A stretch of 64,000 nt of DNA from NCBI RefSeq assembly GCF_002094305.1, contig NZ_LWTX01000002.1, positions 186,001 to 250,000 on the forward strand, given 5' to 3'. Under the pieces are notes generated by a model. The model was given only the letters and a program-made list of their open reading frames with translations, searched no databases and was not told the origin of the DNA. A program made the position numbers and the translations under genes. The DNA is from Prescottella equi. Its GTDB lineage: Bacteria > Actinomycetota > Actinomycetes > Mycobacteriales > Mycobacteriaceae. Shown here one piece after another: positions 1-64,000 of the stretch (position 1 is its first letter; every line of letters starts with the position of its first letter).

Positions 1-24
1 CGACGGTCACGAAGGAGGACACTG

Positions 25-2283
<2,259 letters not shown>

Positions 2284-2296
2284 AGCAGGCGCAATA

Positions 2297-2332
2297 CGAG
2301 GGCCCGGCGACCGTATGGTCACCGGGCCCTCG
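2297..2332. terminator. Bidirectional hairpin between copA and the peptide-binding gene
   Basis: The arms at 2297-2312 and 2317-2332 pair over 16 bp with one mismatch and a 4-nt loop. The hairpin sits between two convergent genes, so it probably terminates both. There is no clear U-tract on either side. Confidence 0.7.
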
Positions 2333-2355
2333 TCACGTCACCGGCTCGTCGACGC

Positions 2356-3963
2356 TCAGTTGCGACCGGCCTTGTCGAGCAGCATGATTCCCGTCGCAGT
2401 GGGAACGACACCGCCGACATTCTTCTGCCAGGCGACGTAGATCATCACCGAGCTCACCGGGACGCTCGGGACGGTCTCGTTCCACAGCGTCTGGATCTCC
2501 GCCAGCACACCGCGGATCTGGTCGTCGCCGTCCGCCGCCTGCAGCTTGTCGAGCAGCACCTCCATCTGCGGGTTCGAATAGCCCGCGAAGTTGGCCGTGG
2601 ACGTCGCCGACAGCGTGGTGTCGAGACCCAGGTACGGAATGGCCTCGTACAGACCGATACCGGCGTGCGCCATGTCGTAGTCACGCTGCACGTACACCTG
2701 CTTGACGATGTCGCCGGCGTTGTTGGCGTTGATGATGTTCACCGTGAAGCCGACCGCCTGCAGCAGGGACTGCACGGCCAGGCCGATCGCCTGTTCACTC
2801 GGCTCCTGCAGCACGATGTAGTTCAGCTTGCCGTCGTAGCCGTCGGCCTTCGCCTCGTCGAGCAGCTTGCGGGCAGCGTCCGGGTCGAACGGCACGCCCT
2901 CGACGTCGGTGGCCCAACGGGAGAGATCGTTGAACATGGCCTTGCCCGGCAGGCCCAGGCCGTTGTCGCCGCGCTGACCGACCAGCTCCGGATCGATCGC
3001 GAGCGCAATTGCCCTGCGCACCCGCACATCCGCGCCCGGTCGGCCCTCACGGTTGTTGACCAGCTCGGCGCCACCACTGTTGAGGATGCTGAAGGATCCG
3101 GGGTAACCGGCGTCGATCGTGTCGTAGATCGCCTGCGGGTTGCCGCGCAGAAATCCGATGTCGATACCGTTGGTGCGCATCGACTCCAGGTTCTCCCGCG
3201 AACCGCTCAACGCGATGAAGCGCAACTTGTCGGACTTGGGCTTGCCGTTCCAGTAGTCGGCGCGCGCCGTGAGCACCCGCTCCTCGTTGGGCGCGTAGCG
3301 GTCGAGGACGAACGGGCCGGCGCCGATCGGCTTGAAGGCTTCGCCCTCGCCCGCCCCGGGCGCGACGATCATGCCGTGGCCGAGTGCGAGCATCGACGGG
3401 AACGTCGGCCACTTCTTGTTCAACCGGAACTCCACCGTCTGCGCGTCGACGGCCGTCGTCGACGCGACGGCGTCGACCCACACGGCAGCGCCGTTGCCCT
3501 TGTTGGCGTTGTAGCGGTTGATGCTGGCGACGACCGCGTTCGCGTCGAGCGGGGTTCCGTCGCTGAAGGTGACGCCCGGGCGCAGCTTCAGCGTCCAGAC
3601 GTTGCCCTCCTGATCGGACGTCAGGGACTGCGCGAGACGCGGTACGAACTCCCCCGTCTCCTCGTCGTACCGCAGCAGGACGTCGTAGACCGCGGCCAGT
3701 TCGTCGCCGCCGCTGCCGCCGCGGGCGGTGGTCCTGGCCGGATCGAGCACTGCCGCGAGCGCCTGCACGCTGAAGGTGAGCTGCGGCGTCGAACCCGTCG
3801 GGTCCGGAGCCTGGTCGCCCACCAGGCCCACCGCGGGCGGGGTGCGGGTACCGCTGGTGTCGCCGCCACCGCCGTCGTCCGAACTGGCACAGCCCGCGAG
3901 CGCCAGCGCACCCACCACCAACACCGTCGTCAGGCTCTTGCCGAACCTCGCCCTGCTGCCCAC
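2356..3963 (-). CDS. ABC transporter substrate-binding lipoprotein, family 5 (oligopeptide/dipeptide type)
   Basis: Extracytoplasmic solute receptor that would hand peptides, or nickel- or opine-like ligands, to an ABC permease. I chose the GTG at 3963, which has GGAGGG just upstream, giving 535 aa; an in-frame ATG at 4002 lacks a good ribosome site. A short basic N-terminus and a hydrophobic stretch end in the lipobox LALAGC, so the protein should be acylated and anchored. The body has the family-5 order, including the motif around PGVTFSDGTPLDANAVV and the late RGVLAEIQTLWNE region. No permease or ATPase gene lies next to it, so it is either an orphan receptor or works with a transporter encoded elsewhere. 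Ligand unknown. Confidence 0.88.
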   Translation of the reverse strand: MGSRARFGKSLTTVLVVGALALAGCASSDDGGGGDTSGTRTPPAVGLVGDQAPDPTGSTPQLTFSVQALAAVLDPARTTARGGSGGDELAAVYDVLLRYDEETGEFVPRLAQSLTSDQEGNVWTLKLRPGVTFSDGTPLDANAVVASINRYNANKGNGAAVWVDAVASTTAVDAQTVEFRLNKKWPTFPSMLALGHGMIVAPGAGEGEAFKPIGAGPFVLDRYAPNEERVLTARADYWNGKPKSDKLRFIALSGSRENLESMRTNGIDIGFLRGNPQAIYDTIDAGYPGSFSILNSGGAELVNNREGRPGADVRVRRAIALAIDPELVGQRGDNGLGLPGKAMFNDLSRWATDVEGVPFDPDAARKLLDEAKADGYDGKLNYIVLQEPSEQAIGLAVQSLLQAVGFTVNIINANNAGDIVKQVYVQRDYDMAHAGIGLYEAIPYLGLDTTLSATSTANFAGYSNPQMEVLLDKLQAADGDDQIRGVLAEIQTLWNETVPSVPVSSVMIYVAWQKNVGGVVPTATGIMLLDKAGRN

Positions 3964-4087
3964 GCACCCTCCAGTCGCTCCGGTGTGACTCACGCCACAC
4001 ATCCGCGCAGACGTTAGCCGGACGCGAATCGTACGGAATGCCCGGTCCCATTGAGCGGGAGAATTGGTGCGTGGGCGGCGTCGGCCG

Positions 4088-4888
4088 CTAGGAGAAGAGG
4101 CTGCCGAACAGGTTGCCGAGGCTGCCCAGGGAACCCGCTCCGGCCGGTTCGGGATCGTTCTTGGCGAAATCGGTGGTGCACCCGTTGAACTGCACGGCGT
4201 CGACCAAGGTCGACGTCGCGGCCGAGCCCGAGCCGACGCTCACCCCGTAGTGCTCGACGGTCGCGTTCGGGTTCGCTGCCGAGATCGCCGCCAGCGTGGT
4301 CGGCACACGATCCTTCGCGCCGTCGATGTTCTGGGTGCTCCACCACAGACCCTTCTGGATCTCCTCGTGGGTGGCACCCTGGGCGACGTCGGCGCCGGGC
4401 TCGGCGACCCACACCAGTGTGGTGAAGCCGTTCTCGAACTTGCCTCCCTTGGTGCCCAGCAGACGGATCTGGAACGACGCGGTGGACGTGGCCGCCTTCT
4501 CGGCGAAACCGATGTCCCTCGAGATGACGTCCGCGAGCGCGACGCTGCCGGCCTCGTGGTACCAGGCGGTGCGGTCCGTCGTTCCGGTCACGGCCAGCTC
4601 GAGCGAACCGTTGTCGTCGAGGACGTTGCTCGCGGAGTACGCGGCCTCCTGCCCCTTCTCGTCCTCGAACGGCACACCCCAGCCGGCGGGATTCGACTCG
4701 GTCGACAGGGCGTCACACGTGAAACCACCCGCAGGCTCCTCGGAGGAGCTGCCGAGCGACCCGGACGCGCTACCGAGGGAGCCTCCGAGCGAGCCGGTTG
4801 CGGCCGAGGACAGGGCCGGCGAGACCAGGATCGCGGTACCGGCGATCGCGACCACCGTGGCGACGCGACGAAGCGAGCTACTCGACAT
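4088..4888 (-). CDS. Secreted protein of unknown function with SLG-repeat ends
   Basis: I do not recognise a family. The ATG at 4888 gives 266 aa with a clear signal peptide (about residues 1-30, cleaved after ...SSAATG) and no lipobox. The mature protein begins with a Gly/Ser/Leu repeat tract of GSLG units and ends with another (GSLGSLGNLFGSLFS). Between these lies a compact domain of about 190 residues with one Cys near each end (FTCDA and NGCTT), placed for a disulfide. The Trp/Tyr-rich middle suggests a beta-rich extracellular fold; that is inference. It stands alone on the minus strand between two lipoprotein genes. Confidence 0.75.
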   Translation of the reverse strand: MSSSSLRRVATVVAIAGTAILVSPALSSAATGSLGGSLGSASGSLGSSSEEPAGGFTCDALSTESNPAGWGVPFEDEKGQEAAYSASNVLDDNGSLELAVTGTTDRTAWYHEAGSVALADVISRDIGFAEKAATSTASFQIRLLGTKGGKFENGFTTLVWVAEPGADVAQGATHEEIQKGLWWSTQNIDGAKDRVPTTLAAISAANPNATVEHYGVSVGSGSAATSTLVDAVQFNGCTTDFAKNDPEPAGAGSLGSLGNLFGSLFS

Positions 4889-5034
4889 AGGAAGACCTTT
4901 CGGATGCGGAAACAGGCTGTACTCCAACGAAGTTAGAGAGCCACAGCCCGTTTCCGCTGCCCCGCAGGCCGCTTCGGCACGAAAGGAGGAGACGTTTCCT
5001 ACGAAAGTAGGAGACGCCGACTGCTCGGCGACGT

Positions 5035-5649
5035 CTACAGCGGACGCACCGTCTCCGTGCACACCGTGAATTCGCGCTCGTCGTGGACGTAGCCGCCCTC
5101 CGAGCACTGCTCGACGTCGACGACGCCCTCGATGACCTCGATCGCACGCTCGATACCCGGAGCGTACGGGTCGTCGCACTCGACACGCTGCGGTTCGTCG
5201 TCGTCACCGTCCGGCAGGCTCATGCACCCGCCCATCACCCAGTCGATGTCGAGGCACAGCGCACCACGTTCGTTGCCCCAGCGGGTCTCGTAGTACACCT
5301 GGTCGACGTCCGACGCGCACTGCGCGTTCTTCGCGGCCTTGCCGACGACCTTGTAGTTGGATTTGTCACTGCCGCACACCGCTTCGTCGATCGTCGCGGC
5401 GTCCGCCGTTCCGCCCAGGCGAACACAGTCACCGATCTCGACGTCGATGTCGACCCGTCCACCGAGATCGGCCTCGCGTGGTGCGGTCGATGACGTCGAC
5501 GATGACGACGACGTCGCGGCCGCGGAAGTACTCGCGGCGGTCGCCGTACCGTCGACGGACGTCCCACATCCCGCCGCGGTCAACGCCGCGGCCACGACCA
5601 CAACCGCACCCGATCGTCGCACGATCGCCCGAATTCCCTTGTTCACCAT
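5035..5649 (-). CDS. LppU/SCO3897-family lipoprotein
   Basis: Predicted surface lipoprotein of 204 aa. The ATG at 5649 begins a basic segment followed by a hydrophobic run ending in the lipobox LTAAGC; an upstream ATG at 5661 would add four residues. After the lipidated Cys there is a long Ser/Thr/Ala linker, then an acidic domain with several Cys (GDCVRLGG, EAVCGSDKSNYKVVGK, NAQCASD, ALCLDI, GGCMSLPDG, RVECDD, EQCSEGG, TVCTET) matching the LppU type. The even spacing of cysteines suggests disulfides. The molecular role of the family is not known. It lies directly downstream of rsmA on the same strand. Confidence 0.8.
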   Translation of the reverse strand: MVNKGIRAIVRRSGAVVVVAAALTAAGCGTSVDGTATAASTSAAATSSSSSTSSTAPREADLGGRVDIDVEIGDCVRLGGTADAATIDEAVCGSDKSNYKVVGKAAKNAQCASDVDQVYYETRWGNERGALCLDIDWVMGGCMSLPDGDDDEPQRVECDDPYAPGIERAIEVIEGVVDVEQCSEGGYVHDEREFTVCTETVRPL

Positions 5650-5765
5650 CACATTCCTCACACCAACCCCGTCGCCGGGGACACCGTCGCGAAGGTCCGA
5701 CAGAACGGACCACCCGGACCATTGTGGTCGAGGCCGTTTCGAGGAGGTGCGTCGGCCGTCTGGAA

Positions 5766-6656
5766 CTACGAGACGTTCGCGAGCCGCACGAAGGCTGCCG
5801 CATCGAGTTTCTCACCGCGCGTGGACGGTTCGATCCCGGCCGCGACGAGCCGGCGCTCGGCTTCGACCGGCGAACCGGCCCACCCGGCAAGGGCTGCCCG
5901 AAGAGTCTTGCGACGCTGCGCGAAGGCCGCGTCGATGACGGCGAAGACCTTGCGCCGATGCTCGGCGTCGATCGGCCACGGCGCCTGCTCGTACCGGTCG
6001 ATCCGCACCAGGCCGGACTCCACCTGCGGCACCGGCCAGAACACCGCGCGACCGACGTGGCCGGCGCGCTTGACCGTGCCGAAGAAGTTGGCCTTGACGC
6101 TCGGCACGCCGTACACCTTGCTGCCCGGAGTGGCCGCGAGCCGGTCCGCCACCTCGGCCTGCACCATCACCAATGCGGTGCGCAGGCTCGGGAACTCGGC
6201 GAACAGGTGCAGCAGTACCGGCACGGCCACGTTGTAGGGCAGATTCGCCACCACCGCGGTGGGCTCCGCCGGGACGTCGTCGGGCATCACCCGCATCGCA
6301 TCGGCGCCGACGACCGTGAGCCGATCCGTGAGTTCGGGGGCGCGGTCGGCGACCGTCGCGGGCAGGCGGGCGGCCAGCTTGGGGTCGATCTCGACGGCGA
6401 CCACGCGGTCGACGACGTCGAGCAGTGCCAGCGTGAGCGAACCGAGCCCCGGGCCGACCTCGAGGACGGTGTCCTCGGGACCCACGCCGGCCACCGTGAC
6501 GATCCGGCGCACCGTGTTGGCATCGTGCACGAAATTCTGGCCGAGTTGTTTGGTGGGGCGCACCCCGAACTCTTCGGCGAGCGCACGGACCTCGGCGGGG
6601 CCCAGGAGGGCGGCCTGTCCTCGCGGGTGGATGGGGGGCGGCACGGCGTCTGACAC
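5766..6656 (-). CDS. rsmA: 16S rRNA (adenine1518-N6/adenine1519-N6)-dimethyltransferase RsmA/KsgA
   Basis: Dimethylates the two adjacent adenines in the terminal helix of 16S rRNA during 30S maturation, using S-adenosylmethionine; loss usually gives kasugamycin resistance. The 296-aa protein has the family entry [16 protein letters not shown], the SAM-binding [16 protein letters not shown] and the catalytic [13 protein letters not shown]. It follows the two rpf genes on the same strand, with 29 nt between the second rpf stop and this start, which matches the conserved rpfB-ksgA pairing of mycolic-acid actinobacteria. ispE, which commonly follows ksgA, is not here. Confidence 0.96.
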
Positions 6657-6685
6657 CTGAAGAACCTAACGCACGGCGGAACTGG

Positions 6686-8980
<2,295 letters not shown>

Positions 8981-9150
8981 TTACAGCACGGTAACGGTGG
9001 GGCTGTGATGTGGCAACCGCACGGTCTCGATCAGCACAAACACGACTACAAAGATATCGAGGAAAGCGCTGGTCGATCACGAATCGATTACGGAAGATTC
9101 CGGCCAGTTGCGCGCGTCACACCCGCACGGGGCCGTGGGAGGGTAGGGAC

Positions 9151-10143
9151 ATGAGCAACGTCGAAGCCGAACCGATCGAGATCGAGTGCGAGAACGGACC
9201 GCGCGCGGGCACCGCGGGCCGCCCGCTCGCCGAGATCATCACCTCACGAGAGGTCCCGCTGGGCGGGCCGCGGGCGATGCCGGTGCGCCGAACGCTGCCC
9301 CAGCGACAGCGCTCGCTGATCGGCGCGTGGTGCTTCGCCGACCACTACGGACCCGACGACGTCGCGCAGACCGGGGGCATGGACGTCGCCCCACACCCGC
9401 ACACCGGATTGCAGACCGTGAGCTGGCTGTTCACCGGCGAGATCGAGCACCGCGACAGCCTGGGCATGCACGCGACGGTCCGGCCCGGCGAGGTCAACCT
9501 GATGACCGGCGGCCGCGGCATCTGCCACTCCGAGGTGTCGACGGCGGAGACGACGATCCTGCACGGCGTCCAGCTGTGGGTGGCACTGCCCGACGCCGCC
9601 CGGGACGCGCCCCGCAACTTCGAGCACTACGTGCCGCCGCAAGTGGATCTGGACGGCGGACGCGCTCGGGTCTTCCTGGGCTCGCTGGCCGGATCGACTT
9701 CCCCCGTGCACACCTTCACTCCCCTACTCGGCGCGGAACTCGTCCTCGAGCCGCGCGCCGAGGTGCGTCTCGACGTCGATCCGACGTTCGAGCACGGCGT
9801 CCTGGTCGACGCCGGGGCGATCGGCGTGGAGGGACTCGAGCTCGCTCGCGCCGACCTCGGCTACGTCGGGACCGGGGCGTCGGATCTGACGTTGGTCAAC
9901 CGCACCGACGAACCCGCCCGCGTCGTGCTGCTCGGCGGCGAACCGTTCGGCGAGGAGATCGTGATGTGGTGGAACTTCGTCGGCCGCAGCCACGAGGAGA
10001 TCGAGCAGTTCCGCGCCGAATGGCAGGCCGAGTCGGACCGCTTCGGCGCGGTGCACGGCTACGAGGGCACCGTGCAGCGACTGCCGGCGCCGCCGTTGCC
10101 GAACGCACGCATCAAGCCGCGGCAGAACCCGCCGTCGGCCTGA
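9151..10143 (+). CDS. Pirin family protein (bicupin)
   Basis: Pirins are iron-binding bicupins; some bacterial members oxidise flavonols such as quercetin, others modulate partner enzymes. The 330-aa product has the N-terminal pirin cupin with PHPHTGLQTVSWLFTGEIEH, whose His/Glu residues match the metal site, then GEVNLMTGGRGICHSE, and a C-terminal cupin ending in the family region EPFGEEIVMWWNFVGRS. The ATG at 9151 follows GAGGGTAGGG; the open frame upstream has no supported start. It is divergent from the rpf genes and convergent with tatD. Substrate cannot be told from sequence. Confidence 0.92.
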   Translation: MSNVEAEPIEIECENGPRAGTAGRPLAEIITSREVPLGGPRAMPVRRTLPQRQRSLIGAWCFADHYGPDDVAQTGGMDVAPHPHTGLQTVSWLFTGEIEHRDSLGMHATVRPGEVNLMTGGRGICHSEVSTAETTILHGVQLWVALPDAARDAPRNFEHYVPPQVDLDGGRARVFLGSLAGSTSPVHTFTPLLGAELVLEPRAEVRLDVDPTFEHGVLVDAGAIGVEGLELARADLGYVGTGASDLTLVNRTDEPARVVLLGGEPFGEEIVMWWNFVGRSHEEIEQFRAEWQAESDRFGAVHGYEGTVQRLPAPPLPNARIKPRQNPPSA

Positions 10144-10171
10144 GCGCCCACTCCGTCGGCGCCGGACGCGC

Positions 10172-11011
10172 TCAGTTGCGACTCGGCAGGCGGTAGACGC
10201 GCTCGGCCGTCGCGGTCGACGCCTTCGCCAACTCGATCGGGTCCTCGCCGCGTACCTCGGCGAGGGCCCGCAGCGTGTACGGCAGACAGTACGACTGGTT
10301 CGGCGCGCCCCGGTACGGGTGCGGAGTGAGATACGGGGCGTCGGTCTCGACCAGCAACTGGTCGGACGGGACCGACAGCGCCGCCTCACGCAGGGCTTTC
10401 GCGTTCTTGAAACTCACGGTGCCGGAGAAGCTCAGCACGTAGCCGGCGTCGACACAGGCGCGGGCCATCGCGCTGTCGGACGAGAAGCAGTGGAAGATCA
10501 CCGTCTCGGGCGCGCCCTCGGCGTCGAGCACGCGCAGCAGGTCGGTGTCGGCCTCACGGTTGTGAATCATGAGCGGCTTGCCGAGGCGCTTCGCGAGATC
10601 GATGTGCCAGCGGAACCCGTCCTCCTGCTCCTCCACCGTCGCGCAGCCGTCGAGCTTGCCGGGCCAGTACAGGTCGAGGCCGGTCTCGCCGACCGCGACC
10701 ACACGCGGGTCCGACGCCAGCCGTTCGATCTCCGCCTTCGTGGCGTCGTCGAGAGTGTTCGCCCGGGTCGGGTGGATGGCGACCGCCGCGAAGACCCGCT
10801 CGTCCCAGTTGGCGGCGTTCACCGCGAACCGCGCGGCCGCCAGGTCGTCGGCCACCGTGACGATCCGCTCGACGCCCACCGACGCGGCACGGTCGACGAT
10901 CGCGCGCGTGCTCTCCGCGTCCGTGGCACCGCACGCGTCGAGGTGCGTGTGGGCGTCGACGAGTGGAAAAAGCGGCTCGGGCAGGTCCGGGGCGGGACGA
11001 TCTTTGCTCAC
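10172..11011 (-). CDS. tatD: TatD family metal-dependent hydrolase (DNase)
   Basis: Amidohydrolase-fold enzyme; TatD proteins are 3'-5' exodeoxyribonucleases linked to DNA repair and turnover. The 279-aa product shows the metal ligands in VDAHTHLDACG, the Glu in VGETGLDLYW, the His in MIHNREA and FHCFSSD, and the closing Asp in ETDAPYLTPHPYRG. GTG start at 11011. It is divergent from metG with only 20 nt between the starts, so promoters or 5' ends must overlap the neighbouring gene. The metG/tatD pairing is conserved in actinobacteria. Confidence 0.94.
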   Translation of the reverse strand: MSKDRPAPDLPEPLFPLVDAHTHLDACGATDAESTRAIVDRAASVGVERIVTVADDLAAARFAVNAANWDERVFAAVAIHPTRANTLDDATKAEIERLASDPRVVAVGETGLDLYWPGKLDGCATVEEQEDGFRWHIDLAKRLGKPLMIHNREADTDLLRVLDAEGAPETVIFHCFSSDSAMARACVDAGYVLSFSGTVSFKNAKALREAALSVPSDQLLVETDAPYLTPHPYRGAPNQSYCLPYTLRALAEVRGEDPIELAKASTATAERVYRLPSRN

Positions 11012-11031
11012 GTCGATAGAGTAGGCGCACC

Positions 11032-12618
11032 ATGACTGTGCCTTCCTCGCCCAACCAGATGCCTGCCCCGACGGACCGTCCGCCGTTCTATCTGACGACG
11101 GCGATCGCCTACCCCAACGGCGTTCCGCACATCGGGCACGCCTACGAGTACATCTCGTCGGACGCGATCGCGCGCTTCAAGCGCCTCGACGGATTCGACG
11201 TGTTCTTCCTGACCGGCACCGACGAGCACGGCCTGAAGATGCAGCAGACGGCGGCCAAGGAAGGCGTCGACGTCCGCGACCTGGCAACCCGCAACTCCGA
11301 TGTGTTCCAGGCCATGGACAAGGCCCTGAACATCTCGTACGACCGGTTCATCCGGACCACGGACGCCGACCACCTCGAGGCCAGCAAGGCGATCTGGGAG
11401 CGGATGGTCGCGGCCGGCGACATCTACCTCGACACCTACTCCGGCTGGTACTCCGTTCGCGACGAGGCGTTCCACGCCGAGGAGGAGACGACGGTCCTCG
11501 AGGACGGCACCCGCATCGCCACCGAGACCGGCACGCCGGTGGAGTGGACCGAGGAGTCGAACTACACCTTCCGGCTGTCGAAGTACCAGGACCGTCTCCT
11601 CGCGCACTACGAGGAGAACCCGGACTTCATCGCGCCGGCCACTCGGCGCAACGAGATCCTCAGCTTCGTCAAGAGCGGGCTCAAGGACCTGTCGATCTCG
11701 CGCACCACGTTCGACTGGGGTGTCCCCGTGCCCGGCGATCCGGCACACGTCATGTACGTGTGGGTGGACGCGCTCACCAACTACCTCACCGGCGCCGGGT
11801 TCCCGAACACCGATTCCGCGGAGTTCGAGCGGTACTGGCCCGCGAACCTGCACATCATCGGCAAGGACATCACGCGGTTCCACACCGTGTACTGGCCGGC
11901 CTTCCTGATGTCGGCGGGGATCGAGCTGCCGAAGCGCGTCTTCGTGCACGGCTTCCTGTTCAACAAGGGCGAGAAGATGTCGAAGTCGGTCGGCAACGTC
12001 GTCGACCCGCTCGCGATGGTGGAGCAGTACGGCCTGGACGCGGTCCGCTTCTTCCTGCTGCGCGAGATCTCGTACGGGCAGGACGGCAGCTACAGCCACG
12101 AGGCGATCGTCACCCGGATGAACACCGACCTGGCGAACGAGCTGGGCAACCTGGCCCAGCGGTCGCTGTCGATGGTCGCGAAGAACTGCGACGCGCATGT
12201 CCCGACGCCGGGCGAGCTCACCGACGCCGACCGCGCGTTGCTCGCACAGGCCGACGCGCTGCTCGAGAAGGTGCGGGCCGAGTTCGACGTGCAGGCCCTG
12301 CATCTCGGGCTCGAGGCGATCTGGCACGTGCTGGGCGAGACGAACCGGTACTTCTCGCAGCAGGAACCGTGGGTGCTGCGCAAGACGGACCCGGCCCGCA
12401 TGGCCACGGTCCTGTACGTCACGCTCGAGGTGGTCCGCATCGTCGGCATCCTGGTCCAGCCGGTGATGCCGGGCTCGGCCGAGAAGATCCTCGACCTGCT
12501 CGGGCAGGCTCCCGACGCCCGCGCCTTCGTCGACCTCGCGAACCGGATCGTCGCAGGTACGCCGCTGCCGAAGCCGGTGGGCGTGTTCCCGCGGTACGTC
12601 GAGGAGACCGAGGCGTAG
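11032..12618 (+). CDS. metG: Methionyl-tRNA synthetase
   Basis: Charges tRNA-Met with methionine in the cytoplasm. The 528-aa class I enzyme has the HIGH signature as HIGH at residues 33-36 and KMSKS at about 315-319. The connective-peptide region lacks the CxxC zinc knuckles found in the longer enzymes, and there is no C-terminal EMAP-like tRNA-binding domain, which fits the short actinobacterial form. ATG at 11032, 20 nt from the divergent tatD start. One copy is expected to be essential. Confidence 0.97.
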
Positions 12619-12663
12619 CGACGCTCCCGAAAGTTGTCAGCCCCCTGATGCACACTGTCGCCC

Positions 12664-13926
12664 ATGGGGAGCAATAGAACATACATTCGAGAAAACCCGA
12701 CCGGCTCGACGTCCGAGGACTACGACGAGTTCGAGGACTTCGACGCCGGCATGTTCGACGACTTCGGGCAATTCGAGTGCCCACCACCACGGGAGCGTTC
12801 CATCACCGGCCTACTGATCGCCCTGACCGACGCCTACGAGCGCGGATGGCAGCCGGCCGACGTCATGCACGTGACCCGGCGCGCTCTCGGGGCGGACTCG
12901 ACGGCGGTCACCGCCGCCACGGTGCTGTACCACTACCGGACGACGGGCGCAGCCGATCGAGCGCCGGCCGTCTGGGTCACGCAACTCGACCAGATCGCGG
13001 AGCGGGAATCCGCCGCCGCCGAGTTCGCGGCGGGTCTCCCGGCCGACTGCGACAGCAGCGCGTTCGGTGCGGCGCTGGACGCGTCCGGGTGGCATCTCGG
13101 CGAGAACGAGTCGACGGCGACGGCCCTGCTCTGGCTCGAGCTGCCCCGCGTCACCGAACTGTGTGTGCCGCCGTCGAGATGGCCGCGGATCCGCGTCGAG
13201 TCCGCGCCGGAGGCCCACGACGAAACCGCCGATCCCAAGGTCCTCAACAAGATCCGAGGACTGCTGGCCAAGGCGGAGGCCACCGAGTTCGTGGAGGAGG
13301 CGGAGACTTTCACGGCCAAGGCGCAGGAACTGATGACGCGGTACGCGATCAGCGCGGCACTGCTGCACGCGACCGTTTCAGGCTCCCCCACCGTACGCAG
13401 CCGACGCATCCACCTCGACAATCCGTACGTCAAGGAGAAGGTGCACCTGCTCACCGCCATCGGTGAAGCCAACCGGGTGCGCACGGTGTGGTTCGACAGG
13501 TTCGGCATCGCGACGGTCGTCGGCAGTCCGGTCGACCTCGACCAGGTGGATCTGCTGTTTACCTCACTGCTCGTCCAGGCCACCCGGGCGATGCAGGAGT
13601 CGTCCCCGCGTGCGAAACGCGGGGCGCGCACCACGTCGTTCCGGAAGGCGTTCCTGTTCGGGTTCGCGGTCCGGATCGGGCAGCGCCTGAAGGAAGCCGG
13701 GCACCGCGCCACGGCAGACGTCGCCGCCGAGTCGCACGTCCCCGTCGAGGACCTGCTGCCCGCACTGGCGGCACGGTCCGCGGCAGTCGACGCCGAGTTC
13801 GATCGACTGTTCCCCACGACGAGGGCAGCGCGGAGCCGATCGGTGGATGCCGGCGGCTGGTACGCGGGACAGTCGGCCGCCGACGACGCCTCGCTGGATC
13901 CGAGCAGCCGAGCGCTGCGGCCGTGA
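12664..13926 (+). CDS. DUF2786 domain-containing protein
   Basis: Function unknown. The 420-aa protein has an acidic N-terminal stretch rich in Asp/Glu/Phe (residues about 15-40), a helical middle, and a DUF2786 segment with KVLNKIRGLLAKAEATEFVEEAETFTAK (about 200-228), followed by the family's MTRYAISAALL. The C-terminal half carries basic patches near TSFRKAFLFGFAVRIGQRLKEAG. Some DUF2786 proteins occur near phage or plasmid genes, but here the setting between metG and pabB looks chromosomal. It may be read through from metG, since only 45 nt separate them. Confidence 0.85.
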   Translation: MGSNRTYIRENPTGSTSEDYDEFEDFDAGMFDDFGQFECPPPRERSITGLLIALTDAYERGWQPADVMHVTRRALGADSTAVTAATVLYHYRTTGAADRAPAVWVTQLDQIAERESAAAEFAAGLPADCDSSAFGAALDASGWHLGENESTATALLWLELPRVTELCVPPSRWPRIRVESAPEAHDETADPKVLNKIRGLLAKAEATEFVEEAETFTAKAQELMTRYAISAALLHATVSGSPTVRSRRIHLDNPYVKEKVHLLTAIGEANRVRTVWFDRFGIATVVGSPVDLDQVDLLFTSLLVQATRAMQESSPRAKRGARTTSFRKAFLFGFAVRIGQRLKEAGHRATADVAAESHVPVEDLLPALAARSAAVDAEFDRLFPTTRAARSRSVDAGGWYAGQSAADDASLDPSSRALRP

Positions 13927-14017
13927 CAATGCGTGGACCCCGGATCGGCTGCCCCACCGGCCGGGGTCGGCGCGGTCCGATGTCGGCGGAGAGCGAGCCA
14001 CATGGAAGGCTGGACGG

Positions 14018-15313
14018 ATGCGATCGGAGCGACTCGGAGATGGTGGCAGCGCCGCCGACGTGTTCCGCGCACTGGCTCGGCGGGCTCGCTCGCGGGAGCT
14101 GGCACCACCGGCCGGCCTGATCGGGAACTGGTTCGACGCCGCCGCCGTCATCGCACCCAGCGTTCGGGCCGCTCCGCACGACGCACGATCGGCGTTCACA
14201 CTGCCGCCGCGCGGCACGGGACCGGTCCCCACCCCCGGCGACCCGATCGTCGGCGGCGGATGGATCGGCTACCGCGCCTACCCCGATCGATCCGGCATCC
14301 TGCCCGAGGCCGCGGGCGGATGGACCGATCATGTTCTGCGGCTGGACAACTCGGGTTTCTGGTGGTTCGAGAGCCTCCTCGACGAGCCGTGCCCCGAGGA
14401 CCTCGTCGACGCGGTGCGCCGACCCGACGCCGTCCCCGGCCCCTGGCACATCGACTGGACCACCCCGGACCGTCACGCCCACCGCCGCGGAGTCGAGGAC
14501 TGTCTCGACGCCATCGCCCGCGGCGACGTCTACCAGGCGTGCGTGTGCGCGCGCTTCCACGGCACCAGTTCGGGCCGCCCCGTCGACTTCTTCGCCGACG
14601 CAGTCGACCGAACCCGGCCCGGCCGAGCAGCTTTCGTGCAGGGCGATTGGGGCGCGGTAGCTTCCCTGTCCCCCGAACTGTTCCTGTCCCGCCGCGGCGG
14701 AACCGTCACCTCCAGCCCCATCAAGGGCACGCTTCCACTGAGCGAAGACCCTGCGCGGCTGCGTAATTCGGTGAAGGACGTCGCCGAGAACGTGATGATC
14801 GTCGACCTCGTCCGCAACGACCTGGGCCGCGTTGCCGACGCCGGGTCGGTCAGGGTGACCGACCTGTTGCGCGTGAAGCCCGCACCCGGCGTGTGGCACC
14901 TGGTCTCGACGGTGACCGCGGCCGTGTCGGACCGGGTGAGTGCCGCCGATCTGCTCGACGCCGCGTTCCCGCCCGCCTCGGTGACCGGGTGCCCCAAACA
15001 CTCGGCCCGGACTCTGCTCCGCGCGTGGGAACCTGACCCCCGCGGCGTCTACTGTGGGGCCGTCGGAATGCACAGCCCGCTGGCAGGACTCGAACTCAAC
15101 GTCGCGATCCGGACCGTGGAGTTCGACGCGGCCGGCCGGGTCGGGCTCGGCGTCGGCGGCGGAATCACCATCGACTCCGACCCCGACGCCGAATGGCAGG
15201 AGTGCCTGGACAAGGCGTCGAGCATCGTCACGCTCACCCAGTCCCGCACGCTCCCCGACCCGATTCCGGCATCTCGAAATGCGCCGGGCGATCCTGTGTC
15301 AGCTCCGAGGTAG
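14018..15313 (+). CDS. pabB: Aminodeoxychorismate synthase component I (chorismate-binding)
   Basis: Converts chorismate plus ammonia to 4-amino-4-deoxychorismate for folate synthesis; the amidotransferase subunit PabA is not in the window. The ATG at 14018 with GGAAGG upstream gives 431 aa. Catalytic-core motifs include YQACVCARF, SLSPELFLSRRG, SPIKGTLPLSED, AENVMIVDLVRNDLGRVADAGSV, FPPASVTGCPKHSA and the final GGGITIDSDPDAEWQECLDKAS. Anthranilate synthase TrpE is the main alternative, but the short N-terminus and the M. tuberculosis-like position favour PabB. The last 80 nt overlap the convergent WD40 gene, and the extra C-terminal tail of about 20 residues lies in that overlap. Confidence 0.88.
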   Translation: MRSERLGDGGSAADVFRALARRARSRELAPPAGLIGNWFDAAAVIAPSVRAAPHDARSAFTLPPRGTGPVPTPGDPIVGGGWIGYRAYPDRSGILPEAAGGWTDHVLRLDNSGFWWFESLLDEPCPEDLVDAVRRPDAVPGPWHIDWTTPDRHAHRRGVEDCLDAIARGDVYQACVCARFHGTSSGRPVDFFADAVDRTRPGRAAFVQGDWGAVASLSPELFLSRRGGTVTSSPIKGTLPLSEDPARLRNSVKDVAENVMIVDLVRNDLGRVADAGSVRVTDLLRVKPAPGVWHLVSTVTAAVSDRVSAADLLDAAFPPASVTGCPKHSARTLLRAWEPDPRGVYCGAVGMHSPLAGLELNVAIRTVEFDAAGRVGLGVGGGITIDSDPDAEWQECLDKASSIVTLTQSRTLPDPIPASRNAPGDPVSAPR

Positions 15314-18300
15314 ACGAACAGATCCGTGCGGTGATCGGATCCTCGTCGAGGCGCCACGTCCGCAGCACACCGTCGCCGCCGCCCGCGATCACCGTGTCGG
15401 TCCGCGGCAGGAACGCGACCTGCCAACGTCCGGTGCCGATGGTGGTGAGCGGCCCGCCCACCTCCTCCGCCTCACCGGCGCCGTCGACGTTCCACAGCCG
15501 CACCGAACCGTCGTCGCTGCCGCTGACCACGTGGGTGCCGTCGCCGCCGAACGCGACGCTGTACACCGTGCCGGTGTGTCCACGCAGCGGCACCGGGCGG
15601 GGCGTGAAACCCCCGTCGTCGTCCCGATCCCACAGCACCAGCGTGTGATCGTCGCTGGCGGTCACGAGGGTGTCGCCGTCCGGACCGAACGAGACGGCAT
15701 TGACGCCACCGTCGTGCCCGCCGGCACGGACCGGAAGCGATGCGGGCTTCTCCGGCGTGGACACGTCCCATGCGTAGATGTCGCCGTCGGCGCTCGACGC
15801 GACCAGGACGTCGCCGTCGGGCCCGAACGCGACGCTCCGCACCAGGTTCCCTGGACCGGTGAGACGCTCCCCCAGCCGCACCGGGTTGCGCGGATCCTGC
15901 ACGTCCCACAGCGCGACGCTGAAGTCGTCGTCGCCGATCGCCAGTGTCCGGCCGTCCGGGCTGAACGCCATCTCCCACGTGAACCGCGTCGCCGTCGTGA
16001 TCGGTGCCCCCAGCGCAGCCGGGTGCTCCGGATCGGCGACGTCCCACAACTGGACGTGGCCGCCCGACGTCTGGGTCGTCGCCAGCACCTTGCCGTCCGG
16101 CGACAGCTCGACCACGTTGCCGCCGCCGAGCGGTCGCGGCAACTCGATCGTGCCGGCGCGGTCCATCTCCCCGGCAGCCGACACCTTCCACAACCGCACC
16201 TGCGAGTCGTATCCGGCGGTCACCACCCGGGAGCCGTCGCTGTTGATCGACGGCAAGGTCATCGACGCGTCCGACACCGGCACCGTTCCCGCCGGCAGTG
16301 TCCACATCCGCACGATCGAATCCTGGCCACCCGTGACGATCGTCGTGCCGTCGGGCGAGAGCGCGAGCGCGGGGACACCGCCGCCGTTGCCGCTGAGCGC
16401 GGGCCGCAGTTCGTGCACCGCGCGGGTCCCCGGATCGACCGACCACAGCTTCGCGGTGCCGTCCCACGACGCACTCGCCAACGTCGACCCGTCGGCGGCG
16501 AACGCGACGGTCCAGATGCCGCCCGTATGGGCCTGCACCGGGGCGCCGACCTGACGGATGTCCGCGAGATTCGTGGCGTCGAAGACGCGGATCATGCCGT
16601 CGTCGCTACTCGCCGCGAGCGTCGTGCCGTCGGGGCTGAACGACACCGAGTGCGCGACGTCGTCGAAGCCCGTCAGATCCCGCCCCACCTGGACGGGGCG
16701 GGCGGGGTCGGCGACGTCCCACACCCGCACGGTGCGGTCGTCACTCGACGTCGCCATCACGGTGCCGCCGCGGAACGACACCGTGCGCACCGCACCGGAG
16801 TGTGCCCGCAGCGTGAATGCGGGGAACTCTCCCGAATCCGGCTTCGTGGTGTCGAACAGCGTGACCGTGCCGTCGTCGTGCGGCACCGCCAGCAACCGGC
16901 CGTCCGGGCTGAACCGGACGTTGTGCACCGCACCGGGCGCGTTCCGCTGCCCCGACATCAGTGCTCGCGGCGCGGACCGGTCACCGATGTCCCAGATCCA
17001 CATCGTGCCGTCGCCGCCGCCGGCCGCGAGGAGATGCCCGTCGGGGCTGAACGAGACCGACGCCATGTACTGGTCCGGTCCGGTCAGCTCCTGCCCGATC
17101 TGTACCGGAACGGAACCGTCGGCGAGATCCCACAGCCGCACGGAACGGTCGTCGCTCGCGGTCGCGAGGGTCCGTCCGTCGGCGGAGAACGCGACGCCGT
17201 ACACCGGACCGGTGTGGCCGGTCAGGCTGCGCGAGATGGGCGTGGTCTCGGTGGCGACCAGGCGGGAGAACGCGTCGTCGCTGCCGGGTCGCATCCGCCA
17301 CGCGGCCAACGACAACTGCGCCGACGTGGTGGGGTCGCTCTCCCGCAGTGCGTCGGCGAGGGCGACCACCTGCTGGAACTGCGCGGCGCTCCGCTCGTCC
17401 TCGGCGCGCGACTTCGCGGCCAGCGCCATCGCGCCCATCGCGACCGCGACGACGGTCGACAGCGCCAGCGCGGTCATGACGGTGCGTTTGCGCCACGTCT
17501 GCCGCCGCACCTGCCCCACCGACGCCTCCAGGAAATCCGCGGCCGCGGGGGGTCAGCGACGCCGCCACCGCCTCGACAGCGCTCTCCCCCGTCGGAGTTC
17601 CGTGATCGGCTCGGGTCTGCGCGTGCTCGGTCAGCAGGTCGAGCCGACCGCGGTGGTAGAGCAGGCTGCTGTTGCGGTCCGAGTCCTCCCAGTGCACGGC
17701 GTCCGTCTCGATCTGTTGGCGCAGCGCGGAGTAGGAGCGGTCCTCCTGGATCCAGGTCCGGAGCCGCGGCCACGTGTAGATCACCGCGTCGTGGATCAGC
17801 TCGACCGCGTCGCCGTCGGCCACGAGCACCCGGGCGTTGACGAAGTGGTCCACCACGCGGCGTCCCGCTCCGGTGTCGTCGCCCTCGAGTGCCAGCAGCT
17901 GAGGGATCGTGCGACGGATCTTCACGTCGGTGCCGGTGCTGGTGACGTAGACCAGATGCACGAACATCGCCCGCGCGAGCACCCGGCCGCGTTCGTCGAG
18001 TTGCTCCCACGCACGCTCGGCGGCGGCCGCGATGGACCCCCGCACCCCGCCGGTGGCGCGGTAGTTCGCGATGGTGAGCTGTCCTCCGCGGCGCCGCTCC
18101 CACATCGTGTCGAGCAGGTGCGAGACCAGCGGCAGCACGGTGTCGCTGCTCTCGGAGGGGTTGGGCGACGCCGCGGTGAGTACGCCGAGATCGTTGAGGA
18201 TGAGGTCGACCAGGCCCGGCTCGAGCTTGAGCCCGATCATGCGGGCCGGTTTCGTGATCACCTCGACGACGTCCTCCCGCAGGAGGGGCGAGACCGTCTT

Positions 18301-19302
18301 GCTGCGCTGTTCGAGCGCCCGCGCGAGCACCGGATGGGTGAGCGCCTGCGGATAGAAGTCCGATCGCATCGTCGCGACGACCGACGTCGTATCGGTCGCC
18401 CCGCCGCCGACGGGTGCCGTCGCGGCCAGGTCGAGCACCGTCAGGAAGGCCGCCCGCTCGTCGGCGTCGGAGCACTGCGAGAACAGTTCCTCGATCTGGT
18501 CGACCACGATCAGCAGGTGGTGGGCGCCGAGCCGTTCCGCCGCGCGGCCCAAGGCGTCGTGGAGCTGGTCGGCGCTCGGGACGTCCTCCGTCAGCTCGGG
18601 CACTGCGGACCGCAGCGACGTCAGGGGGTGCGCACCCGGCGCGAAGACCACCGCCGCGTAAGCGCTGCGATCGCCGTCCTGGTCGAGGGCCTTCAGCTGC
18701 GGAATCAACCCGGCCTGGACCAGCGACGACTTGCCTACGCCCGAGGCGCCGGTGACGATCACGATGCCCTTGCCCTGAGCCGCCTCGACCGCGGCGACGA
18801 GTCCGTCGACGCTCTGGGTGCGCCCGAAGAACAGCCGCTCGTCCTTCTCCCGGTACGGCGCCAGGCCGCGATAGGGCCGCACCCCGGCCGGCAACGTCGC
18901 CGGCGCCGGCTCCCCGGCTGCCGCGGCCGCCGCCTTCGTCGTGGGGACGGAGCTGGCCTTGCGCCACCACGCCTCCCACTGGCGCATCGAGAAGAGTCCA
19001 TCGGTGGGTGGCGGACCCTCGTGGAGCGCGCGGGCCATCCGGATGAGGACCGCCAGCACCGGGCGGACCGACTCGAACGTGGCCGGCATCCGCTTGCCCG
19101 ACCGCCAGTCGCTGATGCGCTGGACCGAGGCGGGCTTCTCCCCGCCGACCGAGCGACCGAGTGTCGCGGCCTCGGCGGCGACCTTCTTCAGCGGGGGACC
19201 GCCGGCGGTCGCGAACAGCAGCCGCAGCTGGTCGGCGAACATCAACCGCGCCTCCGCGCCGGACCGTTCCGCGTCCTGCGGGGCCTCGCTGTCCGCTGTC
19301 AT
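15234..19302 (-). pseudogene. nSTAND-NTPase/WD40 signalling protein, split by a homopolymer frameshift
   Basis: One large gene in two frames. From 19302 the frame encodes a DNA-binding-like helical head (about residues 20-90, with SDWRSGKRMPATFESV), a linker, then an nSTAND NTPase domain with Walker A GASGVGKSS (185-193) and a Walker B around LLIVVDQIEELF. The frame breaks at a run of six G on the plus strand (17547-17552); removing one base restores SLTP-AAADFLEASVGQVRRQ without a gap. The other frame then encodes a transmembrane helix and 14 WD40 blades, enough for two seven-bladed propellers, closing with an ICSST...C tail. Repaired length is 1,355 aa. It could be a real null allele, a phase-variable switch, +1 slippage at CCC-C, or a sequencing error. 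STAND/WD40 proteins act as signal-triggered switches and some are anti-phage; the role here is inference. Uncorrected halves: 19302 to about 17550, and 17519-15234. Confidence 0.85.
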
Positions 19303-19383
19303 CGCGCTGGTCGTTCCTTCCCTGTCGCCGGCCGGGCGTTCCCCCCGGTTCGGGCCCGTTTCCGCGCTCGGCAGCCCCCGCGG

Positions 19384-19398
19384 ATTCCGCTGCGGAAT
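19384..19398. promoter_or_regulatory. Perfect 15-bp palindrome upstream of the nSTAND gene
   Basis: ATTCCGC-T-GCGGAAT lies 82 nt upstream of the nSTAND start and about 195 nt before the divergent 57-aa peptide gene, in the AT-richest part of this gap. It looks like an operator for a dimeric regulator. The binding protein is unknown. Confidence 0.4.
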
Positions 19399-19593
19399 AA
19401 TTCCTCACCGCCCGCGAACAGGGATGATAGCTCGTCTTGCGAACCATCCAGTTCGTCCGTTCCGCCGAATGGGGCAAAGTCGACGTCGACGCACAAAGGC
19501 CCTGCGCCAGCGGTGCTGCAACCGGTGGGGGTTGGAGAAATCCACGAGGGGTATCCCCTGCCGGGTGCAGCGTCCAACGGAGGAGGAACTCGG

Positions 19594-19767
19594 ATGATCG
19601 CGATGGCGACCAGACTGACGGCGAAGACACCGCCGGCTGTCGGGGCAGGTCTGGTCATCGCCGCGACCGTGGGCCTGATGTTGCTGTTGGGTGCGGCCCC
19701 CGCCGATGCGGTCGCTGCCCCGGTGGGGGGTGCTCCGGTTTCGACCGGAGCACCCGCCCCGGAGTAG
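19594..19767 (+). CDS. Small secreted or membrane peptide, 57 aa
   Basis: An ATG at 19594 is preceded by GGAGGAGG with ideal spacing, among the strongest ribosome sites in the window. The product has a short basic N-terminus (MIAMATRLTAK), one hydrophobic helix (about residues 16-35) ending in an AXA-like ADAVAA, and a short Gly/Pro/Ala tail. It could be a cleaved secreted peptide of about 20 residues or a single-pass membrane peptide. No family recognised. Divergent from the nSTAND gene and convergent with rsmI. Confidence 0.65.
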   Translation: MIAMATRLTAKTPPAVGAGLVIAATVGLMLLLGAAPADAVAAPVGGAPVSTGAPAPE

Positions 19768-19816
19768 TCGCTCGACGGGGGTCGGCGGGAACCGCGTTCC
19801 CAGCGCTCCGAACGCG

Positions 19817-20647
19817 TCAGTCCCTTCGCGATGCCAGTACGGTCTCGTACAGCTCGCGCTTCGACACGCCCTCGGTGGCCACCTGCGCGCACGCGTCCTT
19901 CAATCGCGCTCCGTCCGCCACGAGCCGTTCGACCTCGGCGACGAGATCCTCCGGATCCGCTGCGACCATCTGCGCACCCTCGAGAACGACGGTGATCTCA
20001 CCGCGTGCGCCGTCCACGGCCCACTCGGCGAGCTCGGCCAGTGTCCCGCGGCGCACTTCCTCGTACGTCTTCGTCAATTCCCGGCACACCGCCGCCCTAC
20101 GGGTGCCTCCGAGCACATCCACCGCGTCCGCAAGACACGCGGCCAGCCGGTGCGGCGCTTCGAAGAAGACACACGCCCGCGGCTCGGTCTTCAGAGTTTC
20201 GAACCACGTCCGGCGCTGACCCTGCTTGCGGGGCGGGAATCCGTCGAAGCAGAACCGCTCCACCGGCAGCCCGGACAGAGCGAGCGCCGTGGTGACCGCC
20301 GACGGGCCGGGCAGGCACGTCACCGGTAGGTCCTTCTCGACGCACGCCGCTACCAACCGGTAGCCGGGGTCGCTCACGGACGGCATCCCGGCGTCGGTCA
20401 CGAGCAGTACGGTGCGGCCCTCCTCGACGTCCGCCACGAGCACCGGCAGCCGAGCCACCTCCACCTGGTCGTAGAAGCTGACGACACGTCCGGTGATCGT
20501 GACCCCCAGGGCCGCGGCCAGTGCCTTCGTGCGCCGGGTGTCCTCGGCGGCCACGACGTCGGCGGATCCGAGGGCTGTGCGCAGGCGTTCGGAGGCGTCA
20601 CCGATGTCCCCCATGGGAGTTGCGGCGAGGACGAGGCGACCAGTCAT
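19817..20647 (-). CDS. rsmI: 16S rRNA (cytidine1402-2'-O)-methyltransferase RsmI
   Basis: Methylates the ribose of C1402 in the 30S decoding centre, using SAM. The 276-aa protein has the tetrapyrrole-methylase fold signatures LVLAATPMGDIGDAS near the start, AAEDTRRTKAL, TDAGMPSVSDPGYRLV and CLPGPSAVTTALALSGLP. ATG at 20647. It is divergent from pmt with 23 nt between starts, an arrangement conserved in mycobacteria, so the two genes share a compact bidirectional promoter. Confidence 0.95.
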   Translation of the reverse strand: MTGRLVLAATPMGDIGDASERLRTALGSADVVAAEDTRRTKALAAALGVTITGRVVSFYDQVEVARLPVLVADVEEGRTVLLVTDAGMPSVSDPGYRLVAACVEKDLPVTCLPGPSAVTTALALSGLPVERFCFDGFPPRKQGQRRTWFETLKTEPRACVFFEAPHRLAACLADAVDVLGGTRRAAVCRELTKTYEEVRRGTLAELAEWAVDGARGEITVVLEGAQMVAADPEDLVAEVERLVADGARLKDACAQVATEGVSKRELYETVLASRRD

Positions 20648-20670
20648 GGGTGACAGCCTACGATCGACAC

Positions 20671-22230
20671 GTGACCCAGCTGACGGACGAGCACCCCGCG
20701 CCCTCGTCCGGCGGACCCCGGACCGTCAGCCCCGCTCCGATGGCCCCGCCACCGGACTTCGGCCCCACCGACCGCCGACGCGGCTGGATCGCGACCCTCG
20801 TGGTCACCGCGCTCGCCGCCATCACGCGGTTCGTGATGCTGAACTACCCCACCGACGCGGGCACCCCGGTCTTCGACGAGAAGCACTACGTGCCGCAGGG
20901 ATGGCAGGTCCTCACCGGTGGCGGGCTCGAGGACAATCCGGGATACGGGCTGGTGGTGCATCCGCCGGTCGGCAAGCAGCTGATCGCGATGGGCGAGGCC
21001 CTCTTCGGCTACAACGCGTGGGGCTGGCGGTTCGCGTCGGCACTCGCCGGGACGATCCTCGTGCTGTTGGTGATGCGGATCGTCCGGCGGATGACCCGGT
21101 CGACGCTGATCGGCACGATCGCCGGCGTCCTGCTGATCGTCGACGGCGTCACCTTCGTCTCGTCCCGGCTCGGAATGCTGGACATCTTCCTCGCCCTGTT
21201 CACCGTCGCGGCGCTCGGTTGCCTGGTCGTCGACCGGGACCAAGTCCGCGAGCGGATGGCCCGGGTCCGGGCGGAGGGACGTATCGGCGTCACCGAGTTC
21301 GGCCCCCGGCTGGGCGTGCGGTGGTGGCGATTCGGGGCCGGGCTCATGCTCGGTCTCGCGTGCGGCACCAAGTGGTCCGGCATGTACTTCATCGCGTTCT
21401 TCGGCCTGCTGTGCGTCGGGTACGACATCGCCGCGCGCCGCGCGTACGGGGTGCGGCGGCCGTGGGTCGGCACCGCGATCCGTGACATCGTCCCGTCGCT
21501 GTACGCGCTCGTCGTGGTGCCGCTGATCGTGTACCTCGGTACGTACGGCGCGTGGTTCGCGAGCGAGACCGGCGTCGACCGGCACGCCGCCGGAAATCAG
21601 ATCGGCACGGGCGGGCCGTTCTCGTTCGTACCGGAGGCCCTGCGGTCGCTGTGGTACTACAGCGCCAAGGTGCTCGAGTTCCATTCGGGCCTGACCAACT
21701 CGGCCGGCAACCACCATCCGTGGGAGTCGAAGCCGTGGACGTGGCCGATGGGTCTGCGCCCGATGCTCTACTACTTCGCCGAGGGCGAGCACGTGTCCGG
21801 CTGCGGCGGGCCCAGTTGTGTCAAGGCGGTGATGCTGGTCGGCACACCCGCGATGTGGTGGCTGGCTCTTCCGGTCCTCGGGTGGGCGCTGTGGCGCACC
21901 TTCGTCAGCCGCGACTGGCGCTACGCGACGGTTCTGACCGGCTATGCGGCCGCACTGCTGCCGTGGTTCGTGACGCTGGACCGTCAGATGTACTACTTCT
22001 ACGCGGTCGCCCTGGCCCCGTTCTTCGTGATGGCGATCGCGCTCGTCCTCGGTGAGCTCCTCGGCGCCGCCAAGGCGTCGGCCGAACGGCGCGGCACGGG
22101 CCTGCTCGCGGTGTGTCTCTACGTGGGGCTGGTGATCGCGAACTTCGTGTGGCTGTGGCCGATCCTGACGGCCGTGCCGATCACGCCGGAGATGTGGCAG
22201 CAGCAACTGTGGTTGCCGAGCTGGCGCTGA
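20671..22230 (+). CDS. pmt: Polyprenol-phosphate-mannose:protein mannosyltransferase
   Basis: Transfers mannose from polyprenyl-phosphate-mannose to Ser/Thr of exported proteins on the outer face of the membrane; actinobacterial Pmt acts on Sec-exported lipoproteins and secreted enzymes. The GTG at 20671 gives 519 aa (GT39 family). The first loop carries the conserved acidic FDEKHYVPQ and HPPVGKQLI, and there are about 10-11 membrane helices with the C-terminal four-helix PMT_4TMC region. Likely clients in this window include the LppU-like and FecB-like lipoproteins with Ser/Thr/Ala linkers; that is inference. Confidence 0.93.
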   Translation: MTQLTDEHPAPSSGGPRTVSPAPMAPPPDFGPTDRRRGWIATLVVTALAAITRFVMLNYPTDAGTPVFDEKHYVPQGWQVLTGGGLEDNPGYGLVVHPPVGKQLIAMGEALFGYNAWGWRFASALAGTILVLLVMRIVRRMTRSTLIGTIAGVLLIVDGVTFVSSRLGMLDIFLALFTVAALGCLVVDRDQVRERMARVRAEGRIGVTEFGPRLGVRWWRFGAGLMLGLACGTKWSGMYFIAFFGLLCVGYDIAARRAYGVRRPWVGTAIRDIVPSLYALVVVPLIVYLGTYGAWFASETGVDRHAAGNQIGTGGPFSFVPEALRSLWYYSAKVLEFHSGLTNSAGNHHPWESKPWTWPMGLRPMLYYFAEGEHVSGCGGPSCVKAVMLVGTPAMWWLALPVLGWALWRTFVSRDWRYATVLTGYAAALLPWFVTLDRQMYYFYAVALAPFFVMAIALVLGELLGAAKASAERRGTGLLAVCLYVGLVIANFVWLWPILTAVPITPEMWQQQLWLPSWR

Positions 22231-22306
22231 TCCCCCACGACGGGTGACCGCTCCTCCTCCGCGAAACGTGCCCGCGGTCGCCCTCTCCGTGGGTAGTGTG
22301 CTCCGA

Positions 22307-23350
22307 ATGTCCAGACCGTCCGTGATCGTGACGATCGTGCTCGCCGCCCTGACCGCGCTCGTACCGGCAACCGCGCGAGCGGATTCCGGTCCGGCCGCAC
22401 CACGCTTGTCCGACGTGACGTCGGTCGGGGTGCACAACACGTTCGAGAAGCACCGCTACCCGTTCCTGGCGGATGCTCTCGACGCCGGCGCGGGGCTGAT
22501 CGAGCTCGACGTGTGGACCAATGCGGCCGGTCCGGATTGGCGGGTGTCGCATTCGAACCCGGTCGCGAACGACAACAACTGCGCGGGCGCGACCTCGGCC
22601 GACCGGTTGCGGACGGGCCCGCGTGACCAATTCCTGAGCGGGTGCCTCGACGACCTGCGCGCGTGGCACGACGCCGACCCCGACCACCGGCCGGTCGTGG
22701 TGAAGGTGGAGATGAAGGACGGTTTCACGCCGCCGTTCGGTCGCGGCCCGCGCGAGTTCGACGCGCTGGTCCGCAGCCGGCTGGGCGACGCGGTGTTCGG
22801 TCCGGCCGATCTCCTCGCGCACGCCGGGCCGTCCGCCGCGACGCTCGACGACGCCGTCCGTTCCGTGGGGTGGCCCGATGTCGACGACCTGCGCGGCAGG
22901 TTTCTCGTGGAACTGATTCCCGGCACCGTGCAGGAGAACAATCCTCTCGACACCTGGTGGATCGACCGCGCATATGCGACGCACCTGTCGGATCTCTCCC
23001 GTGTCGGCGCCCTGGACCTGGCGACCGCCTTCCCCGCGGTGCACCGGGCGCAGGCCGGGGACCCGCGGTTCCGGTACGACGCAGTGCTGCGGCCGTGGTT
23101 CGTGGTGTTCGACGTGGACGCGGCGGACTTCGTCGGCCGCGACATCGACACCGGGTGGTACCGCGACAACGGCTATCTGGTCGTCCTCACCGACGCGCAC
23201 AAGGTGCTCCCGGCACTCGACGCGGTCGCACCGTCGGAGGCCGACGCCCGCACTCGGGTGCTCGACCTCGCGGGCCGCTCGGCATCCGTCGTCTCCACGG
23301 ACTGGACGCCGCTGCCGCGGATCCTGTCGATGGTCACCGACCGCGGCTGA
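22307..23350 (+). CDS. Secreted phosphatidylinositol-specific phospholipase C-like protein (Ca2+-dependent type)
   Basis: Predicted exported phosphodiesterase of 347 aa with a signal peptide ending near ARADS. The TIM-barrel entrance holds VGVHNTFEKH with the catalytic His, LIELDVWTN with metal-binding Glu/Asp, and WRVSHSNP with the second His, followed by a paired-Cys loop (NNCAGA, SGCLDD). This matches the Ca2+-dependent PI-PLC-C1 group of bacteria. ATG at 22307. It begins 76 nt after pmt and may be co-transcribed. The substrate may be phosphatidylinositol or another glycerophosphodiester. Confidence 0.8.
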   Translation: MSRPSVIVTIVLAALTALVPATARADSGPAAPRLSDVTSVGVHNTFEKHRYPFLADALDAGAGLIELDVWTNAAGPDWRVSHSNPVANDNNCAGATSADRLRTGPRDQFLSGCLDDLRAWHDADPDHRPVVVKVEMKDGFTPPFGRGPREFDALVRSRLGDAVFGPADLLAHAGPSAATLDDAVRSVGWPDVDDLRGRFLVELIPGTVQENNPLDTWWIDRAYATHLSDLSRVGALDLATAFPAVHRAQAGDPRFRYDAVLRPWFVVFDVDAADFVGRDIDTGWYRDNGYLVVLTDAHKVLPALDAVAPSEADARTRVLDLAGRSASVVSTDWTPLPRILSMVTDRG

Positions 23351-23362
23351 CGGGCCCCGGCG

Positions 23363-24919
23363 TCAACTCCAACGCCGCACTGCTCGCGGCGACAGTCGTC
23401 GCTCCTGGCGGCCGGCGAGGATCATCGGATCGCGGGACAGGTCCCGATACAGCGAGATGCACAGGCCGATCATGACGATCACGAACGGCGCGGCCGCGAT
23501 GATCGTCATGGTCTGCAGACCGTTGAGCGCGTCGGCGCCACCGGTCCACAGGATCAGCGCCGCGACACCACCGGTGAGCAGGCCCCAGAAGACGACGACC
23601 CAGCGCGCCGGCGCGAGAGCCCCGCGCTGCGAGAGCGTGCCCATGACCATCGAGGCGGCGTCGGCGCCGGAGACGAAGAAGATGGCGACGAGCACCATCA
23701 CCAGCACGGTGGAGATACCGAACAGCGGCAGGTGCTCGAGCATCCCGAACAGTTGACTCTCGGTGGTGTCCCGTCCGGCCAGGTCGATGCCCTCACGTTG
23801 CTCGTTGATCCCCGCGCCACCGAACACCGCGAACCACAGCAGGCTCACCAGGCTCGGGATGAGGATCACACCGACCACGAACTCGCGGATGGTGCGCCCG
23901 CGGCTGATCCGGGCGAGGAACATTCCGACGAACGGCGTCCACGAGATCCACCACGCCCAGTAGAAGATCGTCCACGACGACAGCCACTCGGCGGTCTCGG
24001 GATTGCTCGACGCCGCGGTCCGCGCGGACATCGACGCGAGGTCGGCTGCGTAGTTGCCGATCGTGCTGGGAATCAGGTTGAGGATCAGCACCGTCGGCCC
24101 GAGCACGAACACGAAGACCGCGAGCGCGAGAGCGAGCACCATGTTGATGTTCGACAGCCACTGGATGCCTTTCGCGACACCGGACACCGCCGATGCGACG
24201 AATGCGAGGGTGAGTACCGCGACGACGGCGACCAGCAGGAAGGTGCCGACCTCGCCCATCCAGCCGATCACCTCCAGTCCGGAGCCGATCTGCAGCGCGC
24301 CGAGACCGAGGGAGGCCGCCGTGCCGAACATGGTCGCGAAGATCGCGAGGACGTCGATGATCCGCCCGATCGGGCCTCCGCTGCGCCGCCCGAGGAGCGG
24401 GAAGAACGCCGCACTGATCAGTTGCGGGCGGCCGCGCCGGTACGTCCCGTAGGCGATCGAGAGGCCCATCACCGCGTAGATGGACCAGGGATGCAGGCTC
24501 CAGTGGAACATCGTGGTGGCCATCGCGGTACCCACTCCGCCGTCGGTGCCGGGCGGTGGCGTGACGAAGTGGGCGAGTGGTTCGGCCACGCCGAAGAACA
24601 TCAGGCCGATGCCCATGCCGGCGCTGAACATCATCGCGATCCAGCTGACGGTCGTGAACTCGGGCTTCTCGCCGTCCTTCCCGAGCGGAACCCGGCCGTA
24701 CTTGCTCGCGGCGATCCACAGTGTGAAGACCACGAACGACGACGCGGCTATGACGAACAACCAGCCCATGTTGGTGACCAGCCAGTCCAGCATGTTGCCG
24801 GTGACCGATTCGAGGTTGTCGGGCGCCGCCAGTCCCCACACGACGATCGCGGCGACGGCGGTCGCGGCCACGCCGAACACCACCCGGTCGGTCCCGGACA
24901 GTTCGCGTGCGCCTGCCAT
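23363..24919 (-). CDS. BCCT family betaine/choline/carnitine transporter
   Basis: Secondary transporter that takes up trimethylammonium compounds such as glycine betaine with Na+ or H+, usually for osmoprotection. The 518-aa protein has about 12 membrane helices; the family signature is visible as FYWAWWISWTPFVGMFLARISRGRT, and the GMGIGLMFFGVAEPL segment forms the unwound substrate helix. There is no long regulatory C-terminal tail, so an osmosensing role like BetP is less likely. Convergent with the PI-PLC gene. A hairpin separates it from the upstream doxX gene. Confidence 0.93.
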   Translation of the reverse strand: MAGARELSGTDRVVFGVAATAVAAIVVWGLAAPDNLESVTGNMLDWLVTNMGWLFVIAASSFVVFTLWIAASKYGRVPLGKDGEKPEFTTVSWIAMMFSAGMGIGLMFFGVAEPLAHFVTPPPGTDGGVGTAMATTMFHWSLHPWSIYAVMGLSIAYGTYRRGRPQLISAAFFPLLGRRSGGPIGRIIDVLAIFATMFGTAASLGLGALQIGSGLEVIGWMGEVGTFLLVAVVAVLTLAFVASAVSGVAKGIQWLSNINMVLALALAVFVFVLGPTVLILNLIPSTIGNYAADLASMSARTAASSNPETAEWLSSWTIFYWAWWISWTPFVGMFLARISRGRTIREFVVGVILIPSLVSLLWFAVFGGAGINEQREGIDLAGRDTTESQLFGMLEHLPLFGISTVLVMVLVAIFFVSGADAASMVMGTLSQRGALAPARWVVVFWGLLTGGVAALILWTGGADALNGLQTMTIIAAAPFVIVMIGLCISLYRDLSRDPMILAGRQERRLSPRAVRRWS

Positions 24920-24955
24920 TCCTCAAACGGTGCTCACTCTCGCGGCCAAAAGCAA

Positions 24956-24989
24956 GCACCCGGAGCCCGCCGTGGCGAGTTCCGGGTGC
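24956..24989 (-). terminator. Intrinsic terminator of doxX
   Basis: GCACCCGGA (24956-24964) pairs perfectly with TCCGGGTGC (24981-24989). Reading on the minus strand the hairpin is followed by TTGCTTTT. It lies between the doxX stop and the BCCT start. Confidence 0.75.
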
Positions 24990-25003
24990 GTGTAGACGAC
25001 AGC

Positions 25004-25432
25004 TCAGGAGGCGGACAGCACCCGCGACCTTTTCCCGACGACGGCGTCGACGCTGAACCGGCCCGCACCGACACCCGCGATCAGCAGCGATGCGACCCCG
25101 AGCGCCAGGACCAGTTCGTAGCCGCCGTCACCGACGAAGATGCCGTGGCCGACGTGCACGATGAAGAACGCGCCGAGCATGTTCAGGAAGAGCAGGACGC
25201 CGGCTACCCGGGTGGCGAATCCGACGAGCAGGGCGATGCCGCCCACCAACTCGATCGTCGCGGCGACGATCGCGGAGACGTCGGCCAGCGGCACGTCCAT
25301 GCCGGCGAAGGCGGCCTGGGTGCCGTCGATGCCCCACGTGGAGAACTTCTGCCACCCGTGCGCGATGAAGATCACGCCGAGGCCCAGCCGGGCGATGAGC
25401 AGACTGACGTCACGGAACACGGTGGAGTTCAT
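25004..25432 (-). CDS. DoxX family membrane protein
   Basis: Small four-helix membrane protein of 142 aa. DoxX proteins are linked to thiol and redox stress in actinobacteria, including membrane-associated oxidoreductase complexes. The ATG at 25432 with GGTGGGG upstream is preferred over the ATG at 25468, which would sit inside the palindromic operator. The segment LIARLGLGVIFIAHGWQKF is typical of the family's first helix. Preceded by gntR on the same strand with a 53-nt gap holding the operator. Confidence 0.88.
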   Translation of the reverse strand: MNSTVFRDVSLLIARLGLGVIFIAHGWQKFSTWGIDGTQAAFAGMDVPLADVSAIVAATIELVGGIALLVGFATRVAGVLLFLNMLGAFFIVHVGHGIFVGDGGYELVLALGVASLLIAGVGAGRFSVDAVVGKRSRVLSAS

Positions 25433-25451
25433 GACCCCACCCTGACACAGA

Positions 25452-25473
25452 TTAAGTTGAAGCGTCAACCTAA
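25452..25473. promoter_or_regulatory. Palindromic operator upstream of doxX
   Basis: TTAAGTTGA-AGCG-TCAACCTAA forms 9-bp arms with one mismatch, 20-41 nt before the doxX start. The TTGA/TCAA core resembles MarR-type sites that often control doxX genes, but the adjacent GntR regulator is an equally good candidate. Confidence 0.6.
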
Positions 25474-25485
25474 ACGGCTACAGGC

Positions 25486-25845
25486 TCAGGCTCCCTCGAG
25501 GGCGCTCGCCACGAACGCCACGGCATCCGCGTCCGAGATTCCCAGCCGACGAACCACCCGGGCGTACTCGGTCGCGGCTTCCTGCGCCTTGGCCCGCGTG
25601 GGATCGCCGGACGCCGCCACGAAGGAGCCGAGCCGTCCACGCGTCTCGATGACCCCGAGTTGCTCGAGCTCCCGATAGGTCCGCGCGACGGTGTTCGGCG
25701 CGATGTGGAGTTGGGACGCCAGGCCCCGAACAGTCGGGATCTTGGTGCCGGCCACGAGCCGCTCGGACTTGACGAGTTCGAGTATCTGCGTGCGCAACTG
25801 CTCGAACGGCGGCGTCGACGACGCGTGGTCGATCTCGATGTCCAC
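25486..25845 (-). CDS. GntR family transcriptional regulator, YtrA type
   Basis: A 119-aa protein with the winged helix of GntR regulators: PFEQLRTQILELVKSERL, then KIPTVRGLASQLHIAPNTVARTY and ELEQLGVIETRGRLGSFVA. The tail is only about 40 residues, too short for a ligand-binding FadR or HutC domain, as in the YtrA subgroup, whose members usually repress an adjacent membrane-protein or ABC operon. GTG start with GGAAGGGGAG upstream. It probably regulates itself and doxX. Confidence 0.9.
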   Translation of the reverse strand: MDIEIDHASSTPPFEQLRTQILELVKSERLVAGTKIPTVRGLASQLHIAPNTVARTYRELEQLGVIETRGRLGSFVAASGDPTRAKAQEAATEYARVVRRLGISDADAVAFVASALEGA

Positions 25846-25884
25846 GACTCCCCTTCCTGCTCATCCGCCCCCTGTCGAGTGGAT

Positions 25885-26571
25885 TCACGGTAACGCGGCG
25901 AGGGCGTCCTCAATGGAGAACGACCCCTCCGTGAGCATCAGCGTGCGCCGGACCGCACGCGGCGGACGGCCGTCCCCGTCCGACGCGAGCAACGCGGCGA
26001 TGACGGCTGCGACATCGCCCCGTGGCACCGTGCCGCGTTCGAGCGGCGGCTCCGTCAGCGTGACCTCGCCCGTCGGATCGTCGTCGGTGAGTCCCCCGGG
26101 CCGCAGGATCGTCCAGTCCAGGCCGTCCCGCCGCCTCAGGTCGTCCTCGGCGGCGGTCTTCGCGACGAGGTAAGCCGCGAACACCTCGTCGGTGCCGTCG
26201 GGAATCGGCTCACCGGCGCCGAAGGAGCTGACCTGGATGAACCTCCGCACCCCGGCCCGCTCGGCGGCATCGGCCATGAGGACCGCGGCGCCGCGATCGA
26301 CGCTGTCCTTCCGGTCCGCGCCGCTGCCCGGTCCGGCGCCGGCCGCGAACACGACCGCGTCGGCACCACGGACGACGTCCGCCACCTCGTCGACGGTCGC
26401 GGTTTCGAGGTCGATCACCACCGGCAGCGCACCGAGCGCCCGCACCGGGCCCACGTGGTCCGGGTTTCGGATCAGTGCCACCGCGCGGTCGCCCGACGCG
26501 GTCAACTCCTTGATCAGGTGCCTGGCGATCTTGCCGTGCCCGCCGGCGATGACGATGCGTCGATCGGTCAT
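25885..26571 (-). CDS. NAD(P)H-binding atypical SDR (NmrA/YwnB-like)
   Basis: A 228-aa Rossmann-fold protein with the dinucleotide motif IAGGHGKIARHL at the start, a YLVAKTAAEDDL segment in the position of the atypical active site, and LRPGGLTDDDPTG, common in the NmrA-like/YwnB group. These proteins sense or use NAD(P)H and may be divorced from catalysis. ATG at 26571 with GAGGAG upstream. It lies before gntR-doxX on the same strand, with a gap of 39 nt, and could form a small redox operon with them. Confidence 0.82.
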   Translation of the reverse strand: MTDRRIVIAGGHGKIARHLIKELTASGDRAVALIRNPDHVGPVRALGALPVVIDLETATVDEVADVVRGADAVVFAAGAGPGSGADRKDSVDRGAAVLMADAAERAGVRRFIQVSSFGAGEPIPDGTDEVFAAYLVAKTAAEDDLRRRDGLDWTILRPGGLTDDDPTGEVTLTEPPLERGTVPRGDVAAVIAALLASDGDGRPPRAVRRTLMLTEGSFSIEDALAALP

Positions 26572-26652
26572 GTCCAACACTCCTCACGCTGAGTTCGTGA
26601 CTAGCTGGTCTCCATGCTCCGTCATCCATTGTCCCCGTGCAGAATGGCAGGC

Positions 26653-27009
26653 ATGGCAGGTACCGCAAAGAACGCAACGATCTATCACAATCCCCGCTGC
26701 AGCACGTCGCGGAACACGTTGAAACTCATCGAGGAAGCCGGCCTCGAGCCGACCGTCGTCAAGTACCTCGAGACGCCGCCTTCGCGGGACGGACTGCGCA
26801 AACTGCTCGACGACGCGGGCCTGCGCCCGAGCGAGGCGATCCGAAAGAAGGAGGCCGTCTACAAGGAACTCGGCCTCGCGAGCGCCTCCGAGGACGAACT
26901 GCTCGACGCGATGGTCGACAACCCGATCCTCATCGAACGCCCCATCGTCGTGACCGACCGCGGCACCGTGCTGGCGCGGCCGTACGAGAAGGTGCGCGAC
27001 ATCCTCTGA
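26653..27009 (+). CDS. arsC: Glutaredoxin-dependent arsenate reductase family protein (ArsC)
   Basis: Thioredoxin-fold protein of 118 aa with the ArsC signature YHNPRCSTSRNTL (single catalytic Cys, CX3R-like loop) and ERPIVVTDRGTVLARP near the C-terminus. The reaction would be arsenate to arsenite using glutathione or mycothiol and glutaredoxin. No arsenite exporter or arsenic-responsive ArsR lies beside it, so a general thiol-redox role like YffB or Spx-type relatives is possible. An in-frame ATG at 26644 would add three residues. Divergent from the SDR gene. Confidence 0.85.
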   Translation: MAGTAKNATIYHNPRCSTSRNTLKLIEEAGLEPTVVKYLETPPSRDGLRKLLDDAGLRPSEAIRKKEAVYKELGLASASEDELLDAMVDNPILIERPIVVTDRGTVLARPYEKVRDIL

Positions 27010-27020
27010 CCGCCGTGGGC

Positions 27021-28247
27021 TCAGGGCAGCGGATCGCGTGCTATCGGACACGACATACAGCGCGGTCCGCCCCGCCCGGACCCCAACTCGGAGCCGGAGA
27101 TTCGCAACACCTCGATGCCCGATGCCTCCATTCGCGCGTTGGTCTCGACGTTGCGCTCGTAGGCGACCACGACGCCGGGCGCGAGCGCGAGCGTGTTGTT
27201 GCCGTCGTCCCACTGCTCGCGCTCGGCGGTGACGTGATCGAGTCCGGTGTCGATCACCCGCAGCTTCCCGATCCCCATCGCGGCCGCGGCGGCCTCGAGG
27301 AAGGGCTCCGGGCCGCTGATCCGCGCGCTTCCGTCCAGGCTGCGGATCGTGAAGGCCGACAGGGTTTCCCGAACAGCCGGGTACATCACGACCGCATCGG
27401 TGTCGACCATCGTCAGGACGGTGTCGAGGTGCATGGACGCCCGCCGTTGCTCGATCGGCACCGCCAGCACGGTGTGCGCCAGTCCGTCCTCGAAGACGCT
27501 GCGCGCCAACGCTTCGGCACCGGCCGGCGTAGTCCGCTCCCCCACCCCGACCGCGATCACCCCGGGGGCGAGCAGCAGGACGTCGCCGCCTTCCACCGGG
27601 GCGGTGTGCGATTCGTAGGCCCGCCGCACCCCGCGGAAGCGCGGGTGATGCGCATAGATGAGGTCGGTGAGCGACGCCTCGCGCGCCCGCGCCGGCAGGG
27701 CGAGGGTCGTGATCGCGAAGCGGCCGCCCACCCAGAACGACGAATCCCGCGTGAACAGCAGGTTCGGCAGTGGGTCGATAACGAAGTCGCCGCCGTGGTG
27801 CATCAACCGGACCAGCGACGGGGTCGCGGCACCGGTGCCGATCGGCAACTCGTCGAACGTCATCCCGGCGGTGAGGACGTCGGCCAGGTCGGCCGCGGGA
27901 ATCCCGCGCAGGTGCGCGGCGAGGTCCTGCGCGAGTGCGTGCCCCAGTTTGCGCGGGTCGACGGCCGCCGAAATGCCCTGCATCCGTGCCGCACCGCTCG
28001 TGGTGAGCGTCTCGGCCAGCAGGTCGGCGAGCAGCAGCACCTCCACTCCGCGCCCGCGAAGCACGTCGGCGAACGCGTCGTGCTCCTCCTGCGCGCGGTC
28101 CAGCCAGGGCAGGCCGTCGAAGAGCAGTTGGTCGTTGTTGCGCGGGGTCAGTCTGCGCAGTTCGTCGCCGGGACGGTGCAGCAGCACCGTGCGCAGCGCG
28201 CCCACCTCGGTGTCGACCCCCGGTTTCGCCGGCTCCTGCACGCTCAT
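27021..28247 (-). CDS. arcA: Arginine deiminase
   Basis: Hydrolyses L-arginine to citrulline and ammonia, giving ATP (via ArcBC elsewhere) or acid resistance. The 408-aa product (ATG 28247) has the guanidine-binding [15 protein letters not shown], the His/Asp pair in [11 protein letters not shown], and the nucleophilic Cys close to the C-terminus in [15 protein letters not shown]. Length matches known bacterial ADIs. No arcB, arcC or arcD is nearby. Its start lies 49 nt from a SoxR-type palindrome shared with the divergent soxR gene. Confidence 0.94.
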
Positions 28248-28295
28248 GGGTAAACGGTAGTCCCGCCCGCGCCGGACGGCATCCCACGCCCCAAT

Positions 28296-28313
28296 CCTCG
28301 AGTATTGTCGAGG
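28296..28313. promoter_or_regulatory. SoxR box between arcA and soxR
   Basis: CCTCGA-GTATTG-TCGAGG is a perfect 6-bp inverted repeat with a 6-nt centre. It is close to the known 18-bp SoxR operator form CCTCAAG...CTTGAGG. It lies 32 nt upstream of soxR and 49 nt upstream of arcA. Confidence 0.75.
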
Positions 28314-28344
28314 TTGGCGCACGGGAAGGGTGGACGGAGTGGAA

Positions 28345-28800
28345 ATGCCGGATTGGAACACCAGGGAACTCACGCCCGGACAGCTGTCGGAGCGCAGCGG
28401 GGTGGCGGTCTCGGCGCTGCACTTCTACGAACGCGAGGGCCTCATCTCGAGCCGCCGGACCAGCGGCAACCAACGCCGCTACAAGCGCGACGTGCTGCGC
28501 AGGGTCGCGTTCGTCCGGCTGTCCCAGAAAGTCGGGATACCGCTCGCCGAGATCCGGGACGCACTGTCCACCCTCCCGGACGGCCGCACCCCCAACCGCA
28601 GCGACTGGGCGCGGCTGTCGAGCCGCTGGCACGCCGACCTCGACCGGCGCATCGAACAACTCACCCGGCTGCGCGACGACCTCACCAACTGCATCGGCTG
28701 CGGGTGCCTGTCCCTGGCGAGTTGCACTCTCGCCAACCCGCACGACGAACTCGGCACCGAGGGCCCCGGGGCTCGGGTCATCGATGTCGAGATCGACTGA
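28345..28800 (+). CDS. soxR: Redox-sensitive transcriptional activator SoxR
   Basis: MerR-family regulator whose [2Fe-2S] cluster is oxidised by redox-cycling compounds, switching on target promoters with long spacers. The 151-aa protein has the MerR helix-turn-helix (about residues 10-50), the dimerising helix, and the cluster motif [12 protein letters not shown] at 116-127 with all four Cys. The ATG at 28345 follows GGAG; an in-frame GTG at 28330 is possible. A SoxR-type palindrome lies in the gap to the divergent arcA, so autoregulation and control of arcA are both plausible. Confidence 0.95.
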
Positions 28801-28811
28801 CCCGCCCGCAC

Positions 28812-29321
28812 TCAGCCGGTGTCGGCGAGTCGGCGCAGCACCTCGTCACGGTCTCGGGTCACCATCTGCCCCACCATCTGGCGGGCGAGGGTCTCGATGC
28901 TGCCTCCGATCACGGGGACCTTCGCGGTGATCGTTCCGCGCACCGCGAGCAGCGCGCCGCCCGCGTGCGGGCCCAGGTCGTAGTCGCCGCGGATCACGAC
29001 CGGTATGCCCGTCGACGTCCCCTCGACCCGACCCGACGCCCGGCCGTCGCCGACAGGACTCCACGAGTCGACACGCTGCATACGCATCTCACCGCGAACT
29101 GCCTTGCGCACCAACGCCGGAAAACTGGCCGAATCGACCGTCTCGGTCATCGTCACCGTCACCAGTGGCCGCCCGTCCCCGTCGAGGGAGTCGACCACCT
29201 GCACGGCTGCGCGCGAGTCGGGAGTCAGTCGCCCGCGCCAGTAGGCTTCGTCGGTCAGCACGGCGTACACACGCTCGACCGGATGCGCGAACTCGGCCGA
29301 GAACTCGAAACGCTTCGGCAT
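28812..29321 (-). CDS. DUF2505 domain-containing protein
   Basis: A 169-aa protein with an SRPBCC/START-like profile: RFEFSAEFAHPVERVYAVLTDEAYW at the N-terminus, a run of beta strands, and an amphipathic C-terminal helix (IETLARQMVGQMVTRDRDEVL). Members are widespread in actinobacteria and probably bind a hydrophobic ligand; the ligand is unknown. Convergent with soxR (11 nt apart), and located just upstream of the two-component operon. Confidence 0.88.
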   Translation of the reverse strand: MPKRFEFSAEFAHPVERVYAVLTDEAYWRGRLTPDSRAAVQVVDSLDGDGRPLVTVTMTETVDSASFPALVRKAVRGEMRMQRVDSWSPVGDGRASGRVEGTSTGIPVVIRGDYDLGPHAGGALLAVRGTITAKVPVIGGSIETLARQMVGQMVTRDRDEVLRRLADTG

Positions 29322-29343
29322 GCGTCGGACGCTACCCGATCCG

Positions 29344-29970
29344 TCAGGTGATCAGGCCCCGTTCGCGGGCCGCGGCCACCGCAGCGGTGCGACTGTCGAC
29401 ACCGAGTTTCGTGAACGCATGTACCAGATGGGACTTGACGGTGGCCTCGCTCACGAACAACTGCTTCGCGATGGCCCGGTTCGACAGTCCCTGCGCCACC
29501 AGGTCCAGAACCTCGACCTCCCGGCCGCTGAGCTCCACTCTCGGCTGCTGCATACGCCGGTAGAGCCGTTGCGCCACATCCGGATCCAACACCGTGTCGC
29601 CTCGCGCCGCCGCGAACACCGACTCGATCAGCACCTCCGGCGCCGTGTCCTTGAGCAGGTACCCGGAGGCACCCGCCTCCACCGCGCGCAGGATGTCGGC
29701 GTCGGTGTCGTAGGTGGTGAGCACGACGACACGCGGTGGGTTCTCGGCCGCGGTGATCCGTGCCGTCGCCCCCGCGCCGTCCAGGCCGGCGCCGAGCCGT
29801 AGATCCATCAGCACGACGTCGGGTTCGGTGCTCCCGGCCAGCGCCACCGCCTCCTCGCCCGACGACGCCTCCGCCACCACGTCCACACCGTCGTGCGACG
29901 CGAGCAGGGCGCGCAGTCCCGCTCGCACGACGGGATGGTCGTCGACCAGAAGCACCCGCACGCCACTCAC
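29344..29970 (-). CDS. NarL/LuxR-type response regulator
   Basis: A 208-aa two-domain regulator: receiver with acidic DD at 10-11, phospho-acceptor Asp about 56 in VVLMDLRLG and the Lys in LLKDTAPEVL, then a LuxR helix-turn-helix with LSGREVEVLDLVAQGLSNRAIAKQLFVSEATVKSHLVHAFTKL. The start overlaps the stop of the upstream histidine kinase by 4 nt, so the two are translationally coupled. The likely target is the divergent FtsX-type ABC operon at 31304. Confidence 0.95.
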   Translation of the reverse strand: MSGVRVLLVDDHPVVRAGLRALLASHDGVDVVAEASSGEEAVALAGSTEPDVVLMDLRLGAGLDGAGATARITAAENPPRVVVLTTYDTDADILRAVEAGASGYLLKDTAPEVLIESVFAAARGDTVLDPDVAQRLYRRMQQPRVELSGREVEVLDLVAQGLSNRAIAKQLFVSEATVKSHLVHAFTKLGVDSRTAAVAAARERGLIT

Positions 29971-31175
29971 AGCGGCCTCCCCACCGGAAGTGTTGCGGCA
30001 ACCGCGGTCCCGTCGTTCGGAGCACTCTCCACGACCAACGTTCCTCCCAACTCCGCGAGTCGCTCGCGCATGGCCCGCAGACCGAATCCACCGGCCTCGC
30101 GGGTATCGAAACCGATCCCGTCGTCGACGACGTCCAGGCGCACCTCGTCCGCCTCGTAGGTGAGTGTCACCCGCACCCGCTGCGCCCGCGAATGCAGGCG
30201 GACGTTCGCGAGCGAACTCTGCGCGACCCGCAGCAACGCGACGTCGTAGTCCATCGGCAGGGGGACGTCCTCGCCGTCGGTGTGCACTTCACCGATGATG
30301 CCGGTCTGGTCGCCTAGTTGGGCGACCAGGCGCCGCAACGCCGACTCGAGGGGCGCCGATTCCAGGTCGGCGGGCGCGAGCGCCGCCACCACCCGGCGAG
30401 CCTCCACCAGATTCTCCTGCGCGGTATCGGCGATCTGGTCGAAGATCGGCGCGGCGTCGTTGCCGCGCCGGCCCGCGCGGGCCAGCAGCAGGATCGACGA
30501 GAAGCCCTGCGCGAGGGTGTCGTGGATGTCCCGGGCGAGCCGTGAACGTTCCTCCAGGGCACCGGATTCGCGTTGCAGGGCGCCCAGTTCGTCCTGTGCG
30601 CCCAGGAGTTCGCGATGCGCCTCGGTGAGTTCGTCGACCAGCAGCTGTCGTTCGGCGGCCTCCCGCACCAGCAACTGGTACACCGTCGCCATGCCCGCGG
30701 CGACGGCCGCACCGATGAGCGGCCCCACGATCGACGGCACCGTCTCGGTGACGCCGTGCCACAGGCTCGCCGTGATCGACACCGCCGTGAGCGCCACGGT
30801 CGCTCCGAACGCCTGCGGAATCGTCAGCAGGTGGAAGCACAGGAAGAACAGCGCGAACACGAGCCAGACGAAGTTGGGGTCCGAGACCACGAGCGCCAGC
30901 CAGCCGAGGACGAGGATACCCAGCCACGACCGCCCGGACGCCTTGTCGACGGCGCCGCCGTTTCGCGCGCCACGGGCGAAGAGCACTCCGCAGCCGTACC
31001 AGAGCAGTTCCGCGACCGCGATCGCGACGATCCACCAACCGTCGGCGCCCTTCGTGACGAGAACCCGTCCGACACCGATCGCGAGCAGGAGCAGGAAGAG
31101 GAAGTGCGCGCCGATCTGCATGGCGCGCAGCACGGGGGCGACACCGCCGGGGTGGTACGCGTCGGAGGTCTGCAT
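29967..31175 (-). CDS. Sensor histidine kinase, NarL-system type (HisKA_3)
   Basis: Membrane kinase of about 402 aa from the ATG at 31175; a longer frame opens at 31223. The N-terminal half holds about 5-6 hydrophobic helices with short loops, suggesting sensing within the membrane. A coiled-coil linker follows, then the HisKA_3 motif ERSRLARDIHDTLAQGFSSIL with the phospho-His, and an HATPase_c domain with DVVDDGIGFD and GLRAMRERLAELGG. Intramembrane-sensing kinases next to ABC exporters often detect antimicrobial peptides or envelope damage; that function is inference. Confidence 0.93.
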   Translation of the reverse strand: MQTSDAYHPGGVAPVLRAMQIGAHFLFLLLLAIGVGRVLVTKGADGWWIVAIAVAELLWYGCGVLFARGARNGGAVDKASGRSWLGILVLGWLALVVSDPNFVWLVFALFFLCFHLLTIPQAFGATVALTAVSITASLWHGVTETVPSIVGPLIGAAVAAGMATVYQLLVREAAERQLLVDELTEAHRELLGAQDELGALQRESGALEERSRLARDIHDTLAQGFSSILLLARAGRRGNDAAPIFDQIADTAQENLVEARRVVAALAPADLESAPLESALRRLVAQLGDQTGIIGEVHTDGEDVPLPMDYDVALLRVAQSSLANVRLHSRAQRVRVTLTYEADEVRLDVVDDGIGFDTREAGGFGLRAMRERLAELGGTLVVESAPNDGTAVAATLPVGRPL

Positions 31176-31303
31176 TTCACTCACGCTAACACCGCCGATC
31201 CCACGCTCACCGCCGCCAAGCACGGACTCCTACTTTCGATGGACCGGGGAAGTCAACCGATGCGCGATGCCCCGACCACCCCTTCTCCGCGACGCTGGAT
31301 CAC

Positions 31304-32371
31304 ATGTTCCTCAGTATTCGAGATCTCCGCTTCGCCAAGGGCCGGTTCGCCCTCATGAGCTCGGCCCTGTTCCTGATCTCCCTGATGGTCGTCATGCTGT
31401 CGGGGCTGACCACGGGTCTGGGCAACCAATCGATCGCCGCGGTCCAGCACATCGGCGCCGACAACTTCGCGTTCGGTGAACCCGCAGAGGGCCAGTCGCT
31501 CTCGTTCGGCGAATCCACCGTCACCGAACAACAGCGCGACGCTCTGACCGCGACGGCCGGTGTCGACGAGGCCGCGATCGTCGGCATCGCGCCGGTCCGG
31601 ATCAGCAACGGCAGCAGGGAGGTGGCCGCCTCCGCGTTCGGAGTCGACGGCGATTCCTTCGCCGCCCCCGTACCGCTCGATGCCGGTTCGGCAGCCGTCG
31701 ACGCCGATCTCGCGAAGGACAACGGCTGGGACGCCGGTAGCCGAATCACCATCGGCGCCCAGACGTTCACGATCACCGCACTCGTCGACGACTCCCTCTA
31801 CAGCCACCAGCCCGTGGTGTGGATCGACCACGGGGTGTGGACGCAACTGCCGTCCGCGGGCGGCAGCGACGGCACCGTCGTCGCGCTGCGCACGTCGGGA
31901 GGGTTCGACGCCGACGGTGCTGCCGCCGCGACCGGCACGTCGATCACCGACCAGAAGGGTGCGCTCGACGCGATCGGCTCCTACACGTCCGAGCGGGGCT
32001 CGCTGCTCCTCATGCAGGCGATGCTCATGACGGTCAGTGCCCTGGTGGTCGGCGCGTTCTTCACCGTCTGGACCATCCAGCGCAGCCAGGACCTCGCGGT
32101 CCTCAAGGCCGTCGGCGCCTCCACGAAGTACCTCCTCAAGGACGCACTCGGCCAGTCGCTGATCGTGCTCGTCCTCGGTGCCGGCCTCGGCGCCCTCGCC
32201 GCGGCGGGACTCGGCGCCATCGCGTCGCAGTTCGTGCCCTTCACGCTGACCCTGACGGGCACCCTCGTCCCGTTCGTCGCATTGATCGTGATGGGCATGG
32301 TGGGTGCGACCGCCGCCCTGGCCCGCATCGTCTCCATCGACCCGCAGTCCGCGCTCGCGACCGCCCGCTGA
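31304..32371 (+). CDS. ABC transporter permease, FtsX/MacB type
   Basis: A 355-aa membrane protein with the FtsX-type layout: one helix near the N-terminus (about residues 17-37), a large extracytoplasmic domain of about 200 residues, then three helices (about 235-345). It ends with the cytoplasmic IDPQSALATAR. It is followed by its ATPase gene after 27 nt and is divergent from the histidine kinase, the usual arrangement of a stimulus-induced efflux or resistance module. Transport of lipoproteins, peptides or lipids are the main options. Confidence 0.92.
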   Translation: MFLSIRDLRFAKGRFALMSSALFLISLMVVMLSGLTTGLGNQSIAAVQHIGADNFAFGEPAEGQSLSFGESTVTEQQRDALTATAGVDEAAIVGIAPVRISNGSREVAASAFGVDGDSFAAPVPLDAGSAAVDADLAKDNGWDAGSRITIGAQTFTITALVDDSLYSHQPVVWIDHGVWTQLPSAGGSDGTVVALRTSGGFDADGAAAATGTSITDQKGALDAIGSYTSERGSLLLMQAMLMTVSALVVGAFFTVWTIQRSQDLAVLKAVGASTKYLLKDALGQSLIVLVLGAGLGALAAAGLGAIASQFVPFTLTLTGTLVPFVALIVMGMVGATAALARIVSIDPQSALATAR

Positions 32372-32398
32372 GCCGCCCCACTCCACGAAAGGTTCCCC

Positions 32399-33091
32399 AT
32401 GAGCATCGATCTGCGTGACATCGTCCTCACCTACCCCGACGGCGACACCCGCCTGCGCGCCCTCGACGACGTGAATCTCCACGTGAACCGCGGGGAACTG
32501 GTCGCCGTGACCGGACCCTCCGGATCCGGCAAGTCGAGCGTCCTGGCCGTCGCAGGGTTGCTGACCACGCCGGATTCCGGCACCGTCACGATCGACGGCA
32601 CCGATGTCACGGGCCTCGACCGCGGCGCCCGCACCGACGTGCGGCGCGAGAAGCTCGGTTTCGTGTTCCAGCAGTCGAACCTGCTGCCGTCCCTCACCGC
32701 CACCGAGCAACTCGAGATGATCACGCATCTGAACGGCGGCAAGGTGCGCGAGAGCCGGCGCCGCGCCCGAGACCTGCTCAGCAGCCTCGGTCTCGAGGGC
32801 CAGCTCGACCGGCGGCCGAACCAGCTCTCCGGTGGGCAGCGACAGCGGGTCGCGATCGCCCGCTCACTCGTCAACGACCCCGCGGTGCTCCTGGTCGACG
32901 AGCCCACGTCGGCCCTCGACGAGGAACGCAGCCGGGAGATCGTCGCGCTGTTGGCGGACCTGAGCCGCGAACGATCCGTCGCGACGGTCATGGTGACCCA
33001 CGACCTGAGCCAACTCGATCTCGTCGACGCCGCCTTCGAGATGCACAGCGGTGCGCTGCGGCCGCGCCCGATCGCTACAGCAGTGAACTGA
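32399..33091 (+). CDS. ABC transporter ATP-binding protein, MacB/LolD type
   Basis: A 230-aa ATPase with Walker A GPSGSGKSSV, Q-loop FVFQQSNLLP, signature LSGGQRQRVAIARSL, Walker B AVLLVDEPTSALD and the H-loop VTHDLSQLD. Pairs with the FtsX-type permease just upstream. Its last 17 nt overlap the 3' end of the convergent SDR gene. Confidence 0.95.
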   Translation: MSIDLRDIVLTYPDGDTRLRALDDVNLHVNRGELVAVTGPSGSGKSSVLAVAGLLTTPDSGTVTIDGTDVTGLDRGARTDVRREKLGFVFQQSNLLPSLTATEQLEMITHLNGGKVRESRRRARDLLSSLGLEGQLDRRPNQLSGGQRQRVAIARSLVNDPAVLLVDEPTSALDEERSREIVALLADLSRERSVATVMVTHDLSQLDLVDAAFEMHSGALRPRPIATAVN

Positions 33092-33914
33092 ACCGGTCGT
33101 TGGCCTTCTGCATCACGAACTCGTACGGCGGGGCGAACTTCCGAGCCCACCAGTATCCGAATCGGATGTCGTTCGACGTGTAGACCAGGAAACGGTTCTT
33201 CACGATCCCGGCCAGGATGCAGTCGGCCACCTTCTCTGGCGTGACGGCGTGCTTCTCGAAACGCCGGGTGAGCTTCTGCACACGCGGGTCCTGTCTGTCG
33301 ATGCCCGCGATCTGCACCGTTTCGACCAGGGGTGTCTTCACGCCACCCGGGACCACCAGACTCACGCCGATACCGTGCCGCTTGAGGTCGAACCGCAGGA
33401 CCTCCGACACCCCACGCAGCCCGAACTTGCCGGCGCTGTACGCCGCATGCCACGGCAGCGCCAGGAGCCCGGCCGCGGACGAGACGTTCACGAGGTGCCC
33501 CCCGCGGCCGGCCGCGATCATCGGCGGCACGAAGCGCTCGATGATGTGGATCGGTCCCATCAGATTGACGTCGACCATCGACTTCCAGTGTCGATGCTCG
33601 AGATGTTCCACCGTGCCCCACGCAGAGATCCCGGCGACGTTCATGACCACGTCGAGACTGCCGAACTCCTCGTGCACGTCGTTCGCGAAGTCGGTGACAG
33701 TGTCGAAGTCGGTGATGTCGAAAGCGCGCGCGGACAACACCTTCCCACCCGCACCACCGCACAGCGCGACTGTCTCCGCCAGACCGACCTCGTTCACGTC
33801 GGTCAGCACCAACTCCGCGCCTCTGCCCGCCGCCGCGACGGCGGTCGCCCGCCCGATCCCACTGGCCGCACCGGTGACGAGACACTTCTTCCCGTCGAGT
33901 GTTCTGATCGCCAT
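33075..33914 (-). CDS. SDR family NAD(P)-dependent oxidoreductase
   Basis: Classical short-chain dehydrogenase of 279 aa from the ATG at 33914 (an upstream frame to 33983 has no good start). Cofactor motif TGAASGIGRA, NVAGISAWG, and the catalytic Ser, Tyr and Lys in VSSAAGLL and YSAGK. A C-terminal extension of about 40 residues contains an aromatic segment (SNDIRFGYWWARKFAPPYEFV) seen in SDRs that act on lipid or steroid-like substrates; the substrate is unknown. Convergent with the ABC ATPase gene. Confidence 0.92.
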   Translation of the reverse strand: MAIRTLDGKKCLVTGAASGIGRATAVAAAGRGAELVLTDVNEVGLAETVALCGGAGGKVLSARAFDITDFDTVTDFANDVHEEFGSLDVVMNVAGISAWGTVEHLEHRHWKSMVDVNLMGPIHIIERFVPPMIAAGRGGHLVNVSSAAGLLALPWHAAYSAGKFGLRGVSEVLRFDLKRHGIGVSLVVPGGVKTPLVETVQIAGIDRQDPRVQKLTRRFEKHAVTPEKVADCILAGIVKNRFLVYTSNDIRFGYWWARKFAPPYEFVMQKANDRFSSLL

Positions 33915-34044
33915 CGTCTGTCGTCCCCCGCCTTCGCCGATCGGTCCGTCCAGTCCCGGCAGTGTACGTCGCACACGAGGCATCCGCGCCGAACGAGGCG
34001 TCGGCGCGGGGGCAGCGCGAATCGGACTCCGAGGGGCCCTCTTC

Positions 34045-34200
34045 TCAGAGGCGCTGCGCCATCTCGTCCTGGTAGTCGCGGATGGTTCTCTCGATGCCGT
34101 CCGCGTCCTCGGGGCGTCCGTGGCTTCGGGCGTCGTCCGCCCGATCGCGCAGCACGCGAATCGCCCTGCGCAATTCGTTGTCGCTCATTCTGCGGTCCAT
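34045..34200 (-). CDS. Small basic/acidic helical protein, 51 aa
   Basis: An ATG at 34200 opens a 51-codon frame ending at TGA 34045. The product is highly charged, with no Cys or signal peptide (MDRRMSDNELRRAIRVLRD...), and is predicted to form two helices. A second in-frame ATG at 34188 is possible. Codon use matches its neighbours and the frame fills the gap between the SDR and the EspR-like regulator. No family recognised. Confidence 0.6.
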   Translation of the reverse strand: MDRRMSDNELRRAIRVLRDRADDARSHGRPEDADGIERTIRDYQDEMAQRL

Positions 34201-34410
34201 GTCACAAGTCTCCCCGGTGTGGTCTGGGTTCGCCAGCCGGGCCGGAATTGACCGGCAGAGCGCCGGAATTGCCGGAAAGGAATTCGAGCAACGGCGAAGC
34301 TATTCGAGTAGCGCCGCCGACAATTACCATCCCGTCCGGGCCATTCCCCGAACACACCGAACGCCTGACCAGTCGACACTTTCGAGCTACCGATTGGCTA
34401 TCACCGGTGC

Positions 34411-34416
34411 TACTAT
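34411..34416 (+). promoter_or_regulatory. -10 box giving a leaderless EspR-like mRNA
   Basis: TACTAT ends 7 nt before the ATG at 34424, so transcription would start at or next to the start codon. No Shine-Dalgarno sequence is present. The -35 element is weak. Confidence 0.5.
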
Positions 34417-34423
34417 CGTCGCG

Positions 34424-34840
34424 ATGTCTGATTTCGCCGCACGGCTGAACAAGCTCTTCGAGACCGTCCATCCCCCGGGCCGGAAGCCGCATACCAACGC
34501 AGAAGTGGCGAACGCCCTCATCGCGGACGGACACAAGATCTCCAAGCCGTACATCTCGCAGCTGCGCTCCGGCCAGCGAAGCAATCCGTCGGACGAGACC
34601 GTGGCCGCCTTCGCGAAGTTCTTCAAGGTCAAGCCGGCGTACTTCTTCAACGACATCTACGCCTCCAAGATCGATCACGATCTCGAGCTGCTCAACCAGT
34701 TGCAGGGCTACGGGCTGCGCAGGCTCGCGACCCGCGCATTCGATCTGTCCGAAGAGTCCCAGACGCTGTTGACGACGCTCGCGGAGAAGCTGCGCGCAGC
34801 GGAGGGCCTACCGGAGATCCCCCCGGACGCTTCACGCTGA
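34424..34840 (+). CDS. EspR-like nucleoid-associated XRE regulator
   Basis: A 138-aa protein with an N-terminal helix-turn-helix and a long helical C-terminal dimerisation part, collinear with M. tuberculosis EspR: FAARLNKLFETVHPPGRKPHTNAEVANALI, then KPYISQLRSGQRSNPSDETVAAFAKFF and KPAYFFNDIY. EspR binds many sites, bridges DNA and controls virulence and cell-wall lipid genes. The usual espACD target locus is not here. A strong intrinsic terminator follows at 34894. Confidence 0.88.
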   Translation: MSDFAARLNKLFETVHPPGRKPHTNAEVANALIADGHKISKPYISQLRSGQRSNPSDETVAAFAKFFKVKPAYFFNDIYASKIDHDLELLNQLQGYGLRRLATRAFDLSEESQTLLTTLAEKLRAAEGLPEIPPDASR

Positions 34841-34893
34841 CCACGGTCCCGGCGAATCGGTGAACCCCGCCCGCGATCGGGACGAACACGAAG

Positions 34894-34926
34894 AAGGCCC
34901 CCTCCCGAGGGAGGGGGCCTTCTTTC
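34894..34926 (+). terminator. Intrinsic terminator after the EspR-like gene
   Basis: Arms AAGGCCCCCTCCC (34894-34906) and GGGAGGGGGCCTT (34909-34921) are fully complementary, followed by TCTTT. It lies 5 nt from the 3' end of the opposing tRNA gene. Confidence 0.85.
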
Positions 34927-34930
34927 CGGT

Positions 34931-35003
34931 GGAGCTGAGGGGAATCGAACCCCTGACCTCTTCGATGCGAACGAAGCGCGCTACCAACTGCGCCACAGCC
35001 CCG
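34931..35003 (-). tRNA. tRNA-Ala, anticodon CGC
   Basis: Reads on the minus strand as a 73-nt cloverleaf: acceptor stem GGGGCTG/CAGCTCC, a D arm with GCGCAGTTGGTAGCGC, anticodon stem CTTCG/CGAAG around loop TTCGCAT (anticodon CGC, decoding GCG), and T arm GGGGTTCGATTCCCC. Discriminator A; CCA is not encoded (CCG follows). Confidence 0.97.
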
Positions 35004-35109
35004 AACCACGGTCCATCGTTCCCTGACCGCTCCGAAACTCTAACAGGACATGCCTCCGGATAACGAATCGGCTGGTCAGCAGCCACAATTCGCGCCGGCG
35101 CCCGACAAC

Positions 35110-35146
35110 GCGAAGGGCGCCCGATCGGTGATCGGACGCCCTTCGC
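35110..35146 (-). terminator. Long hairpin downstream of glpR
   Basis: GCGAAGGGCG at 35110 pairs with CGCCCTTCGC ending at 35146, with an inner CCGATC/GATCGG stem. It sits between the glpR stop and the tRNA-Ala 5' end. There is no U-tract on the minus strand, so termination is likely but not certain. Confidence 0.5.
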
Positions 35147-35159
35147 AAAACCTGTCGGA

Positions 35160-35954
35160 CTACTGTCCCGACGCTCTGCGCAGATCCTCGTCTCGGTAAC
35201 GGCTGTCGTCGTACCCGTACTCGGCCGCCTCCGCGTCGTAGTAGTCGAGGTGGTCGAACGCCGGGTCCCCGTCGTCGACCTCGAGGACCACTGCGCCGGG
35301 CCGGCGCAACCGCGACGGGACGAGGCGAAGTTCGTCGTCGGAGAGCGACTCCACACCGAGTCGCGACCGGCCGACCCGGGCCATCCGGCGGCGGCGAATG
35401 GCCTGCTCCATGTGCACCTGTCGGCGCAGATATGCCAGATAGAACCCCAGTCCGACGAACGTCAGCGCAAAGACCCACCACATGACGGGGGTGAGTGCCA
35501 CGGCCAAACCGGCCGTGAGCAGGGACGCGAACACCAATCCCAGCACGGAGCGCTGACGGAACTGGTATCGGGCCGCGCGGGCGATCGCGTCGGCCTCGGG
35601 GTCGAATCCACCCCGGCCGCGTCGGTCCGGTACGTACTCTCCCGCGGCGCCGCGGTCGCGCGCCCTCGGGTCGTCGTCGGCGTGAGCGTTCATTCGATCC
35701 TCCGCGTCCGTGCCATGGTGGTCGTCGCTGTGGGTGTCACCGAAATCCGGTGCCGGTCGCCAGTTCGGGTCGCTGCGGTGCCCGGCCGCGGGACCCCGCG
35801 CCGTCCGCTTCGCCCCGCCTTGAAACAGCACTCGAGTCGCGAGGGCTGCGTCGGTCGTCTGCCGGATCCGAGGCCGCCTGCTGACAAGCATCGGAACAAG
35901 GACGAACAGCCAGACGGCGACGAGCGCGATCCAGATGATCGAGGAACTCGGCAT
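35160..35954 (-). CDS. glpR: Divisome membrane receptor SepX/GlpR
   Basis: Membrane protein of 264 aa. In Corynebacterium GlpR is the receptor of the gephyrin-like protein Glp and ties FtsZ to the polar scaffold Wag31; in Streptomyces SepX stabilises division septa. The start at ATG 35954 has GAGGAGG upstream. Layout: N-terminal membrane helix (SIIWIALVAVWLFVLVPMLV), a cytoplasmic charged linker rich in His/Asp, two close helices (about 148-185), then an acidic C-terminal tail with AFDHLDYYDAEAAEYGYDD. Its partner glp lies 2 kb away on the same strand. Confidence 0.88.
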   Translation of the reverse strand: MPSSSIIWIALVAVWLFVLVPMLVSRRPRIRQTTDAALATRVLFQGGAKRTARGPAAGHRSDPNWRPAPDFGDTHSDDHHGTDAEDRMNAHADDDPRARDRGAAGEYVPDRRGRGGFDPEADAIARAARYQFRQRSVLGLVFASLLTAGLAVALTPVMWWVFALTFVGLGFYLAYLRRQVHMEQAIRRRRMARVGRSRLGVESLSDDELRLVPSRLRRPGAVVLEVDDGDPAFDHLDYYDAEAAEYGYDDSRYRDEDLRRASGQ

Positions 35955-36473
35955 ACCGGCGGCCTCCTCCCATTCGTCTACCAGCACTGATGTCGCCAAT
36001 GACCCGTTCAGGGTAGTGGCAGCGAGGCACGAATCGTCGCAGACGCGCCGACTCAAGTTTCGCAGGTGTCACACCCGTCACTCGATTATCACCTCTCGAG
36101 GAAGAAATTGCAGCCTCGAGATTCCTTGCACCCCGCGCCGTCCCGGGTCCACCCAGCAAACGACGCACCGCCGAGGCGCCGCACGGTGGCAGGCCGGCCG
36201 CCGGCGGCAGCTGACCCGACATCTGACGCGAAGCGGCACAGCGAGCTGCAATCAACCTTCGGCCGCCGCAGAAAAGCGACAAATTGTGCGGTCGATTCCA
36301 AATCGTTAGCGACCCTTGATCAAATCTAGGAAAACAAGTCGCCAAAATCTTACGGATCAGTGATTCAGCCCCAATACTGCAACCGGGACAGGCACTCGCG
36401 AAGCGGCCTGTCCACACCGCCCGAGGCCGGGATTTCCCACCGGTCGCGCAACAGGAGAAGACGAGGAATTCCC
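35955..36473. other. 519-bp divergent intergenic region glpR/porin
   Basis: No convincing ORF. It contains the 11-bp palindrome GGTGTCACACC at 36065-36075 and an inverted repeat TCTCGAGG (36094-36101) / CCTCGAGA (36114-36121) around an A-rich loop. A clearly AT-rich stretch at about 36270-36360 is the likely porin promoter and start of a long leader. This is the longest non-coding gap in the window. Confidence 0.6.
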
Positions 36474-37223
36474 ATGCATGCGAATCGCCGGTCTTTACTT
36501 CGCCACTTTCGCCGCCGCTCCTTCACGCGCTCGGCCACCGCGGTCGTCGCCGGCTCGGCGGCCCTGCTGCTGGCGGGCGCCGTAGGCACCGCGGGCGCCG
36601 CCGTGGCCCAGCAGGAGAACACCTCCGCGCACACCGTGAGCTTCGACGGCTGGGATCTCACCGTCGAGCAGACAGGGCAATCCATCAACAGCGTGCAACC
36701 GCTCTCGGGCAACCAGTTCACGCGCGACCTCTTCGCGAGCCAGCGGGCGCTCGCCACGGTGAGTGGCAACGGCGGCTCGCCGTACACCGGCGGCACCCTC
36801 GAGGTCGGCTACCAGATCGGCTACCAGGCCGACGTTTCGAACGGCGCCGTCATCACCGGCAACGCCGGCGTCACGCCCGGCGCCGTCTTCATTCCGGAGG
36901 TCTCCGAGAATCTGATCCTGACCGCCGACCCGGAGGTCCCGGCGGTAGTGGAACTGTTCAACGGGCAGGCCCTCGAGCTGGGCGTCGAGACACCGGTCGA
37001 GGGCAACCTCTCGACGCAGATCGCGCCCGGCACCATCGCGACCGTCCCGGTCCAGAAGAAGGAGTGCAAGTCGACGCAGTGCGCCATCACGCTGCGCGAC
37101 GTGCACCTCGAGGTCAATCACGCCCTCGGCACGGTGTCGGTGCGGTCCTACGCGATCTTCACCGCGTCGACCGATATCGCCGATGACGTCGTCGTCAGTT
37201 ACGGCCCGCCCGTCATCGTGTGA
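36474..37223 (+). CDS. MspA family outer-membrane (mycomembrane) porin
   Basis: Forms water-filled channels through the mycolate outer layer. The ATG at 36474 with GAGGAA upstream gives 249 aa. An Arg-rich N-terminus and hydrophobic core (about 18-42) give a signal peptide ending near AVAQQE. The mature protein has the MspA pattern: HTVSFDGWDLTVEQTGQ, FTRDLFASQRA, GGTLEVGYQIGYQADVS, and a goblet-type beta-rich body. A KKECKSTQCAITL segment near the C-terminal third places two Cys five residues apart, which classical MspA lacks. It interrupts the glpR-rimJ-glp gene group in opposite orientation. Confidence 0.92.
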   Translation: MHANRRSLLRHFRRRSFTRSATAVVAGSAALLLAGAVGTAGAAVAQQENTSAHTVSFDGWDLTVEQTGQSINSVQPLSGNQFTRDLFASQRALATVSGNGGSPYTGGTLEVGYQIGYQADVSNGAVITGNAGVTPGAVFIPEVSENLILTADPEVPAVVELFNGQALELGVETPVEGNLSTQIAPGTIATVPVQKKECKSTQCAITLRDVHLEVNHALGTVSVRSYAIFTASTDIADDVVVSYGPPVIV

Positions 37224-37227
37224 TCCG

Positions 37228-37277
37228 CGGCCGAGCGGCCTCGTCGGGCGTCGGGCCCCGGCGGGGTCGCTCGGCCG
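37228..37277. terminator. Terminator hairpin between porin and rimJ
   Basis: CGGCCGAGCGGCC (37228-37240) pairs with GGTCGCTCGGCCG (37265-37277), 13 bp with one G-T pair, exactly filling the gap between two convergent stops. Confidence 0.65.
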
Positions 37278-37907
37278 TCAGCCCCACGTGGCGCGTCCGG
37301 CCCGCACCAACCGGTCGGAGATCGAGCCCGGAACCTCTTCCACCGTCATCGCCACCAGCAGGTGGTCCCGCCATTGGCCGTCGACGTCGAGGTAGCGGCG
37401 CAGCAATCCCTCCTCCCGGAACCCGGCGTGTTCCAGAACTGCCCGGCTCGCAACGTTTTCCGGGCGCACGGTGGCTTCCACGCGATGCAGTCCCATGGGA
37501 CCGAAGCAGTGGTCCAAACCGAGTGCGAGGGCGGCGGTCGCCACCCCCTGGCCGCCGACGTCCTTCGTGACCCAGTAGCCGATCCACGCCGAACTCAGGG
37601 CGCCTCGGATGATGTTGCCGACCGTGATCTGGCCGCAGTAGCGACCGTCGAGTTCGATGACCATCGGCAGCATGCGGCCTTTGCGGGCCTCGGAGCGCAG
37701 GCTCGAACACAGGCCCGGCCAGACGGTGACATGGTGCCGATCGTCCCACGGCGCCTGCCCGGTGGGCTCCCACGGCTCGAGATGCTCCCGATTGACGATG
37801 CGCAGCCGACTCCACGTCGCCGCATCACGTAACCGGATGGGCCGCAGCGTTACCCGGCCCGCCGTCACCCGCAGCGGCCCGACCCGGGCAGGCCATCCAG
37901 GATGCAC
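37278..37907 (-). CDS. rimJ: GNAT family N-acetyltransferase (RimJ/RimL type)
   Basis: Acetyl-CoA-dependent N-terminal acetyltransferase of 209 aa; RimJ homologues acetylate ribosomal proteins, but many relatives have other substrates. Contains VTLRPIRLRDAATWSRLR, the core strand IGYWVTKDVGGQGVATAALALGLDH with the acetyl-CoA loop, and VEATVRPENVASRAVLEHAGFREEGLLRRYLDVDG, the RimJ/RimL hallmark. The GTG at 37907 begins 13 nt after the glp stop and is preferred over frames overlapping glp. Same position as Rv0995 in M. tuberculosis. Confidence 0.9.
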   Translation of the reverse strand: MHPGWPARVGPLRVTAGRVTLRPIRLRDAATWSRLRIVNREHLEPWEPTGQAPWDDRHHVTVWPGLCSSLRSEARKGRMLPMVIELDGRYCGQITVGNIIRGALSSAWIGYWVTKDVGGQGVATAALALGLDHCFGPMGLHRVEATVRPENVASRAVLEHAGFREEGLLRRYLDVDGQWRDHLLVAMTVEEVPGSISDRLVRAGRATWG

Positions 37908-37920
37908 CGATCCGCCCCGC

Positions 37921-39180
37921 TCAGCCCCGCTGCGCAAGGAACGCGACTTCCACCTCTTCACCGGCCCGAACCTCGGTGACCTCGGGGTCGACGAGCACCA
38001 GACAGTTGGCCTCGGCCAACGTGGCGAGCAGGTGCGACGACGCTCCCGGCGCTCCGCCGAGCGCCTGCACGAGGTACTCGCCGGTGGTTTCGTCCCGCAT
38101 CAGTTGTCCCCGCAGAAAGCCCTTGCGGTTCGCGATGGACGTGATCGGGGCGACCGACCGGGCCGTGACGATCCGGCGCATCGGCTGCCGCCGGCCCAGG
38201 GCGATACGGATCAGCGGCCGCACCATCACCTCGAACACCACGAGCGCACTGACCGGATTGGACGGCAGCAGGAACGTCGGCACCTCGTCGCGCCCCAACT
38301 GTCCGAAACCCTGCACGGATCCCGGGTGCATCGCCACCCGCTCCACCTCGAGATCGCCCAGATCCGCGAGCGCCTCGCGCACCTCGTCGGACGCGCCACC
38401 ACCGACGGCGCCCGCGATGACGACGATCTCGGAGCGGATCAACTGCCCCTCGACGACTTCCCGGAGCCGCCGCGGATCCATCGTCGCGATGCCGACCCGG
38501 TTGACGTCGGCGCCGGCGTCCCGCGCGGCGGCCGCGAGCGCGTACGAATTGACGTCGTACACCTGCCCCGGGCCGGGCGTGCGGTCGATGTCGACGAGTT
38601 CGCCGCCCACCGATATCACCGACAGGCGTGGCCGTGGATGCACGAGAACCTTGTCCCGGCCGACCGCGGCGAGCAGCCCGACCTGGGCGGCGCCGATGAT
38701 CGTGCCCGCCCGGACCGCGACGTCGCCGGGCTGGACATCGTCACCGGCGCGTCGGACGTAGTCGCCGGATCGCACCGGCTTGTAGACCTTGACCCGCACG
38801 TGACCGCCGTCGGTGCGGTCCATCGGCAGGACGGCGTCCGCGAGAGTCGGCAGCGGCGCACCGGTGTCGACCCGCACCGCCTGCCGGGGCTGGAGCCTGA
38901 TCGGCTGACGCGAGCCCGCGGTGACCTCACCGACCACCGGCAGTGTGAGCTCGGTGGGCTCGCCGTCCTCGCCGCGGACATCGGTGCCCGCGGCGAGGAC
39001 GTCGACACTGCGAACCGCATAGCCGTCGATCGCGGCCTGGTCGAAGCCTGGCAGTGGCCGTTCGGTCACCACTTCCTCCGCGCAGAGCAGCCCCTGCGCC
39101 TCGGAGATCGCCACCCGGACGGGCCGGGGCGCCACCGCGGCAGCAGTCACTCTCGACTGCTGCTCCTCAACCGAGCGCAT
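37921..39180 (-). CDS. glp: Gephyrin-like molybdotransferase Glp (MoeA family)
   Basis: MoeA-fold protein of 419 aa. In corynebacteria this copy works in cell division by binding FtsZ and the receptor GlpR, while keeping a molybdopterin-molybdotransferase fold. Visible parts: the N-terminal helix set, GFDQAAIDGYAVRS, the MPT-binding-like VISVGGELVDIDRTPGPGQVYDVNS, GGGASDEVREAL and the C-terminal domain with FLLPSNPVSALVVFEVMVRP. ATG at 39180. It belongs to the galU-glp-rimJ group and is likely co-transcribed with galU (53-nt gap). No other molybdopterin biosynthetic gene than moaB is in the window. Confidence 0.9.
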   Translation of the reverse strand: MRSVEEQQSRVTAAAVAPRPVRVAISEAQGLLCAEEVVTERPLPGFDQAAIDGYAVRSVDVLAAGTDVRGEDGEPTELTLPVVGEVTAGSRQPIRLQPRQAVRVDTGAPLPTLADAVLPMDRTDGGHVRVKVYKPVRSGDYVRRAGDDVQPGDVAVRAGTIIGAAQVGLLAAVGRDKVLVHPRPRLSVISVGGELVDIDRTPGPGQVYDVNSYALAAAARDAGADVNRVGIATMDPRRLREVVEGQLIRSEIVVIAGAVGGGASDEVREALADLGDLEVERVAMHPGSVQGFGQLGRDEVPTFLLPSNPVSALVVFEVMVRPLIRIALGRRQPMRRIVTARSVAPITSIANRKGFLRGQLMRDETTGEYLVQALGGAPGASSHLLATLAEANCLVLVDPEVTEVRAGEEVEVAFLAQRG

Positions 39181-39233
39181 GTGGTTTCTCGTCCTCCAGA
39201 CCCTGTCGACCCGACCTGTACTGCTGCGAACCG

Positions 39234-40157
39234 CTATTCGGCGGAAGGCTGCTGCAGTCGGTCGGCCAGCCACTCACGCAGCGACGGACCGTACTCGTCG
39301 CTGTTCAACGCAAAGTCAACCGCAGCCCGCAGGTAACCGCCGGGATTTCCCAGATCGTGTCGAGTTCCGCGATGGACCACGACGTGGACGGGATGTCCCT
39401 CGGAGATCAGCAGTGCGATGGCGTCGGTGAGCTGGAGTTCGCCGCCCGCGCCCGGCTCGATCCGGCGCAAGGCGTCGAAGATCGCGCGGTCGAGCAGGTA
39501 CCGGCCGGCCGCGGCGAAGGTGGACGGAGCGTCCTCCATCGCCGGCTTCTCGACCATTCCGACGACCTTGAGGACGTCCGGGTTGGTCGCGTCCGGGACT
39601 GTCTCGACGTCGAACACGCCGTACGCGCTGACCTGCTCCTTGGGCACGTCGATGGCGCACAGCACGCTGCCGCCGCGCTTGGCGCGCACCCGCGCCATGG
39701 TCTCGAGCACGCCGCGCGGCATCACCAGATCGTCCGGCAGGAGCACCGCGATGGCGTCCTCGTCGTCGTCGAGCACCGCTTCGGCGCACCCGACCGCGTG
39801 ACCGAGGCCCAGCGGCTCGGCCTGCACGACGGAGTCGACCTCCAGCAGTCCCGGAGCCTTCCGGACCTTCTCGAGTAGGTGGTACTTGCCGCTGGCTTCG
39901 AGCTTGCTCTCGAGGACGAGATCCTCGACGAAGTGAGCGACGACACCGTCCTTACCGGGCGAGGTCACGATGACGAGACGGTTCGCCCCCGAATCGGCCG
40001 CCTCACCCGCCACCAACTCGATGCCCGGCGTGTCGACCACCGGGAGTAACTCCTTCGGAACGGTCTTCGTCGCAGGTAGGAACCGCGTTCCCATCCCTGC
40101 AGCGGGCACGACCGCCGTCCGGAAGCACCTGTTGTCATTGGTGACGGCATCTGTCAT
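39234..40157 (-). CDS. galU: UTP-glucose-1-phosphate uridylyltransferase
   Basis: Makes UDP-glucose for trehalose, glycolipid and arabinogalactan precursors. The 307-aa nucleotidyltransferase has VVPAAGMGTRFLPATKTVPKELLPVVDTP, the long family signature, then GLGHAVGCAEAVL and AVLLPDDLVMPRGVLETM with the metal-binding Asp. ATG at 40157, 61 nt from the divergent 5-FCL gene. First gene of the galU-glp-rimJ group. Confidence 0.97.
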   Translation of the reverse strand: MTDAVTNDNRCFRTAVVPAAGMGTRFLPATKTVPKELLPVVDTPGIELVAGEAADSGANRLVIVTSPGKDGVVAHFVEDLVLESKLEASGKYHLLEKVRKAPGLLEVDSVVQAEPLGLGHAVGCAEAVLDDDEDAIAVLLPDDLVMPRGVLETMARVRAKRGGSVLCAIDVPKEQVSAYGVFDVETVPDATNPDVLKVVGMVEKPAMEDAPSTFAAAGRYLLDRAIFDALRRIEPGAGGELQLTDAIALLISEGHPVHVVVHRGTRHDLGNPGGYLRAAVDFALNSDEYGPSLREWLADRLQQPSAE

Positions 40158-40218
40158 AACTCACCACCCTATCCATCCGGCCCCCGCGGCCGGACGGAGC
40201 GATCCTAAGGTGGCGGTC

Positions 40219-40809
40219 ATGAATTCGCTCTCCAAGGCGGAATGGCGTGCTCACGTCCTCCGCGAACGCCGTGCGGTGTCCTCCGGAACGCGGGCGGCCG
40301 AGGCGCGGGCGCTGGCCGCGACGGCGGTTTCCGTGGCCGGATCGACGGCTCCGGCGGGGGCGACGGTGTGCGCGTACGTGCCTGTCGGCTCGGAACCAGG
40401 TTCCATCGAGATGCTCGACGCGCTGCGTGCGGCCGGGTTGCGGGTGCTGCTCCCGGTCACCGGTGAACCCGGCCCGCTCGAGTGGGCCGAGTTCACGGGC
40501 GCCGAAGGGCTGGCCGCGGCGGGCCACGGACTGCAGGAACCCTTCGGTCCGGTGTTGCCGGCCGGCGAGGTCGCGTCCGCGTCCGTGATCTTCGTCCCGG
40601 CGCTCGCCGTGGACGAGCGGGGCACCCGACTGGGCCGAGGAGCCGGGTTCTACGACCGCACCCTCGGCTACGCCGATCCCGGCGCGGCACTCGTCGCGGT
40701 GGTACGCGACTGCGAGTTGGTGCCCACACTGCCCGCCGACCCGCACGACGTCCGGATGCACTACGCGCTCACCCCGGGCCGCGGGCTGGTCCGGCTGCGC
40801 GACAAGTGA
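40219..40809 (+). CDS. 5-formyltetrahydrofolate cyclo-ligase
   Basis: Converts 5-formyl-THF to 5,10-methenyl-THF with ATP. The 196-aa product has KAEWRAHVLRERRAV at the start, VCAYVPVGSEPGSIEM, and the diagnostic DERGTRLGRGAGFYDRTLGY. ATG at 40219 with AAGG upstream; an in-frame GTG at 40210 is possible. Divergent from galU and 49 nt before the CIRCE element. Confidence 0.94.
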   Translation: MNSLSKAEWRAHVLRERRAVSSGTRAAEARALAATAVSVAGSTAPAGATVCAYVPVGSEPGSIEMLDALRAAGLRVLLPVTGEPGPLEWAEFTGAEGLAAAGHGLQEPFGPVLPAGEVASASVIFVPALAVDERGTRLGRGAGFYDRTLGYADPGAALVAVVRDCELVPTLPADPHDVRMHYALTPGRGLVRLRDK

Positions 40810-40858
40810 CTTTCGCGACGTTCGCTCACTCGCGGAAATAGCATGCTGGTTTCCGCTG

Positions 40859-40885
40859 TTGGCACTGTCGACTGTAGAGTGCCAA
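40859..40885. promoter_or_regulatory. CIRCE element (HrcA operator)
   Basis: TTGGCACTG-N9-GAGTGCCAA is a 9-9-9 inverted repeat matching the CIRCE consensus TTAGCACTC-N9-GAGTGCTAA at 15 of 18 positions. It lies 38-64 nt upstream of the FmdB/Ruc-like gene, as expected of a heat-shock repressor site. Confidence 0.85.
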
Positions 40886-40922
40886 CACCTGCGGTTTGAC
40901 TACACAGTGCGGAGGAACCCCA

Positions 40923-41207
40923 GTGCCCACCTACTCGTACGCCTGCACCGAGTGCGACAACAAGTTCGACATCGTGCAGTCGTTCAGCGACGACACCCTG
41001 ACCGTGTGCCCGGCATGCTCGGGCAAGCTCCGCAAGCTGTTCAACTCGGTCGGCATCGTGTTCAAGGGCAGCGGCTTCTACCGCACCGACAGCCGTGGCG
41101 GCGGCTCGAGCACCGTGAGCGAGCCCGCGAAGAAGTCCGAGTCGACCTCGACTGCTTCCTCTTCCTCGTCCACCACGAGCGGATCGAGCACGGCCGCCGC
41201 GAGCTAG
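40923..41207 (+). CDS. FmdB family zinc-ribbon protein, Ruc-like redox chaperone
   Basis: A 94-aa protein: N-terminal zinc ribbon with paired Cys in CTEC and CPAC (about residues 8-11 and 29-32), then a long low-complexity Ser/Thr/Gly tail. M. tuberculosis Rv0991c (Ruc) has this layout, is under HrcA control, and was described as a redox-activated chaperone with a disordered tail. Here too a CIRCE element precedes the gene. GTG at 40923 with GGAGGAA upstream. Other FmdB proteins have unrelated roles, so the chaperone assignment rests on synteny plus operator plus architecture. Confidence 0.9.
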   Translation: MPTYSYACTECDNKFDIVQSFSDDTLTVCPACSGKLRKLFNSVGIVFKGSGFYRTDSRGGGSSTVSEPAKKSESTSTASSSSSTTSGSSTAAAS

Positions 41208-41318
41208 CCGCCGCCGCCGAACCACTTTCTCCACAGCTCCGGACTCATCCACAGGCAGATCGGTCCGCCCAGGAAAGCCCCGGCCGGTTCCTCGCACCCG
41301 GCCGTAGCGTCCGATGGC

Positions 41319-42023
41319 ATGCCGAAGTATTCCGTCCGTTCCCGGGGGCCGAGTCCCGATGCGTCGCTGGCGCCGACCCTGCTGGGCAGGGTCGGCGCCG
41401 CTGTGCGTCCGGACTGGGCCCGCACCGACACGGCCCGGCGGGTCACCGCCGGTGTCCTGATCGTCGCCGCCGGGGTGCTCCTGCTGCGCGACGGATTACG
41501 TGACTCGGGCGCCCCGGTCCTCGTCGCGGCGCACGATCTGACCCCCGGAACGGTGCTCACCCCCGGCGATGTCCGGGTCGTCGCCCGCCCGGATCCTGAT
41601 CTTCCCGAGGGATCCGTGCGTGTCGTCGCCGACGCCTCCGGCCGCACCGTCGCCTCACCGGTACGGGCGGGCGAGATGCTCACCGATGTCCGTCTCCTCG
41701 GCCCCCGGCTCACCGAGGCCGCTGCCGGGGCGCCCGACGCGCGGATGGTGCCGGTCCGGCTGACGGATCCGGGTCTGTCCGAACTCATCCGCGCCGGCGA
41801 CCGCGTCGACGTCCTGACCGTGGACCAGACGTCCGGGCCCACCGAGACGCGACGGCCCGCCGCCACCGTGCTGGCAACCGACGCCACGGTGGTGCTCGTC
41901 TCCCCCGAATCGTCCGGTGCGGGACGGCGCGACCGCGTCGTGATGCTCGCGCTGCCGGCGCCCGCCGCGGGGGCGGTGGCGACCGCATCGTTGACCGAAG
42001 CGCTCACGGTGACCCTGCGGTGA
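41319..42023 (+). CDS. SAF domain-containing membrane protein (CpaB/RcpC-like)
   Basis: A 234-aa protein with one membrane helix (about residues 44-60) and a periplasmic SAF domain starting at APVLVAAHDLTPGTVLTPGDVRVV, followed by SPVRAGEMLTDVRLL and a beta-rich part with GDRVDVLTVDQTS. SAF domains occur in pilus-assembly protein CpaB and antifreeze-like lyases. No tad/flp pilus genes are nearby, so the pilus role is only an analogy. It lies 111 nt after the FmdB gene and may be read with it. Confidence 0.85.
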   Translation: MPKYSVRSRGPSPDASLAPTLLGRVGAAVRPDWARTDTARRVTAGVLIVAAGVLLLRDGLRDSGAPVLVAAHDLTPGTVLTPGDVRVVARPDPDLPEGSVRVVADASGRTVASPVRAGEMLTDVRLLGPRLTEAAAGAPDARMVPVRLTDPGLSELIRAGDRVDVLTVDQTSGPTETRRPAATVLATDATVVLVSPESSGAGRRDRVVMLALPAPAAGAVATASLTEALTVTLR

Positions 42024-42101
42024 ACGCGCGCCGGTCGCCCACCGTGTCCCCGTGAATTAGGGTCTGCTGGTGCACCAGTCATTCCAAGCGAGGGGGCACA
42101 G

Positions 42102-42539
42102 ATGCTCAAGGGATTCAAGGACTTCCTGCTCCGGGGCAATGTCCTGGATCTGGCGGTCGCGGTGGTCGTCGGCGCCGCGTTCACCGCGATCGTGACCGCG
42201 TTCACCGACAACATCATCAGCCCGCTCATCGCCGCGGTCGGCGGATCCGACGACCTTCCCTGGGGTAAGGCGATCATCGAGGGCAACGACGCAACGTTCG
42301 TCAACGTCGGTGCCGTGGTGACTGCGATCATCAACTTCGTCATCATCGCTGCCGTCGTCTACTTCGTCCTGATCGTCCCCGCGAACGCCGTCAAGGCCCG
42401 TTTCGCGACGGAGGAAGAGGACACGAAAGCCAGTGAGGCGGACCTGCTCATCCAGATTCGCGACATCCTGGCCGAGGGCCGCATCGGCGAGGCCTCGTCC
42501 GCGGAGTCCGACGGCAGGCACACCCGAGTCGACGACTGA
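42102..42539 (+). CDS. mscL: Large-conductance mechanosensitive channel MscL
   Basis: Opens under membrane tension to release osmolytes during hypo-osmotic shock. The 145-aa protein has MLKGFKDFLLRGNVLDLAVAVVVGAAFTAIV as amphipathic helix plus TM1, a periplasmic loop, TM2 (AVVTAIINFVIIAAVVYFVLIVP), and an acidic C-terminal helix bundle. Length and motifs are typical. Confidence 0.97.
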   Translation: MLKGFKDFLLRGNVLDLAVAVVVGAAFTAIVTAFTDNIISPLIAAVGGSDDLPWGKAIIEGNDATFVNVGAVVTAIINFVIIAAVVYFVLIVPANAVKARFATEEEDTKASEADLLIQIRDILAEGRIGEASSAESDGRHTRVDD

Positions 42540-42561
42540 TCCGTCGGCCCACACCGAAACG

Positions 42562-42597
42562 ACGATGCGCGTGCCCTCCGGAGGGCACGCGCATCGT
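42562..42597. terminator. Perfect bidirectional terminator between mscL and the moaB operon
   Basis: ACGATGCGCGTGCCCTCC (42562-42579) and its exact complement (42580-42597) meet without a spacer, an 18-bp palindrome followed by TTTCG on the plus strand and preceded by GAAAC for the minus strand. Confidence 0.85.
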
Positions 42598-42638
42598 TTC
42601 GTCTCTGCTGCGGGAGTCGCCGTCCGAGCGACTCGAGA

Positions 42639-42806
42639 TCAGCCGTGGTGCGGGGGCACCTGACGACGCAGCCACTCGTCCGGAGTGCCGTCGCCGCGCG
42701 ACTCGCCGTCCGGGGACCGCTCGTCCGACGTCTGGTCGGGCAGGACCGTTCCGAACACGGCGTCCAGCCGTGCCCGGTCGATCTCCTTCTTCTTTTCCTG
42801 CGTCAT
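42639..42806 (-). CDS. Small charged protein coupled to moaB, 55 aa
   Basis: An ATG at 42806 overlaps the moaB stop as ATGA, so it is translationally coupled. The product is charged, with no Cys or hydrophobic segment, starting MTQEKKKEIDRARLDAVFG and ending in PDEWLRRQVPPHHG. The coupling, codon use and clean position before the terminator support a real gene. No family recognised; possibly an accessory factor for MoaB. Confidence 0.7.
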   Translation of the reverse strand: MTQEKKKEIDRARLDAVFGTVLPDQTSDERSPDGESRGDGTPDEWLRRQVPPHHG

Positions 42807-43297
42807 TCGTCGATCGCCGACAACTGACCGATGACGTGGCTCGCAAGCGGCGTCAGCGTCGCCATGCCGTCGCGGACGGCCGCCCGCGACGCCGCGAGAT
42901 TGGCCACCAGGGTGCTGCCGGAGATACCGACCAGACCGCGCGAGATCACCGCGTCGACCGCACCGGCCGCCAGACCCGAGGACCTGAGTGCCTCACTGAT
43001 ACCGGGCAACTCGCGATCGAGAACCTCGGCGGTGGCCTCGGGGGTGACGTCACGCGGGGTGACGCCGGTGCCGCCGACCGAGATCACCAGGTCGACACCG
43101 CCGATCACCGCGGTGTTGAGCGCGTTGCGAATCTCCACCTCGTCCGCGGTCACCGCGACGGTCGCGTCCACCAGGAATCCGGCCTCGGTGAGCAGTTCGG
43201 TGACGAGCGGACCCGTCGAGTCGAGGTCGCCGTGGGCGGTGCGATCGTCGACGATGACGACGAGAGCTCGTCCGGCCATCGGTGATTCCAGTTCCAT
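42803..43297 (-). CDS. moaB: MoaB/Mog-type molybdopterin adenylyltransferase (MoaB2-like)
   Basis: A 164-aa protein of the MoaB/Mog fold, which adenylates molybdopterin in molybdenum cofactor synthesis; paralogues may do other work. Contains LVISVGGTGVTPRDVTPEAT with the MPT-binding loop, and LVGISGSTLVANLAASRAAVRDGM. ATG at 43297 with GGTGGGAACC upstream. It follows pepD on the same strand as in M. tuberculosis Rv0983-Rv0984. Confidence 0.92.
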   Translation of the reverse strand: MELESPMAGRALVVIVDDRTAHGDLDSTGPLVTELLTEAGFLVDATVAVTADEVEIRNALNTAVIGGVDLVISVGGTGVTPRDVTPEATAEVLDRELPGISEALRSSGLAAGAVDAVISRGLVGISGSTLVANLAASRAAVRDGMATLTPLASHVIGQLSAIDE

Positions 43298-43377
43298 GGT
43301 TCCCACCGTAGTGGCAGCGTCCGACGACGACGGGACGTGGCGGAGAATCCGCGGCGCCGGTCGCGCTCCGGAGTTCA

Positions 43378-44763
43378 TCAACGGCCGCCCGTGGTGGGCG
43401 CGGTGCCGAGTTCGACGTCGACGGTCTTGCTGTTGCCGGACGGGTCCTTGTACGTGACGCTCACCTTGTCGCCGGGCGCGTGGGAGCGGATCGCGGCGAT
43501 CAGCGCGTCCCCGCTCGTGATCACGCGATCGTCGACCTTGGTGACGACCGCACCCTTCGGGATGCCGGCCTTCTCGGCCGGTCCGCCGCCGGTGACGTCG
43601 ACCACCGTCGCGCCGCCCGTCGCGTCCTTGGCCGCGACCTGGACGCCGATGATCGCCTGCGTGGCCTTGCCGGTCTTCACCAGTTCGTCGGCGATGCGCC
43701 GGGCCTGGTCGACGGGGATCGCGAAGCCGAGTCCGATCGATCCGCCCTGCCCACCGGCCGTCGCGATCGCGGTGTTGATGCCGACCAGTTGGCCTTCCAT
43801 GTTCACCAGCGCGCCACCCGAGTTGCCCGGGTTGATCGCGGCGTCCGTCTGGATCGCGTCGATGACGGTGTTCTGGTTGCCGGTCTCCCCGCTCGTCGAC
43901 ACGGGGCGGTCGAGCGCGGAGACGATGCCGGCGGTGACGGTGCCGGCCAGGCCGAGCGGCGAACCGATCGCGACGACCTCCTCGCCGACCTTGACGTCCT
44001 CGGACGAGCCCAGCTCGATCGGGGTCAGGCCGGACTTGCCGTCGACCTTGATGACCGCGATGTCCGAGGTGGGGTCGGTACCGACGAGGGTGGCCGGGGC
44101 CGTGCTGCCGTCCGAGAACGCGACCAGCAGCTTGCCGTCGGTTCCGCCGCCGGCGATGACGTGGTTGTTGGTCATGATCAGTCCGTCGGACGAGAGGATC
44201 ACACCGGAGCCCTCGCCTTCACCGCGGGTGCCCGCGACCTGGATCTGCACGACGCTCGGCACGACCTTGGCGGCGACGGCCTCGACGGACCCCGCCGGCG
44301 CGTTGGACGCGGGACTGGTGCTGGGCTTCGGTGCGTCGAGCGCGTTCGAGACGGGGGCGCTGCTGCCGTTGTTCGACGAAGCGAGCGATCCCACGACGCC
44401 ACCGATACCCCCGCTCACGAGCGCCAGCGCGACGGCGCCCGCCACGAGAGCCGTCCGGCCCACCCGCCGGGGCTCGGTGGACGGCGTCGGCGCACCGGTG
44501 GTGGGCAGGGTTCCCGTGCCACCGACCGTCGGGATCTGCTCGGTCGGGCGGTACCCCGCCTGGTACCCGGGCTGCTGCGGGTAGCCCGGGTAGCCGCCGG
44601 CGCCCTGCGGCGTCGTCGGGTGGTAGCCGGCTCCGGGGCTCCACGGATCGCGCGGAGCGGACGGCTGCTGTCCCTCGCCGTGCTGGTGGGCGTTCTGGGC
44701 GGGATGACCCTGGTAGGGATTGCCCTGGTTCGGGTCACCGTGAGGATTACGGTCGTCGGTCAT
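43378..44763 (-). CDS. pepD: HtrA/DegP-type serine protease PepD
   Basis: Envelope quality-control protease and chaperone. The 461-aa protein has a Pro/Gln/Gly-rich cytoplasmic start, one membrane helix (about 103-125), a trypsin-like domain with catalytic His201 (TNNHVIAGGG), Asp234 (TSDIAVIKVD) and Ser315 (NPGNSGGALV), then a PDZ domain (about 370-450). In mycobacteria PepD is induced by MprAB and feeds back on it. ATG at 44763. Two TCTCAG repeats 75-91 nt upstream match those before mprA. Confidence 0.95.
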   Translation of the reverse strand: MTDDRNPHGDPNQGNPYQGHPAQNAHQHGEGQQPSAPRDPWSPGAGYHPTTPQGAGGYPGYPQQPGYQAGYRPTEQIPTVGGTGTLPTTGAPTPSTEPRRVGRTALVAGAVALALVSGGIGGVVGSLASSNNGSSAPVSNALDAPKPSTSPASNAPAGSVEAVAAKVVPSVVQIQVAGTRGEGEGSGVILSSDGLIMTNNHVIAGGGTDGKLLVAFSDGSTAPATLVGTDPTSDIAVIKVDGKSGLTPIELGSSEDVKVGEEVVAIGSPLGLAGTVTAGIVSALDRPVSTSGETGNQNTVIDAIQTDAAINPGNSGGALVNMEGQLVGINTAIATAGGQGGSIGLGFAIPVDQARRIADELVKTGKATQAIIGVQVAAKDATGGATVVDVTGGGPAEKAGIPKGAVVTKVDDRVITSGDALIAAIRSHAPGDKVSVTYKDPSGNSKTVDVELGTAPTTGGR

Positions 44764-44837
44764 CGCACCGCTTTCTGTCTGTCCGCCTGTGTCGGGCGGC
44801 GCTGGTGGGTCGCTGACTACCAGACTGCCCGGCCCGT

Positions 44838-44854
44838 CTGAGAGGCCGCTGAGA
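44838..44854 (-). promoter_or_regulatory. MprA-type direct repeats before pepD
   Basis: On the minus strand TCTCAG-N5-TCTCAG (11-nt period) lies 75-91 nt upstream of the pepD start. The same spaced pair occurs before mprA (47118-47134). It resembles the described MprA box of tandem 8-mers. Confidence 0.65.
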
Positions 44855-44942
44855 CGGTCCTTTCAGTTTCCCGTGTCCTTACCCGCGCTGGCCAACAACA
44901 CAATTCGGACAGCAGAGCGGCCGAACGAACCGACCGAACGGA

Positions 44943-46412
44943 TCAGCGCCCCTCGGCCTCGGGCTCGCCCGGCAACACGATGCGGATCCGGGTGCCGCCC
45001 CGGTCCGACGTCTCCACCGCGATCGTGCCGCCGTGTTTGACGACGACCTGCCGGACGATGGCCAGGCCGAGGCCCGACCCGGGCATGGAGCGCGAGGCGG
45101 TGGACCGGTAGAACCGCTCGAAGACCAGTTCGCGGTCCTCGAGCGGAATGCCCGGGCCCGCATCGTCGACGACGAGTTCGAGCAGCCGGTCCCCGATCTG
45201 CCGCATCGTGACATCGACACGGTCACCGGTGGGGCTCCACTTCGCTGCATTGTCGAGGACGTTGAGCACGGCTCGGGACAGCCCGGCCTGGTCGCCGTAG
45301 ATGAACCACGGCGTCGTCCGTGCCTCGAAGTCGATCTCGTTGCGGCGACGGCGCGCCTTCTCCAACGATCGTTCGACCACCTCGCTCAGGTCGACGAGTT
45401 CGAACACCGTCTCGGGGGCGTCCTCGCGGGCCAGGTCGACGAGGTCGCCGACGAGCGTGGACAGCTCCTCGATCTGCGCGACGACGTCCGCGCGCAGATC
45501 GGCCATGTCCTCGTCGGGGATGCTCGGCGCGCCGGGGCGGCTCGACGCGATCAGCAGCTCCATGTTGGTGCGCAGCGACGTCAGCGGCGTGCGCAGTTCG
45601 TGTCCGGCGTCCGCCACGAGGCGACTCTGCCGGTTCCGCGACTCCCCGAGCGCGCGCAGCATGGTGTTGAAACTGACGGTGAGCCGGGCGAGTTCGTCGT
45701 TACCGGTCACCGGGATGGGCGTGAGGTCGTCGGTGCGCGCGACCCGTTCGGCCGCGGCGGTCAACCGCGCGATCGGCCGCAGACCGGTGCGTCCCACGGT
45801 GGTGCCGGCGGCCGCCGCGAGTACGACGCCGCAACCACCCACCACGAACAGCACCCACGCGAGCCGGTCGAGGACGTCCTCGGTCGGTTCCAGACGCTGC
45901 GCGATCACCAGGGTGCTGCCGTCGCGGGTTCGCTCGGCCAGCACCCGGTTGCCCTCGACGGTGCGCAGCGACGAGTCGAGCTGACCACGGGCAACGGCCA
46001 GTTCGGCTGGGCCGATCGGCACCACGGAACCCGGCGGGATGTACTTGTTCAGGTCCGGGAAGATCAGCGCCACACTGATATCGGTGGTGTAGAGGGTGGC
46101 GCCCGCGATGTACCGCGGGTCGAACGTGATGAGGTCGTTGTCGACGATCGCGGATGCGCGGGAACGCAGTTGGTGGTCGACGTCCGCATACAACGCCCGC
46201 GACACCACCGCATACGCGGCGAACGCCATGAGCGCCACCGCGATCGCGACGACCGACGCCGCCAGCAGCGTCACCCGCCAGCGCAGCGACACCGATCGCG
46301 TCAGCGGCATCGGGGGCCGCATCTCGTGCTGCACGGGCCGCATGGGGCGGAACGGGGGCGGCGACGCGGGCTGTGGCGGCGGACCGGACCTACCGAAGGG
46401 CGCACCCATCAC
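44943..46412 (-). CDS. mprB: Two-component sensor kinase MprB
   Basis: A 489-aa histidine kinase: cytoplasmic Pro-rich start, TM1 (about 49-70), extracytoplasmic sensor loop (about 70-180), TM2, HAMP, then HisKA with [22 protein letters not shown] and an HATPase_c with [13 protein letters not shown] and VDDAGPGIP. In mycobacteria the loop senses envelope damage and binds PepD and DnaK. GTG start overlapping the mprA stop by 4 nt (GTGA). Confidence 0.94.
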
Positions 46413-47095
46413 GGAGGCGTCTCCCGCAGGACGTAACCGACACCGCGCACCGTGTGGATCAGGCGCGGCTCACCGTCGGCCTCGGTCTTGCGCCGCAGGT
46501 AGCCGACGTACACCTCGAGCGCATTGCCCGACGTCGGGAAGTCGTAACCCCACACCTCCTCGAGGATGCGGCTGCGGGACAACACCCGGCGCGGGTTCGC
46601 CATCAGCATCTCGAGCAGCGCGAACTCGGTGCGGGTGAGGCTGATCGAGCGACCGCCGCGGGTCACCTCGCGGGTCACCGGGTCCAGCGTGAGGTCCTCG
46701 AACGTCATGGCCTCGGAGTCGTCCCCGGCGGCCGGCGCAGCCCGGCGCAGCAGGGCGCGCAGACGGGCGAGCAACTCCTCGAGCGCGAACGGCTTGGGCA
46801 GGTAGTCGTCGGCACCGGCGTCCAGGCCGGCGACCCGCTCGGACACCGAATCACGGGCGGTGAGAACGAGAATCGGCAGATCGTCGCCGGTGCTGCGCAG
46901 TCGGCGGCACACCTCGAGTCCGTCCAGGCGCGGCATCATCACGTCGAGCACGAGGGCATCGGGGCGCGACGCCGCGACCTTCTCGAGCGCATCCATGCCG
47001 TCGACGGCGAGATCGACCGTGTAGCCGTTGAAGCTCAGGGATCGCCGCAGCGACTCCCGCACCGCCCGGTCGTCGTCGACCACCAATATGCGCAT
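46409..47095 (-). CDS. mprA: Response regulator MprA
   Basis: OmpR-type regulator of 228 aa: receiver with acidic DDD at 7-9, phospho-Asp51 in [12 protein letters not shown], Lys in [11 protein letters not shown], then a winged-helix domain (about 130-228) with [14 protein letters not shown] and [12 protein letters not shown]. MprA activates its own operon, pepD and stress sigma factors in mycobacteria. The TCTCAG repeat pair 23-39 nt upstream supports autoregulation. Confidence 0.95.
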
Positions 47096-47117
47096 GCCGA
47101 CATTTTGGCCCCACCGG

Positions 47118-47134
47118 CTGAGATCCCGCTGAGA
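47118..47134 (-). promoter_or_regulatory. MprA-type direct repeats before mprA
   Basis: TCTCAG-N5-TCTCAG on the minus strand, 23-39 nt upstream of the mprA start, with the same 11-nt period as the pepD site. Confidence 0.65.
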
Positions 47135-47157
47135 GGATCCCGTTCACGCGTGTCGGG

Positions 47158-47769
47158 TCACTCGCGGGACAGCCGTGGGCCGGGCAGCGACCAGCTCCGC
47201 CACAGCGCCAGCAGACGCAGCCCCGACGCCACCACCGTCCCGATCACGAGCGAGGTGTCGCCGGTCAGACCCGCCGACGTCCCCGCCACCACGATCCCGG
47301 CGCCCAGCAGCGCGGGTATCGCGTACAGGTCGCGGTGCAGCAGCAGCGGCACCTCGTTCACCAGGACGTCGCGCAGGATGCCGCCGCCGATCGCGGCGGT
47401 GGCCCCGATCAGCACCGACGCGAGCGCCCCGGCACCGGCGTCGAGGGCGATCACGGCGCCGGTGCTCGCGAACAAGCCCATGCCGAGCGCGTCCAGCACC
47501 AGGATCTCGCGGCGCAGCTTGCCGAGCGCCGAGTGCAGGAAGAACACGACCATCGACGTCACGGCCGCGGTCCCGAACAGCGGCCAGTTCGTCAGCGACG
47601 TCGGCGGATGGATCCCGAGGAGGATGTCGCGCACGATGCCGCCGCCGATGCCGGTGAAGACACCGACGACGCACACCCCGAAGATGTCGAAGCGTTTACT
47701 GACCCCGACGAGGGCACCGGACGCGGCGAACGCGACGATGCCCACCAGTTCGAGGATCTTCAGCAGCAC
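47158..47769 (-). CDS. TRIC-type (UPF0126/YadS) cation channel family membrane protein
   Basis: A 203-aa seven-helix membrane protein made of two homologous halves, each with the glycine-rich turn seen as TGIGGGIVRDILLG and AAIGGGILRDVLV. Related bacterial proteins form trimeric cation channels. GTG start at 47769. It lies 33 nt downstream of rpmF and may be the last gene of the zinc-stress operon, though a metal role is not established. Confidence 0.88.
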   Translation of the reverse strand: MLLKILELVGIVAFAASGALVGVSKRFDIFGVCVVGVFTGIGGGIVRDILLGIHPPTSLTNWPLFGTAAVTSMVVFFLHSALGKLRREILVLDALGMGLFASTGAVIALDAGAGALASVLIGATAAIGGGILRDVLVNEVPLLLHRDLYAIPALLGAGIVVAGTSAGLTGDTSLVIGTVVASGLRLLALWRSWSLPGPRLSRE

Positions 47770-47802
47770 GCCGACAGCCTCGCACGGCCGACATGGCGGC
47801 CG

Positions 47803-47976
47803 TCACAGGCGCGACGGATCGATCACCCCGAGTCGGACAGCCCGCACCAGACGTCGGGGAACGCGGAACGACTGCCCGCCCACGGTGACCGTCACCAGCG
47901 CGGGGGCCGCCGCCTTCCACTGCGCCCGCCGCTTGCGGGTGTTGGCGCGCGAGCGGCGCCGCTTCGGTACCGCCAT
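47803..47976 (-). CDS. rpmF: 50S ribosomal protein bL32, zinc-independent (C-) form
   Basis: A 57-aa basic protein beginning [20 protein letters not shown], the bL32 signature. The CxxC...CxxC zinc site found in the ordinary bL32 is absent; the product has no Cys at all. C- forms replace C+ forms during zinc shortage. ATG at 47976, 3 nt after the bL31 stop. Confidence 0.93.
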
Positions 47977-47979
47977 CGG

Positions 47980-48249
47980 TCAGCCCTCCCGAGGTCCGCG
48001 ACGGGTGCGACGGCCGTACCGGCGCTCGAACTTCTCGACTCGTCCCTCGGTGTCGACGATCCTGTCCGCGCCCGTCCAGAAGGGATGGGACGCGCTGGTC
48101 ACGTCGACGACCACGAGCGGATAGCTGCGGCCGTCCTCCCACACGACGGTGCGGTCGGTGTGTGCCGTCGATCTCGTGAGAAAGGCCGTTCCGGTGTTCG
48201 CGTCCTGGAACACGACGGGTCGGTAGTCGGGATGGATTCCGGTCTTCAC
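47980..48249 (-). CDS. rpmE2: 50S ribosomal protein bL31 type B (C-)
   Basis: An 89-aa protein with [15 protein letters not shown] and SASHPFWTG, diagnostic of type B bL31, and no Cys. GTG at 48249 overlaps the stop of the upstream COG0523 gene as GTGA, so it is translationally coupled. Type B bL31 replaces the zinc-binding type A under zinc limitation. Confidence 0.94.
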
Positions 48250-49469
48250 GATGCGTTCTCTCCGTTCTTCTCGAAGGCACCGAGGGGTGCCTCGGCGCAG
48301 GGGTCGGTATGGAATTCGCCGAACGGGTCGTCCCATGTGGGCCACGCCGCCTCGTCCGCGAGTTCACGCTCGGTGACCAGCGCCCACCCGAGCGCGGCGG
48401 TGATCTCCTCCGGTTCGACGTCGTGGACGAGCACCACCATCGAGGTGTCCCGGTCGCCGAACCGGTCGTCCCACCGCAGCGCGGCGAGAGCTCGACGCTC
48501 CGGGTCGACGAGCTCGGTCTCGTCGTCGGTCATGTCGGCGAGCCAGCGGTCGGCAGCGGCCACCCGCAGTCCCCCGCCGGCGGATTCGAGCCACAGCGCG
48601 GCGTCGGGCCGCGTCGCGAGCCAGAGCCGGCCGCGGGCGGTGACGACCCCGTCGAGCAGGACGTCGATCGCCTCGTGCAGCCGACCCGGGTGGAACGGTC
48701 GGCGCGCGGTGAACTCGACGAGTGCGACACCGTGTTCCTCCTCGAGCGGTGGACGTCCGCGCAGCAGCGGCGAATGGGCACCGTCGACCCGACCTCGGCG
48801 GGCGTCGGCGCCGACCTGCGACAGGAGCGAGGGTCCGTCCGCTGCGGACACCACGGGGGCGCCGGGTGCGAGGCGGGCCAGCACCGCGCGAACCTTGTGC
48901 GTCAACCACGGATCGCGCGCGGAGGGGTGAACGACGAGCGCGTCGGCGAACGCCACCTGTCCCACGGCGACCTGCGCCACGGTCCGGTCGTCGTCGAGGT
49001 CCTCGTCGCCGGTCACCGCGTCCCACCAGCCGTCGACGTCGACGCAGGTGACGATGGCTTCGACACGGATGTCGCGGGCCGCGGGCCCGTCGATCCGTCC
49101 CACCACACCCACCACCGGGACGTGCTCTATCGCCCAGCACACCGCTTCGGGTTCCAGTGCAGGGTCGAGTTCGAGGACGACGCGGTCCACGGTGCTGCGG
49201 GCATGCAGCTTCCGCAGCAGCGGGAGCAGGTCGAACCGCAGTGTGCAGGACACGCACCCGTGGGCGAGTTCGAGGATCTCGGTTGTCACGACGGGCACGG
49301 CGGCGGTCCCCGTGGTGACGGTCCGGCGCACGACGCCCTGCCCGAGGTCGGTGAGATCGTGACGGATCACGACGGTGCCCTGGCCGTCGAGGAACGAGCG
49401 GGCCGTCTCCTCCACCGGCCCGCGCCACCCGCTCACGAGCACCAGCGGAGTCCGACCGTCCGATGTCAC
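48246..49469 (-). CDS. COG0523/CobW-family protein with degenerate P-loop (Mrf-like)
   Basis: A 407-aa relative of metal-handling GTPases of the CobW family. I prefer the GTG at 49469, with AAAGGGGG at good distance, over the ATG at 49502, which would bury the Zur-like site in coding sequence. The Walker A of active COG0523 proteins (GxxGxGKT) is replaced by [10 protein letters not shown] (13-22), so GTP binding is doubtful. The metal motif is reduced to GCVSC (71-75). Mycobacterial Mrf, made from the C- ribosomal operon and needed for zinc-linked ribosome hibernation, has the same traits. First gene before rpmE2 and rpmF. Confidence 0.87.
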
Positions 49470-49490
49470 AGCCACGAACCCCCTTTCGAA

Positions 49491-49503
49491 AATGATTGTC
49501 ATT
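49491..49503. promoter_or_regulatory. Zur-like palindrome at the C- operon promoter
   Basis: AATGA-TTG-TCATT, part of the AT-rich GAAAATGATTGTCATTACA typical of Zur/Fur sites, lies just upstream of the preferred COG0523 start and 85 nt upstream of rpmB. A single site here could control both divergent operons. Confidence 0.75.
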
Positions 49504-49538
49504 ACAGATACAGAAGACTACGCTCACTCAGCGTTATC

Positions 49539-49551
49539 GACAACCGTTTTC
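49539..49551. promoter_or_regulatory. Second Zur-like palindrome, rpmB side
   Basis: GACAAC-C-GTTTTC is a 6-1-6 near-palindrome (one mismatch), 37 nt before the rpmB start. It resembles the GAAAAC-x-GTTTTC form of actinobacterial Zur sites but is weaker than the first site. Confidence 0.5.
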
Positions 49552-49587
49552 AAGAACTGGCCGCTCGACGGCCGGAAGGGAGCCTCC

Positions 49588-49824
49588 GTGTCCGCTCACT
49601 GCCAGGTGACCGGCAGACGCCCCGGCTTCGGCCGATCCGTATCCCACTCGCACCGACGGACCAATCGGCGCTGGAACCCCAACATCCAGACCAAGACGTA
49701 CTTCCTGCCCGGCGAGGGCCGCAGGATCACCCTGCGCGTCACCCCGAAAGGCATCCGCACCATCGACCGCGACGGCATCGAAGCCGTGGTCGCCCGCCTC
49801 CGGGCCGCCGGAGAGAAGGTTTGA
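49588..49824 (+). CDS. rpmB: 50S ribosomal protein bL28, zinc-independent (C-) form
   Basis: A 78-aa protein with [21 protein letters not shown] and [14 protein letters not shown]. Only one Cys remains, so the zinc ribbon of ordinary bL28 is lost. GTG at 49588 with GGAAGGGAG upstream. First gene of the four-gene plus-strand operon. Confidence 0.94.
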
Positions 49825-49829
49825 AAACC

Positions 49830-49994
49830 ATGGCAGGCAACGAGATCCGCCCACTCACCAAGCTCGTGTCCACGGCGGGCACCGGATACCGCTACTACAC
49901 CCGGAAGAACCGACGCAACGACCCGGAGCGTCTGGTACTGCGCCGCTACGACCCCGTGGTGCGCCGGCACGTCGACTTTCGAGAGGAGCGCTGA
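49830..49994 (+). CDS. rpmG: 50S ribosomal protein bL33, zinc-independent (C-) form
   Basis: A 54-aa protein ending in [17 protein letters not shown], with [14 protein letters not shown] typical of bL33, and no Cys. ATG 5 nt after the bL28 stop. Confidence 0.94.
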
Positions 49995-49998
49995 CGAC

Positions 49999-50304
49999 AT
50001 GGCGAAGAAGTCGAAGATCGTCCGGAACGAACAACGCAAGGCGACCGTGGCGCGCTACGCGCCGCTCCGCGCGGAACTGAAGGAGACCATCCGGCGGCCC
50101 ACGTCCACTCCCGAGGAACGCGTCACAGCACAGTTTCGGCTGGCAGGGCTGCCGCGGGACGCGAGTCCGGTACGATTGCGCAATCGAGACGCCGCGGATG
50201 GACGTCCGCGCGGTCACCTGCGAAAGTTCGGCCTTTCCCGCGTTCGGGTACGCGAGATGGCACACCGCGGGGAACTGCCAGGCGTGCACAAGTCGAGCTG
50301 GTAA
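49999..50304 (+). CDS. rpsN: 30S ribosomal protein uS14, zinc-independent (C-) form
   Basis: A 101-aa protein of the long uS14 type without the CxxC pair: [14 protein letters not shown], then [23 protein letters not shown] and RELPGV-like tail. ATG 4 nt after the bL33 stop. Confidence 0.94.
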
Positions 50305-50314
50305 GGAAAGAGCA

Positions 50315-50569
50315 ATGGCAGTCAAGAGATCACCGTCGAGGAAGTCGCGCGGCGAGCAGGGCCGCCGCCCCAAGAAGAACCCGCTCATCGCCGCGGGCAT
50401 CGAGACCGTCGACTACAAGGACGTCAACCTCCTGCGCACCTTCATCTCGGACCGCGGCAAGATCCGTAGCCGCCGCGTCACGGGGCTGACCCCGCAGCAG
50501 CAGCGCCAGGTCGCCGTGGCGGTGAAGAACGCGCGCGAGATGGCGCTTCTCCCCTTCACCAGCCGCTAG
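50315..50569 (+). CDS. rpsR: 30S ribosomal protein bS18, zinc-independent (C-) form
   Basis: An 84-aa protein with [29 protein letters not shown] and the RNA-binding [27 protein letters not shown], with no Cys. ATG at 50315 with AAGGAAAG upstream; last gene of the operon. Confidence 0.95.
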
Positions 50570-50576
50570 GACCCAC

Positions 50577-50617
50577 CCGAGAGGCCGCGCAGTCCGACCG
50601 ACCGCGCGGCCTCTCGG
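50577..50617. terminator. Terminator after rpsR
   Basis: CCGAGAGGCCGCGC (50577-50590) pairs perfectly over 14 bp with GCGCGGCCTCTCGG (50604-50617). It separates the C- ribosomal operon from the metal importer. Confidence 0.75.
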
Positions 50618-50658
50618 CGTTCGTGGCGAGCGACGCACGGTCCGCCGCGGCTGCACGC

Positions 50659-50664
50659 TAGATT
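50659..50664 (+). promoter_or_regulatory. -10 box of the FecBCD-type operon, leaderless
   Basis: TAGATT ends 6 nt before the GTG at 50671, and no ribosome site is present. I see no Zur-like site in the short gap after the terminator. Confidence 0.4.
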
Positions 50665-50670
50665 CTCCGG

Positions 50671-51858
50671 GTGTCGTTTTCGTTCCGTACCGCTGTTCTT
50701 CTCACCGCGACCGCCCTGACCGTGGGCGCTGTCGCGGCGTGCTCGTCCGATGACTCGACCGACGCCGCGTCGGCCGCCGGCGCCGACTGCATCACCGACT
50801 TCGACGCGGGCACCGACTACTTCCCGGACAAGCAGACCGTGGAATACGCGGAGAACTTCGACATCGAGTACCACCAGTCGTACCAGGTGGTGACGGTCCG
50901 CCAGCCCGGCCAGGCCGACGAGTCGTACGTGCTCACCCGCTGCGGCGCCCCGGCGCCCGAACTCACGGGCGACCTCGCCGGCGCCCAGCAGGTCACGACG
51001 CCGGTGACGAGCCTGTTCGCCGAGTCGACGACGCACCTGCCGAGCCTCGAGGCCCTCGGCAAGCTCGACGTTCTGACCGGTTTCGCGAGCGCCGACTACG
51101 TCTACAGCGAGGCCGCGCGCGCCCACATCGCCGACGACGGCGTCACCCAGTTCGCCACTGCCGGCCAGGTCGACGCGGAGGCCGTCGTGGCGCAGGCCCC
51201 GCAGGCGTTCGTGACCGGCGGCTTCACCGATCCCGCTTTCGCGGTGATCGAGCGTTCGAAGATCCCGGTCCTCGACAACTACGACTGGCTCGAGACCGAC
51301 CCGTTGGGCCGGGCCGAGTGGATCAAGTTCTTCGCGGCCCTCACCGGCACCGAGCAGCAGGCCACCGAGACGTTCGACGGCATCGTCTCCGAGTACGGCA
51401 AGTACACGACACTCGCCGCGAACGTCGCGGACGCGCCGATCGTTCCGGGCCTGCCCTATCAGGGAGCGTGGTCGGTCCCGCTGGCCAGCTACTCCAACGA
51501 CCTGTACTCCACCGCCCGCATCACGCACCCGTGGAAGTCGGAGCCGGGCACCGGCAGCCTGCAGACGGACCTCGAGACCGTGTTCGCGAAGGCCGGCGGA
51601 TTCCCGTTGGCGATCAGCACGTCTTCGAACAGGACGAAGGCCGAGGCGATCGCCGCCGAGCCGCGCCTCGCCGAGTTCGCAGCCTTCCGCGACGGTCAGG
51701 TGTGGACGTCGTCGGCGCGGATGACCGACGCGGGCGCGCTCGACATCTACGAGCAGGGCGTCCTGCGCCCCGACCTGGTGCTCGCCGATCTCATCGCGAT
51801 CGCGCATCCGGACCTTCTGCCCGGCCACGAGTTCACCTTCTACCGTCGACTGCAGTGA
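50671..51858 (+). CDS. FecB/TroA-like metal or metallophore-binding lipoprotein
   Basis: Solute receptor of 395 aa with a signal peptide and lipobox VAAC, then two lobes joined by a long helix, as in FecB/BtuF proteins (GKLDVLTGFASADYVYS, VVAQAPQAFVTGG, EQGVLRPDLVLADLIAIAHPDLLPG). GTG at 50671. Overlaps the permease gene by 4 nt. The ligand could be a siderophore, zincophore, haem or cobalamin; the setting next to zinc-responsive genes makes zinc or a zincophore attractive, but that is inference. Confidence 0.9.
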   Translation: MSFSFRTAVLLTATALTVGAVAACSSDDSTDAASAAGADCITDFDAGTDYFPDKQTVEYAENFDIEYHQSYQVVTVRQPGQADESYVLTRCGAPAPELTGDLAGAQQVTTPVTSLFAESTTHLPSLEALGKLDVLTGFASADYVYSEAARAHIADDGVTQFATAGQVDAEAVVAQAPQAFVTGGFTDPAFAVIERSKIPVLDNYDWLETDPLGRAEWIKFFAALTGTEQQATETFDGIVSEYGKYTTLAANVADAPIVPGLPYQGAWSVPLASYSNDLYSTARITHPWKSEPGTGSLQTDLETVFAKAGGFPLAISTSSNRTKAEAIAAEPRLAEFAAFRDGQVWTSSARMTDAGALDIYEQGVLRPDLVLADLIAIAHPDLLPGHEFTFYRRLQ

Positions 51859-52892
51859 ACCGCACCGCCGCCACCGTCACCGCGCTGGCCGCGTTCGTCG
51901 TCGCGGCGACGATCCTCGCGGTTTCGGTCGGATCGGTGACCATCCCGTTCGGCACCACCGCGCGGTACCTGTTCACCGGTGACGCGGGCTCAGAGCGCTG
52001 GACCACGCTCATCGCGGACATCCGTCTGCCCCGCGTGGTCACCGCGGCCTGTGCGGGCGCGGCGCTCGCGGTGGCGGGTCTGCTGATGCAGACGCTGTTC
52101 GCCAATCCCCTCGCCGACCCGTACATCCTCGGGGTGTCCTCCGGCGCGAGTCTGGGCGTCGCGCTCGTGGTGCTCGGCTCGGGTACCGGCGCCGGCGTCT
52201 TCGCGGCGGTCGCGGGAACCGGGCGTCTCGGGGTCGCTGCGGCTGCCGCGATAGGCGCGCTGGCCGTGCTGCTGCTGGTGCTCGCCATCTCGCGCTGGAT
52301 CCGTTCGGTCGTCACGCTGCTCATCGTCGGCGTCATGGTGGGGTCCGTCACCAGCGCGATCGTCTCGCTGCTGGTCGCGTTCTCGCAGCCCGCCCAGATG
52401 CAGCAGTTCGTCCTGTGGAGCCTCGGCTCGTACGCGGGCGCGTCGTGGTCGGATCTGCGGGTTCTCGTGCCCGCCGTGCTCGTCGGTGTCGTGTTGGCCG
52501 CGACGCTGGTCCGGCCGCTCAACGCGATGCTCCTCGGCGAGGACTACGCCCACTCGATGGGCGTCCATCTGGTCCGCACCCGAACGATCGCGATCACGGC
52601 GTCGGCGCTGCTGGCCGGCGCCGTCACCGCGTTCTGCGGACCGATCGCCTTCCTCGGGATCGCGGTCCCACACCTCGCCCGGCTGGCGCTCGGCACCTCC
52701 GACCACCGGATCCTCCTGCCCGGCGTCGTGCTCATGGGGGCCGGTGTGTCACTGCTGTGTTCGGTGGTCGCCCAGCTGCCCGGACGCGACGGCGTCCTGC
52801 CCCTCAACGTCGTCACCGCGCTCGTCGGCGCGCCGGTCGTGATCCTCGTCCTCCTGCGCTCGCGCCGCGCCCAAGCCGGGACCGTCTCATGA
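51855..52892 (+). CDS. FecCD family ABC permease
   Basis: A 345-aa protein with about 10 membrane helices and family motifs RLPRVVTAACAGAALAVAGLLMQTLFANPLADPYILGVSSGASLG and FCGPIAFLGIAVPHLAR, the latter contacting the ATPase. GTG start overlaps the receptor stop (GTGA); its own stop overlaps the ATPase start (ATGA), so the three are translationally coupled. Confidence 0.95.
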   Translation: MNRTAATVTALAAFVVAATILAVSVGSVTIPFGTTARYLFTGDAGSERWTTLIADIRLPRVVTAACAGAALAVAGLLMQTLFANPLADPYILGVSSGASLGVALVVLGSGTGAGVFAAVAGTGRLGVAAAAAIGALAVLLLVLAISRWIRSVVTLLIVGVMVGSVTSAIVSLLVAFSQPAQMQQFVLWSLGSYAGASWSDLRVLVPAVLVGVVLAATLVRPLNAMLLGEDYAHSMGVHLVRTRTIAITASALLAGAVTAFCGPIAFLGIAVPHLARLALGTSDHRILLPGVVLMGAGVSLLCSVVAQLPGRDGVLPLNVVTALVGAPVVILVLLRSRRAQAGTVS

Positions 52893-53665
52893 CGCTCGTC
52901 CTCGACGACGTCACCGTCGGCTACCCGGGCCGCCCGGCGCGGACGATCCTGCGAGATGTGCGATTGACGGCCCACGCCGGTCAGGTCACCGCCCTGCTCG
53001 GCCCCAACGGCGCGGGCAAGTCGACGCTGCTGCGGTCGGTCGCCGGGTTGCAGCGTGTCCTCGGCGGGTCGGTGTTCCTCGACGGGGACGACGTCACGAA
53101 GCTCTCCCCCGCACACCGCGCCCGGAGGATCGCGGTGGTCCTCACCGACCGCGTCGACGGGGGCCTGCTCACGGGTGGCGAGGTGGCCGCCCTCGGACGA
53201 CTCCCCCACCAGGGCTTCACATCCCGGTTGAGCGCGGACGAGAAGCGGCTCATCGCCGACAGTCTCGACCGGCTCGGCGCCGCCCACCTCACCGACGTGC
53301 GCATGCACGAGATGTCGGACGGCCAGCGACAGCGCATCCTGATCGCGCGGGCGCTCGTGCAGCAGCCGGCCCTGTTGGTGCTCGACGAGCCGAGCGCGTT
53401 CCTCGACGTGGCCGCTCGCGTCGAACTGCTGGCCCTGCTGGACGAGATCGCCACCGACACCGGAATCACGGTGCTGCTCTCGACGCACGACGTCGAACTG
53501 GTGCTGCGCACGTCACAGCACGTGTGGCTGGCCGCCGGGGACGGCACCGTCGTCGACGGCAGCCCCGCCGAACTCGTCGAATCAGGGGCGATCACGCGCG
53601 CCTTCGACTCACGGCGGGTGCACTTCGATCCGCGCGACGGCATCTTCCGCCTGGGCGGCGTATAG
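52889..53665 (+). CDS. FecE/BtuD-type ABC ATP-binding protein
   Basis: A 258-aa ATPase with Walker A GPNGAGKSTLL, Q-loop, the signature as MSDGQRQRILIARALVQ (MSDGQ in place of LSGGQ), Walker B LLVLDEPSAFLD and H-loop STHDVEL. The tail PRDGIFRLGGV is usual for this group. Completes the importer. Confidence 0.94.
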   Translation: MTLVLDDVTVGYPGRPARTILRDVRLTAHAGQVTALLGPNGAGKSTLLRSVAGLQRVLGGSVFLDGDDVTKLSPAHRARRIAVVLTDRVDGGLLTGGEVAALGRLPHQGFTSRLSADEKRLIADSLDRLGAAHLTDVRMHEMSDGQRQRILIARALVQQPALLVLDEPSAFLDVAARVELLALLDEIATDTGITVLLSTHDVELVLRTSQHVWLAAGDGTVVDGSPAELVESGAITRAFDSRRVHFDPRDGIFRLGGV

Positions 53666-53682
53666 AGACGGCGCCCGGTCGA

Positions 53683-54078
53683 TCAGGCGTCCGAGTCGTT
53701 CGGCGACTCCGGCCGCGGCGCGATCTCGTGGAGCATCGCGTCGGAGGAAATCCACTTGCCGGTGCTGATCAGTTCGGCGATCACGAGATCGAACGCGTCG
53801 GCGAGCCACTCGTGACGCGCGCGGACGAGTTCGACGTCGCCCGTCGTGTCGTCCGAGGTCTGCTCGAAGAGCCGCACCAACCAGATGTCGCGGGCGTCGG
53901 GGTCGCTGCTCAGTCCGTGTTCGGTATTGGTGGCGAGCACGTACATCCCGAAGGCGAAGTCGACACGGATCGCGTACTCGCCACCGATGTTGACGACGTT
54001 CGTGGGCCGATGCGTGGCGGCGGCGAGCGCGGTCAACGCATCGGCGTAGCGGGCTGCGTGTTCCTGTGTGCGTGGCAC
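53683..54078 (-). CDS. Uncharacterised protein, 131 aa
   Basis: I do not recognise it. The product has no signal peptide or membrane helix and one region of alternating hydrophobic residues (NVVNIGGEYAIRVDFAFGMYVLATN) that suggests a beta-sheet core, followed by a helical acidic half. GTG at 54078 with AGGGA upstream. Convergent with the FecE gene and downstream of a MerR gene on the same strand. Confidence 0.7.
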   Translation of the reverse strand: MPRTQEHAARYADALTALAAATHRPTNVVNIGGEYAIRVDFAFGMYVLATNTEHGLSSDPDARDIWLVRLFEQTSDDTTGDVELVRARHEWLADAFDLVIAELISTGKWISSDAMLHEIAPRPESPNDSDA

Positions 54079-54126
54079 TTCATCGTCCCTTCGGTCGACG
54101 CGAGATCGGACTCGGTGGTCTCGCTG

Positions 54127-54447
54127 CTACACGGCCGATTCGGCAGCCGCCCTCAATCTGGCGTTCTCGGCGGTCAGCGCCGCGCGTTCGTCCTCGAGCG
54201 ACAGGATGAGACCGATACCGGTGAGGTTGACGCCGAGCGCGACGAGTTCACTGATCCTGGTCAGCCGGTACAGGTCGTCCTCGCTGTATCGGCGGGTCCC
54301 GCCCGACGTGCGCGACGGAGTGATGAGCCCGCGGCTCTCGTACAGCCGCAGCGTCTGCGGACCGATCCCGGACAGCTCCGACGTCACCGAGATGCCGTAG
54401 ACGCCACGCTTCGAGCGTGAGGAGTCCTCCGGCGGTTGAATTCCCAC
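54127..54447 (-). CDS. MerR family regulator, HspR-like
   Basis: A 106-aa protein with YGISVTSELSGIGPQTLRLYESRGLITPSRTSGGTRRYSEDDLYRL and GVNLTGIGLILSLED, close to the heat-shock regulator HspR in layout, followed by a short coiled coil. HspR represses the dnaK operon through HAIR sites; no dnaK or HAIR site is here, so another target is likely. The GTG at 54447 has no Shine-Dalgarno, but a TACCTT -10 box ends 7 nt upstream, suggesting a leaderless mRNA. Confidence 0.8.
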   Translation of the reverse strand: MGIQPPEDSSRSKRGVYGISVTSELSGIGPQTLRLYESRGLITPSRTSGGTRRYSEDDLYRLTRISELVALGVNLTGIGLILSLEDERAALTAENARLRAAAESAV

Positions 54448-54592
54448 GAAGGGAAAGGTAGCAGTGCCGGACACGCCCGATGAGCAGCGGCTCGCGGTAC
54501 CGGCCCGGCGCGGCGCCCGGAAGCCCCGGGAGTAGAGTTCGCGGCGGTATGTGCAGTTCAGCGACACCTCGGTAGATCGGCGGATGTAGGCA

Positions 54593-55519
54593 GTGTCGGG
54601 TGTGGTCGCAGGCTTCACGGTCATCTTCGTCGTCATCGCGATCGGGTACTTCCTCGGTCGCACCGGCACCCTCGGCGAGCACGGGCAGTTCGTCCTCAGC
54701 CGCCTCGTCTTCTTCGTCGCCACTCCGGCGCTGCTGTTCGACACCCTCGCCAACTCGGACCTGTCGGTGGTGTTCTCCCCGACCCTCGCCGTGGCGGCGG
54801 CCACCGCGTTCGCAGTCGCCGGCCTCTATTTCGTGATCGCCCGGGTGTGGCTGCGCCGGGAACTGCCGGAACTGACGATCGGCGCGCTCGCGTCGTCGTA
54901 CGTGAACTCGGCGAACCTGGGCATTCCCATCGCCGTGTTCGTACTCGGCGACGCGTCGTTCGTGGCGCCGCTGCTGCTGTTCCAGATCATGATCTTCTCG
55001 CCGATCGCGCTGACCGTGCTCGACATCAGCACGATGCGCCAGGACGCGTCCCGGCTCGAGACGATCACCGCGCCGTTCAAGAATCCGATCGTGCTGGCCG
55101 GCGCCGCCGGACTCGCGGTGGCCGTGTCGGGGTGGACGATGCCGGAAGCACTGATGCAGCCGTTCCGGCTCATCGGCGGCGCCTCCGTCCCCGGGGCACT
55201 GCTCGCCTTCGGACTGTCGCTGTACGGGGTGCGCGTGCTCGAGAAGGGTGCGAGTCCGCGCCGCGACGTCGTGCTCGCGTCGGTGCTCAAGATCTGCGTC
55301 CAGCCGGTGCTCGGGTACCTGATGGCCCGCTACCTGCTCGGCCTCGAGGGTCACGAACTGTTCGCGATCGTCGTCGTGTCGACGCTGCCCACCGCGCAGA
55401 ACGTGTTCGTCTACGCCAGCCGCTATCAGCGCGGCATGGTCCTCTCCCGCGACGCGGCCTTCGTCACGACCTTGGCGTCGATCCCGGCGATCGGATTGGT
55501 GGCGGCGCTGCTCGCCTGA
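54593..55519 (+). CDS. AEC (auxin efflux carrier) family transporter
   Basis: A 308-aa membrane protein with about 10 helices in two inverted halves, including ASSYVNSANLGIPIAVFVLGD, the broken-helix signature of the family, and the second one near TLPTAQNVFVYASRY. Bacterial AEC proteins move carboxylates such as malate or malonate, or amino acids. GTG at 54593. Divergent from the HspR-like regulator, which may control it. Confidence 0.9.
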   Translation: MSGVVAGFTVIFVVIAIGYFLGRTGTLGEHGQFVLSRLVFFVATPALLFDTLANSDLSVVFSPTLAVAAATAFAVAGLYFVIARVWLRRELPELTIGALASSYVNSANLGIPIAVFVLGDASFVAPLLLFQIMIFSPIALTVLDISTMRQDASRLETITAPFKNPIVLAGAAGLAVAVSGWTMPEALMQPFRLIGGASVPGALLAFGLSLYGVRVLEKGASPRRDVVLASVLKICVQPVLGYLMARYLLGLEGHELFAIVVVSTLPTAQNVFVYASRYQRGMVLSRDAAFVTTLASIPAIGLVAALLA

Positions 55520-55529
55520 ACCACCCGGC

Positions 55530-56225
55530 TCACAGGATCCCCAGTTCCGTGGCCCGGACCGCGACGCGGACACGGGACCGCGTCCCGGTCTTGGCGAAGA
55601 TGTTCTCCAGGTGTGTCGCCACCGTGCGCCTACTGATCAACAGTTCCGCGGCGATCTCGGCGTTGCTTGCGCCCTGCGCGACCAGCGCGAGTATCTGGTG
55701 TTCCCGGCCGCTGAGCCGGAACGATTCACGTTCGCTCTGATCCGCGACGATGCGGCGACATTGCCGCGCGAGCGCCTCGATTCCGGCCCGCACCGTCGAA
55801 TCGACCTGCGAGCGCGTGAAGCTCACGTGCAGGACGCTGGTGACCTGCCCTCGTTCCAGGCCGAGTGCCACCGAGGATCCTTCTCGGAACCCAGAGGGCC
55901 GCAACACGTCCTCCACGGCCGATGTCAGCTCGAAATCGGGGACGTCCTCCCAGCAGACCGGCCGCCCGGACGCCACCCTGATGTGGTCGAAGATCCGAGT
56001 GTCGTCGACGAACTCGCGTGCCAGGTACTGCGCGACGGGCACCGCGTAGCCGCCGTTGGCGAGCACCCGCTGCCCCTGGTCCCCACTGCGTCGGTAGGTG
56101 ATCGCGGCCGCGACGTAACCGAGTTCGGCGGACCAGCGTGAGAGCAGGCCGTGCGCGACGGTGACCGGGGATCGGGACGACATCAGGTCCCGGTCTCCGG
56201 CCGCCGTCTCGCACCGCTCGCCCAT
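55530..56225 (-). CDS. LuxR family transcriptional regulator
   Basis: A 231-aa regulator with an N-terminal putative ligand-binding domain (about 1-160) and a C-terminal LuxR helix-turn-helix with LSGREHQILALVAQGASNAEIAAELLISRRTVATHLENIFAKTGTRSR. There is no receiver domain, so it probably senses a ligand. Convergent with the AEC gene, and downstream of the amidase gene on the same strand. Confidence 0.88.
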   Translation of the reverse strand: MGERCETAAGDRDLMSSRSPVTVAHGLLSRWSAELGYVAAAITYRRSGDQGQRVLANGGYAVPVAQYLAREFVDDTRIFDHIRVASGRPVCWEDVPDFELTSAVEDVLRPSGFREGSSVALGLERGQVTSVLHVSFTRSQVDSTVRAGIEALARQCRRIVADQSERESFRLSGREHQILALVAQGASNAEIAAELLISRRTVATHLENIFAKTGTRSRVRVAVRATELGIL

Positions 56226-56246
56226 GGCGCCGAATCTACCTGTGAC

Positions 56247-57665
56247 CTACGCCACCGGACGCCGATCCGCCCACGGCCGCGCCTGCTCCAGGTTCGCCGC
56301 GGCCCGGAGCACGAGCGCATCCTGGCGGTGCCGCGCAGCGATCTGCAGGCCGACCGGACGTCCGTCCGGGGTGAATCCGGCCGGCACGGTGATCGCCGGG
56401 TTGTTCAACATGTTGTACGGGTAGGTCAGCAGCCAGTCGAGAAGCTGCTCGCGGAGCGACTTGCCCTGCAACCAGTCGGGCGCGAACTGGGTGAGCGGGA
56501 AGGTCGCGGATGCGAGGGTCGGCGAGATGAGGACGTCGTAGTCGTTCATGAACTCGGTCCAGGTGTCCCACATGCGACCGCGGAACGTGTCGGCGCGGCC
56601 GTAGTCGACACCGGTGAGCCGACGCCCCTCGTGGATCAGCTCGATCAGATTCTCGTCGACGTCGCCGTGCAGCGAGTCCCAGTTGAGCATGTCGTGCTCG
56701 CCCGCGAAGCCGGGCACCCAGATGCCGTGCCACATCGCCTGAGACGGATCTCCCCAATCGGGGGTCGCCTCGACGATCTTCGCGCCCATCTCCTCGAAGC
56801 ACGCGACCGCCTCGGCACACACGGCCGCGACGTCGGGGTCGACGTACCCGAGACCGAGGTTCGGCGACCACGCGATCCGCAGGCCGTCGATTCCCCCGCG
56901 CGCCGCCTCGACGTACGACGTCTCGACTCGCTCGATGCTGAGAGGATCCGAATGATCCGGTCCGGCGAGCACGTCCAGCATCAGCGCGTTGTCGGCGACG
57001 GTGCGCGTGATGGGGCCGTGGTAGGCCCAGTTGTTGTAGCGGCCGGGCAGGATCGTCTGCGGGATCACGCCGGTCGTGGGTTTGAGACCGACGACGCCGC
57101 ACAGCGCCGACGGGATCCGAACCGATCCGGCGCCGTCGCTGCCCTCGGCGAGCGGGCCCAGTCCGGCGGCAACCGCGGCGGCCGCGCCACCACTCGATCC
57201 ACCCGCGGTGTGGCCGGGCTTCCACGGGTTGTGGGTCGGGCCGAAGAGGTGGTTGTCGGTGCCGCCGTAGTAACCGCTCTCCGGCGTGTTGGTCTTGCCG
57301 AGATACAGGCCACCGGCCTGCCGCAACCGGGTCACGATCACCGCGTCGCGCTCGGCGATGTTGTCGCGCATGGGCTTCAGGCCGAATGTGGTCGGGAGAC
57401 CGCGGACGTCGGTGAGATCCTTGATCGTGAACGGGACGCCGTGCAGCGGCCCCAACTGTTCGCCACTCACCTGCGCGCGTGTCAGTTCCGCCGCGTCGCG
57501 CCGCACCTGGTCGGCGTCGAAGTGCACGATCGCGTTGACCGAAGGGTTGATCTCGTCGACCCGGCGGATCATCTCCTCCGCGATCTCGTTGGGCGACAGA
57601 CTCTTCGAGGCGACCTGCGCGGCCATCTCGATAGCCGACATCCAACCCGGATCCGATGTGTTCAT
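56247..57665 (-). CDS. Amidase signature family enzyme
   Basis: Ser-cisSer-Lys hydrolase of 472 aa from the ATG at 57665. Catalytic Lys82 in FTIKDLTDV, cis-Ser157 in AGGSSGGAAAAVAAG and nucleophile Ser181 in GSDGAGSVRIPSALCG are all present. Substrates in this family range from aromatic and aliphatic amides to nylon oligomers; GatA is excluded, as no gatB or gatC is present. Divergent from the arsR-VOC pair. Confidence 0.92.
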   Translation of the reverse strand: MNTSDPGWMSAIEMAAQVASKSLSPNEIAEEMIRRVDEINPSVNAIVHFDADQVRRDAAELTRAQVSGEQLGPLHGVPFTIKDLTDVRGLPTTFGLKPMRDNIAERDAVIVTRLRQAGGLYLGKTNTPESGYYGGTDNHLFGPTHNPWKPGHTAGGSSGGAAAAVAAGLGPLAEGSDGAGSVRIPSALCGVVGLKPTTGVIPQTILPGRYNNWAYHGPITRTVADNALMLDVLAGPDHSDPLSIERVETSYVEAARGGIDGLRIAWSPNLGLGYVDPDVAAVCAEAVACFEEMGAKIVEATPDWGDPSQAMWHGIWVPGFAGEHDMLNWDSLHGDVDENLIELIHEGRRLTGVDYGRADTFRGRMWDTWTEFMNDYDVLISPTLASATFPLTQFAPDWLQGKSLREQLLDWLLTYPYNMLNNPAITVPAGFTPDGRPVGLQIAARHRQDALVLRAAANLEQARPWADRRPVA

Positions 57666-57783
57666 GGCGAACCGTCCTTCACAGTGAGGTGTTGCGGAGA
57701 CGATCGCCACGCTATGACCGTCGTCACACCCGCACCATCGGTCGGATGACCGATGACGGAACCCCGACGGGCGTCGACGGGGA

Positions 57784-57813
57784 TTGACAGGCAAGCGAGC
57801 ACTTGCCTATCGT
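57784..57813 (+). promoter_or_regulatory. arsR promoter with operator filling the spacer
   Basis: -35 TTGACA (57784-57789) and -10 TATCGT (57808-57813) are separated by exactly 18 nt, and GGCAAG-N6-CTTGCC (57790-57807) fills that spacer. Transcription should start at the GTG at 57821, so the mRNA is leaderless and the operator would block RNA polymerase. Confidence 0.75.
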
Positions 57814-57820
57814 TTCGGGT

Positions 57821-58153
57821 GTGGGTGACCTGTTCAGAGCCCTGGCGGACCCGACCCGGCGCGCGATCCTCGACGAACTCGTCGACCGGGACGGTCAGAC
57901 GCTGTTCGAACTGTGCACGCGACTCGTCACGAAGCACGACGTCGGCTCGTCCCGGCAAGCCGTCTCGCAGCACGTGGCGGTACTGGAGGAGGCCGGCCTG
58001 CTCCGAACCCGACGCGAGGGCCGGTACAAGTTCCACCATCTCGACACGACACCCCTACGAGAGATCACCGATCGCTGGCCGGTTCGCATCACGCACCACG
58101 ACATCACGCACCACGACATCACGCAGCACCGCGGAGAGGAAGAAGTGCCATGA
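57821..58153 (+). CDS. ArsR/SmtB family repressor
   Basis: A 110-aa winged-helix repressor with LFRALADPTRRAILDELVDRDGQTLFEL and SSRQAVSQHVAVLEEAGLLRTRREGRYKFHHL. It lacks the alpha3 CxC pair of metal-sensing ArsR, although a single Cys lies in FELCTRL. The C-terminus repeats an ITHHD unit, giving nine His in the last 25 residues from a 15-bp DNA repeat (58087-58130), a possible metal-binding tail. GTG at 57821 from a leaderless promoter; a TTG at 57803 is rejected. Confidence 0.88.
   Translation: MGDLFRALADPTRRAILDELVDRDGQTLFELCTRLVTKHDVGSSRQAVSQHVAVLEEAGLLRTRREGRYKFHHLDTTPLREITDRWPVRITHHDITHHDITQHRGEEEVP
58087..58130 (+). repeat. 15-bp direct repeat encoding ITHHD units
   Basis: CATCACGCACCACGA occurs twice in tandem (58087-58101 and 58102-58116), followed by a partial third copy. 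It is in frame and lengthens the His-rich tail of the ArsR protein. Confidence 0.85.
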
Positions 58154-58536
58154 GGATCCATCTGACGAGCGTGCACGTCGACGACCAGGACAAGGCGCTC
58201 GCCTTCTACACCGACGTCCTCGGCTTCGTGAAGAAGACCGAAGTCCCCCTCGGCGAACACAAGTGGCTCACCGTCGCCTCTCCCGAGAACCCCGACGGCA
58301 CCGAGTTGCTGCTCGAACCCGACCAGCACCCGGCCGCCCAGGCCTACAAGACCGGTCTCGTCGCGGACGGAATCCCCGCCGCTTCCTTCGCGGTCGACGA
58401 CGTGCCGGCCGAGTTCGAGCGACTGAAGGCACTCGGAGTCGTGTTCACGCAGGAGCCGTTGAACATGGGGCCCGTCACCACCGCCGTCTTCGACGACACC
58501 TGCGGCAATCTGATCCAGATCGTCGCGCAGGACTGA
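58150..58536 (+). CDS. VOC superfamily (glyoxalase/bleomycin-resistance type) protein
   Basis: A 128-aa protein with two beta-alpha-beta-beta-beta modules: MRIHLTSVHVDDQDKALAFYTDVLGFVKKTEV, then EHKWLTVASPENPDGTELLLEP, and VFDDTCGNLIQIVAQD carrying metal-ligand-like residues. Members include glyoxalases, dioxygenases and drug-binding proteins. ATG overlaps the arsR stop (ATGA), so it is controlled with arsR. Confidence 0.92.
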   Translation: MRIHLTSVHVDDQDKALAFYTDVLGFVKKTEVPLGEHKWLTVASPENPDGTELLLEPDQHPAAQAYKTGLVADGIPAASFAVDDVPAEFERLKALGVVFTQEPLNMGPVTTAVFDDTCGNLIQIVAQD

Positions 58537-58542
58537 CGCCTC

Positions 58543-60492
58543 TCACCGCCCGGGGCGACGCATCCGCATGTAGTCGCTCACCACGGCAGCACCGAGACCG
58601 TCGAGGTCGGGTGCGACGACTCGTCCGCCCACCCGCTGCGCCATCCGGTCCACGACACGGGCCAGGCCGGGATCGTCTCCGAGCCGGAAGATGGTGACCT
58701 GAGCGCCGAGCCTGGCGAGAGTGTCGAGTTCGCGCACCGTCAGCCCCAGCGTCCGCACGTTCGGCGGGTAGTCGAAGAACGCCTGCCCGTCCGGCTCGAG
58801 GTGGGCGGTGGGCTCACCGTCGGTGACGATCAGCACGACGGGCTGCGCGTTGGGATGGCGGCGCAGGTGCCGGGCCGCGAGCAGCAGCGCGTGGTGCAGA
58901 TTGGTGCCCTGGTCCCACGCGCCGTCCAGGCCCGCGAGCTCGGCAACACTGAGGGCCTGCGCGTACCGCCCGAAACCGATGAGCTGCAACGCGTCTCCCC
59001 GGAACCGCGTCGTCACCAGGTGCTCGAGCGCCAGCGCAGTGCGCTTCATCGGCACCCACCGCCCGTCCATCACCATCGAGAACGACGTGTCCACCAGCAG
59101 TGCGACGGCGGCCTGCGCGCGCTGCTCGGTCTCGGCCACTTCCACGTCCGCGACCGACATCCGCACCGGCATCCGGCCGGGTTCGCGCAGGATCGCGTTG
59201 GTCAAGGTCCGGGTGACGTCCCACGGTTCGGTGTCCCCGAACTCCCATGCCCGCGACGCCCCGGTCGGCTCCCCCATCGACCCGGCGCGACGGGTCTCCC
59301 GCTGCCCGCCGCGGTGCGCGAGGCTTCCGGCGACGTCCCGCAGAGCCGTCTGCCCCAACTGGCGCATCGCCTTGGGCGACAGGCGCCACTGACCGTCCGG
59401 GGCCCGGTCGAAGAACCCCTGCTGCTGCAGCGCCTTCTCGAGGTCGGCGAGCGTCCGAGCGTCCGCGACGGCCTCGTCTCCGAGTTGGCGGGCCAGCGCC
59501 TCGGTGTCGATGTCGTCGAGCTGGGCGCCCGGATACTGTTGCGACAGTTGCTCGGACAGCCGCTCGAGGTCCGCCACGTCCGCGACCGCCGACGTCCCCT
59601 CCCCCAACCCGAGTCCGTCGTCGCCGCGGAACTCCGCCGAGCCGTTCCAGTCCTCGCCGGGACGGGCGGCCTGCAGGTGCGCGTCGAGGCGGTCGAGCTG
59701 GTTCGTCAACGACGGGTCGCCGAATGCCTGCTGCGCCAGTGCATCCAGCTCCGCGCGTTGATCCGGGGTGAGCGAGTTCCGCAGCCGCTGAGCTGCGGCG
59801 GCCCGACGGGCCAGCGAGTCCAGCAGTTCGTCGGTGTTGCGCGGGTTCTCGGGGAAGAACTCGCCGTGCCGATTCATGAACTGCTCGAACTGCTCCGTGG
59901 TGTCCTCGCCGCGAGCATGGCTGTCCAGCAGAGCGTTCAGGTCCTCGAGCATGTCGCGGATCCGCTGGCGATCCTCCTCGGTGGCGCCTTCGAGAGCCTG
60001 CTTCATCCCGTCGAATCGTTGGTCCAGCAGCTCACGCCCGAGCAGGTCACGGATCTTCTCGTAGTCCTCGCGGGCCTGGCTGCTGCGCCAGTCGTAGTCG
60101 GCGAGGTCGGCGACGGCCTGCGCCGTCGACGGCGGCAGCTCCTCGATCCGCATCTCGGCGAACCGGGCGTCGTCGTCGAGGGCGCGCGCCAGGGCCTTGC
60201 GCTCCTCGAGTACCGCCCGGTCGAGCAGTTCCCGCACCTCGTCGAGCGTCCCACCGAGGTTGTTGCGTTGCAGCAACTCCCGGCGGCGCCGGTTGGCCTG
60301 CGCGGCCAGGTCGTCGAGCCCGCGCCGGTCCCCGAAGCCGCGCCGCAGCAACTCCCGCAACGCCTGCCGCGGCGAGGCCCCCTCGAGCACGTCGTCACCG
60401 ATCGCGGCCAGCGCGTCCCGCAGATCCACCGGCGGTGCCAGTGGATCGCCGCCCTCGTACCGGCCGTACCGCGCGCCGCGAGACGGGCTCAT
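58543..60492 (-). CDS. VWA domain protein, partner of a chelatase-like AAA ATPase
   Basis: A 649-aa protein with a long helical, charged N-terminal part (about 1-440) and a C-terminal von Willebrand A domain with the MIDAS motif VALLVDTSFSMVMDG, the conserved Thr in DQGTNLHHALLLAARHL and IVTDGEPTAH. ATG at 60492. Lies 13 nt downstream of the AAA gene, as in M. tuberculosis Rv0958-Rv0959. AAA plus VWA pairs of this sort act like chelatase subunits I and D or as MoxR-type chaperones that insert metals or remodel proteins. Confidence 0.88.
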   Translation of the reverse strand: MSPSRGARYGRYEGGDPLAPPVDLRDALAAIGDDVLEGASPRQALRELLRRGFGDRRGLDDLAAQANRRRRELLQRNNLGGTLDEVRELLDRAVLEERKALARALDDDARFAEMRIEELPPSTAQAVADLADYDWRSSQAREDYEKIRDLLGRELLDQRFDGMKQALEGATEEDRQRIRDMLEDLNALLDSHARGEDTTEQFEQFMNRHGEFFPENPRNTDELLDSLARRAAAAQRLRNSLTPDQRAELDALAQQAFGDPSLTNQLDRLDAHLQAARPGEDWNGSAEFRGDDGLGLGEGTSAVADVADLERLSEQLSQQYPGAQLDDIDTEALARQLGDEAVADARTLADLEKALQQQGFFDRAPDGQWRLSPKAMRQLGQTALRDVAGSLAHRGGQRETRRAGSMGEPTGASRAWEFGDTEPWDVTRTLTNAILREPGRMPVRMSVADVEVAETEQRAQAAVALLVDTSFSMVMDGRWVPMKRTALALEHLVTTRFRGDALQLIGFGRYAQALSVAELAGLDGAWDQGTNLHHALLLAARHLRRHPNAQPVVLIVTDGEPTAHLEPDGQAFFDYPPNVRTLGLTVRELDTLARLGAQVTIFRLGDDPGLARVVDRMAQRVGGRVVAPDLDGLGAAVVSDYMRMRRPGR

Positions 60493-60505
60493 GAGGCCCA
60501 CGCCC

Positions 60506-61900
60506 TCATGAATACACCGCCTGCCCGTTCTCGTCCGGATTCTTCGAGATCCGCCGGGCCAGGTAGAGGCCCTCGAGTGCGAGCTCGGCCGCGGAGGCCC
60601 GTTCGCCGTCGGTCTGTGCCCCGAGCCGGGCCGCGACCTCGTCGAGCACGTCGAGTTCCGGTAGCTCCCCGAGCAGCGCCTTCGCGGTGACCCGCTCGCC
60701 GGTGACGACGGGCTGCCCCTGCTCCACCGCCGACACGAGCGATGCCATGTCGATACCGCCGAGTCGGGTGCGGGCGGTGTCCGCGGTCGCACGTCGCAGC
60801 AGATGTTCGAGAATCTCGAGTTCTCGCCCCTCCTCGCCGGATTCGAACTCGACCTTGCCGCGAAGCACCTCGACGACGGTGCCGAGGTCGATCGGCCGGG
60901 CCACCGCCTCGGCCTCGCCGAGCACGGCGCTGCGATGCACCGCGGCGGCACTCACCGTCTCCGCACCGGCCACAGCGAAGCGCGCCGAGACGCCCGACCG
61001 CTGATCCACCGACGTCGACTCGCGCAGCAGCCGAGTGAACCGGGCCAGCACCTCGAGCAGATGGTGCGGCACCGACGCCTGCAGGTTCGCCTCCTGGCGG
61101 ATCACCGCGATCTCGTCGTCGAGCAACGACGGGTAATGGGTGCGAATCTCGGCGCCGAAGCGGTCCTTGAGCGGAGTGATGATCCGGCCGCGGTTGGTGT
61201 AGTCCTCGGGGTTGGCGCTGGCCACCAGCAGCACGTCCAGCGGAAGCCGCAGCGTGTAGCCGCGGACCTGGATGTCGCGCTCCTCCATGACGTTGAGCAG
61301 CGACACCTGGATCCGTTCGGCCAGGTCGGGCAGCTCGTTGATCGCGACGATGCCGCGGTGCGCGCGGGGCACGAGCCCGAAGTGGATGGTCTCCGGATCG
61401 CCCAGGCTGCGTCCCTCCGCGACCTTGATCGGGTCGACGTCGCCGACCAGGTCCGCGACCGACGTGTCCGGCGTCGCGAGCTTCTCCGCGTAGCGCTCCG
61501 TGCGGTGCCGCCACTCGACGGGCAGCGCGTCGCCGAGTTCGGCGGCCCGGCGCAGCGAGGCCGGGGCGATCGGCTCGTACGGGTGCTCGCCCAGTTCGGA
61601 CCCGGCGATCACCGGCGTCCACTCGTCGAGCAACAGCGGCAAGGTGCGCAGCAGTCGCGTCTTGCCCTGGCCTCGCTCCCCGAGCAGCACGACGTCGTGG
61701 CCGGCGATGAGGGCGCGCTCGAGTTGCGGCAGCACCGTCTCCTCGAAGCCGACGATGCCGGGCCACGGGTCCACGCCGTCCCGGAGGGCCGCGAGCAGAT
61801 TGTCACGCATCTCCTCCTTGACCGGACGCTGGACGTGGCCGGACGCCCGGAGTTCACCGAGAGTGCGGGGCAGATGCGCGGGCGGTGTGGCAGTCACCAC
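60506..61900 (-). CDS. MoxR/magnesium-chelatase-like AAA+ ATPase
   Basis: A 464-aa ATPase with Walker A LGERGQGKTRLLR, Walker B-like GIVAINELPDL, and the sensor region LLVASANPEDYTNRGRIITPLKDRFGAEI. ATP-driven partner of the VWA protein; substrate unknown. The gene has the ordinary GTG/ATG mix of the region and no neighbour for tetrapyrrole synthesis, so chlorophyll-type chelation is unlikely. Confidence 0.9.
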   Translation of the reverse strand: MVTATPPAHLPRTLGELRASGHVQRPVKEEMRDNLLAALRDGVDPWPGIVGFEETVLPQLERALIAGHDVVLLGERGQGKTRLLRTLPLLLDEWTPVIAGSELGEHPYEPIAPASLRRAAELGDALPVEWRHRTERYAEKLATPDTSVADLVGDVDPIKVAEGRSLGDPETIHFGLVPRAHRGIVAINELPDLAERIQVSLLNVMEERDIQVRGYTLRLPLDVLLVASANPEDYTNRGRIITPLKDRFGAEIRTHYPSLLDDEIAVIRQEANLQASVPHHLLEVLARFTRLLRESTSVDQRSGVSARFAVAGAETVSAAAVHRSAVLGEAEAVARPIDLGTVVEVLRGKVEFESGEEGRELEILEHLLRRATADTARTRLGGIDMASLVSAVEQGQPVVTGERVTAKALLGELPELDVLDEVAARLGAQTDGERASAAELALEGLYLARRISKNPDENGQAVYS

Positions 61901-61986
61901 TCCAAGCTACGAGTGTTCCGACGATTCGGCACGTGGGCTCGTCGCCGCATACGGAGCGGACGTGTCGCTCTGAGAGACTCGACGGC

Positions 61987-62952
61987 ATGGCCGACACCGA
62001 GATCACCTTCACCACCGGCGCGATCACCCTGCACGGCAGCCTGCGTCTGCCGGCCGGCAGCGGGCCCGACGCGCCCGCCCCCGCCGTCCTGCTGCTGGCC
62101 GGCAGCGGGCCGACCGACCGCAACGGCGACAGCGCGCTGCTCCCCGGTTCGATCGGCACCCTCGAGTTCCTGGCGGACCTGCTCGAGCGGCACGGTTTCG
62201 CGTCCCTGCGCTACGACAAGCTGGGCAGCGGTTCGACCGGACTCGGTCCGTACGAGCTCGAGGACATCGGCGACCTCGGCTTCTCGGTGTTCACCGACGC
62301 CGCCGCGGCCGCGCTGACGTTCCTGTCCGACCGCGCCGCCGTGGACCCGGAACGGGTGTACGTCGTCGGGCACAGCGAGGGCGCGCTCATCGCGCTGGCC
62401 CTCGCCGGCAGCGGCGCGAAGGTCGCCGGCCTGGGCCTGCTCGAGCCGCTCGCCGTCCGGCTTCTGGACCTGCTCACCACGCAGATCGACGGACAGCTCA
62501 CCGCCGTCGTCGGCGCCGGACAGCTACCGGTGGAACTGGCGGACGAGCTGCGGGTTGCGCTCGCCGGAGCCGTCGAGTCGCTGCGGAGCGATGCCACGCT
62601 GACCGACGACCTGCCCGATCCGCTGCGCGCCGCGGGCCTCGTCCCCGCCAATGCGCGAGCACTCGCGGAGGAGGATTCGCTCGACCCGCGCGAGCTGGCC
62701 TCGCGCCTGCCTGCGGGTCTGCCGGTCGTGACCAGTTGCTCTGCGAAGGACATCCAGCTCAGCAGCAGCGACGTCGACGCGCTCGACGCCGCACTCGCTC
62801 ACACCGCGCTGACTCCGGTGCGCATGACGACCGCGAACCACGTGCTCAAGGAGATCGGCGACGCCCCCTCCACCGGTGCGGACTACATCGCACCGTTGCC
62901 CTGGTCGACCGAGTTCACCCAGGGTTTCGAGGGCTGGCTCCGCAGCCTCTGA
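61987..62952 (+). CDS. Alpha/beta hydrolase (dienelactone hydrolase-like)
   Basis: A 321-aa hydrolase with the oxyanion region PAVLLLAGSGPTDRNGDS, nucleophile elbow VYVVGHSEGALIALALAG, and a terminal His in TTANHVLKEIGD. ATG at 61987; no signal peptide. The group includes esterases and acyl-peptide hydrolases. Divergent from the AAA gene. Confidence 0.9.
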   Translation: MADTEITFTTGAITLHGSLRLPAGSGPDAPAPAVLLLAGSGPTDRNGDSALLPGSIGTLEFLADLLERHGFASLRYDKLGSGSTGLGPYELEDIGDLGFSVFTDAAAAALTFLSDRAAVDPERVYVVGHSEGALIALALAGSGAKVAGLGLLEPLAVRLLDLLTTQIDGQLTAVVGAGQLPVELADELRVALAGAVESLRSDATLTDDLPDPLRAAGLVPANARALAEEDSLDPRELASRLPAGLPVVTSCSAKDIQLSSSDVDALDAALAHTALTPVRMTTANHVLKEIGDAPSTGADYIAPLPWSTEFTQGFEGWLRSL

Positions 62953-62975
62953 TCCCCCTCTCATCCGGGACTCGC

Positions 62976-63024
62976 ACGGCCCGGCGACACGCTCGGCGCA
63001 GAAACCGAGATGTCGCCGGGCCGT
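62976..63024. terminator. Long composite hairpin after the hydrolase gene
   Basis: ACGGCCCGGCGACA (62976-62989) pairs perfectly with TGTCGCCGGGCCGT (63011-63024), and an inner CTCGG/CCGAG stem lies in the loop. It probably ends the hydrolase transcript; no U-tract is present. Confidence 0.65.
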
Positions 63025-63081
63025 CACTGCTGTATGGTTCTCCGTTAACCAACGGGCACACACGAGAAGGGTACGGTCGCG

Positions 63082-63231
63082 ATGCAGTCGATGAGCTCGG
63101 CAAACGCCTTGAAGCACGTAGGCAACAAGCACTTTTCACAGCACATCTCCGAGCACGCATATTTCGCCGTACCCGCCTGGCACCGCCACGCAGCCTTCTT
63201 CAGGTGGCCCCGAGAGACCGGTTCCCCGTAA
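63082..63231 (+). CDS. Small His/aromatic-rich ORF, possible leader peptide (49 aa)
   Basis: An ATG at 63082 follows GAGAAGGG and encodes 49 aa with six His, six Phe/Tyr and two Trp (KHVGNKHFSQHISEHAYFAV, then PAWHRHAAFFRWP). The last codons and TAA lie inside the first of two hairpins that end in a terminator. This looks like a translated leader controlling the STAS-like gene, though it could be a small functional peptide. No known leader of this sequence comes to mind. Confidence 0.5.
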   Translation: MQSMSSANALKHVGNKHFSQHISEHAYFAVPAWHRHAAFFRWPRETGSP

Positions 63232-63284
63232 CCGGAACCTCTCTCGGGCACCCGAAGGCACACCGCCTCGGGTGCCTTTTCTTT
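63209..63284 (+). terminator. Attenuator-like tandem hairpins
   Basis: Hairpin 1: CCCGAGAGA (63209-63217) with TCTCTCGGG (63240-63248) and an inner CCGGTT/AACCGG stem. Hairpin 2: GGCACCCGA (63247-63255) with TCGGGTGCC (63268-63276), then TTTTCTTTT. The two share bases 63247-63248, so they compete; hairpin 2 is a classic intrinsic terminator. Confidence 0.7.
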
Positions 63285-63310
63285 TACTACTTCCAGTCAG
63301 GAGAAATCAC

Positions 63311-63583
63311 ATGAAGCTTCGACTCGGCGCCGGCGGCGCCACGAGACACGGCGCCGGCGGTACCACCGCCCTGAACCTGCCCGGCGACCTCACCGGCCAG
63401 GTCGTCACCATCGACCTGCGGCACGTCGAGCCCGGTCAGGACGCCGGAGCAGCGGCACTGCTCAGCGAACTGATCGCCCGCGGCGCGGCCCGCCTGGTCG
63501 TCGAGGGCACCGACGCCGCCCACGCCCGCACGCTCATCGAGTCCGCACAGCACAGCGCTCCCCCGTCCGGGCTCGCGGCCTGA
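63311..63583 (+). CDS. Small STAS-like protein, 90 aa
   Basis: ATG at 63311 with AGGAG upstream. The product has NLPGDLTGQVVTIDLRHVEPGQDAGAAALLSELIARGAARLVVEG, which has the beta-alpha-beta pattern and loop of STAS domains but is shorter than a complete anti-sigma antagonist and lacks the phosphorylatable DSSG loop. Function unknown. It lies just after the terminator hairpin and is convergent with purH. Confidence 0.65.
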   Translation: MKLRLGAGGATRHGAGGTTALNLPGDLTGQVVTIDLRHVEPGQDAGAAALLSELIARGAARLVVEGTDAAHARTLIESAQHSAPPSGLAA

Positions 63584-63626
63584 GGCTCGCGAACTCCGGA
63601 CGAGGGAGCGCTGCGGAAGGTGTCGA

Positions 63627-64000
63627 TCAGTGCGCGAAGTGGCGCGCACCGGTCAGGTAGAGGGTGACGCCGGCCTCGCGGGCCGCCTCGATCACCTCGT
63701 TGTCGCGAACGGATCCGCCCGGCTGGACGACCGCGCGGACACCGGCGTCGAGCAGGACCTGCAGTCCGTCGGGGAACGGGAAGAACGCGTCGGACGCCGC
63801 CACCGATCCCTTGGAGCGGTCCCCGGCACGCTGCACCGCGAGGTGTGCGGAGTCGACGCGGTTGACCTGCCCCATGCCGACGCCCACCGAGGCGCCGTCG
63901 TTCGCGAGCAGGATCGCGTTGGACTTCACGGCGCGGCACGCACGCCACGCGAACTCCAGATCCGCGAGGGTCTTCTCGTCTGCAGCGTCGCCGACCACCA
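63627..64000 (-). CDS. purH: Bifunctional AICAR formyltransferase/IMP cyclohydrolase PurH, C-terminal part
   Basis: Only the last 124 codons are in the window; the gene runs on past 64000. The part seen is the AICAR transformylase core: [49 protein letters not shown], and the diagnostic [32 protein letters not shown]. Catalyses the last two steps to IMP. Position next to the AAA/VWA pair matches Rv0957-Rv0959. Confidence 0.96.

What the first reader, a model, noticed from the sequence alone, without database searches (positions are those of the whole stretch)
17541..17556. Single-base frameshift in a G6 run splits a 1,355-aa nSTAND/WD40 gene
Removing one base from the G6 run rejoins the N-terminal NTPase frame to the WD40 frame without loss of family-like sequence (SLTP-AAADFLEAS). 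No other fault is seen over 4 kb. A short homopolymer could be phase-variable, could allow +1 slippage at CCC-C in the mRNA, or could be a sequencing slip. STAND-type switches are often toxic on activation, so an off-state would make biological sense.
Basis: partly seen in the sequence, partly recalled or inferred. Interest (0 to 1): 0.75.

Follow-up and report, generated by a model that had tools for sequence, protein, structure and literature searches.

The report
Recent frameshift in conserved nSTAND-WD40 gene
A conserved membrane sensor-switch gene in a Rhodococcus-type bacterium is split into two reading frames by one base at a short G run; it looks like a recent, isolated break (or a lone assembly slip) and not a designed on/off switch.

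Summary
On the minus strand, 19302-15234, one gene encodes an N-terminal region, an nSTAND1 ATPase, one membrane helix and a WD40 domain. The frame changes at the G6 run 17547-17552. Relatives with one continuous frame were found in 20 of 22 named Rhodococcus/Prescottella loci and 34 of 38 orthologue-grade genomes (the two sets overlap). The window's extra base is absent from all 21 loci that could be aligned there.

The gene is nearly single-copy and syntenic, so it is a core gene, not a mobile defence gene. The part after the break shows no decay: dN/dS against the nearest relative is 0.128 after it and 0.119 before it. A coding-frame scan found no other such break in about 406 kb of coding DNA of this genome; in controls it detected 47 of 60 artificial breaks. 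So this is a very recent one-base frameshift or a lone assembly error.

Phase variation and programmed slippage are not supported: the tract is short and no aligned relative keeps it. Strains of the same species were not available, so mutation and error cannot be separated. The break lies just before the membrane helix and would uncouple the ATPase from the predicted outside sensor.

The parts
17547..17552 (.). G6 run (C6 in the coding strand) at which the coding frame changes; relatives have one column fewer here
17553..19302 (-). N-terminal part in frame: unidentified N-terminal region (about residues 1-140) and nSTAND1 ATPase (PF20703, residues 143-545, E 1.3e-109)
16981..17546 (-). run-on of the N-terminal frame after the break: about 188 residues in the other frame's territory, then stop
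15234..17546 (-). C-terminal part in the second frame: membrane helix, WD40 repeats (PF00400, 10 stretches) and C-terminal Cys pair; stop codon at 15234-15236
17415..17519 (-). first start codon of the WD40 frame (GTG, 17517-17519), with GGAGG five bases before it, followed by the predicted membrane helix (about 17415-17471); possible, untested internal start

Best explanation
A core gene for a membrane-spanning STAND protein carries a very recent one-base frameshift at a short G run, private to this strain or species. In relatives the protein is one chain: cytoplasmic N-terminal region and nSTAND1 ATPase, one membrane helix, then a WD40 domain with a conserved C-terminal cysteine pair, predicted to lie outside the membrane. 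Here ribosomes would make the ATPase part with a foreign tail and no sensor. The helix plus WD40 part would be made only if ribosomes start inside the message. The most likely effect is loss of sensor-to-ATPase coupling, a loss of function that has not yet decayed. Shown: the break in the assembly, its absence in the relatives examined, intact relatives, no decay. Inferred: that it is a true mutation, the membrane topology, the loss of function.
For: Frame change pinned to the tract. Extra base absent in 21 of 21 aligned loci. Intact in 20 of 22 named loci, in 12 of 14 genomes of the genus and in 34 of 38 orthologue-grade genomes; these sets overlap. C half dN/dS 0.128 against 0.119 for the N half; on the window branch the C half has 67 synonymous changes against 17 changed codons, the sister branch 48 against 13. 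If the C half had drifted freely over the whole branch, roughly 185 amino-acid changes would be expected (my rough arithmetic), so the break is younger than about 5% of the branch, or the C half is still used. No other such break in about 406 kb of coding DNA of this assembly, detection 47 of 60 in controls, which speaks for a real mutation over systematic error.
Against: One assembly only, no reads and no sister strains; a lone assembly error would look the same, and absence of decay is also what an error predicts. The scan only sees breaks where the upstream frame stays open at least 75 nt, and the same scan missed the real break of L049.
Confidence: 0.6

Rival explanations
1. Isolated assembly or sequencing error at a G run in 69% GC DNA; the strain's gene is intact.
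For: No decay after the break; nearly all relatives intact; draft genome of 36 contigs. Two of the other three breaks among the 38 orthologue-grade genomes are in poor assemblies (G003 79% and G230 75% complete).
Against: No other frame break found in about 406 kb of coding DNA of the same assembly, although the 464 kb examined hold 58 G/C runs of six or more, coding or not; completeness 100%, contamination 0.22.
Confidence: 0.27
2. Reversible slippage (phase variation) of the G run switches the gene on and off.
For: Homopolymer indels act this way in Mycobacterium tuberculosis (PMC11898584, passages seen). R. coprophilus L049 has an independent frame change at a GGGGGG in the same gene.
Against: Only six bases; the tract is not kept in any of 21 aligned relatives; such runs are ordinary here, and 12 of the 20 intact relatives carry a six- or seven-base G/C run elsewhere in the gene without losing the frame. 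In L049, by eye against its neighbours, a deletion beside the run fits better than tract growth.
Confidence: 0.06
3. Programmed ribosomal or transcriptional slippage makes the full-length protein from the split gene.
For: A C6 run in the message, and the two open frames overlap by 571 nt.
Against: 0 of 21 aligned relatives keep the run, and 20 of 22 loci have a continuous frame. No Rfam match at gathering score in 14000-21000.
Confidence: 0.03
4. Functional split: ATPase and membrane-WD40 halves are now made as two proteins, the second from GTG 17519.
For: GGAGG-cgtcg-GTG context; the helix follows directly and could still insert; both halves show purifying selection.
Against: The GGAGG and GTG letters are ordinary codons of the conserved stretch; the nearest relative has the GGAGG without this GTG and is one chain. 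None of the 22 named loci is split at this place.
Confidence: 0.04

Closest known systems
nSTAND1 NTPases (PF20703), named as a clade in PMC8195603
   Same: The N half matches the whole profile, E 1.3e-109; the GASGVGKSS stretch is invariant or nearly so in 22 aligned sequences.
   Different: The passages that I saw place nSTAND1 in conflict systems; here it is a core syntenic gene with a membrane helix and WD40, and no effector domain was recognised.
Apaf-1 type STAND-WD40 switch (works-like comparison)
   Same: ATPase followed by C-terminal WD40 sensor; Apaf-1 chains are among the WD40 matches of the intact relative; PMC7159879 describes the Apaf-1 case (passage).
   Different: Membrane helix between ATPase and WD40 and a predicted outside sensor; the match is in the WD40 part only; no death-fold or protease-recruiting part was recognised.
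Homopolymer-tract frameshift variants of high-GC actinobacteria (e.g. M. tuberculosis, PMC11898584)
   Same: One-base change at a G/C run in a high-GC genome.
   Different: Tract short, not conserved in relatives, no strain variation shown.

Membership tests
nSTAND1 NTPase (PF20703) | full-length profile match above cut-off | tested here: met
   367.8 bits against cut-off 27.1, residues 143-545, profile 1-378 of 379
nSTAND1 NTPase (PF20703) | intact Walker A and acidic Walker B stretch | tested here: met
   G185 A186 S187 G188 G190 K191 S192 S193 and D268 Q269 E271 E272 invariant over the 22 sequences; the motif names are recalled
Phase-variable contingency locus | long repeat tract kept in place across strains or relatives | tested here: not met
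   six bases; absent at this place in 21 of 21 aligned relatives of other species; strains not available
Phase-variable contingency locus | tract length varies between cells or strains | not testable with these tools
   no reads, one genome per species
Programmed frameshift gene | conserved slippery sequence with conserved frame change | tested here: not met
   relatives lack the run (21 of 21) and 20 of 22 loci have a continuous frame
Pseudogene | disrupted frame | tested here: met
   if the assembly is right
Pseudogene | relaxed selection or further lesions after the break | tested here: not met
   no gap codon in 767 codons; dN/dS 0.128; so at most a very young one
Anti-phage defence gene (PADLOC) | match of the ATPase half to a defence model; mobile or island setting | tested here: not met
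   0 families for the ATPase half, one repeat-type match to the WD40 half; the neighbours labelled pabB and rsmI flank the gene in 22 of 22 named Rhodococcus/Prescottella loci
HTH-containing regulator (N-terminal region) | recognisable DNA-binding domain | tested here: inconclusive
   HTH_3 in 1 of 16 members, best E 0.18; PDB search E 0.07 at best, to enzymes; resemblance by eye only

The most novel reading that the evidence does not exclude
A membrane STAND sensor-switch gene of rhodococci is repeatedly and perhaps reversibly silenced by slips at short G runs: here just before the membrane helix, in R. coprophilus inside the ATPase. The split can leave a free ATPase and a separately started membrane WD40 sensor.
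Probability: 0.07. Interest if true: 0.6.

Novelty: new member of a known kind. Interest (0 to 1): 0.2.

Why it matters
It removes a tempting but unsupported switch story and leaves a clean, cheap test (tract length in reads and strains). The useful by-product is the gene itself: a protein present in 14 of 14 genomes of the genus, joining a cytoplasmic STAND ATPase to a predicted outside WD40 sensor, with a small membrane-peptide ORF beside it in many relatives.

Tried and rejected
Programmed frameshift, phase variation and decayed pseudogene were tested and rejected or left weak. Horizontal or defence origin: not supported by synteny and family searches. Viral contigs: no stretch matched the patterns. 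HTH assignment of the N-terminus: not supported. PDB relatives of the ATPase half: only short matches to two UvrA chains at E up to 0.01. Sigma-70-type promoters and intrinsic terminators in 15200-19700: none found by consensus. Papers: one paper holds both 'Rhodococcus equi' and 'WD40' (listing only) and two hold 'nSTAND1' and 'WD40'. No title or abstract start listed names this locus; the held library only, and one search listed 10 of 60.

One search's DNA alignment mixed strands, because loci from the genome search are not all oriented alike; it is not used for any count, and one search replaced it. An earlier count said 13 of 13 sister genomes lack the base, citing; that overstates: the length test gives 12 of 13.

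The species was inferred, not read. The size, 5,197,922 bases, lies within the 5.17-5.26 Mb given for several R. equi genomes (PMC6948317, passage) and differs from R. parequi PAM 2766 (16 contigs, 5,295,699 bp; PMC11893733, passage). I therefore treated the genome as probably R. equi, an animal pathogen.

Full report
What is there. The minus strand of 19302-15234 holds one gene in two frames. The N-terminal frame begins at ATG 19302, runs past the tract and ends at 16981 (773 aa); the WD40 frame opens at 17555, with its first start codon at 17519, and its listed ORF ends at 15234. A codon-usage decode of the whole window switches frame at 17537-17550. Of eight same-strand frame changes with gaps of at most 18 nt, only this one has the upstream frame running on far beyond the change (556 nt); in the other seven it stops within about 50 nt.

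What the gene is. The N half carries nSTAND1 (PF20703, residues 143-545, E 1.3e-109); the C half carries WD40 repeats (E 9.6e-100, ten stretches). In 20 of 20 intact relatives the strongest hydrophobic stretch lies shortly after the point that corresponds to the break. The charge balance of its flanks is more positive on the N-terminal side in 13 of 20, equal in 3 and less positive in 4, so this is only weak support for an inside N-terminus. Two cysteines near the C-terminal end are kept in 20 of 20; in 17 of 20 they are the only cysteines after the helix (one more in L045, L046 and L048). I infer an inside ATPase and an outside WD40 domain closed by a disulphide; this is not tested. The first 140 residues match nothing convincingly; a helix-turn-helix is only a resemblance by eye.

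Relatives. A scan of genome contigs gave 24 loci, 22 of them Rhodococcus or Prescottella and two gammaproteobacterial metagenome bins. In 20 of the 22 one open frame of 1,328-1,653 aa (stop to stop) covers the gene; counted from the match start, the proteins are 1,312-1,364 aa. The exceptions are L044 and L049. L049 (R. coprophilus; G118 by its coordinates) changes frame at a GGGGGG inside the ATPase. In the genus, 14 of 14 genomes have a strong nSTAND1 match at this locus, 12 of 14 with an open frame of at least 1,370 aa; G004 has a second strong copy elsewhere. In a draw of 251 genomes of the family, 70 matched at E 1e-60 or better. Of the 38 at 58% identity or more, 34 have an open frame of at least 1,328 aa; the other four are G000 (the window), G003, G230 (75% complete, 950 contigs) and G118. 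The named loci and the G genomes overlap, so these counts are not independent. The neighbours that I label pabB and rsmI from their sequence (labels recalled) lie on the two sides of the gene in 22 of 22 named loci; rsmI stands farther off in one subgroup.

Is the tract special? At the junction 21 of 21 aligned loci have one column fewer and none has the six-base run (L045 of 22 not aligned). G/C runs of six or more occur 7 times in the window, fewer than the 47 of a first-order random model, and 51 times in 400 kb elsewhere in the genome (48 of six, 3 of seven). Of the 20 intact relatives, 12 carry a six- or seven-base G/C run elsewhere in the gene without losing the frame. PMC2831843 (passages seen) reports that G and C tracts are generally under-represented in the genomes it evaluated, in line with this.

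Age of the break. Against the nearest relative (L029), dN/dS is 0.119 before the break and 0.128 after it; the first 190 codons after the break give 0.158, on few changes. On the window's own branch the C half has 67 synonymous changes against 17 changed codons, the sister branch 48 against 13. In the N half, before the break, the window branch has 47 against 15 and the sister branch 47 against 5, so if either half leans to faster change on the window branch it is the N half. By my rough arithmetic neutral drift of the C half over the whole branch would have given about 185 amino-acid changes, so the break is younger than about 5% of the branch, or the C half is still in use, or there is no break in the living strain.

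Error or mutation? The same kind of decode on 20 further stretches (400 kb, 350,573 coding nt) plus the window (55,717 coding nt) found one break in all, this one. In a control with 60 artificial single-base insertions, placed at least 300 nt inside coding segments longer than 700 nt, it found 47. The scan needs an upstream frame that stays open at least 75 nt, and it missed the real break of L049, so short run-ons escape it. The assembly is not generally faulty, which favours a real mutation, but one lone error cannot be excluded. No strain of the same species and no reads were available.

Mechanism and weight. Most likely (0.6) a recent real frameshift that uncouples the ATPase from membrane and sensor; next (0.27) a lone assembly error. 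A functional split from the GTG at 17519, which has a GGAGG five bases before it, is possible but rests on letters that are ordinary codons in relatives. Phase variation and ribosomal slippage lack a conserved tract.

In print. nSTAND1 is named as a clade in PMC8195603 (passages) and used in PMC10907252 (passages); PMC7159879 (passages) describes the Apaf-1 WD40 case. Homopolymer phase variants in M. tuberculosis are in PMC11898584 (passages). The species context comes from PMC11893733 and PMC6948317 (passages). None of the passages that I saw treats this locus; I read no paper in full.

Noticed in passing
window 19594-19767, + strand: A 57-aa ORF with GGAGGAGG before its ATG and one hydrophobic segment, divergent from the nSTAND gene. 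Similar 36-57 aa ORFs lie just upstream of the gene in 13 of 22 named loci, plus a longer form in L044, also where rsmI is farther off. Codon evidence is mixed: more changed than silent codons in all four pairs compared. Possibly a small membrane partner.
   Followed up: partly
L049 7008-7013: R. coprophilus: independent frame change at a GGGGGG inside the ATPase part of the same gene.
   Followed up: partly
L044 6437-6441 and 7614-7615: Two frame breaks in the same gene in a 79%-complete Prescottella assembly; probably assembly quality.
   Followed up: partly
L053 (G004:C11:68487-69584): A second strong nSTAND1 gene, 1,269-aa open frame, in the nearest sister genome; the window's genome shows only one match of such strength.
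   Followed up: no
window 15246-15320, - strand: C-terminal Cys pair of the WD40 part, present also in 20 of 20 intact relatives; suggests an extracytoplasmic disulphide.
   Followed up: partly
window 5469-5476: Decoded coding frame changes on the minus strand with the upstream stop about 40 nt beyond; perhaps an ordinary gene overlap.
   Followed up: no
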